A stretch of 44,181 nucleotides of DNA from Candidatus Latescibacterota bacterium (GCA_009691525.1 SICG01000014.1:1-44181); one strand, 5' to 3'; shown: positions 1 to 44,181, counted from the stretch's first letter. The notes: generated by a model not told the origin, from the letters alone. Numbers and translations: made by a program.

Positions 1-19
1 CATAGATGTCGGTCCCTGC

Positions 20-3340
<3,321 letters not shown>

Positions 3341-3366
3341 GGTCTGTCCTCTGCGTCAAAATAAAT

Positions 3367-4083
3367 TCAGTAGCCCTGCGCCAGCCGCTGGGCCAGGAAG
3401 GGGGGCAGGCCGGCGCTAAGGATCTTGGCCTGCGCCTTTTGGAGATCATAGTCGCTGCGCACAAATTCCAGGGTGTTGTCCCCCTGGTCCCAGACCAGGA
3501 AGCAGGCCCGCCAGTTCCCGTCCCGCGGCTGGCCCACGCTGCCTGCATTGACCAGGTAGCGCTCCCCCGGCCGCAGGCCGATGACGTCCTCGGTAGAAAG
3601 CAGGCCGCCAGCGGTGCAGGCCAGGGGCTGGTGGGAGTGGCCGATGAAACACAGCCGCGCCGAGGTGGCCTCCAGGGCCGTGCACGCCTCTGGGGCGTTT
3701 AACACATAGCCCCAGCCACCCGGATTTGCGGGGTGGGCGTGTACATAGAGCGTGTCGCCTTCGGTTGCACTCAGGGGCAGACCGGCCAGGTACTGGCGCT
3801 GCTCGGGCCGGAGCTGGGCGGCGGTCCATTCCACCGCCTGGCGCGCCCAGGGATTAAAGTATTCCAGATCGCCCAGGCCGGCTACTGCCTGGTCGTGGTT
3901 GCCCATCACACAAAAAGCCATGCCCTGCCTGACCTGCTCCAGGCAGGCCTGCGGATCGGCCCCGTACCCGACGATGTCGCCCAGGCAAACCCAGCGCTCC
4001 ACCCCCCGCTCCTGCCCGGCGCGGCGCACCGCTTCGAGGGCTTCGAGGTTGGCGTGGATGTCCGAGAGCACGGCGAGGCGCAT
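3367..4083 (-). CDS. Calcineurin-like metallophosphoesterase (YfcE-type)
   Basis: A 238-residue cytoplasmic dinuclear-metal phosphoesterase. It has the ordered metal motifs of the family: SDIHANLEAL at residues 7-16, GDIVGYG near 36, GNHD near 61, a histidine within YVHAHP near 113, and GHSHQP near 148. Proteins of this type hydrolyse phosphodiesters or phosphomonoesters, sometimes diadenosine tetraphosphate or cyclic nucleotides; the substrate cannot be read from the sequence. There is no signal peptide. It sits 9 bases downstream of nusB and 26 bases before secA, so it is probably co-transcribed with the riboflavin, nusB and secA genes. The fold is certain; the physiological role is unknown. 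Confidence 0.9.
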   Translation of the reverse strand: MRLAVLSDIHANLEALEAVRRAGQERGVERWVCLGDIVGYGADPQACLEQVRQGMAFCVMGNHDQAVAGLGDLEYFNPWARQAVEWTAAQLRPEQRQYLAGLPLSATEGDTLYVHAHPANPGGWGYVLNAPEACTALEATSARLCFIGHSHQPLACTAGGLLSTEDVIGLRPGERYLVNAGSVGQPRDGNWRACFLVWDQGDNTLEFVRSDYDLQKAQAKILSAGLPPFLAQRLAQGY

Positions 4084-4092
4084 GGCCCCGCC

Positions 4093-4557
4093 TCAGAGCG
4101 GCAGGCCGCGCTGGCGGGTGATGGCATCCAGAACGCCGTTGACGAAGACGTAGGCTTTGGCGCTGCTGTAGGTCTTGGCCAGTTCGATGGCCTCGTCCAT
4201 GGCGACGCGGGCCGGGATGCCGCAGTGGATGATCTCGGCCAGGGCTAGGCGCAGAATGATGCCGTCGATGCGGGCGATGCGGTCCTGGCGCCAGTGGCTG
4301 GCCGCCGCGTCGATGAACTGGTCCAGTTCGCCGCCATGCTGGCCGACGGTGTCCACCAGTTGGGCGGCGAACTCCAGCGTCGGGGCCGAAAGACCAGCCT
4401 CTGCGCCCAATTCTCGCAAGGCGCGCTGGCCGTCGCCCGGCGAACTGGCCGCCCAGTAGAGGGCCTGCAGCGCCAGTTGGCGGGCCCCGTGCCGGTTGTC
4501 GGGCAGTACCGGGTCCGGGAGTTCGGGCAGGGTGCCGGGGTTTTCGGTGCCGGTCAT
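4093..4557 (-). CDS. nusB: Transcription antitermination factor NusB
   Basis: NusB binds boxA RNA together with NusE (ribosomal protein S10) and promotes antitermination in rRNA operons. The 154-residue protein shows the family signatures: [12 protein letters not shown] near the N-terminus, a central [21 protein letters not shown], then [31 protein letters not shown] at the C-terminus. It carries an extra proline-rich N-terminal stretch of about 20 residues. Its ATG overlaps the ribH stop codon in an ATGA arrangement, which indicates translational coupling. A ribH-nusB pairing is common in bacteria, so the context supports the call. Confidence 0.95.
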
Positions 4558-5024
4558 TTCAGTCCGGCCATCAGTCCGGCCATCTCGATGGCGTTGAGGG
4601 CCGCGTCCCAGCCGCGGTTGCCGGCCCGGCCCCCGGCCCGCTCGATGGCCTGTTCCAGGTCGTCGGTGGTGATTACCCCAAAGGTCACCGGGGTGCCGCT
4701 GTCCAGGCCCACCTTGGCGATGCCCTTGGCAGTCTCGCTGGCGACAAAGTCGAAGTGCGGGGTGTTGGTGCGGATGATGGCCCCCAGGCAGATGACCACG
4801 TCGAAGCGGCGGGTGGCCGTCAGCTTCTGGGCGGCGATGGGCAGCTCAAAGGACCCGGGCACCCAGGCTACCTCGATGTCGCCATCGTCGGCCCCGTGGC
4901 GGCGCAAGCAGTCCAATGCCCCTTCCAGGAGCTGGGCGGTGATCAGGCTGTTGAAGCGGGCCACGGCGATGCCGAATTTGCGGCCCTGGGCGTCGAGGTT
5001 GCCTTCGTACACTTTTGGGGGCAT
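4554..5024 (-). CDS. ribH: 6,7-dimethyl-8-ribityllumazine synthase
   Basis: RibH condenses 5-amino-6-ribitylamino-uracil with 3,4-dihydroxy-2-butanone 4-phosphate to form lumazine, the penultimate step of riboflavin synthesis. Visible motifs are ARFNSLI near residue 22, WVPGSFELP near 54, the catalytic-histidine segment TPHFDFV near 87, and [18 protein letters not shown] near 113. The usual IRGxTxH reads IRTNTPH here, a small deviation that keeps the Thr and His. At 156 residues the length is normal. The start lies one base after the ribBA stop (TGAGATG), so the genes are coupled. Confidence 0.96.
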
Positions 5025-5025
5025 C

Positions 5026-6294
5026 TCAGTTTTCTCCTCCGCTGGCCGGCACCTGGTGGTCCTCGGTCAGCAGGGTATGGTGGCCCATCCGGTCGCGCTT
5101 GGTGCGCAGGTAACGGATATTGTGGGGGTTGGGCAAGGAGGCGATGGACACCTGTTCGACCACGGTGATCCCGTACCCTTCCAGGCCCACCCGTTTCTTG
5201 GGGTTGTTGGTCAGGAAACGCACCCGGCGCAGGCCCAAATCGTAGAGCACCTGGGCGCCGATGCCGTAGTCGCGCGCGTCCATGGGCAGACCCAGGGCGT
5301 GGTTGGCCTCGATGGTGTCCAGCCCCTGGTCGCGCTGCAGCTGATAGGCCTTGAGCTTGTGGAAGAGGCCGATGCCGCGGCCCTCGTGGTGCTGGATGTA
5401 GACGATCACCCCCCGTCCCTCGGCGGCGATCATCTCAAAAGAGCGGTGGAGCTGCTCGCCGCAGTCGCACAGGAAGGAGCCCAGTGCGTCGCCGGTGAGA
5501 CAGCCCGAGTGCATGCGCACCAGGGTGTCGTGCTCGCCGTCCAGCTCGCCCAAGGTCAGGGCCAGGTAGGGATTGTTGTCTACCAGGCTGCGGTAGGCGT
5601 ACACCGTGAACTCCCCGTACTGGGTGGGCATGGGGGCCCTGGCTTCGAGCAGGATCAGCTTTTCGGTGCGCCGGCGGTGGGCGATCAGGTCCTTGATGGT
5701 GGCGATCTTGAAGCCGTGCTGGTGGGCGAAGTCCAACAGGTAGGGGGTGGAAGCCACCTCTCCCTGTTCGTCGAGCATGGCGGCGATCAGGGCCACCGGC
5801 TGGAAGCCGGCCAGCTGGGCCAGGTCCACGGCCGCCTCGGTGTGGCCGGCCCGCCTGAGCACCCCGCCGGGCTGGGCCTGCAGGGGGGTGAGGTGGCCGG
5901 GTTGGACAAAGTCCGCGGGCCGGCTGAGCGGATCGGCCAGCTTGCGGATGGTCAGGGCCCGATCGTGGGCCGAGATGCCCGAGCCGCTGGCCAGAGAGGC
6001 GTTGACGCTCATCACCATCGAGGCGCCCCGCGGTCCCTCGCTGCCAGGCACCATCAGTCCCAGGCCCAGCTGGTCAAGGCGGTCCTTGCTGGCGGCCACG
6101 TGTAACGAGGAGCCGGTGTGGCGCACGATGAAATTGAGGGCCTCGGAACTGACCAGCTCGGCCACCATCATCAACTCGCCCTCGCCTACCATCTCGGTGC
6201 CGTCCACGTCGAGGGCGCGTTCGTCCACCAGCACCACCATGCGGCCCTGCTGGAGGTCGGTGATAATCTCTTCGATAGTATTGAAGTCAGACAT
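5026..6294 (-). CDS. ribBA: RibBA: GTP cyclohydrolase II with a degenerate DHBP-synthase domain
   Basis: This is a two-domain riboflavin enzyme of 422 residues. The C-terminal GTP cyclohydrolase II half looks intact: zinc cysteines C265, C276 and C278 keep the E. coli 54/65/67 spacing, followed by EGRGIGL near 304 and DARDYGIG near 338. The N-terminal DHBP-synthase half (1-200) is clearly homologous, with [12 protein letters not shown] at 147-158, but is altered where catalysis occurs. The usual DDEDRENEGD loop is replaced by VDER, an extra segment and VGEGEL, so the Arg and first Glu are lost. The Glu equivalent to E. coli E174 is Ala (IAAM near 170-173). I infer weak or absent DHBP-synthase activity. 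A hairpin lies just upstream of the ATG, and no good ribosome-binding site is visible. Confidence 0.93.
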
Positions 6295-6301
6295 AATTGA
6301 G

Positions 6302-6329
6302 AGGGGCGGATTGTCGCCCGCCCCTTTTT
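6302..6329 (+). terminator. Hairpin plus T-run between ribE and ribBA
   Basis: An 8-bp GC-rich stem (6302-6309 with 6318-6325) is followed on the plus strand by TTTTT. Read on the plus strand it is a textbook Rho-independent terminator, but no plus-strand gene precedes it. Read in the direction of the rib genes it is an A-run followed by a hairpin ending about 8 bases before the ribBA start codon. It may therefore block antisense transcription or affect ribBA translation. The structure is visible; the role is inference. Confidence 0.55.
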
Positions 6330-6343
6330 AGAGCTCAACAGGC

Positions 6344-6988
6344 TCAGTACCCCATGTCGCGCATTTTTTCCAGCGTAAGTCCCGAAGTGCTGGCCGGGTC
6401 CCCGGCGCGCAGCAGGCGCTCCACGTAGCGGGCGATCACATCCACTTCGAGATTGACCGCATCGCCGCGCCGCCGTCTGCCGAGCGTGGTATGATCAAAT
6501 GTATGGGGTATGATGGCCGCGGTAAAGCCCCGGTCCTCCACCTGGGCCACGGTCAGACTGATGCCGTCGATGGCGATGGAACCCTTGAAGGCGATATAGC
6601 GCAGCAACTCGGCCGGGGGCTCCACCCGCAGCAGCCACTGGCGGTGGCGCTCTTCCAGCCCGCTGATGCGGCCCACCCCGTCGACATGGCCCAGCACCAG
6701 GTGTCCGCCCAGGCGGTCCTGCAATCTGACCGATCGCTCGAGATTGACCGGATCACCGGGCCGCAGCGCCCCCAGGGTGGTGCGTTGCAGGGTCTCCTCC
6801 ACCGACTCGACGGCGAAGTAGTCGGTCCCGATTTCGACGGCGGTCTGGCAGGCGCCGGCGATGTTGATGCTGTCCCCCAGCCGGCTCCCTTCCAGAATCA
6901 GCCGGGCGCTGATTTCTAGGCGCTGGAAATTCCCCTGCCTCTGGAGCCGGCGCACCGCGCCCACTTCTTCGATCAGTCCGGTGAACAC
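6344..6988 (-). CDS. ribE: Riboflavin synthase, alpha subunit
   Basis: This enzyme dismutates two lumazine molecules into riboflavin and the pyrimidine intermediate. The protein has the two repeated lumazine-binding barrels: MFTGLIEEVG opens the first and LGGHLVLGHVDGVG opens the second, with FKGSIAIDGISLTVA in the second half. The 214-residue length is usual. It starts at GTG and overlaps the end of ribD by 16 bases, so it is translated in the same run. The first-barrel sequence is GACQTA rather than the common GVCLTV, a mild change that keeps the cysteine. The symbol ribE follows E. coli style; the Bacillus equivalent is called ribE or ribB. Confidence 0.95.
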   Translation of the reverse strand: MFTGLIEEVGAVRRLQRQGNFQRLEISARLILEGSRLGDSINIAGACQTAVEIGTDYFAVESVEETLQRTTLGALRPGDPVNLERSVRLQDRLGGHLVLGHVDGVGRISGLEERHRQWLLRVEPPAELLRYIAFKGSIAIDGISLTVAQVEDRGFTAAIIPHTFDHTTLGRRRRGDAVNLEVDVIARYVERLLRAGDPASTSGLTLEKMRDMGY

Positions 6989-8067
6989 GGGTACTTGACC
7001 TCGGCGGTGTAGAGGAGATCAGGGCCCAGGCGGCGCAGGGCCACCTGTTCCAGGCGCAGGGCGTCGGCCAGCCGACGAATGCCCAGATCGCCGACAGCGG
7101 GAACCCCCTCGCCGATGAGGCAGGGGGCCACGAAAATGCGCAGCTGGTCCACGACCTGGGCGCGCAGGGCCGCGGCGGCCAGTTGGCCGCCGCCTTCGAG
7201 CAGGATGCTGGTCAGGCCCTCGCTGCCGGCCCGTTCTATGACCTGGCGCAGGTCGAGCTGCCCTCGCCGGGCGGGAAAGGTCCACACCTGCACGCCCTGG
7301 GCCTCAAAGGCGCGGCGGGTTTTTGCCGGGGCCGACTGGGCGGTGATCAACACGGCACCGGGCCGCTGGAAGATACGCGCGGTGAGGGGCACCCGCAGCC
7401 GGCCATCCACCACCAGGGGGCGGGGCGAGCGGCCGCGCACCAGGCGCACGTCGAGCTGGGGATCGTCGGCCAGCATTGTGCCGGCTCCCACCATCACCGC
7501 GTCGGTCCAACTGCGCCAGCGGTGGACCAGGACGCGGGATTGCTCGCCGCTGATCCAGCGAGTGTAGCCTTCGGCAGTGGCGATGCGGCCATCCAGGCTC
7601 TGGGCCAGCTTGAGGATCACCAGGGGCCGGCCGGTGCGGCGATGTTTGAGGTAGGCGGCGTTTTGGCGCTCGGCCTCTTCCCGCCCTAAGCCCACCTCCA
7701 CCTGGAGGCCGGCGGCCCGCAGTTGGGCGAGGCCTTTGCCCTGCACCCGGGGGTCGGGGTCTTCTAGGGCGCAGACCACCCGTTGGATGCCGGCGCGCAG
7801 GACGGCCTCGGTGCAGGGCGGGGTGCGGCCCTGATGGGAGCAGGGCTCCAGGGTTACGTAGAGGGTGGCACCCCGGCTGTGTTTGCCGGCAGCGGCAAAG
7901 GCATGGACCTCGGCGTGGGGCCCGCCCACCTGTAAGTGAGCGCCCTCGCCCACCACCTTGCCCTGGCGCACCACTAGCGCGCCCACCAGCGGGTTGGGGC
8001 TGACCTTGCCGCGTCCCTTCAGCGCCAGGCGCAGGGCGCGGCGCATGTGCGCGAGATCCTGGTCCAT
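6973..8067 (-). CDS. ribD: Bifunctional pyrimidine deaminase/reductase RibD
   Basis: RibD carries out the second and third steps of riboflavin synthesis: deamination of the pyrimidine amine, then NADPH-dependent reduction of the ribose. The N-terminal deaminase zinc site is HAEVHAF and LEPCSHQGRTPPC. The C-terminal reductase includes LVILKLAQSLDGRIAT, DAVMVGAGTMLADDP and LTSILLEGGGQLAA. I place the start at the ATG at 8067 (MDQDLAHMRRAL), because the upstream in-frame ATGs at 8097 and 8109 fall within a repeat and palindrome patch and do not look like coding sequence. It leads the riboflavin genes. No FMN riboswitch was recognised upstream. Confidence 0.93.
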   Translation of the reverse strand: MDQDLAHMRRALRLALKGRGKVSPNPLVGALVVRQGKVVGEGAHLQVGGPHAEVHAFAAAGKHSRGATLYVTLEPCSHQGRTPPCTEAVLRAGIQRVVCALEDPDPRVQGKGLAQLRAAGLQVEVGLGREEAERQNAAYLKHRRTGRPLVILKLAQSLDGRIATAEGYTRWISGEQSRVLVHRWRSWTDAVMVGAGTMLADDPQLDVRLVRGRSPRPLVVDGRLRVPLTARIFQRPGAVLITAQSAPAKTRRAFEAQGVQVWTFPARRGQLDLRQVIERAGSEGLTSILLEGGGQLAAAALRAQVVDQLRIFVAPCLIGEGVPAVGDLGIRRLADALRLEQVALRRLGPDLLYTAEVKYPCSPD

Positions 8068-8090
8068 TGTGCCGAATCTGCCTCGGAGGT

Positions 8091-8114
8091 GGGGCATCCA
8101 CGGAGGCATGCCCC
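8091..8114. repeat. REP-like palindrome upstream of ribD
   Basis: GGGGCAT at 8091-8097 pairs perfectly with ATGCCCC at 8108-8114 across a 10-base loop that contains further CC/GG pairing. The arms, with the adjoining CCCCTAC, resemble the gtaggggc-type intergenic palindromes scattered through many bacterial genomes. It lies between the end of the beta-propeller gene and ribD and may act as a weak terminator or mRNA stabiliser. Confidence 0.55.
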
Positions 8115-8171
8115 TACGGTTTTATTTGAACCACCAGCGCCCCGCAGTGCGCCCCTACGGTTTTATTTGAA
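8110..8171. repeat. 21-bp direct repeat at the end of the beta-propeller gene
   Basis: Two exact 21-base copies, at 8110-8130 and 8151-8171, begin GCCCCTACGGTTTT and are separated by 20 bases. The copy at 8151-8171 contains the last codons and stop codon of the beta-propeller gene; the other copy duplicates that tail just downstream of the gene. The pattern fits a 41-bp tandem unit or a small insertion flanked by duplicated target sequence. It is directly visible in the sequence. Confidence 0.8.
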
Positions 8172-10140
8172 TGACCAGCTGCACGGTCCCCACATTGTCG
8201 AGGCGGTCCCAGACTTGCACGGCGATGACGTGTTCGCCGGGGGCCAGGCCCTCTACCGAGAAGCGGGCGTATTCCTCCTGGCCGTCGAAGAGCCCGTCCT
8301 CCGGGCTCAGTTGCTGGGCCTGGTCGCCGTAGTCAACGGTGTACTGGGCGCGCTGGAGGGGGCTGATGCGGTCGGTGCAGCGCAGCCTTAGGCGCAGCGG
8401 CTCGCCCTTTTCTACTTCCAGCGCCAGATCGGGCGGTGAGTTGTCGATGAGAAAAGGGGCGCTGAGCTGCTCGGCTTCCAGAGCCTGCGCGGCAGGATTG
8501 TCCGGGAGGTCGGTGGCTACCAGCCGCAGTTTGGTCAGGCCTTCGGGCATGGTCTCGGTGTCCCAGATGAAGGAACTCTGCTCCAGGCCTTCCTCGGCTT
8601 TTTTCCACGCCCGCTGCCCCTCGCTCTTGATATAAAGCGTATAGCTGAGTTTGTCGCTGTTGGCGTCCAGGGCTTGCCAGCGCAGCAGGCGCAGGCTTTT
8701 GCGCTGGGGCGGGCGGCGGCCGCGCAACGGAGGACCGCCCTGGGCCTGGTCCTCGCTCTGGCCGGGTGGTTGATAGGTCTGCACCTCCAGGGATTTGATC
8801 TCGGGGCGCAAATTGGCCGGCAGGGCGGCGATATCCACCCCCAGCAGCACGGGGGTTTTGCTGCCAGCGGCACTGCGCAGCAGGGCGCGGTATTGGAGGA
8901 AGCGGGCCGGCGGGCTGGATAGGGTACTGCCGTTCTGCTCTAACTCGGCCGACCAGGCACTCCAGGTGGGATCGGGTTCCTGGCTGTTGCCCGAGCGGGT
9001 CTGGAAGGCGAGGCGGGTGCCGGCCGGCAGTTCGGCCTTCCAGCGCAGGTTGCCCCAGCGGGCATACACGCCAAAGTCCTCCACCGAGGAGTCGAGGCGG
9101 CCCTCCCCGGCAAAGGCGGCGCCCAGCCGGTAGAGCCCGCCTGACTGGGAGGCACCCAGGCACAGGGCCCCCGAGGGGAGGCGGGCCATAGAGCTGGGGG
9201 CGAAGTCCTCGAAACGAGCCACCAGCGAGAGGCGGCCGTCGCCGGCAAAGCGGCACAGCTGGGCCGGCTGGGCCGCCGTGGCCAGCAGGGTGCCGTCCTC
9301 GTCTACCAGCAGGTCGAGCAGCTGGGTTTCTTCGGCCTGCCACAAGGCCAGGGCCGCCCCTTTGGGGTCGATGCGGAAGAGGGCGGACTTACTCTTCTGG
9401 TCCTCGGTGGCCTGAGAGAGGGCGGTGGCGTAGAGGGTGCCGTCTTCCAGGGCGGTTAGCCGATGCACTTCCTCGTACCCGGTCTCGCAGAGCAGGCGGG
9501 CGGTGGTGTCGGCGATTTCGTAGATGCGCCCGGCCCGGGCGGTGGCCGCGTACAGGTGCTCCTGGTGGAAGAGCAGGGACATGACATGCTGGTCGCCCAA
9601 GGTACAAAGGGTATCCACCACGCCGGCCATCGAGATGGAAAGTACGCGGGCCGGCTGCCCAGTGGCGGCAAAGAGTTTGCCGCGCCCGTCGAACTTCAGA
9701 TCCCACACATAGGCGCTGCGGGTCTGGGCCAGGGTGCTGACCTGTCCTTTGGCGTCGATGCGGTAGATGAGGCCGTCGGGAGCGGTGCCGGCGTAGAGGG
9801 CCCTGTCCGGCCCCACCACCAGGGAGTGGATGGCCAACTCGGGGGAATCGAAGAGCAGGACCGGATTGCCCTTGGATGGCAGGGCGTAGATGCGGCCCAG
9901 ATCGCCAGTGCCGGCGTAGAGGGTGCCGTCCGGTCCGCCGGCCAGAGACCAGATCCGCTCGGCTTCGAGTTTGGGCAGTTCCTCAAGAGCCGGCGCCAGC
10001 TGCACCGCGCCTTCGGCGCGTATTTCCACCCCGGCGCCCTTGCCGGCGGCGAACTCTTCAAAGGTGCGCTGCTGCCACCTCACCGGCTGCACCGCCAGGA
10101 CCGGCAGGGCCAGCAGCAGTGCCGAGATCAGCCAAATCAC
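8155..10140 (-). CDS. Exported beta-propeller protein with C-terminal Ig-like region
   Basis: A 661-residue protein with a short signal peptide (MIWLISALLLALPVLA). Residues 60-340 contain repeated units of the form DGTLYAGTGDLGRIYAL, ALYAGTAPDGLIYRID, KLFAATGQPARVLSI and HLYAATARAGRIYEI, a WD40/NHL-like beta-propeller pattern. The second half looks like sandwich domains, with the phrases LRWQALDANSDKLSYTLYIK and DNSPPDLALEVEKGEPL that are typical of fibronectin or Ig-like modules. I recognise no catalytic motif. It starts at GTG 4 bases after the S55 gene, and the AGGAGG ribosome-binding site is embedded in the final Arg-Arg codons of that gene. It probably works outside the cytoplasm with its partner, but the function is unknown. 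Confidence 0.8.
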   Translation of the reverse strand: MIWLISALLLALPVLAVQPVRWQQRTFEEFAAGKGAGVEIRAEGAVQLAPALEELPKLEAERIWSLAGGPDGTLYAGTGDLGRIYALPSKGNPVLLFDSPELAIHSLVVGPDRALYAGTAPDGLIYRIDAKGQVSTLAQTRSAYVWDLKFDGRGKLFAATGQPARVLSISMAGVVDTLCTLGDQHVMSLLFHQEHLYAATARAGRIYEIADTTARLLCETGYEEVHRLTALEDGTLYATALSQATEDQKSKSALFRIDPKGAALALWQAEETQLLDLLVDEDGTLLATAAQPAQLCRFAGDGRLSLVARFEDFAPSSMARLPSGALCLGASQSGGLYRLGAAFAGEGRLDSSVEDFGVYARWGNLRWKAELPAGTRLAFQTRSGNSQEPDPTWSAWSAELEQNGSTLSSPPARFLQYRALLRSAAGSKTPVLLGVDIAALPANLRPEIKSLEVQTYQPPGQSEDQAQGGPPLRGRRPPQRKSLRLLRWQALDANSDKLSYTLYIKSEGQRAWKKAEEGLEQSSFIWDTETMPEGLTKLRLVATDLPDNPAAQALEAEQLSAPFLIDNSPPDLALEVEKGEPLRLRLRCTDRISPLQRAQYTVDYGDQAQQLSPEDGLFDGQEEYARFSVEGLAPGEHVIAVQVWDRLDNVGTVQLVIQIKP

Positions 10141-10144
10141 GATT

Positions 10145-11926
10145 TCAGGGCCTCCTCACGTTTAGTTCCAGGGACTGCTCCCCCTCCAGCGCATAAGGCG
10201 TGCGCACCCGCTGGCGAAGCAGGACGCGGCCCTTGATCGGGCCTACATGACCAATAGATCCGCCCTGGTCGAGCACGGCGCGCGCCGAAGGGGGCAGTGT
10301 GGGCAGTTCGCGGCCATTTAGGGAGAGGCTGGGTTCGGGGCGGTAGAGTTCGACGACTAGGTCGTCGTCGCGTTCCTGCTGACCCAATAGGGCCAGCAAT
10401 TGGTCGGCGTTGCGCGGCTGCAAGAGTTCGGGCCGGCGCTGGTTCTCCCATTGCCGACTGACGCCGCCGCTGCCCACCCGCAAGACCAGGGGGCCAGGAG
10501 CCAGGTCAGCGGGCAGGAGGATTTCCACGGCCTGTTGTACCAAGGGCTGCTGATAGGGCTGCAGGGTAATGCTGGCCTGCAGCAATTCGCCGCCCTTGAG
10601 GGCTGGCCGCTCCACCCGCAGGCCCAGCACCTGGGCGGTGGAGATGCGATCGCCCAGCTCCAGCTCAAAAGACAGGCTGTCGGGCACCAGGCCGGAGAAC
10701 TCGCTCTGGCTCAGCACCCTCATCGGCCCGATGAGGTCCTCGGCGGCGACTATGATGGCCTGGGGGCCGCTGTAGATCTGATCCCGGTCGAGCACCCGGC
10801 CCTGACCGAGGTGGAGCCGGGCGTGTACCTGCACGGTGGCATCGCCGTCGAGCCGCTCGGCCGACTCCAGGGTTTGCAGCAGCACCGACTGGGTCAGGCC
10901 GGGGGCCAGGTCGCGGTGGGGCAGCACGCCAAAGCGGTAAGATTCTTCTTTACCCCGGCGGCGCAGCAGCACCGAGACCGGCAACATCCTGGGAACCGGA
11001 CCCAGCAGGCCGGCGACGGCCGGCTGGCGGTCCTGGCGGATGGCGCCCACCGGGCGGGTGGCGGCGCCCATCTTGTAGGAAAAGGCCTGGCTGGCAAAGA
11101 CCTGGTAGATGTAGGCGCCGGTCATGGGCATGTCGGTGGCCCCGGCCAGCATCAGGGGATGACCAAAGGCCAGCACGCGGTTCCCCTCCACATAGGTTAC
11201 TGTGCCGATGCTGGTGGCGTTCAGGTCGCCGGAGATCAGCTGCACCCCCAGAGCCGCGCCCGGGACCATTTCGGCCTGGAGGTCGGGAAGGGCCTGGCCG
11301 CCGGGGAAGGCCAGCATGGTCAGGCCCACCTGTCCGAAGAGCTTGGCCAGGGCCTGGCTGGCCAGCGGGGAGGCCCCGGCCACCCATATCGGGGTGTTCA
11401 GGGGCACCAGGGTCAGGGAAGGCGAGAGTTGGGGGTCACCGAGGGTCGCACTGACCTGGGCCCTGGCCTGGGCATCCAGCTCAAAGTGCAGGCTCTGGGC
11501 CCGGGCGGGGGCAGCGGCGTCCAGGCCCCGTTCCAGGGTGCCGAGCATGTCGTGGATGGGGGTGATGCCGCAGATGGCTTCCTTGGGAAGCGGCAGAAAG
11601 GCGTAGGCCACCGCGCCGATGAGCCGGCCCTCTATATAGACCGGACTGCCGCTCATGCCCGCGATCACCCCGGTCTGTGCCAGAGGGCCGCCGGACAGGC
11701 GGGCCAGGATCAGGTCCCGGCCCGGCCCGAGGTAGTTGTGCAGCACCCCGAGGATCTCGGCCGCAAAGGTGTCGACCGCAGTGCCCTGGAAAACGGTGTG
11801 GCCCACCCCGCGCATGCCGCGCTGCAGCTCTTCGGTACGCATGAATTTTTCTTGGGGCAGCGCCTGGGCCAGGACGGTTGTCCACCAGCACAGCAACAGG
11901 GCTAAAAGACGCAGCGACAGCACCAC
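10145..11926 (-). CDS. Exported SpoIVB-type (peptidase S55 family) protein
   Basis: A 593-residue secreted protein with a signal peptide ending around VLAQA. Residues 35-125 match the S55/SpoIVB family: MRGVGHTVFQGT, AEILGVL, then TGVIAGMSGSPVYIEGRLIGAVAY, where GMSGSP holds the family serine. A second conserved block, NRVLAFGHPLMLAG, lies near residue 250. SpoIVB itself is a serine protease that signals across the forespore membranes in Bacillus. Relatives occur in many non-sporulating bacteria with unknown roles, and the C-terminal 300 residues here are unassigned. It has tandem GTG starts (11926, 11923) after AGGAG; either could be used. A weak divergent promoter (TTGACT and TAGCTT, 11951-11980) lies upstream. 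Confidence 0.82.
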   Translation of the reverse strand: MVLSLRLLALLLCWWTTVLAQALPQEKFMRTEELQRGMRGVGHTVFQGTAVDTFAAEILGVLHNYLGPGRDLILARLSGGPLAQTGVIAGMSGSPVYIEGRLIGAVAYAFLPLPKEAICGITPIHDMLGTLERGLDAAAPARAQSLHFELDAQARAQVSATLGDPQLSPSLTLVPLNTPIWVAGASPLASQALAKLFGQVGLTMLAFPGGQALPDLQAEMVPGAALGVQLISGDLNATSIGTVTYVEGNRVLAFGHPLMLAGATDMPMTGAYIYQVFASQAFSYKMGAATRPVGAIRQDRQPAVAGLLGPVPRMLPVSVLLRRRGKEESYRFGVLPHRDLAPGLTQSVLLQTLESAERLDGDATVQVHARLHLGQGRVLDRDQIYSGPQAIIVAAEDLIGPMRVLSQSEFSGLVPDSLSFELELGDRISTAQVLGLRVERPALKGGELLQASITLQPYQQPLVQQAVEILLPADLAPGPLVLRVGSGGVSRQWENQRRPELLQPRNADQLLALLGQQERDDDLVVELYRPEPSLSLNGRELPTLPPSARAVLDQGGSIGHVGPIKGRVLLRQRVRTPYALEGEQSLELNVRRP

Positions 11927-11950
11927 AATTCTCCTGGGAAAAGACAGCCA

Positions 11951-11980
11951 AAGCTAAGGTGAAGGCCGCGCTTAAGTCAA
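11951..11980 (-). promoter_or_regulatory. Possible sigma70 promoter for the S55/beta-propeller pair
   Basis: On the minus strand TTGACT (11975-11980) is followed by an 18-base spacer and TAGCTT (11951-11956), about 25 bases before the GTG start. The -35 is good and the -10 is poor. It sits back to back with the better plus-strand promoter at 11992-12019. Confidence 0.4.
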
Positions 11981-11991
11981 GGTGGAGGCCC

Positions 11992-12019
11992 TTGACAAAG
12001 GCTCTATCTGACCTATTCT
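11992..12019 (+). promoter_or_regulatory. Sigma70-like promoter for the HD-GYP/ftsY run
   Basis: A consensus -35 TTGACA (11992-11997), a 16-base spacer and -10 TATTCT (12014-12019). Transcription would begin near 12026 and leave a leader of about 66 bases before the TTG start at 12092. It is the only good promoter seen upstream of ftsY. Confidence 0.6.
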
Positions 12020-12091
12020 TAACTTGCGCACAGATCCTCACTTGGGGCCATGGGAGAGCGGGGAGTCTGCCGCAAGGCGAGGAGTTCTCCT

Positions 12092-12972
12092 TTGTACGAA
12101 ACGTACTGGGGGCTGCGTGAAAAGCCCTTTGAAAACACCCCGGACCCCCGGTTCTTCTATCAGTCTCCTGCCTGCGCCGAATTGTGGACCCGGCTGCTCT
12201 ATGTGCTCAAGGAGCGACGCGGCGCTGCTGGCCGAGATGGTGCGGCATCGCAACAGCGAACGCACCTTTCCCCAGCGGGCAGCCAACACCGCTCTGCTCT
12301 CCATGCGCATGGGGTTGGAGCTTGAATACGACGAGCGGCGCGTCCTCTCCCTGGGGCTCTGCGCCCTGATGCACGATCTGGGCATGGCGGGCCTGCCCGC
12401 TGAACTGTTGGAGGCGCAGCGCTTCACCCCCGAACAGCGGGCCCAGATCCACCGGCACCCGTTGGAATCCCAACGTCTAGTGCAGGCATTCGGCAAGGGT
12501 TTCACCTGGATCGGCAAAATCGTCGTCCAGGTCCACGAGCGGATCGATGGCACCGGGTACCCGGCCCGGCTCAAAGGGGAACAGATCCACGAATTTGCCC
12601 GCACCATCGGCCTGGCCGACACCTACGAGGCCATGGTGCATCCGCGTCCAGACCGGGAGGCGCGGGCGGTGTACCACGTGGTCAAGGAAATTATCGACCT
12701 GCGCAACACCCTCTTCGACCGCCGGCTGGTCAAGGCGCTGATCCACATCGTTTCCATCTTCCCCCTGGGCAGCCTGGTGCGGCTCAACAACGAGGAGGTC
12801 GGTCGGGTGGTGGGCACCAGCCGGTTGCGCCCCACCCGGCCAACGGTGGAGATCCTCTTAGGCGCGCGGGGCCGGCGCCTGAGTACCCCCCCGTCTGATC
12901 GTGCTCGAAGAGGAGCCCATGGTCTACGTGGTGGACCCGGCCATCGCCGAAAGCGTGCTTTACAAACAATGA
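12092..12972 (+). pseudogene. Frameshifted ExeA-like N-terminus joined to a degenerate HD-GYP domain
   Basis: Three reading frames must be joined to read this gene. From a TTG at 12092, 7 bases after AGGAG, one frame encodes MYETYWGLREKPFENTPDPR and on to LLYVLKERRG, the N-terminal signature of ExeA/GspA-type AAA ATPases. Near 12215-12232 the homology moves to the next frame, which encodes an HD-GYP-like domain (LCALMHDLGM, HERIDGTGYP, LADTYEAM). At a run of seven Cs (12886-12892) it moves again, ending LIVLEEEPMVYVVDP to the TGA at 12970-12972. Removing one C restores RRLSTPRLIVLEEEP. The ATPase core is absent, the first HD-GYP histidine is replaced (PQRAAN), and HHE reads VHE. It is either a decayed gene or carries sequencing indels. 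An uninterrupted caller would see 12024-12989. Confidence 0.7.
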
Positions 12973-12978
12973 CAGGCC

Positions 12979-13920
12979 ATGCTGAGTAAATTTTTCGACA
13001 AACTGAAGAGTGGGCTGACCAAGACCCGCGATGCGCTGGCCGAGAAGATCGCCGCCGTGGTGGGCAAGAGCGGCCGGCTCGACGAGCAGACCCTCGAGGA
13101 CCTGGAGGAGGTGCTCATCCAGGCCGACGTGGGTGTGGAGACCGCTGCCGAACTGATCGAGGAGTTGCGCCAGCGGGCCCGCCAGCAGGATTTCAAGGGC
13201 GACAGCGCCGAGGTGATCGGGCTGCTCAAGGATCACCTGGCCGGCATGCTGGACAGCGAGGACCAGGGCCTGCCCTTTGCCGAGCTGCCGGCCTGCCCCT
13301 ACACCATCCTGGTGGTGGGTGTCAACGGGGTGGGGAAGACGACTACCATCGGCAAGCTGGCCAAACGCTATGCCGAGGGGGGACACAAGGTGCTGATCGC
13401 CGCCTGCGACACCTTTCGCGCCGCGGCCGTGCCGCAACTGGAGATCTGGGCCGAGCGGGCGGGGGTGGATATCGTGCGCGCCCAGCAGGGGGCCGATCCG
13501 GCGGCGGTGGCCTTCGATGCGCTGGGAGCGGCGCAGGCGCGGGGAGTGGACGTGTTGATTGTCGATACGGCGGGCCGGCTCCACAACAAGGTCAACCTGA
13601 TGGAAGAGTTAAAAAAGATTCGCCGCTCCCTGGCCAAGCAGGACGCAGGGGCCCCGCACGAGACCCTGCTGGTGCTGGACGCCACCACCGGCCAGAACAC
13701 CCTGTCCCAGGCCCGCCAGTTCCACCAGGCCACCGAGTTGACCGGGCTGGTGCTGACCAAGCTGGACGGCACGGCCAAAGGCGGCATCGCCCTGGCCCTG
13801 CGGCGAGGGATGGGCATTCCGGTCGTGCTGATCGGGGTGGGCGAGGGGCTGGACGATCTGCAGCCCTTTGAGAGCCGCGCCTTTGTCGAGGCCATGTTGG
13901 GCAGGGGAGAACAGGCATGA
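12979..13920 (+). CDS. ftsY: Signal recognition particle receptor FtsY
   Basis: FtsY is the SRP receptor GTPase that docks ribosomes carrying nascent membrane proteins at SecYEG. The N domain covers residues 1-90. The G domain has the P-loop GVNGVGKTTTIGKLA near 113-127, ACDTFRAAAVPQLE near 143, the DTAGR motif near 196, TKLDGTAKGG near 257 and GVGEGLDDLQPF near 288. At 313 residues it lacks the long acidic A domain of E. coli FtsY, as in many bacteria. It begins 6 bases after the HD-GYP remnant's stop and overlaps the next gene by 4 bases. Identification is secure. Confidence 0.98.
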   Translation: MLSKFFDKLKSGLTKTRDALAEKIAAVVGKSGRLDEQTLEDLEEVLIQADVGVETAAELIEELRQRARQQDFKGDSAEVIGLLKDHLAGMLDSEDQGLPFAELPACPYTILVVGVNGVGKTTTIGKLAKRYAEGGHKVLIAACDTFRAAAVPQLEIWAERAGVDIVRAQQGADPAAVAFDALGAAQARGVDVLIVDTAGRLHNKVNLMEELKKIRRSLAKQDAGAPHETLLVLDATTGQNTLSQARQFHQATELTGLVLTKLDGTAKGGIALALRRGMGIPVVLIGVGEGLDDLQPFESRAFVEAMLGRGEQA

Positions 13921-14576
13921 AAAATGAACGCGACGAGGAACTGAGCGGCCTGCAGTACCTCAGCCAGGAACGGCCCGAGGCCATGCAGCACCTGCTGGCT
14001 TTTTTCAAGGAGTCGGGAAGACACCTGGACCCCAAGACCCGGTTCCTGATCTCGGTGGTCACCAAGGTGATCAATTTCTCGCCGCGGGGCCTGCGCCAGT
14101 ACCTGCCGCGCGCCCTGAAGGAGGGGGCCAGCCGCGACGAACTTATCGACGCCATCCTCTGCGCGTACCCGGCTGCGGGTCTGACCAAGGTGGTGGACGC
14201 CATCGAGGTGCTGCGCGAGCTGGACCGGGAGGGGAAGCTGGGTGCTCCGGCTGCGGTGGCTGCCGAGCAGGAAGCGCAGTGGATGCCGGTGCTGCGCGCC
14301 GAGGAGGTGCCGGCGGGTGAGGCGCGGGTAGCGAATGTGGGGCACCGGCAACTGGCCGTCTTCAATGTGGGCGGGGAGATCCTGGCCACGGCCAATGCCT
14401 GCGTACACCAGGGGGGCTATCTGGGGGATGGGTTTCTCGATGGCGAAGTGGTGATCTGCCCTTTGCACGGCTGGCAGTTCAATGTGCGCAGCGGGGCTTG
14501 TATCACCAGACCGGGACAACAGGTGAAGGCCTACGAGGTGCGGGTGCGCGAGGGGCAGGTGGAGGTGTTGGTGTAG
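13917..14576 (+). CDS. Fusion of an AhpD/CMD-like helical domain and a Rieske [2Fe-2S] domain
   Basis: A 219-residue cytoplasmic protein. Residues 1-100 resemble the carboxymuconolactone decarboxylase/AhpD helical fold (KTRFLISVVTKVINFSPRGL, then ALKEGASRDELIDAIL), but the CxxC and histidine of active AhpD are missing. Residues 115-219 form a Rieske domain with the cluster ligands CVH and CPLH in CVHQGG and CPLHGWQF. Such small Rieske proteins pass electrons to oxygenases or reductases; the partner here is unknown. The ATG overlaps the ftsY stop (ATGA), so the two are coupled, although no functional link is known. A clear terminator follows 41 bases later. Confidence 0.85.
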   Translation: MKNERDEELSGLQYLSQERPEAMQHLLAFFKESGRHLDPKTRFLISVVTKVINFSPRGLRQYLPRALKEGASRDELIDAILCAYPAAGLTKVVDAIEVLRELDREGKLGAPAAVAAEQEAQWMPVLRAEEVPAGEARVANVGHRQLAVFNVGGEILATANACVHQGGYLGDGFLDGEVVICPLHGWQFNVRSGACITRPGQQVKAYEVRVREGQVEVLV

Positions 14577-14617
14577 GATATCGGGCCGGGACAATGCCAC
14601 ACTGATGAGGTTAAAGA

Positions 14618-14654
14618 AGGCCCGATGGAGAAACTCCACCGGGCCTCTCTTATT
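14618..14654 (+). terminator. Rho-independent terminator after the ftsY operon
   Basis: A 13-bp stem with one mismatch (14618-14630 with 14634-14646) closes over an AAA loop and is followed by CTCTTATT. It separates the ftsY/Rieske unit from the promoter of the next one. Confidence 0.85.
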
Positions 14655-14670
14655 GCCCACCCCTTCCGCT

Positions 14671-14699
14671 TTGACCTAGCCCCGGGGGTTGTCTACTTT
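14671..14699 (+). promoter_or_regulatory. Sigma70 promoter giving a nearly leaderless mRNA
   Basis: TTGACC (14671-14676), an exact 17-base spacer and TACTTT (14694-14699). Only 7 bases separate the -10 from the ATG at 14707, so transcription should start at or next to the start codon. The alternative TTG start at 14689 lies inside the promoter, which argues against it. Confidence 0.65.
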
Positions 14700-14706
14700 A
14701 GACCTC

Positions 14707-15075
14707 ATGGACCCTCTCGATACACCGCCCCTCACCCCAGCCTCTGCTCGGCAGGACGAGGCCCAGCTTCCCATGGCCATCAACACCATGCAGCTCATCC
14801 TCGCCGAGAAACGCACCGCCCTCTCGCTCATGCGCACCGGGATCTCGGTTTTTGCCCTGCCGCTGTCGGTATTCAGCGTGCTGATCGCCACCTCCAGGTA
14901 CTACGATATCGTCCACGTCTTCTATCTGTTTATCCCGCTCTTCCTCATCAACACCGCCCTGATCGTGCTGGGGGCGTACCTGATCGTCAGGGCGCTGCGC
15001 AAGATCCACACCTTTGACAGGATGATCGCCGAGTTGAAAAAGAAAAACCGCTCCCTCGCCCCCTTCATCGAATGA
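14707..15075 (+). CDS. DUF202-like small membrane protein
   Basis: A 122-residue protein resembling the YidH/DUF202 group. The signature LAEKRTALSLMRTGISVFALPLSV runs into the first membrane segment, and a second segment follows (FYLFIPLFLINTALIVLGAYLIV), with a basic cytoplasmic tail. The function of the family is poorly known. I prefer the ATG at 14707 to the TTG at 14689, because the promoter -10 lies between them. The stop overlaps the next gene's ATG by 4 bases, coupling it to the lyase gene. Confidence 0.8.
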   Translation: MDPLDTPPLTPASARQDEAQLPMAINTMQLILAEKRTALSLMRTGISVFALPLSVFSVLIATSRYYDIVHVFYLFIPLFLINTALIVLGAYLIVRALRKIHTFDRMIAELKKKNRSLAPFIE

Positions 15076-16724
15076 CACCCGCCTCCCATCCCCGCCTCTA
15101 TTTCACGGCCGCCGACTTGCCCCGCCTGCGCGCTTTGCGCGGTGCCGGCCACCACGCCCGGATCTGGCAGAACTTGGAAACCTCTGCGGCCTGGTGCCTG
15201 GGTCGGCAACCCCGCCAAGAGCGCATCGCCTCCCTCTCGCCCGATCCGGTGTACGAGAACCTCTACGACCGGTTCTACGCCATCATGGCCGACCTGGCCA
15301 TCACTGAACACCTGGCTTTTGCTTACGTCCTCAGCGGCAAAGACACCTACGGTGAGGCAGCTAGGCAGTGGACCCTGGCCAGTTGTCGCGCCTGGAGTCC
15401 CGAAGGGGAGGAGCCCCCGGACGGAGGCAAGGCCTATGCGGTCTCGCGTCTGCTCAAGGGCATTGCCGTGGGGTACGATCTGGCCTGGGAGTGTTTCAGT
15501 GCAGGGGAACGCGAGGAGATACGCCAGACCCTGGCCGGCATCGGGCAGAACTACTGGGAAAACTACTTCGCCACCACGGCTATCGCTGGCCCCGACTTCC
15601 ATGCCCACCACGCGGTGGTCGAATGGAGTTCCTTCGGGGTGGCGGCCCTGGCCCTGCTGGGCGAGGTGCCCGCCGCCGAGGTCTGGCTGGAGGCGACAAC
15701 GCGCAAGTTCGAGGAGCACCTGCTGCCCCTGGGTCTGGCCCCGGATGGGGCCCAGGTGGAGGGCGCCACCTTCTGGGCCTCAACCATGCAGTACCGGCTC
15801 TTCTTCATGGATGCCCTGCGCCGGGTGAAGGGCCGCGATCTCTTTGCCCAATACGCTCCCTACATGAGCGCCGACCTGGCCCTGGCCGCCATCGCCCTTC
15901 CCAAGGAACCCGGCCACGACCAGGATCATCAGAGCGTGATCCTCGAACCCAGTTACGGCCAGCTCGACTACTATGCCCCGGTGCTGCTGGCCCTGGCCCG
16001 CGAGTACCGCCGGCCCCTGCTCCAACACCTGGCCCTGTGGGACCGCTCCCTGGGGGCCCTGCAGCACACCCGCTACGCCACCCCGCACGGCGAGGCCCTG
16101 TCTTTCTCCATGGGTGGATACGCCTATCTGTGGTACGACCCCGAGTTGCCGGCTGGGGTAGAGGAAGCGCCCCGCTCCTACTGGTTTCCCTCGGTGGAGG
16201 AGGCGTACCTGCGCGCCTCCTGGGAACCGGGCGATTTGCTGGTGGGGGTGCGCAAGGGGGAGGTGGTGATGCACGCCGGCGGCCAGACCCTGCTCATCGA
16301 GCCCATTACTTGGCGGGATGCACCAGCCGGTCTGCGCATCGAATCCCTGGAAGACGACGGGGCGCGGTCCCTGATCCGCTGCGCCGGCCCTGAGGGTCGC
16401 TCGCTGAGCATCTCCTTGGACCGACCCTCGCGCACCCTGCGCTTGGAGCGGCGCGTTCCCGGCCCCTGGCAGTGGTGGAGCCACGCCTGCCCCGCAGTGG
16501 AGGGCAAGATCCTGAAATGGGATCAGGCGCAGTTGCAGCTACAGACCGGCGCCCTGCAGACCCTCGATCCCACCGGCTTTACCTCGCAGCTCTCCGTGGG
16601 CAACGGCCTGCTGAAGATCGCCGACCCAGCGCCCCGCCACCTGCCGCTATTAACCATGGTGCCTGATGACCAAGGCTTGATCGCGCTGGAGATCCGCCCC
16701 TCCAACCCCAAAGGACCCCGCTGA
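15072..16724 (+). CDS. Heparinase II/III-like polysaccharide lyase family protein
   Basis: A 550-residue protein opening with HPRLYFTAADLPRLRAL, the usual start of heparinase II/III and DUF4962-type alpha/alpha-toroid lyases. The helical toroid spans about 1-310 and contains the conserved FHAHHAVVEW segment (near 175-185) where these lyases place catalytic His and neighbouring residues, and PDGAQVEGATFWASTMQY near 220. The C-terminal third looks like the beta-sandwich domain (YWFPSVEEAYLRASW, VVMHAGGQTLL). Such enzymes cleave uronate-containing polymers by beta-elimination. The substrate cannot be read here, and no signal peptide is visible, which suggests cytoplasmic action on short oligosaccharides. 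It lies 1 base before a PIG-L deacetylase gene, consistent with amino-sugar polymer catabolism. Confidence 0.78.
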   Translation: MTPASHPRLYFTAADLPRLRALRGAGHHARIWQNLETSAAWCLGRQPRQERIASLSPDPVYENLYDRFYAIMADLAITEHLAFAYVLSGKDTYGEAARQWTLASCRAWSPEGEEPPDGGKAYAVSRLLKGIAVGYDLAWECFSAGEREEIRQTLAGIGQNYWENYFATTAIAGPDFHAHHAVVEWSSFGVAALALLGEVPAAEVWLEATTRKFEEHLLPLGLAPDGAQVEGATFWASTMQYRLFFMDALRRVKGRDLFAQYAPYMSADLALAAIALPKEPGHDQDHQSVILEPSYGQLDYYAPVLLALAREYRRPLLQHLALWDRSLGALQHTRYATPHGEALSFSMGGYAYLWYDPELPAGVEEAPRSYWFPSVEEAYLRASWEPGDLLVGVRKGEVVMHAGGQTLLIEPITWRDAPAGLRIESLEDDGARSLIRCAGPEGRSLSISLDRPSRTLRLERRVPGPWQWWSHACPAVEGKILKWDQAQLQLQTGALQTLDPTGFTSQLSVGNGLLKIADPAPRHLPLLTMVPDDQGLIALEIRPSNPKGPR

Positions 16725-16725
16725 G

Positions 16726-17640
16726 ATGAACCCCAAAGCCACCCCTCGCGGCGAAGTGTTTGTGGAGCGGCGCGCCCCGGGCCGGCCCCACCAGGGCAAG
16801 GTCCTGGCCGCCATCCAGCCCCACTCCGACGACATGCCCATCTATAGCGCCGGCACCATCGCTAAACTTATAGCCGAGGGCTACACCGCGTACCTGATTC
16901 AAGTCACCAACGACGAGAAGTGCGGCCCTACCCATAGTTTTGGGGAGACCATCCTGGCCAACGAACACGACGTGGAAGCCCTGGCCAAGGTGATGGGTTT
17001 TAAACAAACCCTCTACCTGGGCTATCGCAACCATCTGATGGACGAGGCCCCGGCCGTGGAGATCCGCGCGCGCATGATCTTCCTGATCCGCGCCCTCAAG
17101 ATTGATACGGTATTCACTTTTAATCCTTGGGGCCACGGCGAGGAGAACCCCGACCACTGGATCACCGCCCAGGCGGTGGAGGCGGCTTGCTGGATGGCCG
17201 GCAATCCCAAGGATTATCCCGAGCATCTGGCCGCCGGAGTCATGCCTTATTCCGTGAGGGAGAAATACTACTGGACCGCCCGCCCCGGCCAGCCCTACAA
17301 CCGGGTGGTGGATATCAGCGACTACATTGAGCAGCGCATCGACGCCAACCGCGTCAACCAGGCCCAGGGCCCGGCCGGCAGCCTGGGCTCGCGGCTGCGA
17401 GCCCGGCTGGCGGCGGAAGGATTGCACCTGCCCGAGCTGGGGAACGACGACGACACCGCCGACCGCGAGTACATCCGTCTCTTTTGCTGCACCGCTGCCC
17501 GCGAACTGGGTCAGCAGTACGGGGTGGAGTACGCCGAGCCCTTTTATTACGTGCCACCCGCCGGCAGCGTGTACGGCTTTGCCACCGGCGAGGAAGTCCA
17601 AGCCTACATCGACACCCACGCCAAGCCCCTGCGAGGCTGA
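16726..17640 (+). CDS. PIG-L (LmbE-like) zinc deacetylase
   Basis: The LmbE/PIG-L family removes acetyl groups from N-acetylglucosamine-type sugars using one zinc ion. The 304-residue protein has the metal motif PHSDD near residue 27 (usually PHPDD) and the downstream HGEENPDHWITAQAVEAA, which supplies the third histidine, near 139-156. There is no signal peptide. It follows the lyase gene by one base, and the pair could depolymerise and deacetylate an amino-sugar glycan; that role is inferred from context. It ends with TGA at 17638-17640, in the same frame as the following small gene. Confidence 0.88.
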   Translation: MNPKATPRGEVFVERRAPGRPHQGKVLAAIQPHSDDMPIYSAGTIAKLIAEGYTAYLIQVTNDEKCGPTHSFGETILANEHDVEALAKVMGFKQTLYLGYRNHLMDEAPAVEIRARMIFLIRALKIDTVFTFNPWGHGEENPDHWITAQAVEAACWMAGNPKDYPEHLAAGVMPYSVREKYYWTARPGQPYNRVVDISDYIEQRIDANRVNQAQGPAGSLGSRLRARLAAEGLHLPELGNDDDTADREYIRLFCCTAARELGQQYGVEYAEPFYYVPPAGSVYGFATGEEVQAYIDTHAKPLRG

Positions 17641-17994
17641 CCGGCGGAGATCTATAACATCTACTGCGATCTGAAAGAAGGCATCAAGGACGCCGACTTC
17701 AGCGATGCAGTACACGCTTTTCTGGGCAGGTTAAAGCAGGAGGGCCGGGTCGCTGCCTATCGGGTGACGCGGCGCAAGCTGGGCCTGGGGCCGGCCCAGA
17801 TCCCCGAGTGGCATCTGGTGCTGGAATTTGAAAACATGGCCCAGATGGACCAGGTCTTCGCCGAGGTTTCCTCGCGTGCCAAACCGGTCGAATCCTTCCA
17901 CCTGGCGGTCAATTCTAAGGTGCGGAATCTGATCTTCTCGCTCTACCGGGATTTCCCCGACCCAGGGCGGGTGCGGGGACAGGAGCAGTTCTGA
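17641..17994 (+). CDS. Small DUF6614-like protein without a recognisable start codon
   Basis: The frame directly after the deacetylase stop encodes AEIYNIYCDLKEGIKDADFS, then RRKLGLGPAQIPEWHLVLEF and a tail AVNSKVRNLIFSLYRDFPD. This reads as one complete small protein of about 116 residues, similar to the family I know as DUF6614 (recalled, not searched). Homologous proteins would be expected to start near MEIYNI, but the codon before GAG ATC TAT is GCG, one change from GTG. The only standard in-frame start is GTG at 17764, which would remove the first 40 or so conserved-looking residues. It is either a lost start codon, unusual initiation, or a sequencing error. Function unknown. Confidence 0.6.
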   Translation, partial: PAEIYNIYCDLKEGIKDADFSDAVHAFLGRLKQEGRVAAYRVTRRKLGLGPAQIPEWHLVLEFENMAQMDQVFAEVSSRAKPVESFHLAVNSKVRNLIFSLYRDFPDPGRVRGQEQF

Positions 17995-17997
17995 GGC

Positions 17998-19995
17998 TCA
18001 GAACACGATGCTCGACACCGCCTTGGAGATCAGCGCCACGGCGATGGAACTCATGCCCACCAGCCCCATGCCGCAGGAATACCCGGCCAGCAGGATGGGG
18101 GTGTAGACCCGCCAGCGCGCCTCGCCGAAACGGCGCTCAAAGTAGTAGCGGCCCAGCAGGGCGCCGGCCAGATTGAGCATGGAGAAATGGGGCCAGGCCC
18201 CCAACCCGCCGATGAAGCCGTAGAAGAGGGTGATGGGCGCGCGCAGCAGGGAAACCAATCCCAACACCCCGCAGCTGCTCACCAATCCGGTCAGGACGTA
18301 TTGCCAACGCACGATACCCTGGATCAGGCTCTGGCCGCCGGCATCGGGCAGCGTGGACTTGACCCAGAAGGCCTGCATGGTGGCGTGGAAGGGCCAGAAT
18401 TTCTGGACAAAGGGATAGGTCGAGGAGGGGATGGGCCCCAGCTTCCAGATGAAGGACCAGAAGATGAAGCTGCACCCGAACATGATCAGCATCGCCACCG
18501 CAGCCAGCTTGACCACACTGCCAAAATGGGTGCGGGTCAGCTCCAGTTGCTTGAAGGCCGCCACCTCGCCGCTCGAGTCGAAGAGGGGGATGGGCGCAAA
18601 CCACACCGCCGCGCCCTGGTATCCGGAGAGGTAAAAAGACCCCTCCCGCAGATAGGGGAAAGAAGCGCCCTGGGGGCTGCCGGTCAGCCCAATCATGCGC
18701 GCCCCGATATAGGAGAAAACCGGAGTGCAGACAAAGCCGAAGAAGGCGCTGATCCACCAAGGGAATTCGGGTACCAGGAAATGGACCAGCACCACAAAGA
18801 GGGAGGTGCTGCAGGCCCAGATCAGCAGTGCCTTGTAGATAGCGATATCCCCCCGACCCGCTGGCAGTTCGCCCTCTCCCTGCCGTCTGATCCCGCGCAT
18901 CTTCGCCAGGGTGCGGCCCACCATCCAGAAACCCATCAGCGCCACCAGCACCGCCCCGCCGATGGAAAAACTCAGCCAGAAGTCGAAGGAGTTGGAGATC
19001 ACCGTGGGCAGGGCCGACATGCCCGGCTCCCAGGTGTGTAACACCCCAAAACTATAGAGCAGCGGATTGGCCACCAGATTGACCAGCAGCGAGGCCGAGG
19101 CGCTGCCCACCGCAATCCAGAAGGGCAGCACAAAACCGATGATCACGTGGCCCAGGTCCGTGCCCACCCCCATGATCCCGGCCGGCATCAGCGCCCGCAT
19201 CGGCACCGTCAGGTCGATGAAGGGAATGGGCAAGAGGGTGACGGCTTCGGTGAGGAAGATGCCCGACAGGGTGGGGATCACCACGTAGAACAAACCCCAG
19301 ATCACCCCGATGAACGCGCCGATGCTGAACACCTCCCAGCGCCAGCCCTCACTCGCCTGCGAACTCTCGGCCAGGGCCGTGGCCCCGCCGGCCTGCACCG
19401 AGGCCATGGGAAAGGGCAGGCGCTCGATGTCGTTGGTGATGCGGAACATCACATAGCCCAGCGAGAGGCTGTTGATCTTTTGCAGCACGATGACCAGCAG
19501 CAGCAGCCCGATGGGTTTGATCCAGGCCGCATCCAGGAAGGTGCGCTGCAGCAGAGCCTCGGAACCCCGGGGGGGCACCACCCACTCGGGGATGTAGCGA
19601 TGCAACTCGTCGGCCTGCGGCGACTGGACGAGGAACTGATCCCAGATCAGGCTGCCAAAGGGACCACCAAAGAGATCGGCCCCGGTGCCGAGTTTGCCGC
19701 CCACCGCCACCAGACCGCCGGCCACCCAATAGAGGATGATCACCTCCTGGATGCGCAGCCGGACGAAGGAGCGTTTGGCGATCTCGATGAAGAGGATGAG
19801 GGTGACCCACTCGGCTCCCCCGGCCATGCTCTGCCCGGTGACCAGGCCCAGGTAAATAGCCCCCGGCAGCATCAGGAAACCCACAAAGAGGGCGGCCCAT
19901 ACCGTCTTGAGGCTGAAGCCCGGGGCAAACTGCAGATCCTCGGGGATCAGATTGAAGCCTGACTTGTCCTGCGGTTTGGGTTCAGTGCCTGCCAT
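17998..19995 (-). CDS. OPT-like multispanning membrane protein (DUF6785/DUF6784 type), second of pair
   Basis: A 665-residue polytopic protein with roughly 14 hydrophobic segments, beginning FAPGFSLKTVWAALFVGFLMLPGAIYLGLVTGQSM, which recalls oligopeptide-transporter (OPT) entry helices. It shares the motif YIPEWVVP with its neighbour, whose version is YIPEWLVPRD, so the two are related. The family is usually annotated only as DUF6785/DUF6784. A peptide or metal-chelate transport role is inference from OPT resemblance. The start is the ATG at 19995 (MAGTEPKPQ), one base after the previous stop and preceded by GGGGA. The open frame extends to 20052, but that part overlaps the neighbouring gene. 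Confidence 0.82.
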   Translation of the reverse strand: MAGTEPKPQDKSGFNLIPEDLQFAPGFSLKTVWAALFVGFLMLPGAIYLGLVTGQSMAGGAEWVTLILFIEIAKRSFVRLRIQEVIILYWVAGGLVAVGGKLGTGADLFGGPFGSLIWDQFLVQSPQADELHRYIPEWVVPPRGSEALLQRTFLDAAWIKPIGLLLLVIVLQKINSLSLGYVMFRITNDIERLPFPMASVQAGGATALAESSQASEGWRWEVFSIGAFIGVIWGLFYVVIPTLSGIFLTEAVTLLPIPFIDLTVPMRALMPAGIMGVGTDLGHVIIGFVLPFWIAVGSASASLLVNLVANPLLYSFGVLHTWEPGMSALPTVISNSFDFWLSFSIGGAVLVALMGFWMVGRTLAKMRGIRRQGEGELPAGRGDIAIYKALLIWACSTSLFVVLVHFLVPEFPWWISAFFGFVCTPVFSYIGARMIGLTGSPQGASFPYLREGSFYLSGYQGAAVWFAPIPLFDSSGEVAAFKQLELTRTHFGSVVKLAAVAMLIMFGCSFIFWSFIWKLGPIPSSTYPFVQKFWPFHATMQAFWVKSTLPDAGGQSLIQGIVRWQYVLTGLVSSCGVLGLVSLLRAPITLFYGFIGGLGAWPHFSMLNLAGALLGRYYFERRFGEARWRVYTPILLAGYSCGMGLVGMSSIAVALISKAVSSIVF

Positions 19996-19996
19996 C

Positions 19997-21934
19997 TCAA
20001 TCCCCGTACAGCGGGTGGCCCTGCCCTGGGAACCAGAGCATGTCGACCACAAAGGAAATGCCGATCCCGGAGAAATAGCCCAGGATCACCCCGATGAAAA
20101 AGGGCACCGCTTTGTAGTAAAGCTGAATGCCCCCTGAGCGCATGATCACCCACTTGCTCAGCCAGGCAAGAAAAATACTGAAGACATAGAGGTTCATCGG
20201 GTAGCCGCAGATCCCCACCGGCAAGCCAATAGGGTGGATGGGCCACCAGGGGAAACGGTACCGCATGAAGGTCAGCCCCCCCATCAACCCGGCGCCGATG
20301 GCCGCGTGGCCCAGGCGCACCCAGTCCGGGCCCTTGGTGTCGGTGATCTTGCGCAGCACCTCCACGTAGGGCACCCGCGAGCCGTCGCCAAAGATCCAGC
20401 CCCCGTAGTTGTACGCCCCGTAGGTATAGCCCATGTACAGGGCAAAGACCATGGAGACCACCACCGCCACCAGGGCCGCCAGCAACACGGAGAAGGTGGC
20501 GGTGCTGCGGCGCATCTTCATCACGTCGGTGATCTTGGCGCTGTTGGCCGCCGCCGCCATGAAGAAGCCCTTCAACTCGTGGTGCCACGAATAGGACAGG
20601 CCAAAGGCGATGTGGCTCTGCACCGGCATATTGGGCCCGCCCAGGGCATAGCCCACAAAGGTCTGGCCGATGAGCGGGCCGCGGATGAAGAGGGTGCCGC
20701 CCTCCACGACGATGCGGGTGACCCCGGTGTAGAGAACGATGGTGGCCAGGATGAAGAGCGACAGCCCCAGCACCGACATGCCCGAGCGCCACAGCCAGAA
20801 AGCGATGTAGAGCGTGGACAGGGCCGTGCCAAAAACTATGGTGCGGTAGGACATCAACTCATTGGAATCGTCGATCCCCGAGTCCCGGTGCCAGGCCTTG
20901 CGCCAGATATCGCCCAGGTGCCGACGCGCCATCCAGAAGAGATTGGCCACCATCACCACCATGGCGCCAAAAGCCTGCCAGCTCACCCCCTCGTGGCCCA
21001 AGGAGTACACGTCGCGGCCGGTAATGGTGTACCCGAAGCGGTTGAAGAGCCCTTCCTGGAGCATGGTCAGCAGGGTGAAAAACCACAAGCTGAAAGACAC
21101 ATCGAGGTTGACGAAGAAGGTGAAGCTGAGGACCGCGTAGTTGATGGCCGTGGAGATGGGGGGAAACTCGCGGCCCACCTGGATATTGCCCGACAGGTCC
21201 ATGGGAATGGGCGGGAAGGCCGGGGTGAAGTAGCTGACCACGTTCCACATGACGATGAAGAAGGGGATGGCGAAACCGATCCAGAACTGCCGGCGGCGCA
21301 CAAACCCCGGCCAGAGCGAACCCTCGGGGGTGGAGATGAGCTGCTGCGGCACTTCCATCAGCGCATAGGGCAGCCGCTCGTGCTCCACCCACTGCTTGCG
21401 CAGGGCGGCCACCAGGCACTGACAGAGGAAGAAGATGGCCATTACCAGACTGATCCACCAGAAGAGCGGCACCACCCAGACCTCCCAGGGAATGGGCTGG
21501 CCGGCAGGAATGCCGTTGTAGAACCACTTGAGTGCGGTCAGGTCGCGGGGCACCAGCCACTCGGGGATATATTGCACCACCTTTTCGTTCCAGGCGTTTT
21601 CGGGCGAAGCGAAGTACTTGGGGGCGGCGATCACCGCGATCAGGTAGGTGGAAGTCCCCCAGGTGGGGATGGAGGCGCCCACCAGGGCCATGATGAAGAT
21701 CAGGCCCAGCTCAGTGGTATCGAGGCCGCGCACCTTCCCCAGCGAAATCAGCGCCGCATTGCTGCAGACCAGCAGGGTAAAGAGGAAGACCACACTCAGC
21801 GGCAAATAGCTGATATCCCACTGCGAGGAATGCAGGATGTACAGGCCATAGGGCGCCCCCACGTTGATCAGGCAGACCAGCAAGAGCCCGATCAGCAACG
21901 CCCGCAGGGGCAGTTTCTGGCGTCCCTCGCTCAT
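19997..21934 (-). CDS. OPT-like multispanning membrane protein (DUF6785 type), first of pair
   Basis: A 645-residue protein with about 14 membrane segments, starting LPLRALLIGLLLVCLINVGAPYGLYIL and containing YIPEWLVPRDLTALKWFYNG near residues 130-150. A cytoplasmic stretch HERLPYALMEVPQQLIS follows near 215, and FYKAVPF-like aromatic loops occur near the C-terminus. It is homologous to the gene immediately downstream. The ATG overlaps the stop of the M28/FtsX gene (ATGA), with GGAGGTGGC as an embedded ribosome-binding site. This fixes all three as one translational unit. The transported substrate is unknown. Confidence 0.83.
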   Translation of the reverse strand: MSEGRQKLPLRALLIGLLLVCLINVGAPYGLYILHSSQWDISYLPLSVVFLFTLLVCSNAALISLGKVRGLDTTELGLIFIMALVGASIPTWGTSTYLIAVIAAPKYFASPENAWNEKVVQYIPEWLVPRDLTALKWFYNGIPAGQPIPWEVWVVPLFWWISLVMAIFFLCQCLVAALRKQWVEHERLPYALMEVPQQLISTPEGSLWPGFVRRRQFWIGFAIPFFIVMWNVVSYFTPAFPPIPMDLSGNIQVGREFPPISTAINYAVLSFTFFVNLDVSFSLWFFTLLTMLQEGLFNRFGYTITGRDVYSLGHEGVSWQAFGAMVVMVANLFWMARRHLGDIWRKAWHRDSGIDDSNELMSYRTIVFGTALSTLYIAFWLWRSGMSVLGLSLFILATIVLYTGVTRIVVEGGTLFIRGPLIGQTFVGYALGGPNMPVQSHIAFGLSYSWHHELKGFFMAAAANSAKITDVMKMRRSTATFSVLLAALVAVVVSMVFALYMGYTYGAYNYGGWIFGDGSRVPYVEVLRKITDTKGPDWVRLGHAAIGAGLMGGLTFMRYRFPWWPIHPIGLPVGICGYPMNLYVFSIFLAWLSKWVIMRSGGIQLYYKAVPFFIGVILGYFSGIGISFVVDMLWFPGQGHPLYGD

Positions 21935-24900
21935 GCCACCTCCCGCCCGGCAAATTGGGCCTCGGCCCGCTGCCGGTACTCGGCGCGGATGGCCGCCGGC
22001 AGGGTGCGCCAGACCAGGAAACGCTTGCGCAACACATTGAGAAAATTGCGATTCATCCGCTGCCAGGCCTGAACCTCGCCGCTGTGCCGCAACAGCAGAG
22101 TCTCGACCTTGTAGATATTGTGCTCGCCGGTGGGTACCGCCCGCAACTGCACCTGCTGGCTGATGCCCAGGTCATAGGGAGCCAGCCAGGCCATCATCGA
22201 CAATTCGTATACCCCGGCCTCCACCTTCACCTCCACCTCGCGGGCGATGAAGTCGCCGATCGACCCCTCGCCATAGGCAGCGAACACGGTTTCCAGGTAC
22301 GCATAGATGCTGGGCACCTCGGCGCCGGCCACGGTGAAGGGGAAATCGAAGCTCCAGCGGTCGCCCTCGGGCGGGGGAAACTTCCAGTGGCGGGTCACGT
22401 CGGGCACTGCCATGTTGGCCGCCAGTCGCGCCGGGTACAGGGTCGACAGATAAACCGTGCCGATGACGATCATGGTGGCCCACACCACCGAAAGCGAAGA
22501 ATAGTTGAGGGTGAGGCCCCCCAGCAGGCCCCCGTGCAGGATGGCCGCATAGGTGAGCTGGCCCAACAGATATCCGGCCACCGCGCCAAACACCGCAAAC
22601 ACCGTGGCCTCGGCCAGGAAAAGCAGGCTGATATGGCTGGGGGCCAGACCCACCACGCTGTAAATGCCGATCTCGCGGGACCGCTCGTACACCGCGCCCA
22701 TCATGGTATTGAGCACGATGAGGGCGGCGATGAGCAGGGGGATAAAAAGGGCGGCGGTGCCGCTGATCTCGGTGGAGCCAATGGAGCTGTACGCCACCAC
22801 CCGCTGCCCCTGGCTGACAAAGAGGGTGAGGGCCACCCGCGCCATGAAGGCTTCGACGGTGGTCACCAGGTCGCCGCCGTTGAAGCGGGCCACGGCGACG
22901 GACCGCAGCCGGCCCTCCATACCCATCACCCGCTGGTAGGGCAGCAACAGGGTATTGGCCGCGGCCAGGTGGTTAAAGGTCTCGATGCCGGTGGCCGCTT
23001 TGGTGCGCGGGTCTTCGGCGCGGTCCTTCTGGATCTTGCCCGCCTCGTTGACGCTGTCCACCGGGGTCAGTCGTTCGCCGTCCAGGTCCACCACCTGATC
23101 CAAGGCCGTCGCCCCGATGATGCCGATGACCAGGTAATCGCGGTCGAAGATCAGCACCCGCGCCTGCCCCACCTGCGCCAGGGAGATGCCTAGCAGTTCG
23201 GCCACCCGGTCGGGCAGGATGCAGACAAACTCCTCACCCGGGGCAAAGAAACGGCCGGCCAGGAGCAGTTGGTCCACGCCGCTGACCTGGGGCTCCTCGG
23301 GGGAAAAACCCACCAGACCGTTGACGAAGCTGGCCTGCCCGGTGCCGGCATTGGCCACGTCGACGTACGCCCATTCGGTCTGCACCGGCGACAGATACCA
23401 GGCCCGCGGCACCACCAGGGCCTGCTTGCCAAAGGCGCTCTGCACGTACTCGAGGGTGGACTGCTGCAGGCCCTTCCAGGAACGGTCGCGCACCAGGGCC
23501 CCCTCGTACAGGGGCTTCACATCCCGGGGCAGGCGGTAGAAATCCAGCCCCGAGCGCACCGAGGTGAAGGAGGTGACCGTAAAGGTGAGCAGGGTGAGGG
23601 TGGCAGCGGTCAGGCCGGTGCGCAATTTTCGTTTGCGCAGGTTGGAGATGCCCAGCACCACCGCGGCCATGCCGGCGCTCAAACGGCCCACATCGGTCTC
23701 ATGCACCCCGGAGGCTGCCCCGCGGCGCTTCTGCAATAGATCTTTGAAGCGGCCGATGACAATGCCCACCACCAGCAGGCCCAGGGCCAGGATGGCAAAG
23801 GCCAGAAAGATGATATAGGGCGAGCTGCTCAACTGAAAGGCGGGATGGGCCCAGCGCAGCAGCAGGAAAACCCCGATAAAGACCCCGGCAAAACCCAGCA
23901 ACTGCTCGCGGATCTCGGCAAAGCCAAAGAAGAAGCGCTCACAGAAAAAGGCAAAGGGCAGCAATAAGGCAAAGTAGAAAATGACCGCCCGCACCGTGTC
24001 GCTGGCCGTGGAGCGGACCTCTGGGTAGATGCGGGCCTCGATGCCCAGGGACCGGCGCACCGCCGCCAGGTACCCGGTATAATCGAGCGCCTCCAGCCGT
24101 TTCCCGGCCTCCTCCAGAGCACTCCTGGCCTCCAGGTGCAGCCGCGACAGCTCTTCCAGCACGATGCCGTAGCGGGCCAACTGCTTCATACGCGCATCGT
24201 CGACGATCCAAAGATCCCTGGCTGCCAAGAGTGCGGGCCTGAAGAGGAATCCCGTCTCGATGGGGTATCCCTTGCCCTGGGCCCGGGCCACCGCGTCCAT
24301 GTCCGCTTCTTCGGGGTCCAGCGGATGGTTGAGCAATTCCGGGTCGGCATTGCTTAGCAAGTATCGCACGTTGGCCAGCGCCCCGGTGCTGCCAAAGGCC
24401 CCGTCGCCGGCCAGGATCTTCACCCGGGTACCGGGCTGACCAAAGATCACCCCCGCCTGCACCACCCGGTCCTCCTGGGTCGACTGGTTCTCCACGTAAC
24501 TGTACCCGTAGGACCGGGGCGAGGAGTCGTTGCCGCCCAACACCGCGATGCGGTCCAGGGCCGACAGGTAGCGGGGATCGACCACCTCCAGAAAACTCAG
24601 GGGTTGGCACTTGAAAACCACCTGCAGCATCTGGTTCTCCCACCACCCGTACCCCTGTAATCCCGGGTAGGTCTTGTCCCCCTCTTCCCCCAGGTCGGGG
24701 GCCGAGACAATGCGGCCCTCGGCATCCAGCTCAAAGGCCTGGATCCGATTGCTGAGCCGGTTGCGCATGATGGGGAACTTGAAATGCCCGCGCTCGGCGC
24801 CTTCATGTCCGGCGTAGGTGGCGATCAGGGTGCGCACACCGCCCACCGAATTGGGCCCCGGCTGTACATAGGTCACCAGTGCCCCGGAGACCGGGGACTT

Positions 24901-26523
24901 GGGCACGGCGAAATTCACCTTGCGGTCGAACCAGTACACGTGCCCGTCGAGACTGTGACCCCAATCCTGCAACTCTAGTTTGGTGTCGTTGAAGAAGTCG
25001 GGGGCCGAGGCGGCCTTCAGCAACAATCCCGCCAGGGTGCGGGTCTGGGCCGTCAGCCCCTCCAGGTCCACGAATTCCAGCCGGTCATGGGGGGTGTCCA
25101 CCCTTTCGCGCAGCTGGTTGGGGGTGGCAAAGGCTAGAGCCTCCTTGCCCACAAAGGTGACCGCCTCACTGTCGAAGGCCAGGCGCACGGGCATGTAGTT
25201 CTTCCAGGTGCGTTTGGCCGGGACCACCGCATCTAGGTAGCGGCTCGAATCGGCAAAGACTTCCTGGTTGTAGCGGCCGAATTGGGTGGCGTAGTGGGCG
25301 ATCAGATTTTTCTGGTAGTCGTCGGTCGCCCAGGCCGGGTTGTAGAAGGTGCCGGTGGCAAAGCTGGCCACCGTCGGGCTGTGGCTGGACAGGTCCAGGC
25401 CGACAAAGAGCCGGAAATCGAGGCGATCCCCGGCCGCGATGCGGGTGTTGAAGTACTCGCTCTTGCGGGTGTGGCGGGAGAGGAAGTCATTGATGCCGGC
25501 CAGCCCCTCGAAGTGCCCCGCAGTAGCCAAAAAGAGCACCGTGTAGCGGGTGCCTTGTTGCTTGAGCAGGCGGGCGATCTCCAGCAGGGCGGCGATGCCG
25601 GTGGCGCTTTCGGCGCCCGGGGCCAGGGCCGGCACCACGGAGACGGCGTCGTAATAGGCGTGCAGCACAATAACCTGATCCCGCCATACCTGCTGCTGCT
25701 GACGCTGGCCCAGGGGCATGGCTTCGTCGAGGCCGGGCAGAACGCCGATGATATTGCGCGCCTCCACCTCCGCCCAGTCCATGCGCGATTCCAGGTGTAC
25801 CTGCCCCTTGCCGGCCTGGGCCCGCAGCGCGGCGGCGGCCTCGGGCTCGAGCCAGAAGCGGGGGATGTCCACCGGTACCTGGAGGAATTTCTGCTCGGCC
25901 TCGCTGCGGGTAGCCTGGCCCTGGTCGCAGAAGAGGATGGCCTGCGCCCCCAGCATGCGCGCATCGAGGTAGCGATCCTCGCTGGCAAAATCCAACAGCA
26001 CCACGCTGCCGTCCAACTGCTGGCCATCCAACTCGTTCAGCCGGCCCTGGCCGGCGTCGATCAGACGGCCATCGATGCCTCCCGCCGGCAGCGAGGGCGT
26101 GCGCACGTGGTTGGGCCACAGCCCGTACAGGGGGAATTCCTGCCCGGTGGCGGCGATGCGGATCTTGCCGCCCCGGTCCACCGGCACCGGCAGGGGGAAG
26201 CTCTCGCTGCGCACTTGATCCAGGCCAAGGCTGCGGAACTGGGCTTCGATGTACTCGGCGGCATGGCGGGCCCCCGGATATCCGGTGATCCGCGAAGGCT
26301 GGGAAGTGAATTCGCGCAGGTGCTGCTCGAGCTGCTGCGGGGTGATCGCCGCCAGTGCGCTCTGCACCTGCAAGTCGGGGGGCGCTTCGGCCCGTTCCTG
26401 GAGGGGGCGCACCCCCAACAGGCCCTCGATCCAGCCGGAAATCACGGCCGGATCGAAGAGACTCACCGACAGCAGCATGAGGCCGGCCAGAATCAGGGCG
26501 AGGAGCGAGGAGAACTTGGTCAT
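21931..26523 (-). CDS. Fusion of an M28-like (catalytically degenerate) domain and an FtsX-type permease
   Basis: A very large membrane protein of about 1530 residues. An N-terminal anchor (SSLLALILAGLMLLSVSLF) precedes a PA/M28-peptidase-like extracellular region. A cluster of membrane segments lies near 860-940 (AVIFYFALLLPFAFF, IIFLAFAILALGLLVVGIVI), followed by an ABC-permease module: GISNLRKRKLRTGLTAATLTLLTF, and NTMMGAVYERSREIGIYSVVGLAPSHI in the classic FtsX/MacB style. The M28 core is recognisable, but its zinc ligands look lost: HxD reads HAYYD, GADD reads GAES, and the EE pair reads HFE. No ABC ATPase gene is nearby. The start is uncertain: ATG 26523, or ATG 26580 further upstream; neither has a strong ribosome-binding site. 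Confidence 0.82.
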   Translation of the reverse strand: MTKFSSLLALILAGLMLLSVSLFDPAVISGWIEGLLGVRPLQERAEAPPDLQVQSALAAITPQQLEQHLREFTSQPSRITGYPGARHAAEYIEAQFRSLGLDQVRSESFPLPVPVDRGGKIRIAATGQEFPLYGLWPNHVRTPSLPAGGIDGRLIDAGQGRLNELDGQQLDGSVVLLDFASEDRYLDARMLGAQAILFCDQGQATRSEAEQKFLQVPVDIPRFWLEPEAAAALRAQAGKGQVHLESRMDWAEVEARNIIGVLPGLDEAMPLGQRQQQQVWRDQVIVLHAYYDAVSVVPALAPGAESATGIAALLEIARLLKQQGTRYTVLFLATAGHFEGLAGINDFLSRHTRKSEYFNTRIAAGDRLDFRLFVGLDLSSHSPTVASFATGTFYNPAWATDDYQKNLIAHYATQFGRYNQEVFADSSRYLDAVVPAKRTWKNYMPVRLAFDSEAVTFVGKEALAFATPNQLRERVDTPHDRLEFVDLEGLTAQTRTLAGLLLKAASAPDFFNDTKLELQDWGHSLDGHVYWFDRKVNFAVPKSPVSGALVTYVQPGPNSVGGVRTLIATYAGHEGAERGHFKFPIMRNRLSNRIQAFELDAEGRIVSAPDLGEEGDKTYPGLQGYGWWENQMLQVVFKCQPLSFLEVVDPRYLSALDRIAVLGGNDSSPRSYGYSYVENQSTQEDRVVQAGVIFGQPGTRVKILAGDGAFGSTGALANVRYLLSNADPELLNHPLDPEEADMDAVARAQGKGYPIETGFLFRPALLAARDLWIVDDARMKQLARYGIVLEELSRLHLEARSALEEAGKRLEALDYTGYLAAVRRSLGIEARIYPEVRSTASDTVRAVIFYFALLLPFAFFCERFFFGFAEIREQLLGFAGVFIGVFLLLRWAHPAFQLSSSPYIIFLAFAILALGLLVVGIVIGRFKDLLQKRRGAASGVHETDVGRLSAGMAAVVLGISNLRKRKLRTGLTAATLTLLTFTVTSFTSVRSGLDFYRLPRDVKPLYEGALVRDRSWKGLQQSTLEYVQSAFGKQALVVPRAWYLSPVQTEWAYVDVANAGTGQASFVNGLVGFSPEEPQVSGVDQLLLAGRFFAPGEEFVCILPDRVAELLGISLAQVGQARVLIFDRDYLVIGIIGATALDQVVDLDGERLTPVDSVNEAGKIQKDRAEDPRTKAATGIETFNHLAAANTLLLPYQRVMGMEGRLRSVAVARFNGGDLVTTVEAFMARVALTLFVSQGQRVVAYSSIGSTEISGTAALFIPLLIAALIVLNTMMGAVYERSREIGIYSVVGLAPSHISLLFLAEATVFAVFGAVAGYLLGQLTYAAILHGGLLGGLTLNYSSLSVVWATMIVIGTVYLSTLYPARLAANMAVPDVTRHWKFPPPEGDRWSFDFPFTVAGAEVPSIYAYLETVFAAYGEGSIGDFIAREVEVKVEAGVYELSMMAWLAPYDLGISQQVQLRAVPTGEHNIYKVETLLLRHSGEVQAWQRMNRNFLNVLRKRFLVWRTLPAAIRAEYRQRAEAQFAGREVA

Positions 26524-26598
26524 CAATCCGCTGAAAATGAGGAGAAGGCGTCGTCTCGGGTGGCGTAATAGATACGGCAAATGCGGCCTTTAGGCAAC

Positions 26599-26638
26599 AA
26601 TTGTCAAAAAATATCCGTGCGCAGAATCCTGCGCACGG
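26599..26638 (-). terminator. Rho-independent terminator of the threonine aldolase gene
   Basis: A perfect 10-bp stem (26615-26624 with 26629-26638) around an AATC loop is followed on the minus strand by ATATTTTTTGAC. It lies 48 bases downstream of the aldolase stop codon and isolates that gene from the M28/FtsX operon. The T-run continues into TTGACA (26599-26604), which could serve as a -35 for the downstream gene, though no good -10 is spaced correctly. Confidence 0.85.
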
Positions 26639-26685
26639 TCGCTAAAAGGAGGAGCTTTAAATCCTGTGGCCCGCGCGAGCCACTT

Positions 26686-27735
26686 TCAGGGGTTCTTTTT
26701 TTCCACTATTTCGCGGGTGATTTCCAGGGCGTAGTCCACATCCGCCGCGCTGATATGGCGGTGGGTCACCAGCCGCACCCCCGAAGGAGGGCGGGGGTTA
26801 CACAGGACGCCGGCCGGCTTCCAGCGCGAGATCAGCTCAGCTGAGGTCCACCCCAGGCCAGCCACGTCCACCAGGATGATATTGGTAGGCACCGGGGCCT
26901 GGCGGGCGCTGATGCCCGGGATTTTGTTCAACCCTTCGCAGAGCCGGCAGGCGTTGGCGTGGTCTTCGGCCAACCGGGCGGTCATCTGTTGGATGGCCAC
27001 GATGCCGGCGGCGGCGATCACCCCGGCTTGGCGCATGGCACCGCCCAGCTGCTTGCGCGCCCGGTAGGCCCGCTCGATGAAGTTCCGGCTGCCGCACACC
27101 AGCGAACCCACCGGGGCGCTGAGCCCCTTCGACACGCAGAACATCACTGAATCGACGTGCCGGCTGAATTCTCTGGCATCCACCCCCAGGGCCACGGCGG
27201 CGTTGAAGATGCGCGCCCCGTCCAGGTGTACTGCCAGGCCGCGGCCCCGCGCCAAGGAGGAGACGGCTTCCATCTGCGCCGGGGTCCACACCGCGCCGGC
27301 GGCGTTGTTGTGGGTGTTCTCCAGGCAGAGCAGAGTCTGGCGGGGGAAGTGGGGATTGTCGGGGCGCAACGCCGCCTCCAGCTGGGCAGCGGTGAAGATA
27401 CCGTGTTCGCCCCTGACCGAGCGCACCGTCAGGCCCGCCAGGTTGGCGTAGGCACCCGCTTCCCAGTTGTAAATATGGGCCAAATCCTCGACGACCATCT
27501 CCTCGCCGGCGTGGGTGTGGGCCAGGAGGGCGCAGGTGTTGCCCATGGTGCCGCTGGGCACAAAAATCGCCGCTTCCATGCCCATACGCGCGGCGGCCAG
27601 TTCTTCTAGGGCGTTCACCGTGGGGTCTTCTCCGTACACATCGTCGCCCACGGGGGCGCGGCGCATGGCCTCTAACATCGTCTCGGTGGGCATGGTAAGT
27701 GTATCGCTGCGCAGATCGACGGTCCGCTCCGGCAT
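26686..27735 (-). CDS. ltaE: Low-specificity L-threonine aldolase (PLP-dependent)
   Basis: This enzyme splits L-threonine or L-allo-threonine into glycine and acetaldehyde using pyridoxal phosphate. The N-terminus [19 protein letters not shown] and [16 protein letters not shown] are strongly diagnostic. FVPSGTMGN binds the cofactor phosphate, [15 protein letters not shown] holds the aspartate, and [11 protein letters not shown] supplies the Schiff-base lysine near residue 198. The 349-residue length is normal. I place the start at the ATG at 27735, with AGGAG upstream, rather than at 27768, because the promoter of the divergent gene lies in between. It is monocistronic with its own terminator. 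Confidence 0.95.
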
Positions 27736-27750
27736 CTTCTTCTCCTTTTC

Positions 27751-27779
27751 TTGACGGCTCTTGGGCACTGGTGTATGAT
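27751..27779 (+). promoter_or_regulatory. Sigma70 promoter for the GGT-like/MATE pair
   Basis: TTGACG (27751-27756), an exact 17-base spacer and TATGAT (27774-27779). The leader of about 30 bases contains AAAGGAG before the ATG at 27815. It is one of the best promoter matches in the window. Confidence 0.75.
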
Positions 27780-27814
27780 TTTCGAGAACCTAAACCGCGA
27801 AAGGAGTTTTGTCC

Positions 27815-29461
27815 ATGGCCTTTTCCTCTGCCGGCCCCGTCCATCGCTCCACTGTCACCGGCCGGCGCGGCATGATCGCCTCGGGCCATCCGCTGGCCTC
27901 CCTGGCCGGCCTGCGCATGCTCATGCAGGGCGGCAACGCCATCGACGCCGCGGTGGCCACTGCCGCCGCCCTCAATGTGGTCGAGCCCTATATGTCGGGC
28001 ATGGGTGGGGTGGGCTACATGCAGATCTACAACGCCGAGACGCGCGAGCACCAGATCCTCGACTACGTGGGCCTGACTCCACAGGCCGCTGACCTAAAGC
28101 TCTACGACAACCCCGCCAAACAGGACCGCGGCCCACTCTCGCCCCTGGTGCCTGGGGCCTGCGGTGGTTGGCTGGAGGCCCTGCGGCGCTACGGTCGCCT
28201 GGACCGGGCAAGGGTCTTCGCCCCGGCCATCGAATACGCCGAGCAGGGGTTTGCCCTGACGGTGAAGAACGCTTTTTTCACCGAGTCCAACGTGGCCGAC
28301 CTGCTCAAGTACCCCACCGGGGCGGCCACCTATTTGCTCCAGGGCAAGGCCCCCCTGCCTGGTCAGGTGCTGCGGCAGCCGGACCTGGCCCGCACCTTCC
28401 GCCTGGTCGCCGAAGGCGGACCCGAGGTCTTCTACCGCGGGGAAATCGGCCAAAGCATGATTCGCTATATGGAGGAGACCGGCGGCTTGCTCAGCGCCGC
28501 CGACCTGGAAGCCTTTGCCCCGGCCTGGCTCGACCCCATGCACATCACCTACCGGGGTTACCGGGTCTTCGTCCCGCCGCTGCCCTGCCAGGCCATCCAG
28601 TATTTGCTCACCCTCAAGATCCTCGAAGGGTTCGAAATCGGCGCCCTGGGCCACAACAGCGCCGAGGCGCTGCACCTCTTTCTCGAGGCGGCCAAGCTGT
28701 CCGGGGCCGACCGCATCGCCTTTGCCGCCATGCCCGACCCGCCCCTGGCCGGGCTGCTTGCCCCCGAGTACGCGGCCCAGCGCCGCGGTCTCATTGGCCG
28801 GCGGGCCCAGCCCGGCCAGACCGAGCGTTTCAATCCGCGCACCCTGCCCGACGAACACCTGGCCGGCGACCCACGCGCCTGGGAACAGGCGAAAGGCAAG
28901 AGCGAGTGTACCACCCACTTCAGCGCCATCGACGCCGAGGGCAATGCTGTGGCGGTGACCCAGAGCCTGGGCAGCGGTTTCGGCTCGGCCATGGTGGCGC
29001 CAGGCACCGGGGTGGCCCTCAACAATTTCATGCGCTGGTTCGACCTAGAGCCAGACAGTCCCAATGCCATCGGTCCGGCCAAGAAAAACGAGATGTGTAT
29101 GTCGCCCACCCAGGTCTGGGACGACCAGGGCCTGCGCCTGCTCATCGGCACCCCGGGCAGCTACGGAATCTTACAAACGACTCCGCAGATGATCATGAAC
29201 GTGCTGGACCACGGCATGAACGTGCAGGGGGCCATCGAGGCCCCCCGGGTCAAGACCACCACCGGGCTGAACGTGGATGCCGAGACCCGTATCCCGGCCG
29301 CGGTGCTGGCCGATCTGGAAGGGCGAGGCCACCAGCTCAACCGGCTGAGCGAATGGTCCTATGTGGTGGGCGGGGGCCAGGGTATCATGGTGGATCCAGA
29401 GACCGGCTCCTTCATGGGCGGAGCCGACCCCCGGCGCGACGGGTACGCGCTGGGCTGGTGA
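27815..29461 (+). CDS. Gamma-glutamyltranspeptidase family Ntn-hydrolase
   Basis: Members of this family self-cleave before a threonine and then hydrolyse or transfer gamma-glutamyl groups, for example from glutathione. The protein shows MIASGHPLASLAGLRMLMQGGNAIDAAVATAAALNVVEPY at the N-terminus and the cleavage-site threonine in CTTHFSAIDAEGNAVAVTQ near residue 363. It is 548 residues long. Differences from canonical GGT: no signal peptide, so probably cytoplasmic; the SSM oxyanion-loop motif reads EMCMSPT; and the PGG motif reads TPGSYG. A different acyl substrate is therefore possible. ATG 27815 fits the AAAGGAG spacing better than TTG 27809. A MATE exporter gene follows 4 bases later. Confidence 0.85.
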   Translation: MAFSSAGPVHRSTVTGRRGMIASGHPLASLAGLRMLMQGGNAIDAAVATAAALNVVEPYMSGMGGVGYMQIYNAETREHQILDYVGLTPQAADLKLYDNPAKQDRGPLSPLVPGACGGWLEALRRYGRLDRARVFAPAIEYAEQGFALTVKNAFFTESNVADLLKYPTGAATYLLQGKAPLPGQVLRQPDLARTFRLVAEGGPEVFYRGEIGQSMIRYMEETGGLLSAADLEAFAPAWLDPMHITYRGYRVFVPPLPCQAIQYLLTLKILEGFEIGALGHNSAEALHLFLEAAKLSGADRIAFAAMPDPPLAGLLAPEYAAQRRGLIGRRAQPGQTERFNPRTLPDEHLAGDPRAWEQAKGKSECTTHFSAIDAEGNAVAVTQSLGSGFGSAMVAPGTGVALNNFMRWFDLEPDSPNAIGPAKKNEMCMSPTQVWDDQGLRLLIGTPGSYGILQTTPQMIMNVLDHGMNVQGAIEAPRVKTTTGLNVDAETRIPAAVLADLEGRGHQLNRLSEWSYVVGGGQGIMVDPETGSFMGGADPRRDGYALGW

Positions 29462-29465
29462 GGGG

Positions 29466-30812
29466 GTGCCCTTTTTAAGAATCGGCGCAACCCAACGCAC
29501 CGGTGCCGTCTTCAAGCTGGCCCTGCCCGCCACCGCCGAGTTGTTGCTCAACATGGTGGTGGACATGGTCAACACCTACCTAGTGGGCCATTTGGGCGCC
29601 GCCTCGCTGGCCGGGGTGGGCCTGGCCTCGCAGTGGGTGATGACCGCCATGGTGCTCTTCAGCGCCGTGGGCACCGGGGCCACCGCTCTCATTGCCCGGT
29701 TGGTGGGCGCCCGGGACTGGCCCATGGCCAACCGGGTCCTGGGGCAGGCCTTGGCCATCTCTTTTGCCATCGGCCTGGGCACGGCGGGGGCGCTGTGGCT
29801 GGGCGCCGAACCGGCCCTGCGCCTGCTGGGTGCCGAGGAGGAGGCCATCACCCAGGGGGTGCCCTACCTGCGCCTGGTCAGCTCGGTGTTTATGTTCTCG
29901 GCGCTGATGTTTATTGGCAACGCCTGTCTGCGCGGGGCCGGCGACACCCGCACCCCGCTCTTGGTCATGACCGTGGTCAATCTGCTCAACCTGGGCCTCT
30001 CCTGGCCCCTGGTCAACGGTCACTGGGGCCTGCCCCGCCTGGGGGTGGAGGGGGCAGCCGTCGGTGCCATGGTCGGCCGGCTGGCTGGCGGCCTGCTGGT
30101 GATGGTCCTGCTCCTCAGAGGCCGCACCGGGCTGATCTTGAGAGCGCGGGGCTGGCGTTTCGATCCGGCGCTGAGTTGGCGCATGCTGCGCATCGGCCTG
30201 CCGGCGGCTCTGGAGCAGTTCGTCTTTCGTATGGGCATGCTCGCCTTCGTGCGCACGGTCTCGGCCCTGGGCACCGTCTCGTACGCGGCGCACCAAGTGG
30301 CCCTCAACGCCGAATCCATCTCCTTCATGCCCGGCTTTGGTTTTGCCGTGGCCGCCACCACCCTGGTGGGCCAGGGACTGGGGGCCAAAGACCCCCGGCG
30401 CGCCGAGCAGGACGGTTTTGCCGCTTTTTATCTGGCCGCCGGGCTGATGTCGATCATGGGCCTGGGCTTCATCTTCTTCGCGCCTCAGTTGATGGGAGTC
30501 TTCACCGAAGATCCGCAGATCATCGAGTTGGGCACCACCCCGCTGCGTCTCATCGGCCTGGCCCAGCCCTTTTTGGCAGCGATGATGGTTTTTGGCGGGG
30601 GCCTGCGCGGGGCCGGCGAGACCACTGCCCCGCTGTTGATCAACGGCCTGGGGGTCTGGGTGGTGCGGGTGCCGGCGGCGCTGGTTTTCACCCGGGTGTT
30701 TGTATGGGGCCTGACCGGGGCCTGGATCGCCATGGCCATAGACCTGACCTCGCGCGGCCTGCTGCTCTTCTTCCGCTTCCGCAGCGGCCAGTGGAAAAAG
30801 GTGCAGGTCTGA
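29466..30812 (+). CDS. MATE-family multidrug/metabolite exporter
   Basis: A cation-coupled efflux transporter with 12 membrane segments in 448 residues. Family features include the opening LALPATAELLLNMVVDMVNTYLVGHLG, ACLRGAGDTRTPLLVM near residue 155, and the matching second-half phrase GGGLRGAGETTAPLLINGLGVWVVRVP near 380, reflecting the internal duplication. The most likely start is GTG at 29466, just after the GGT-like gene; the long upstream extension overlaps that gene. It probably exports a product or toxic compound linked to the GGT-like enzyme, which is inference. It ends 1 base before the convergent CRTAC1 gene. Confidence 0.9.
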   Translation: MPFLRIGATQRTGAVFKLALPATAELLLNMVVDMVNTYLVGHLGAASLAGVGLASQWVMTAMVLFSAVGTGATALIARLVGARDWPMANRVLGQALAISFAIGLGTAGALWLGAEPALRLLGAEEEAITQGVPYLRLVSSVFMFSALMFIGNACLRGAGDTRTPLLVMTVVNLLNLGLSWPLVNGHWGLPRLGVEGAAVGAMVGRLAGGLLVMVLLLRGRTGLILRARGWRFDPALSWRMLRIGLPAALEQFVFRMGMLAFVRTVSALGTVSYAAHQVALNAESISFMPGFGFAVAATTLVGQGLGAKDPRRAEQDGFAAFYLAAGLMSIMGLGFIFFAPQLMGVFTEDPQIIELGTTPLRLIGLAQPFLAAMMVFGGGLRGAGETTAPLLINGLGVWVVRVPAALVFTRVFVWGLTGAWIAMAIDLTSRGLLLFFRFRSGQWKKVQV

Positions 30813-30813
30813 T

Positions 30814-32490
30814 TTATCTCATACCCAACTGCCGCACCTCGAATCCCCGGTCGCGGCGCACCACCAGCAACCGGTCGGCAGAGACCTCCCCAAGCTGCTC
30901 GACCTTGCCGTCTGGCCAGCGGACTTCCACCTCGGCCCGCTGCGCCTGCCCCAACCCGAAATGGGCGCGGGGATCGCTGTAGGACAGGTAGCTGCCGGCC
31001 CCGCCGATGGTGCGCTGCTGCATGCCGGCCGCCGTGTGTACCCGCACCCGGGCCCCCACCCCGTCGCGGTTGATCCCCTCCCCACCCTCCACCTGCACCC
31101 GCAGCCAGTGCTGGGTATTCTCGCCCTCGTTGCAGAGCAGGGTGGGTTCCTGGTCGAGGTTATTAACAAAGATGTCCACATCCCCGTCGTCGTCGTAGTC
31201 GCCAAAGGCCGCGCCGCGCCCCACCCGGGGCTGCTGCATGCCCGTCCCGCCCTCCACCTCCGAAAACCGCCCACCTCCCTCGTTGACAAATAGCTGATTG
31301 CGCTGGGCGTAGGAAACGCCGGTCTGTCCCTGTTCTACCTGCGGGTACACATGGCCGTTGACCACAAAGAGATCCAGGTCCCCGTCATTGTCCCCATCGA
31401 AGAACTTGGTCCCCCAGCCCAGAAAATCTAGGGTGGGCGCTGCCAACCCCGCTGCCGCCGTGATATCGGTAAAGCTGCCCTGCCCCTCGTTGCGGTAGAG
31501 GGTATTGGGCTCGCGATAGAAGTTGGTCACATACAGGTCCACGTTTCCATCGCTGTCGTAGTCGGCCGCATCCACCCCCATGCCCGCCTGGGTACCCCCT
31601 TCACCGCTGTACGCCACCCCGGCCTGCACCGCCACCTCGGAAAAGTGCCCCTTGCCCTCGTTGCGGAACAAGGCATTGGGGGTCTCGTCATTGGCCACCA
31701 GGATATCCACATCCCCGTCGTTGTCGTAGTCCTCGGGCATCAAGCCCAGGCCGTAGTACTCGCTGGCCGGCCCGGCGATGCCGGCGCTGACACTCACGTC
31801 AGCGAAGCGCCCATCCCCCTCGTTGCGGTAGAGCACGTCGGCAGCCCCTTCCATACCCTGGGGTCCGCAGTAAACGCGTAGGCCACCCAGGTACACGCAG
31901 GGCTCGTCCAGCGAAGAGTCGGCGGGCACCGCAGCCAGATCGAACTGCACGTAATTGGCCACGTACAGATCCAGGTCCCCGTCCTGGTCGTAGTCGAAGA
32001 AGGCGGCGCTGGCGCTGTACGCATCCCCGGCCACTCCGGCCTGGGTACTCACATCGGCAAAGGTGCCGTCGCCCCGATTGTGGTAGAGGGTATTGGGTCC
32101 GTAGGTGGTCACGTACAGATCCGCGCGCCCGTCGTTGTCCACATCCCCCACCGCCGCGCCCAACCCCCAGCCACCCTGCCGCACCCCGGCCTGGTCTGTC
32201 ACCTCGGCAAAAGTCCTGTCGCCCAGATTGCGGTACAGCGCGTTGCCTGGACCGGCGTGGTTTTGGTATTGCTCAAAGGTGGAACCATTGACCACATACA
32301 GATCCAGGCGGCCGTCCCCATCGTAGTCGAAGAAAGCGGCACCGCTGCCGGTGGATTCGAGGATATAGCGCTTCTGCAAACCGCCGCAGGTATTGGGCCG
32401 CAACAGCCCCGCCTCGCGGGTCTTATCCACAAAACGGGGTTGGGCCCACAGCGAAAGGGGAAGAAGCAGGAACAGGAGGGAGACGATCAA
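30814..32490 (-). CDS. Exported CRTAC1 / FG-GAP propeller protein with ASPIC-UnbV domain
   Basis: A secreted protein of about 558 residues. After the hydrophobic signal SLLFLLLPLSLWAQ there are seven calcium-binding FG-GAP/VCBS blades with repeating DxDxDGxxDL motifs (FDYDGDGRLDLYV, GDVDNDGRADLYV, FDYDQDGDLDLYV, EDYDNDGDVDILV and so on) alternating with LYRNEGxGxFxDV. The last 90 residues match ASPIC/UnbV (QHWLRVQVEGGEGINRDGVGARVRV, SDPRAHFGLGQA). The start is inferred as TTG at 32490, overlapping the previous stop (TTGA). An ATG at 32574 would overlap the conserved SUMF1 C-terminus but give a more basic signal region. Last gene of the four-gene operon; function unknown, likely surface adhesion or scaffolding. 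Confidence 0.83.
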   Translation of the reverse strand: MIVSLLFLLLPLSLWAQPRFVDKTREAGLLRPNTCGGLQKRYILESTGSGAAFFDYDGDGRLDLYVVNGSTFEQYQNHAGPGNALYRNLGDRTFAEVTDQAGVRQGGWGLGAAVGDVDNDGRADLYVTTYGPNTLYHNRGDGTFADVSTQAGVAGDAYSASAAFFDYDQDGDLDLYVANYVQFDLAAVPADSSLDEPCVYLGGLRVYCGPQGMEGAADVLYRNEGDGRFADVSVSAGIAGPASEYYGLGLMPEDYDNDGDVDILVANDETPNALFRNEGKGHFSEVAVQAGVAYSGEGGTQAGMGVDAADYDSDGNVDLYVTNFYREPNTLYRNEGQGSFTDITAAAGLAAPTLDFLGWGTKFFDGDNDGDLDLFVVNGHVYPQVEQGQTGVSYAQRNQLFVNEGGGRFSEVEGGTGMQQPRVGRGAAFGDYDDDGDVDIFVNNLDQEPTLLCNEGENTQHWLRVQVEGGEGINRDGVGARVRVHTAAGMQQRTIGGAGSYLSYSDPRAHFGLGQAQRAEVEVRWPDGKVEQLGEVSADRLLVVRRDRGFEVRQLGMR

Positions 32491-33173
32491 CGCAGATCCC
32501 GCGCGCAGCGGAAGCCCAGACTGTTGCTCTTGATGTAGGAGTGAGCGGAAGAAACCGTAGCGCGGTTGGCGCATTTGCACATGCTCTTGCCGTTGACCCA
32601 GGAACCCCCGCGCAGGTACGCGCCCGCCGCCGAATCGGCCGCCGTCCACTCCCACACATTGCCCGACAGGTCCATCACCCCCTGGCGACTGGCGCCCGAC
32701 GGGAAACTGCCCACCGGGGCGGTGCGGCCAAACCCGTCCTTGTCGCCAAAGAGATTGGCCCGGCCTTCGGCATCATCCTCGCCCCAAGGATAGGCGCGTT
32801 CGTCGGTGCCAGCACAGGCCCGATACCACTCCTGCTCGGTGGGCAGACGCTTGCCGGCCCACGTGCAGTAGGCGCGGGCCCCCTCCCAAGAAACCTCGAT
32901 AACCGGATGCTTCTCAAAGCCGGCCTTGGGGACAAAACGCCCCTCCTGTGCCTCGATGAGCGAGAAGCGCGTGCCCAACTCCAGCCAAAGCGCCCGGTCC
33001 TCGGGCTGAGTGCCCTTTTCGTTGAGGAAGGCGGAGTACTGAGTGTTGGTCACCTCGTATTTGTCGAGGGCGAAGCTCTTGTCGATGGCGACCATTGCCG
33101 AGTCGGAGGGCGACACTTGGGCAAGGGCCGTCTGGGTGAGCAGGACTGAGAGCAACAGATATTTCTTTGTCAT
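32487..33173 (-). CDS. Exported SUMF1/formylglycine-generating-enzyme-fold protein
   Basis: A 228-residue protein with a signal peptide (MTKKYLLLSVLLTQTALAQ) and the SUMF1 core: ALDKYEVTNTQYSAFL, HPVIEVSWEGARAYCTWAGKRLPTEQEW, MDLSGNVWEWT, RGGSWVNGK and GFRCARD. True formylglycine-generating enzymes use two copper-binding cysteines in a GGSxxCxxSYC pattern. Here it reads GGSWVNGKSMC, so the first cysteine is Asn and only the second remains. I therefore expect a SUMF1-fold binding or non-FGE protein rather than a sulfatase activator; no sulfatase is present in the window. It is coupled by ATGA to the TPR gene and by TTGA to the CRTAC1 gene. Confidence 0.85.
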   Translation of the reverse strand: MTKKYLLLSVLLTQTALAQVSPSDSAMVAIDKSFALDKYEVTNTQYSAFLNEKGTQPEDRALWLELGTRFSLIEAQEGRFVPKAGFEKHPVIEVSWEGARAYCTWAGKRLPTEQEWYRACAGTDERAYPWGEDDAEGRANLFGDKDGFGRTAPVGSFPSGASRQGVMDLSGNVWEWTAADSAAGAYLRGGSWVNGKSMCKCANRATVSSAHSYIKSNSLGFRCARDLR

Positions 33174-34645
33174 AACCTTGCCGTAGAAGTGGAATCGGAT
33201 GACCCGACCCCGCCAGGCGTCCAGGTGCCGGGTCGGGGACGGTTAGAGGGCGGTAACTTCCAGGTGGGTCCCGACCATCCCCCCAGTTGGATCAGGCGCT
33301 GCCGGCCAGTGGCCAGGCGCTGGGCCTCGGGCAGGTCGGGGGCGGCCAGTTCCAGGTACCGCGCCCAGACCTGGCGCGCCTGGGCCGGATCGACCTGCTC
33401 GTAGATGGCCGCCAGATGGTAGAGCCATAGGGCCTTCTCGGGCTGCAACTCCACCGCCCACAGGCTCTCATCCAGCGCCCCACCGAGCACGCCCATCTGG
33501 CGGTAGACCTCACCGAGGGAAGCGTGTACTTCGGCGTTGGCCGGGTACTGCTCCTCGGCCTGCTTGAAAATCTGGACCGCCTCCTGCAGCCGAACCTGAT
33601 GCATGTAGAGCCCGCCCAGCTTGAGGGCTGCGTCCCCTTTGTCCCCACCCAGCTGCACCGCTGCCCTGAAAGCCTGCTCGGCCTGGGTCAGGTCGCCCTG
33701 CTGGCTGTAGACGATGCCGATGTTCACCTTGACCGCCGCCTCGCGCGGCCGCACCGCCTCCAGCTTGCGGAAGGCCTCCAGGGCCTGATCCTGGCGTCCC
33801 TGGCTGCTGTGGATCAGCCCCTGGTAGCGATAGACCTCCACCAGGGTGGAGTCCTGTGCCCGGGCCTGCTGGAGCTGGACCTGGGCTCGGGCCAGGTCGC
33901 CTAGCTCCCACCACAGCCGGCCCAGTTCGAAGGACAACACCGCGTCGTCCGGCCGGGCAGCCAACCCATCTGCCAGCAACTGCCTGGCCATGTCAGTGGC
34001 CCCGCCGCTCTTGTAGAGGGCTGCCAGTTCGATCCGGATACCGTCGTCCTGGGGGGATAACTCCAGGGCCTGGCGGTAAAGGCGCAATGCATCCTCGGGG
34101 CGTTTCAGCGCCACCTCAATCCTGGCCAACTGGAGAAGGACATCGGGTTGGTTGGGGCTCAATTCGAGGGCGGCCTGATACGCAGCCTCGGCCGAACGCA
34201 GGTTGTTTTGCACATGGCCCAGGGCCTGGTACACATTGCCCAGCTGGAGATAGACCGCAGCGGTTCGGTATTCCCGGCGGATGGCGTCCTGAAAGGCCCT
34301 GGAAGCCGCGTTGTACCGGCCCTGAGCCGCCATGCTGGCCCCCAGGCCGGCGTAGGCCTCGCTCAGGTCGGGGTGCTGGGCCAGCAGCGCCCGCCAGAGG
34401 CGGGTCTCGTCTTCGTACGCCCCGCGCGCCCGGTAGAGCCGGGCCAGGGAGAGGTAGGTTTCGGCCCGGGTGGAGTCGAGGGCCAGGGACTGCTCCTCGC
34501 AGTAGGTGGCCTGGGCCAGCTCTGCCGGCGGTAGGGCGCGCAGGACGCGACTGCCGATCAGCTCCTGGGTCTTTTGGTGCCAGTCGCCGGCGTCGCGGCT
34601 GCAGGCGGCCAGTCCACACCAAAGCAGCAAAACCCAGCGCTTCAT
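33170..34645 (-). CDS. TPR-repeat lipoprotein
   Basis: A 491-residue predicted lipoprotein: MKRWVLLLWCGLAAC gives a lipobox with the acylated cysteine at residue 15. The rest is a solenoid of about 11 tetratricopeptide repeats, with recurring units such as AYAGLGASMAAQGRYNAA, VYLQLGNVYQALG, VLLQLARIEVALKRPEDAL and VHASLGEVYRQMG. TPRs mediate protein binding, so it may hold the neighbouring exported proteins together at the membrane. The start at ATG 34645 shares one base with the upstream stop (TGATG) and is preferred to the earlier in-frame codon at 34741, which lies inside the upstream gene. No enzymatic motif is seen. Confidence 0.87.
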   Translation of the reverse strand: MKRWVLLLWCGLAACSRDAGDWHQKTQELIGSRVLRALPPAELAQATYCEEQSLALDSTRAETYLSLARLYRARGAYEDETRLWRALLAQHPDLSEAYAGLGASMAAQGRYNAASRAFQDAIRREYRTAAVYLQLGNVYQALGHVQNNLRSAEAAYQAALELSPNQPDVLLQLARIEVALKRPEDALRLYRQALELSPQDDGIRIELAALYKSGGATDMARQLLADGLAARPDDAVLSFELGRLWWELGDLARAQVQLQQARAQDSTLVEVYRYQGLIHSSQGRQDQALEAFRKLEAVRPREAAVKVNIGIVYSQQGDLTQAEQAFRAAVQLGGDKGDAALKLGGLYMHQVRLQEAVQIFKQAEEQYPANAEVHASLGEVYRQMGVLGGALDESLWAVELQPEKALWLYHLAAIYEQVDPAQARQVWARYLELAAPDLPEAQRLATGRQRLIQLGGWSGPTWKLPPSNRPRPGTWTPGGVGSSDSTSTARL

Positions 34646-36768
34646 CAGCGCACCCTCTTGGGAGCGGCAGCCCCCTCTTCGAGCAGCACAAAGCGGTCGA
34701 CCTCTAGATCCTGGTAGCGATCGATCTGGCCGCTGGGCCATTGCACTTCGACCTGGTCGACCCGGGAATGTTTGCCCAGGCCGAATTCCTGCTCCAGGCT
34801 GTTGGAACAGCCAAAGCTGTACCCGGAGGAGACCTCGGCGAACTGAAACAGGTCCCCGGCCTTGACCCTAATCTTGGCGCCGATTCCGTCGCGATTGCTG
34901 CCAATGCCCTTGAGGCGGAAGACGATCCAGTGGTTGCCGAAACCTTCGTTGCGGTACAGGGTATTCTCCCACTGGTCGCCCGGCCGCGCCCCGCCCACGG
35001 GCGTGTACAGATCTAAGTCGCCGTCCTGGTCGTAGTCGGCAAAGGTGACCCCGTGCAACTTGCCCAGATTGAGCACCCCCACCTGGGCCGTCACGTCGGT
35101 GAAGGTGCCGTTGCCGTTGTTGTGGAACATGGTGCTCAACTCCCGCCGCTCCATGGTCGGCCCGCCGTTGCCCAGAAAGAGGTCCACGTACCCATCGTAG
35201 TCGAAGTCACCGGGCACCCCGCTCATGGTGCCCAGGGCGCGGGCGAGGCCGGCTTCTTCGGCCACGTCGGTGAAGGTGTTGTTGCCGTTGTTGCGCAAAA
35301 GCACCGAGCGGTCGCGCGGGCGGGTAGAGTGGCCAGCGGCCCGGTCTTCGAGCACTACATCGTACTGGCTCCAGTTGCCGGAGAAGATGTCCAGCAGGCC
35401 GTCGTTGTTGTAGTCGAGGAAGAAAGTGATGAAGCCGTCGATCTGGTCGGCAGCGGTCCCGGTCTGGGCAGTGACATCGGTGAAAGTGCCGTTGCCGTTG
35501 TTGTGGTAGAGCACGTTGGGCTGGGTGAAGTTTTCCAGATAGAGGTCCGGCCAGCCATCCCCGTCGTAGTCGCCAAAGGCGGTGCTCAGGGTCTGCTTGC
35601 GATTGTCGACCCCGGCCCGCGCCGCCACGTCGGTGAAGGTGCCGTTATGGTTGTTGCGGAAGAGCACATTGGTCGAGTCGCCGATGGCCCCGGTGCCGTT
35701 GCCCAGGTAGATATCGAGCCAGCCGTCGCGGTCGAAGTCGCCCCAGGAGGCACAAAAAGTGGACCCATTTTCGTTGCCCACCCCGGCCTGGTCGGTCACG
35801 TCTTTAAAGTGCGCCCGGCCATCGTTCTGGAAGAGGTGTTTCTTGCCCGGGCCGAACCAGCCGTCGCGGGTGATGTACACATCCGCATCCCCGTCGTTGT
35901 CGTAGTCGGCCACCTGAGTGCCGATGCCGCCTTCGGGCAAGATCAGGCCGGACTCCTTGGTGAGGTTGGCGAAGCGGCCTCCGTCGTTGCGGTAGTAGTA
36001 CAGCTCCGGGTGCCCCAGCGCCGCCAGGTCCAGGTCGCCGTCTCCGTCGAAATCGGCCCAGCCGCTGCTGCGACCCCCGTTAAACTTGTTCACGCCCATG
36101 GCCCTGGCCACCTCGGTGAAGCGGCCGCCCAGGTTGCCGGTGTCGGGAATGGCGTCGGCGAAGCGGTACGGCTCAGGGATAGTCTTCGGATTGCGGCCCA
36201 GCAGGAGCTGCACCTGTAGGTAATGCCAGCGCACCTTGAGAATGGCGGGGTGGTGATTGATGGTTTTCCTGAAGAGCGAGTCAGCGGCCAGGTTATCCTT
36301 GAGCCACAGGGCAGCGAGGGCCGATTGGTAGAGGGGTTCGTACCCGGTGGAGTCCACACTCAAGGCCCCGGCAAAGTAGTGCCTGGCTTCTTTGAAGCGC
36401 CCCTGCTCCAGGGCCTCCTTGCCCCGGCCCAGGTATGTTTCCAAGATAAGCTGACGAGCCGCCTGCAGGCCCGGCTCCAGCTCCCAGGCCCGGTGCAGCG
36501 AGGCGATGCCGTCCTCGATGCGGCCCTGCATCAGGTGCAGTCGGCCCAACTGCCAGTGCCCTTCGTACGCCCCCGGGTCGAGCTGGATGCAGCGTTCGAA
36601 GTGTTGCTCGGCCTCGCGCAGGCGATAGCGCTCCAGCAAGTCGAGTCCCTGCCGGTAGGACAAGACAAAAACCTCGGACCGCAAAGGGGGCTGGGGGCCG
36701 GGCGCAGCACAACTGGCCAGGGCCCACACCGAGAGGAAGGACAGCAGGCGACACACGTTTTTGCCCAT
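34645..36768 (-). CDS. CRTAC1-type lipoprotein with TPR, FG-GAP propeller and ASPIC-UnbV domains
   Basis: A 707-residue predicted lipoprotein: the signal LLSFLSVWALASC ends in a lipobox cysteine near residue 20. Residues 35-200 contain TPR-like units (RLREAEQHFERCIQLDPG, GHWQLGRLHLMQGRIEDGI). Residues 215-600 form a seven-bladed FG-GAP propeller with calcium motifs such as ADFDGDGDLDL, ADYDNDGDADVYI, GDFDRDGWLDIYL and GDYDGDGWPDLYL. The end is an ASPIC/UnbV domain (NHWIVFRLKGIGSNRDGIGAKIRV). It is the first gene of the operon. The promoter -10 lies only 9 bases from the ATG, suggesting a nearly leaderless message. The family has no established biochemical role in bacteria. Confidence 0.88.
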   Translation of the reverse strand: MGKNVCRLLSFLSVWALASCAAPGPQPPLRSEVFVLSYRQGLDLLERYRLREAEQHFERCIQLDPGAYEGHWQLGRLHLMQGRIEDGIASLHRAWELEPGLQAARQLILETYLGRGKEALEQGRFKEARHYFAGALSVDSTGYEPLYQSALAALWLKDNLAADSLFRKTINHHPAILKVRWHYLQVQLLLGRNPKTIPEPYRFADAIPDTGNLGGRFTEVARAMGVNKFNGGRSSGWADFDGDGDLDLAALGHPELYYYRNDGGRFANLTKESGLILPEGGIGTQVADYDNDGDADVYITRDGWFGPGKKHLFQNDGRAHFKDVTDQAGVGNENGSTFCASWGDFDRDGWLDIYLGNGTGAIGDSTNVLFRNNHNGTFTDVAARAGVDNRKQTLSTAFGDYDGDGWPDLYLENFTQPNVLYHNNGNGTFTDVTAQTGTAADQIDGFITFFLDYNNDGLLDIFSGNWSQYDVVLEDRAAGHSTRPRDRSVLLRNNGNNTFTDVAEEAGLARALGTMSGVPGDFDYDGYVDLFLGNGGPTMERRELSTMFHNNGNGTFTDVTAQVGVLNLGKLHGVTFADYDQDGDLDLYTPVGGARPGDQWENTLYRNEGFGNHWIVFRLKGIGSNRDGIGAKIRVKAGDLFQFAEVSSGYSFGCSNSLEQEFGLGKHSRVDQVEVQWPSGQIDRYQDLEVDRFVLLEEGAAAPKRVR

Positions 36769-36777
36769 GGGCTAAGA

Positions 36778-36805
36778 ACTATAACTCCTCTTTGCCCTTT
36801 GTCAA
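36778..36805 (-). promoter_or_regulatory. Strong sigma70 promoter of the CRTAC1 operon
   Basis: On the minus strand a perfect -35 TTGACA (36800-36805), 16-base spacer and TATAGT (36778-36783). Nine bases separate the -10 from the ATG at 36768, so the leader would be about 3 bases. A GAGGAG within the spacer is too far from the ATG to act as a ribosome-binding site. Confidence 0.75.
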
Positions 36806-36820
36806 GCTTTGCCGTAGATT
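36792..36820 (+). promoter_or_regulatory. Plus-strand promoter overlapping the CRTAC1 promoter
   Basis: TTGCCC (36792-36797), a 17-base spacer and TAGATT (36815-36820). The start point near 36827 leaves a leader of about 20 bases containing AAAGGAG before the ATG at 36847. Its -35 region overlaps the -35 of the minus-strand promoter, so the two polymerase sites probably compete. Confidence 0.55.
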
Positions 36821-36846
36821 GCTGGACAAAACCAAAGGAGAAACCC

Positions 36847-37974
36847 ATGAAGATGCTCTTCGCCCTCTCGCTCACCCTCGTTCTGGGCGCGGCTTTTGCC
36901 GGTGCCCAATCCCTGATGAAAGACCGCGCCACCCTGGTACTCGAAGGCAAAGCCGCCCAACTGACCGTGGACCTGGGCGGCGGTTCCATCGCCGACTTCC
37001 ACCTCAGTGACCAGCCTCTCAATCCACTCTCCTGGGACTCGTGGTCCTTCAGCACCGATCCCAACGCCGCCCCTCCGCCTGATCCCAGGTCCATGGGCCA
37101 TTTCCTCTGCCTCGACCGCTGGGGCCCCGCCTCGGATGCCGAGATTAAAAACGGCATGGGCTGGCACGGCGAGGCCACCCGGGTGACCTGGAAGGCGCCG
37201 GATAAGCCCAAGAAGAAGGACGGGCGCATCCACGCCGAGATGAGGGCCGAGTTGCCCATGGGGGGCCTGAACGTCAGACGCAGCGTCGCGCTGGGCGAAG
37301 AACAGCCTTTCTTTGTGGTGTGCGAGGAAGTCACCAACCAGAACAAGCTGGGCCGGCTCTACAACATGGTGCAGCATCCAACCATCGGCCCTCCCTTCCT
37401 CGACGAGCACACCCTGGTGGACGCCAATGGCCGCAAGGGCTTCATGCAGGGCAGCCCCATGCCCAATCCAGAAGAGCCGGCCGTCTTCTGGCCCCAGGCC
37501 CTCAACCGCGACGGGGAGATTGTTAATATTCGCCACCTCAGCGGCGATGCCGATCCAGCCGTGGTCTCCTACGTCATCGACGAAGAGTACGGCTGGACCA
37601 CGGCCAGCAGCCCCACCACCGGCCTGCTCATCGGCTATATCTGGAAGACCTGTGAATACCCCTGGTTCGACGCCTGGCGCCACGCGGCCAATGGCAAACC
37701 CTTTGCGCGCGGCCTGGAGTTCGGCACCTCCGGCCTGCACCAGCCCTTTCCCATTCTGGTGAAGAAAGGCAAGATCTTCGGCCGTTCTATCTACGAGTAC
37801 CTGGATGCCGGCGAAACCGCCTCCAAGTCCTATGCCTGTTTCCTCTTCAAGATTCCCGCCGATTACCAGGGCGTGGCCAGCCTCAGCTACGCCGATGGCA
37901 AGCTCATCCTGCACGAGCGCGACGGCAAACCCGAACGAGATCTAGTGATGGAGGTCGGCCAGCTCTTCCCCTGA
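36847..37974 (+). CDS. Exported galactose-mutarotase-like-fold protein
   Basis: A 375-residue protein with a signal peptide (MKMLFALSLTLVLGAAFAGAQ). The body begins TLVLEGKAAQLTVDLGGGSIADFHLSDQPLNPL, the way aldose-epimerase-like beta-sandwich proteins begin, and contains RSVALGEEQPFFVVCEEVTNQNKLGRLYNMVQHPTIG, where a histidine near residue 178 could be catalytic. I cannot assign a family with certainty; it may be a sugar epimerase-like or carbohydrate-binding protein. The start at ATG 36847 has AAAGGAG at the right distance; the open frame extends far upstream but is antisense to the CRTAC1 gene. It is followed after 8 bases by a PhyH gene. Confidence 0.7.
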   Translation: MKMLFALSLTLVLGAAFAGAQSLMKDRATLVLEGKAAQLTVDLGGGSIADFHLSDQPLNPLSWDSWSFSTDPNAAPPPDPRSMGHFLCLDRWGPASDAEIKNGMGWHGEATRVTWKAPDKPKKKDGRIHAEMRAELPMGGLNVRRSVALGEEQPFFVVCEEVTNQNKLGRLYNMVQHPTIGPPFLDEHTLVDANGRKGFMQGSPMPNPEEPAVFWPQALNRDGEIVNIRHLSGDADPAVVSYVIDEEYGWTTASSPTTGLLIGYIWKTCEYPWFDAWRHAANGKPFARGLEFGTSGLHQPFPILVKKGKIFGRSIYEYLDAGETASKSYACFLFKIPADYQGVASLSYADGKLILHERDGKPERDLVMEVGQLFP

Positions 37975-37982
37975 GCCAAAAA

Positions 37983-38729
37983 ATGGGACTCACCAAAGAG
38001 CAGATCGAATACTATTGGGAGCACGGCTTCGTCCCGGTGCCCGGCCTCATCCCCGCCGAACAGGTGGCCCGGTTGCGCGCCCGCTACGACCAACTCATCG
38101 CCGAAGGCCCCAGAGCGGGCGGGCCCACCCCTTCCCAGGAACCCGAAGTGGCCAAAGGCCGCGCCGGGGTCGCCCCCTCGGCCACCACCGTGCGCAAGTT
38201 CGAGCGCCTGGTGCCCTACGAATCCCTCTTCCTGGAGTTGGCCTCCACGCCGGCCCTGGTGGAGGCCGTGGCTGCCCTCATCGGCCGGCCCGTGCAGGTC
38301 TGGCACGACCAGAGCCAGCTCAAACCCGCGCGCGTGGGTTCGGCCAAACCCCCGCACCAGGACAACTCCTATCACCGCATCGAGCCGGCTGACCTGACCG
38401 TCACTGCCTGGGTGGCCATCGACGAGGCCACCCTCGAAAACGGTTGTATGCGTTTCATTCCCGGTTCACACAAAAAAGGCCTGGTCGAACACCTACCCCT
38501 GCCCGGCCAGGAGCACAACCTCTCGCCGGCAGACGTGGACCTGTCCACCGAAATCGCCGTGCCCTGCAAGCCCGGAGACGTGGCTCTCTTCCACACCCTG
38601 GTGCTGCACCACTCCCTGCCCAATCGCACTGACCAGTGGCGGCGCTCCTTCATCTGCCACTACATCCATCCGGATGCCGCGTCCCCCACTGACCACACCC
38701 GCCTGCCCAGAATCCAGGTGTCCAACTAA
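37983..38729 (+). CDS. Phytanoyl-CoA dioxygenase (PhyH) family protein
   Basis: A 248-residue Fe(II)/2-oxoglutarate-dependent oxygenase-like protein. It opens with KEQIEYYWEHGFVPVPGLIP, as is typical of PhyH. The facial triad is visible as HQD in PPHQDNSYH near residue 122 and the distal histidine in LVLHHSLPNRT near 207, with the 2-oxoglutarate arginine in the RRSFICHYI region. WVAIDEATLENGCMRFIPGSHKKG is the family's most conserved block. Its substrate is unknown; bacterial members hydroxylate a wide variety of small molecules. It sits between the mutarotase-like and SDR genes on the same strand, so it is probably part of a shared catabolic unit. Confidence 0.92.
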   Translation: MGLTKEQIEYYWEHGFVPVPGLIPAEQVARLRARYDQLIAEGPRAGGPTPSQEPEVAKGRAGVAPSATTVRKFERLVPYESLFLELASTPALVEAVAALIGRPVQVWHDQSQLKPARVGSAKPPHQDNSYHRIEPADLTVTAWVAIDEATLENGCMRFIPGSHKKGLVEHLPLPGQEHNLSPADVDLSTEIAVPCKPGDVALFHTLVLHHSLPNRTDQWRRSFICHYIHPDAASPTDHTRLPRIQVSN

Positions 38730-38743
38730 CAGGAGAGATCCAT

Positions 38744-39502
38744 ATGCGCTTGAGGAACAAAGTGGCGATCGTCACCGGGGGTGGTTCGGGCATTGGCCGG
38801 GCTACCTGCCAGCTCTTCGCCGAGCAGGGCGCCCGCGTGGTGGTGGCCGACATCAACCAGAAGGGGGGCAAGGAGACCGTGGCCCTGCTGCCCAAGGGCA
38901 AGGCGGTCTTCGTCAAGGCCGATGTGTCGCAGGAGGACCAGGTCGTGCGCCTGATCAAAGGGGCGGTGAAGGCCTTCGGCAAACTCGACATCCTGGTGAA
39001 CAACGCCGCGGCCTTTGTTTTTGGCCGGGTCGAGGATGTCACCGTGGAGGACTGGAACAAGGTGCTAGGCACCAACGTGCTGGGCCCGGCCCTGTGCGTC
39101 AAACACGCGGTGCCCGAATTCAAGAAGGCCGGCGGCGGGGCCATCGTCACCATCGGTTCGATCAGCAGTTTCATCGCCCAGGCAGACTATCTTCCCTACA
39201 ACACCTCCAAGTCAGCCCTCATCAACATGACCCGCTGCCTGGCCATGGACCTGGCCCCTTTCAATATCCGCGCCAACGTGGTCTGCCCCGGTGTCATCCG
39301 CACCCCCACCCTGGTGCGCCTCATCGAAGAGCGCAAAATGACCCCCGAGGACATCCAGCGCGAGTGGGTCAACGACCACCTGCTCAAGCGCCTGGGCGAA
39401 CCGCGCGAAATCGCCAACGCCGTGCTCTTCCTCGCCTCCGACGAAGCCTCCTTCGTCACCGGCACCCACCTCATGGTGGATGGGGGCTACACAGCGCACT
39501 AG
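38744..39502 (+). CDS. Short-chain dehydrogenase/reductase (SDR)
   Basis: A classical 252-residue NAD(P)-dependent oxidoreductase. It has the cofactor motif TGGGSGIG at residues 11-18, an aspartate at the end of the second strand (VVVADIN) that favours NAD(H), NNAA near 89, the catalytic Ser in IGSISS near 139, and YNTSK (Tyr and Lys) near 153-157. The C-terminal phrase GEPREIANAVLFLASDEASFVTGTHLMVDGGY is typical. A strong AGGAGAG precedes the ATG. It follows PhyH by 14 bases, suggesting that a hydroxylated product may be oxidised next, which is inference. The substrate is unknown. Confidence 0.95.
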   Translation: MRLRNKVAIVTGGGSGIGRATCQLFAEQGARVVVADINQKGGKETVALLPKGKAVFVKADVSQEDQVVRLIKGAVKAFGKLDILVNNAAAFVFGRVEDVTVEDWNKVLGTNVLGPALCVKHAVPEFKKAGGGAIVTIGSISSFIAQADYLPYNTSKSALINMTRCLAMDLAPFNIRANVVCPGVIRTPTLVRLIEERKMTPEDIQREWVNDHLLKRLGEPREIANAVLFLASDEASFVTGTHLMVDGGYTAH

Positions 39503-39713
39503 ATGATCGCGGGGGTTCTACCGCGTCGGGGAATGACCCACTCCGGCCTTTCCCCAGGCGCGTCCTTCACCCTCGCTCTGGCTCCGCTACCCGGCCCCCA
39601 GCCACGCGGACTTCCCTACCCAACCACTCCCCGGGAAAGTCCTGCGGGGTCATCTCCCCGCCGCTTGGGGTGACCGGTAAAATCTTTGTGGCGGGCCACT
39701 AGCAAGCGGCGGA
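39503..39713. other. Convergent intergenic region with a weak hairpin
   Basis: About 210 bases without a supported gene between the convergent SDR and PhyH genes. An imperfect inverted repeat (GGTCA and CCCC paired with GGGG and TGACC, 39649-39675) could end transcription from both sides, but there is no good T-run. Nothing else is seen. Confidence 0.5.
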
Positions 39714-40478
39714 TCAGTTGGTGTTCCCCAACGCCTTGTGCTGACTCTGCACCGAGCGCTGGTAGCGATCGAAAGCCTCCTCGTCGCGCCGGCAACTATT
39801 CCCCTTGTAGACCATGGCAAAGGCGCGGCGGTGCCGACTGGCCGAGCGATTGGGGTCGGCGCGGTGGATGGTGTTGCCGTGGTGGGCCACCGCATCGCCC
39901 GGCTCCAAATACATACAGACCTCTAGCGCCCGGTCCGCCTCCCCGTAGTCGGTGATGGCCTGCGAAAACCCCAGAACCTTCGAGGGGCCGTGCGGCCGGA
40001 TGCCACCCTGGTGCGAACCCCGAACATAGCGAAGACAGCCGTTCTCCTCGTCAACCTTCTCCAGCGCCACCCAGATGGTGACCACCTGGGGCGGGGCCAG
40101 ACAGAAATAGTAGTTGTCCTGATGCGGAGGCGTGGGGTGTTCGGTGTTCGGCGGCTTGTTGAACCACTCCGGCGCGTCGCAGCTCACCGGCTCGCCGACC
40201 AGGGTCTGGCCCAGGGCCACCCACTTGGCCCGGCGCGGGTAGTCGCGAAAGAACGGATCGACGCCCATGTGCTGCATCTGCTTGAGGGTCTCCAGCCGCG
40301 CCCGGTCCTGGTAAAACGCCGCGGTGGGCGGCAGGGTGGGCACCACCTCGCGGATGTAGCGGTCGAGGTTCTGGCTCAGCTCGGCCAATTCCCCTGCCTC
40401 CAGAAAGTTCCGCACCACCACAAAGCCGTCCCGGTCGTACGCCGGCTTCAGGTCCTGGTATTTGGTCTGGACACTCAT
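39714..40478 (-). CDS. Phytanoyl-CoA dioxygenase (PhyH) family protein
   Basis: A 254-residue Fe(II)/2-oxoglutarate oxygenase-like protein, distinct from the plus-strand paralogue at 37983. It opens KPAYDRDGFVVVRNFLEAGELAELSQNLDRYI. The iron motif HQD is in PPHQDNYYFCLAPPQ near residue 141. The conserved EENGCLRYVRGSHQGG follows, then the distal histidine in AHHGNTIHRADPNRS near 212. Many PhyH members with the AHHGNTIHRA pattern are found in marine and uncultured bacteria. I use the ATG at 40478, with AAAGGAGG 12 bases upstream, rather than 40637, which overlaps the epimerase gene. It lies 19 bases downstream of that gene. Confidence 0.92.
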   Translation of the reverse strand: MSVQTKYQDLKPAYDRDGFVVVRNFLEAGELAELSQNLDRYIREVVPTLPPTAAFYQDRARLETLKQMQHMGVDPFFRDYPRRAKWVALGQTLVGEPVSCDAPEWFNKPPNTEHPTPPHQDNYYFCLAPPQVVTIWVALEKVDEENGCLRYVRGSHQGGIRPHGPSKVLGFSQAITDYGEADRALEVCMYLEPGDAVAHHGNTIHRADPNRSASRHRRAFAMVYKGNSCRRDEEAFDRYQRSVQSQHKALGNTN

Positions 40479-40497
40479 GATGGCCCAGTGCCTCCTT

Positions 40498-41220
40498 TTA
40501 CAGATCCGCGTCGAAGGTCCGGGCCGGCTTCCAGCCCAGCCGCTTTTCGGTGCGCGCCACATCGGTGGCCTTATACCCGCCAGGCGTGGCAGTGACGTAA
40601 AAACACTCATAGGTGATGCCCGGCGTCTCCAGGGCACACACCAGGGAGCTGGCCACGTCGCGGCGGTCGATGGTGCCCCAGCTGAAGTCCTTCACCGGAC
40701 TGCCGTCCGTGGTTACCATGGTGTCCGCATCGATGATGCTCCAGGGGCGGATCGCCGCAGTGGACATGCCGTGTTGCTCGTGGAAATTGCGCGTCAATTC
40801 CTCCTGCAGCAATTTGGAGAGGGAATAGGAATTGCCGGCCTTGAGCGGGTAGAGGTCATTGGCGAGAAAGGTCCCGGTCGGATACCCCGTGTGTACCGCT
40901 CCGCTCGAGGTATGGACGAAGCGCTTGATGCCGTGAACCCGCGCCGCCTCCAGCAGGTTGAAGAGTCCTCTTACATTGATGGTGAAGCCGGGTCCATCCG
41001 GCCCATAGGTCGGATTGGGGGCCATGATGGTGTTGACCACGGCGTCGTGCCCGGCGACGGCGGCCTCGACGAGCTTGTAGTCCAAGATATCTCCCTGGAT
41101 GGTGCGTTCGCCGCCAGTTACCGCTTTGATGTCGAAGGCGGTGACCTGATGGTTCCGGCTCAACAGTTCCAGGGCTGCCCGGCCGACAAAGCCGGCGGCC
41201 CCGGTCAATAACACGCGCAT
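40498..41220 (-). CDS. NAD-dependent epimerase/dehydratase (extended SDR)
   Basis: A 240-residue protein with the extended-SDR nucleotide motif TGAAGFVG at residues 6-13, followed by DIKAVTGG and GDILDYKLVE. The catalytic region has SSGAVHTG near 105 and the YSLSK motif (Tyr and Lys) near 132-136. At 240 residues it is shorter than typical sugar-nucleotide epimerases, and the C-terminal substrate lobe is reduced. The substrate, probably a sugar or sugar derivative, cannot be read. A GGAG lies 8 bases before the ATG. It is transcribed from the same strand as the sialidase-like gene upstream and the PhyH gene downstream. Confidence 0.9.
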   Translation of the reverse strand: MRVLLTGAAGFVGRAALELLSRNHQVTAFDIKAVTGGERTIQGDILDYKLVEAAVAGHDAVVNTIMAPNPTYGPDGPGFTINVRGLFNLLEAARVHGIKRFVHTSSGAVHTGYPTGTFLANDLYPLKAGNSYSLSKLLQEELTRNFHEQHGMSTAAIRPWSIIDADTMVTTDGSPVKDFSWGTIDRRDVASSLVCALETPGITYECFYVTATPGGYKATDVARTEKRLGWKPARTFDADL

Positions 41221-41270
41221 CTTTTCTGCTCCCGTTTATAGAGTGAGCCCCTAACCCGGATCCAGGACCT

Positions 41271-42791
41271 TCAGGCCGTGGCGGGCATCAATCCTTCCGG
41301 CGTGACCTGGACGAACTGCAGACGCAACTTGTCGCGCCAGGAATCCTCGTAGGCAAACAGAATCTTGTCCGGCGACACCTCGCACAAAGCCCCCATCGCC
41401 CAGATCGAGGTGTCGATGTAGGTGTGGTCCCAGCTCATGCCCTCGTCGCGGGTGGTGTGCAGGGTGAGGCCGGGAAAGCGGGTCGGGAAGAGCACCGCGC
41501 CCGCTTGCACCCGGACCGGCGCCGAGGGAGCCCAGCCGGCAAAGGGGCCGCGCACACAGGGCCCCCAGGTCCGGCCCTGATCGTGCGACCAGGTCTCCCA
41601 CATCCACGGCGAATAGATGGGCCGGATCAGACACATGATGCGGCCGTCCGTGGTCTCGAAGCCGACCGGCTCGGTCAGGTCGAGGTTGCCCATCTCCTCG
41701 GCCTCGCCGTCGAGGTTGGCCGCCGGCGACCAGGTTCTTCCCCCGTCGGTGGAGCGGGTGGCAAAGGCCTGACAGTGGACCGCGCCCCACTTGGTGATGG
41801 GTTCGCTCGAAGTAGTGTGACCGCCCAGACCAAAACGGATGAGGGTCCCGTCGCGCAACTCCAGCGGCCAGCCCGTGCCAAACCCTTTGAGCCCGGCCGG
41901 GGCCTCGAACTCGATGGGCGCCGGTGCCGTCCAGGTCTTGCCCTCGTCGGTCGACTCGCTCCAGGCCGACTCTGCCTTGGAGCCCAGGGCCACACTGAGC
42001 AGGCGGCCATTTCGCAACACCTGCGGGCTGCCCACCATATTGGCCGGGGCCGGCGCCACGGTCCAGGTCCGGCCCCCATCCGTGGAGCGGCCCAGATGGC
42101 GACCCGTGGAGGAGCAAAAGGCACACAAGATCGTGCCAGCGGCCGTCTTCACCAGGCTGACGCCCCGCTGGGTCTCCCCTTGGTCCGGGAAGGGGACTAC
42201 CCAATTTTTGATCTGCCCGACCGCTTCGTTCCAAGGCGGGGCTGTTACCTCGGTCCCCTCCACCTGCACTTGCCCGTGGCGGGCCTGGGCAAAGCCGGCC
42301 AAACCGATGCGCCCCTGGCGGTACCGGTGGTCGCGCACATCGAGGGCCGGATGGCCGTTCACCCACACCTGAAAGTGATCCCCCTCCACCTTGAGCCGGG
42401 CCTGGTTGAGGATGCCCAGCGGATTGCTGGGCACCCGCTGTACGTGGTTGAGCGCCAGCAGGCGCAGATAGCCCGAACCATCAGCCACCGAGAGGGCCGC
42501 CCAGAAATGCTGGGCGCGATACCCTTGCCCGCACTGGGGAAAGTGGATGAGATAAAAATGAGTGGGGTCCTGAGCCCGGACGATGAAGCCCAGGTCTGCG
42601 TGGTTGGCGGGCATCTGCACCGCGAACTGGGCCTCGATATCCTTATAGGCCTTGGGTTTGTAGAAGGCCAGCGCGTACCCCTGCAGCCCCTGCCCGTCCT
42701 CGCCCCGGCCAACGCGAATCCCGTCCTCTTGCTCCTCCCACTTGCCGGCTGCCAGATGCCAGCCCTGATCCTCGCCGAGGTGCAGCTGCAC
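41271..42791 (-). CDS. Sialidase/BNR-repeat protein with N-terminal laminin-G/DUF1080-like domain
   Basis: A 506-residue protein without a signal peptide. Residues 1-190 look like a concanavalin-like sandwich (FYKPKAYKDIEAQFAVQMPANHADLGFIVRAQD, LKVEGDHFQVWVNGHPALDVRDHRYRQGRIGLAG) as in 3-keto-disaccharide-hydrolase or LamG domains. Residues 200-500 form a six-bladed propeller with Asp-boxes STDGGRTW (twice) and STDEGKTW and a variant DEGMSW. I did not identify a confident sialidase arginine triad, so the enzymatic activity is uncertain; it may only bind or hydrolyse a glycan. It starts at GTG with GGAGG 5 bases upstream. Confidence 0.85.
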   Translation of the reverse strand: MQLHLGEDQGWHLAAGKWEEQEDGIRVGRGEDGQGLQGYALAFYKPKAYKDIEAQFAVQMPANHADLGFIVRAQDPTHFYLIHFPQCGQGYRAQHFWAALSVADGSGYLRLLALNHVQRVPSNPLGILNQARLKVEGDHFQVWVNGHPALDVRDHRYRQGRIGLAGFAQARHGQVQVEGTEVTAPPWNEAVGQIKNWVVPFPDQGETQRGVSLVKTAAGTILCAFCSSTGRHLGRSTDGGRTWTVAPAPANMVGSPQVLRNGRLLSVALGSKAESAWSESTDEGKTWTAPAPIEFEAPAGLKGFGTGWPLELRDGTLIRFGLGGHTTSSEPITKWGAVHCQAFATRSTDGGRTWSPAANLDGEAEEMGNLDLTEPVGFETTDGRIMCLIRPIYSPWMWETWSHDQGRTWGPCVRGPFAGWAPSAPVRVQAGAVLFPTRFPGLTLHTTRDEGMSWDHTYIDTSIWAMGALCEVSPDKILFAYEDSWRDKLRLQFVQVTPEGLMPATA

Positions 42792-42843
42792 AGTTGCCTC
42801 CCATCGCTTATGGTGTTTTGCCGCTGGTTGCGGTCCCGCCGCC

Positions 42844-42873
42844 TTGACAGCGCGTCGGGCCTGGGGACATTTT
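42844..42873 (+). promoter_or_regulatory. Possible promoter for the enolase-superfamily gene
   Basis: A perfect TTGACA (42844-42849) with an 18-base spacer and only CATTTT (42868-42873) as the -10. The spacing is acceptable but the -10 is poor. It lies in the 179-base divergent region between the sialidase-like gene and the next gene; nothing else is seen there. Confidence 0.3.
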
Positions 42874-42970
42874 CCTCGGCCAGCAGGTGTTCTGACCCCG
42901 TTTGCCTATCAAAATATCGCGAGGCTCCCATGTGCGCCATGTACCTGCACCTGACCAGGGCCGGCCTGGC

Positions 42971-44068
42971 ATGAAAATAGTCGCTGTAGACCTGCACCAA
43001 GTCATCGTGCCGATGAAGCCCGACACCGTACATTCGGCCGGAGTCGAGGACCCGCTCTGCGCCCCAGATCCGATAACCGGCCGCCGGCTCAACTTCTGGG
43101 AATTCCCCAAGTGGATCATCGAACTCAGGGCTGACAACGGCCTGGTCGGCCTGGGCGAGCCGCGCCGGGGCGATCTGTACGGACCGCTGTGCCAGTACGC
43201 CGATCTGATCGTCGGCCGCACCCTGGCCGAGCTGCCCATCGGCAATCTGCCCCTGCCGCACGGCGACGACTATGAAACCTATATCATTTACGAAGCCTAC
43301 GAGATGGCCTGGCTGGATCTGCTGGGCCAACATCTGGGGGTGCCGGTACACCATCTGCTGGGCGGCAAACGCATCGACCGGGTGCCCATCGACTACTGGA
43401 TGGGCCGGGCCAGCGTAGAGGACACCTTCCGCCGGGCACAACTGGCCAGGGAGTTGGGGTTTTGCGGGGTGAAGATGAAATGCGCGTTGGGTGATCCCAT
43501 TGCCGCGCGGGTCGCGGCGGTGCGCCAGGCAGCGCCCGGCTTCTCCATCGTGCTCGACCCCAACGAGCGTTTTGAGGATCTGGAAGGGGCTCGGCGCGTC
43601 GCCCGTCAACTTGAGGCATTCGAGGATATCGTCTTCGAAAGCCCGGTGCCCCAGCAGCGCCTCGACTGGTACGTGCAGTTGCGCCGGGAAATCCCCCAGA
43701 AGATCGCCCTGCACCTGACCTCCCTGGCCCAGCTTTTGCCCGCCTTGCGCCTGGAGGCGGCCGACTATTACAACCTGCTGGGGCCGCTGGTGCAATTCAG
43801 CGAGTGGGCCCGCCTGGCGCAGGCGGCCGGTTTCCCCACCTGGCGCGGCACCGGCATGGATCTGGGCATTCGCGACATGAGCAGTGTACACGCCGCCGCC
43901 GCTGCCGGCTGCACCCTGCCCAGCGATATCATCGGCCACCTGCTGCGCGAGGACGACCTGATCGCCGAACCCATGCCCTTCAGCGAGGGCGCCCTGCTCG
44001 TCCCCGACACCCCCGGGCTGGGAGTCACCCTGGACCGCGAGGCGCTGGAGCAATATCGGATCAGCTAA
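42971..44068 (+). CDS. Mandelate racemase/muconate lactonizing enzyme family protein (enolase superfamily)
   Basis: A 365-residue enzyme that would abstract a proton alpha to a carboxylate with Mg2+ help, usually for sugar-acid dehydration, racemisation or lactonisation. The N-terminal capping domain spans 1-120. The barrel has KMK in GVKMKCALGDP near residue 167, a first metal aspartate in VLDPNERFEDLE near 196, and a glutamate in IVFESPVP near 221. The later ligand positions are atypical (LHLTSLAQLL), so the exact reaction is unclear. The ATG at 42971 (MKIVAVDLHQ) is preferred to a TTG at 42902. Its neighbours (PhyH, SDR, epimerase, sialidase-like) suggest sugar-acid breakdown. Confidence 0.88.
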   Translation: MKIVAVDLHQVIVPMKPDTVHSAGVEDPLCAPDPITGRRLNFWEFPKWIIELRADNGLVGLGEPRRGDLYGPLCQYADLIVGRTLAELPIGNLPLPHGDDYETYIIYEAYEMAWLDLLGQHLGVPVHHLLGGKRIDRVPIDYWMGRASVEDTFRRAQLARELGFCGVKMKCALGDPIAARVAAVRQAAPGFSIVLDPNERFEDLEGARRVARQLEAFEDIVFESPVPQQRLDWYVQLRREIPQKIALHLTSLAQLLPALRLEAADYYNLLGPLVQFSEWARLAQAAGFPTWRGTGMDLGIRDMSSVHAAAAAGCTLPSDIIGHLLREDDLIAEPMPFSEGALLVPDTPGLGVTLDREALEQYRIS

Positions 44069-44080
44069 TATGCCGCGCAG

Positions 44081-44181
44081 CTACCAGGTGGAGACGAACT
44101 CCTCCATGCCGAAGCCGGCGGGCATGGCATTGGGCTCGTACTCCGAGGGTGGTCCCTGGAAGCCGGGTGCCGCTTGCGCAG
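44081..44181 (-). CDS. 3' end of a truncated gene, possibly PhyH-like
   Basis: The last 101 bases contain one open frame on the minus strand ending in TAG at 44081-44083. It encodes 32 residues ending ANAMPAGFGMEEFVSTW-like text (PPSEYEPNAMPAGFGMEEFV, then STW). The gene enters from outside the window and converges on the enolase-superfamily gene with 12 bases between. The family cannot be assigned from so little; PhyH is a guess from context and general tail style. Confidence 0.45.
   Translation of the reverse strand, partial: AQAAPGFQGPPSEYEPNAMPAGFGMEEFVSTW

Follow-up and report, generated by a model that had tools for sequence, protein, structure and literature searches.

The 44,181-nucleotide stretch of Candidatus Latescibacterota DNA analysed here (the window) contains a true, conserved and uncharacterised operon of four minus-strand genes, g1–g4 (36768–30814), one member of an extensive class of paralogous, exported CRTAC1/TPR modules; by itself it does not prove that a new machine exists. 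What is chiefly new is that CRTAC1, TPR and FGE-fold genes are linked repeatedly. Our tentative reading, to which we assign a probability of roughly 0.4, is that this is a vertically inherited operon for a cell-envelope assembly made up of CRTAC1 propellers and TPR lipoproteins, in which g3 would act as a non-enzymatic binding part. The features concerned are as follows:

34645–36768, minus strand: g1, a predicted 707-residue lipoprotein with a TPR region (approximately residues 32–190), a seven-bladed FG-GAP propeller, seven calcium motifs and a C-terminal ASPIC/UnbV domain
33170–34645, minus strand: g2, a predicted 491-residue TPR lipoprotein
32487–33173, minus strand: g3, a predicted exported SUMF1/FGE-fold protein of 228 residues, without the FGE active-site residues
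30814–32490, minus strand: g4, a predicted exported CRTAC1 protein of 558 residues with seven calcium motifs and a TTG start at 32490
36778–36805, minus strand: promoter TTGACA-16-TATAGT, whose -10 hexamer ends approximately 9–10 nt before the g1 ATG
36847–37974, plus strand: divergent, predicted exported protein, weakly DUF4432-like, conserved beside g1

The four genes are joined by overlapping stop and start codons, namely TGATG at g1/g2 (1-nt overlap), ATGA at g2/g3 (4 nt) and TTGA at g3/g4 (4 nt), and on verification both the coordinates and the junctions agreed with the original prediction. The strong promoter that had been placed ahead of the operon was likewise borne out: TTGACA-16-TATAGT has 11 of 12 matches, is the sole such site in the 6.5 kb scanned (shuffles give 0.6) and is kept in four same-genus genomes, where roughly 10 nt separate the end of the -10 hexamer from the start codon. 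The spacing between promoter and ATG suggests that the g1-operon mRNA is almost leaderless. As a regulon marker the motif was discarded, since among the loci scanned it was found only at this operon and, as one loose match, before a CRTAC1 gene. For g4, translation might also begin at the in-frame ATG at 32574; TTG at 32490 is the better choice, because it begins exactly at the signal peptide, because the TTGA junction recurs in a same-genus locus (L041) and because in another locus (L046) the g3 stop is immediately followed by an ATG.

Export signals were identified by visual inspection, without SignalP. Each of the four proteins carries one, in line with the original prediction, with lipoboxes in g1 (LASC↓A) and g2 (LAAC↓S) and cleavage sites in g3 (...TALA↓Q) and g4 (...LWA↓Q). 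The lipobox cysteine of g1, Cys20, is invariant in 13 orthologues. Both g1 and g2 are thus putatively lipidated. Calcium binding and an outer-surface location of the products are predicted, the latter from sequence that would fit a periplasmic location as well.

Pfam finds TPR, FG-GAP and UnbV_ASPIC in g1, and FG-GAP and UnbV_ASPIC in g4. With UnbV_ASPIC scores of 64 and 70.6 bits (cut-off 23.4) and FG-GAP_3 scores of 169 and 173 bits, g1 and g4, respectively, belong to the CRTAC1/ASPIC-UnbV proteins, and each contains exactly seven Dx[DN]xDG motifs. An AlphaFold model of g1, built on a 13-sequence alignment (pLDDT 80.6), comprises TPR helices, a propeller of seven repeated units and a beta domain at the C-terminus; its top fold match in the PDB is murine CRTAC1 (9etn, E=3e-27, TM-target 0.74), identifying it as a CRTAC1 fold; the assignment of g4 is by sequence only, with 9etn as its sole PDB sequence match. 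The proposal that two seven-bladed, calcium-binding FG-GAP/ASPIC-UnbV proteins bracket a TPR scaffold and a SUMF1-fold protein holds for the protein type and the seven motifs of both, and for the seven repeats in the g1 model, with calcium binding as a prediction. Similarly, the description of g1 as a CRTAC1 lipoprotein was correct in its CRTAC1 part and its lipobox but had missed the protein's own TPR domain, which makes g1 a TPR-CRTAC1 fusion. Like animal CRTAC1, g1 and g4 share seven calcium-motif FG-GAP repeats and an ASPIC domain; unlike it, they are bacterial and encoded in an operon, g1 has a lipidation motif and a TPR domain, and identity in the structural alignment is approximately 21%.

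The intervening lipoprotein, g2, is assigned to TPR by Pfam, and lies outside the PrsT family, reaching 130.9 bits with the PEP-CTERM PrsT TPR lipoprotein model (TIGR02917) against a cut-off of 312.2. An orthologue of g2 (E ≤ 1e-60) is present as a single match in 16 of the 47 class genomes, every one of them from one family; G001, G017 and most of genus g5 lack it. The g2 residues after approximately 454 (window 33170–33280) are found in its own genus only, without a counterpart in the sister genus g7; this C-terminal tail is possibly the remnant of a lost HAD gene.

The FGE-sulfatase domain of g3 scores 154 bits against a cut-off of 23.3, and its best PDB match is SUMF2 (1y4j). It therefore has the fold of SUMF2 and SUMF1/FGE; unlike SUMF1/FGE, it is a predicted exported bacterial protein that lacks the FGE cysteine pair. 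Mutation of Cys336, Cys341, Ser333, His337 or Tyr340 alters FGE activity (PMC4505483). When this short active-site stretch was aligned visually, with the GGS motif common to both proteins as the anchor, Ser333 was kept, whereas C336 was replaced by N, H337 by G and Y340 by M (L or Q in orthologues); the 341 position is Cys in the window protein and A or T in orthologues, and the cysteine kept throughout the orthologues, Cys201, lies two residues further on. Neither g3 nor its orthologues thus have the Cys336/Cys341 and His337/Tyr340 set, and, with four of the five activity residues missing or not conserved, it is very unlikely that g3 catalyses the FGE reaction; most simply, it would serve in structure or binding. 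That g3 might instead be an active FGE-type oxidase, modifying g1, g4 or sulfatases, would suit its clear family match, but we regard this as highly improbable, given that the serine is the only consistently kept residue, the Cys at 341 is Ala/Thr in orthologues and no sulfatase gene adjoins g3. A role as sulfatase activator was ruled out on the same residues. We also rejected g3 as the PorK/GldK of its host, for which TIGR03525 gave 55.8 bits against a cut-off of 350, a value reached by no protein in G000 (the window's genome) or G018. The FGE domains of poribacterial triads, at which a shared cysteine had hinted, fall apart from g3 in the FGE tree and were discarded as orthologues. Separately, two same-genus proteins of 1107 residues (L154:1127-4447, minus strand; L155:3002-6322, plus strand) carry a C-terminal FGE domain in the sister clade of g3, together with a caspase-like region recognised by eye (ALIIGNGAYE...YYAGHG...VILDACRNNPF).

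Conservation of the g1–g2–g3–g4 order in relatives had been named as a check, and the order is kept both in the window's own genus and in a second genus, g7. It is complete in G000, G002 and seven g7 genomes (G015, G018, G020–G023 and G046), of which two, G046 being the second, are single-contig. In the same-genus genome G002 the divergent neighbour is also present, while G003 and G004, as well as G010, show the order up to contig ends; in G009 parts of the operon are split over two contigs, and in G014 g1–g2 and g3–g4 lie on separate contigs. Identity to g7 is approximately 60% for g1 and g4, 50–55% for g2 and 48–58% for g3, or about 50–63% overall when the divergent gene is included. Two genomes of family f3 (G029 and G031) have relatives of g1, g2 and g4 at 41, 26 and 47% identity, without g3. 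The g4 tree places the operon copies in a single supported clade of 15, together with three paralogues, at a cost of 1–2 label changes. Order conservation, the g4 tree and the patchy distribution together indicate that the operon is a real, mainly vertically inherited unit that is not universal.

At every g7 locus examined across the gap between g2 and g3, an added HAD gene is present. In L046 it is a Hydrolase_3 member whose coordinates overlap those of both g2 and g3 by 4 nt, and the g7 HAD protein has no evident signal peptide, as in a cytoplasmic-type enzyme. Its start in g7 lies where the own-genus g2 tail sits. These data bear on the suggestion that tight coupling implies one surface complex of fixed stoichiometry, which was not supported: in L046 a cytoplasmic-type gene is coupled through identical 4-nt overlaps, so such junctions are no sign of a surface complex, and not every operon product can share one exported complex. 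Overlaps are also common elsewhere, being found in 49 of 279 same-strand pairs (18%) outside CRTAC1/TPR modules and in 31 of 151 within them, and we accordingly rejected them as proof of a complex. Their frequency among unrelated neighbours, along with the division of the operon between contigs in G014, would be in keeping with ordinary co-transcription, with exported proteins acting independently, overlaps arising from a compact genome and no complex being formed; however, the specific and repeated CRTAC1-TPR-FGE association and the gene fusions argue against such an arrangement, which we consider unlikely.

The neighbourhood admits another explanation. Oligopeptide-type ABC permeases lie just downstream of the operon in g7, and the divergent DUF4432-like gene adjoins g1 in the window's genus, in g7 and in G009, so that the operon might handle nutrients or carbohydrates, with its binding proteins capturing a substrate that the DUF4432-like protein and the HAD sugar-phosphatase-type enzyme of g7 would process. 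We find this rather improbable: the DUF4432 match (26.4 bits) is under the Pfam cut-off of 32.5, the structure model of the divergent protein (pLDDT 43.5) is too poor for a fold search, and the window has neither HAD gene nor permeases, with no glycosidase or sulfatase adjacent.

Envelope assembly, the reading that we prefer, draws on a pattern that extends well beyond this locus. ASPIC/UnbV matches number 31 in the window's own genome and 31–53 in each family member searched, mostly beside TPR genes, with none in 14 control genomes. Operons were listed with a purpose-written codon-usage gene finder, which recovered the known window genes, and their types include CRTAC1>TPR, TPR>CRTAC1, CRTAC1>FGE, FGE>CRTAC1 and CRTAC1-TPR fusions. 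The complete genome G018 has an ASPIC gene no more than 4 kb away from 8 of its 14 FGE genes (mean 0.83 and maximum 6 in 3000 shuffles) and, among the matches listed, from 27 of 56 TPR loci drawn from the best 150 scored candidates (shuffle mean 3.3, maximum 10). The association is weaker in G046, where 4 of 13 FGE genes are near an ASPIC gene, yet still unusual, a value equalled or exceeded in 17 of 3000 shuffles. In G029 and G026, class relatives from a sister family, none of the FGE genes has an ASPIC gene nearby, which indicates that the CRTAC1/TPR core can do without g3.

The same three protein types also occur as fusions: TPR-CRTAC1 (as in g1), CRTAC1-TPR and, in Poribacteria (L110 and L133), FGE-TPR followed by CRTAC1. 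Further poribacterial loci (L113, L119 and L124) contain TPR>FGE>CRTAC1 triads with overlapping frames, and in L083 TPR and FGE genes overlap by ATGA. In the FGE tree, some deep branches of which lack good support, CRTAC1-linked FGE domains are spread over several clades, and the CRTAC1-FGE pairing thus seems to have been established repeatedly and not inherited once; among the matches listed, none of the CRTAC1-linked FGEs has the FGE cysteine pair. In agreement with the statement that the combination has no described function in bacteria, the literature searched yielded no description of it and no function for ASPIC/UnbV proteins. Multi-copy ASPIC/UnbV genes are recorded in Solibacter and Poribacteria (PMC3174227, PMC3909097), which resemble the present genomes in this respect; unlike our loci, no operon, TPR/FGE linkage or function is described in the passages on those genes. 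The operon had been ranked as the window's best candidate for an undescribed system; its order is conserved and it is uncharacterised, and its genome has many other CRTAC1/TPR operons.

On the envelope-assembly reading, g1 and g2 would be exported and lipid-anchored through their cysteines, and, to judge from domain knowledge, their TPR superhelices would hold partner proteins. The calcium-stabilised propellers of g1 and of secreted g4 could then serve as recognition faces, with a glycan or protein outside the cell or in the periplasm as their target, g3 would be a non-enzymatic FGE-fold subunit that binds or bridges, and paralogous sets would differ in what each binds. Any physical complex among these products is likewise conjectural.

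A related possibility is a periplasmic assembly or export helper set, in which TPR lipoproteins and the FGE-fold protein would be chaperone and docking parts through which CRTAC1 cargo is folded or secreted, in the style of T9SS accessory lipoproteins. Similar modules are present in the T9SS: the lipoprotein PorE combines TPR, propeller and CRD (PMC5053529), PorW is another lipoprotein with TPR (PMC8754138), and the FGE fold is found in PorK/GldK. The genome encodes SprA (G000:C165:8416-9693), and of the 96 partners in CRTAC1/TPR operons seven are of the PpiC/parvulin type and six to seven bear a T9SS signal. Unlike the T9SS accessory lipoproteins, however, the operon's products reach no curated T9SS model: g3 is far under the GldK cut-off (55.8 against 350) and g2 far under that of PorE (24.5 against 600 bits), for which no g1 match was listed. 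Their propeller is seven-bladed FG-GAP and not five-bladed WD40-type, OmpA_C was not matched in g1 by the Pfam scan and no OmpA was found in g1 or g2, neither g1 nor g4 was reported to have a T9SS sorting signal, and there is no PPIase in the g1–g4 operon. We therefore hold such a helper set to be doubtful. Broader still, and a long shot, is the idea that CRTAC1/TPR/FGE operons constitute an undescribed, widely paralogised envelope machine of uncultured marine bacteria, which would fold, dock or display many different CRTAC1 propellers in a T9SS-accessory-like manner and would have repeatedly recruited dead FGE-fold proteins as structural subunits.

Irrespective of these readings, the operon provides a defined protein set (ASPIC/UnbV, TPR and catalytically dead FGE-fold) for co-expression, and may bear on the role of animal CRTAC1.

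Several further observations were made on the genome and its CRTAC1/TPR operons. The lineage in which the T9SS translocon protein SprA was found is placed outside Bacteroidota by the records of its relatives. The operon-linked PpiC/parvulin-type proteins are located at L136:5771-7486, L146:101-1774, L175:1791-3479, L192:12432-14033, L194:14043-15410, L202:8528-10060 and L208:2991-4646, and several of the seven carry two parvulin-like regions. The commonest partner family in these operons is DUF6785/DUF6784 (8 of 96), and the window itself encodes two large membrane proteins at 18001–21934, one of which is clearly DUF6785/DUF6784.
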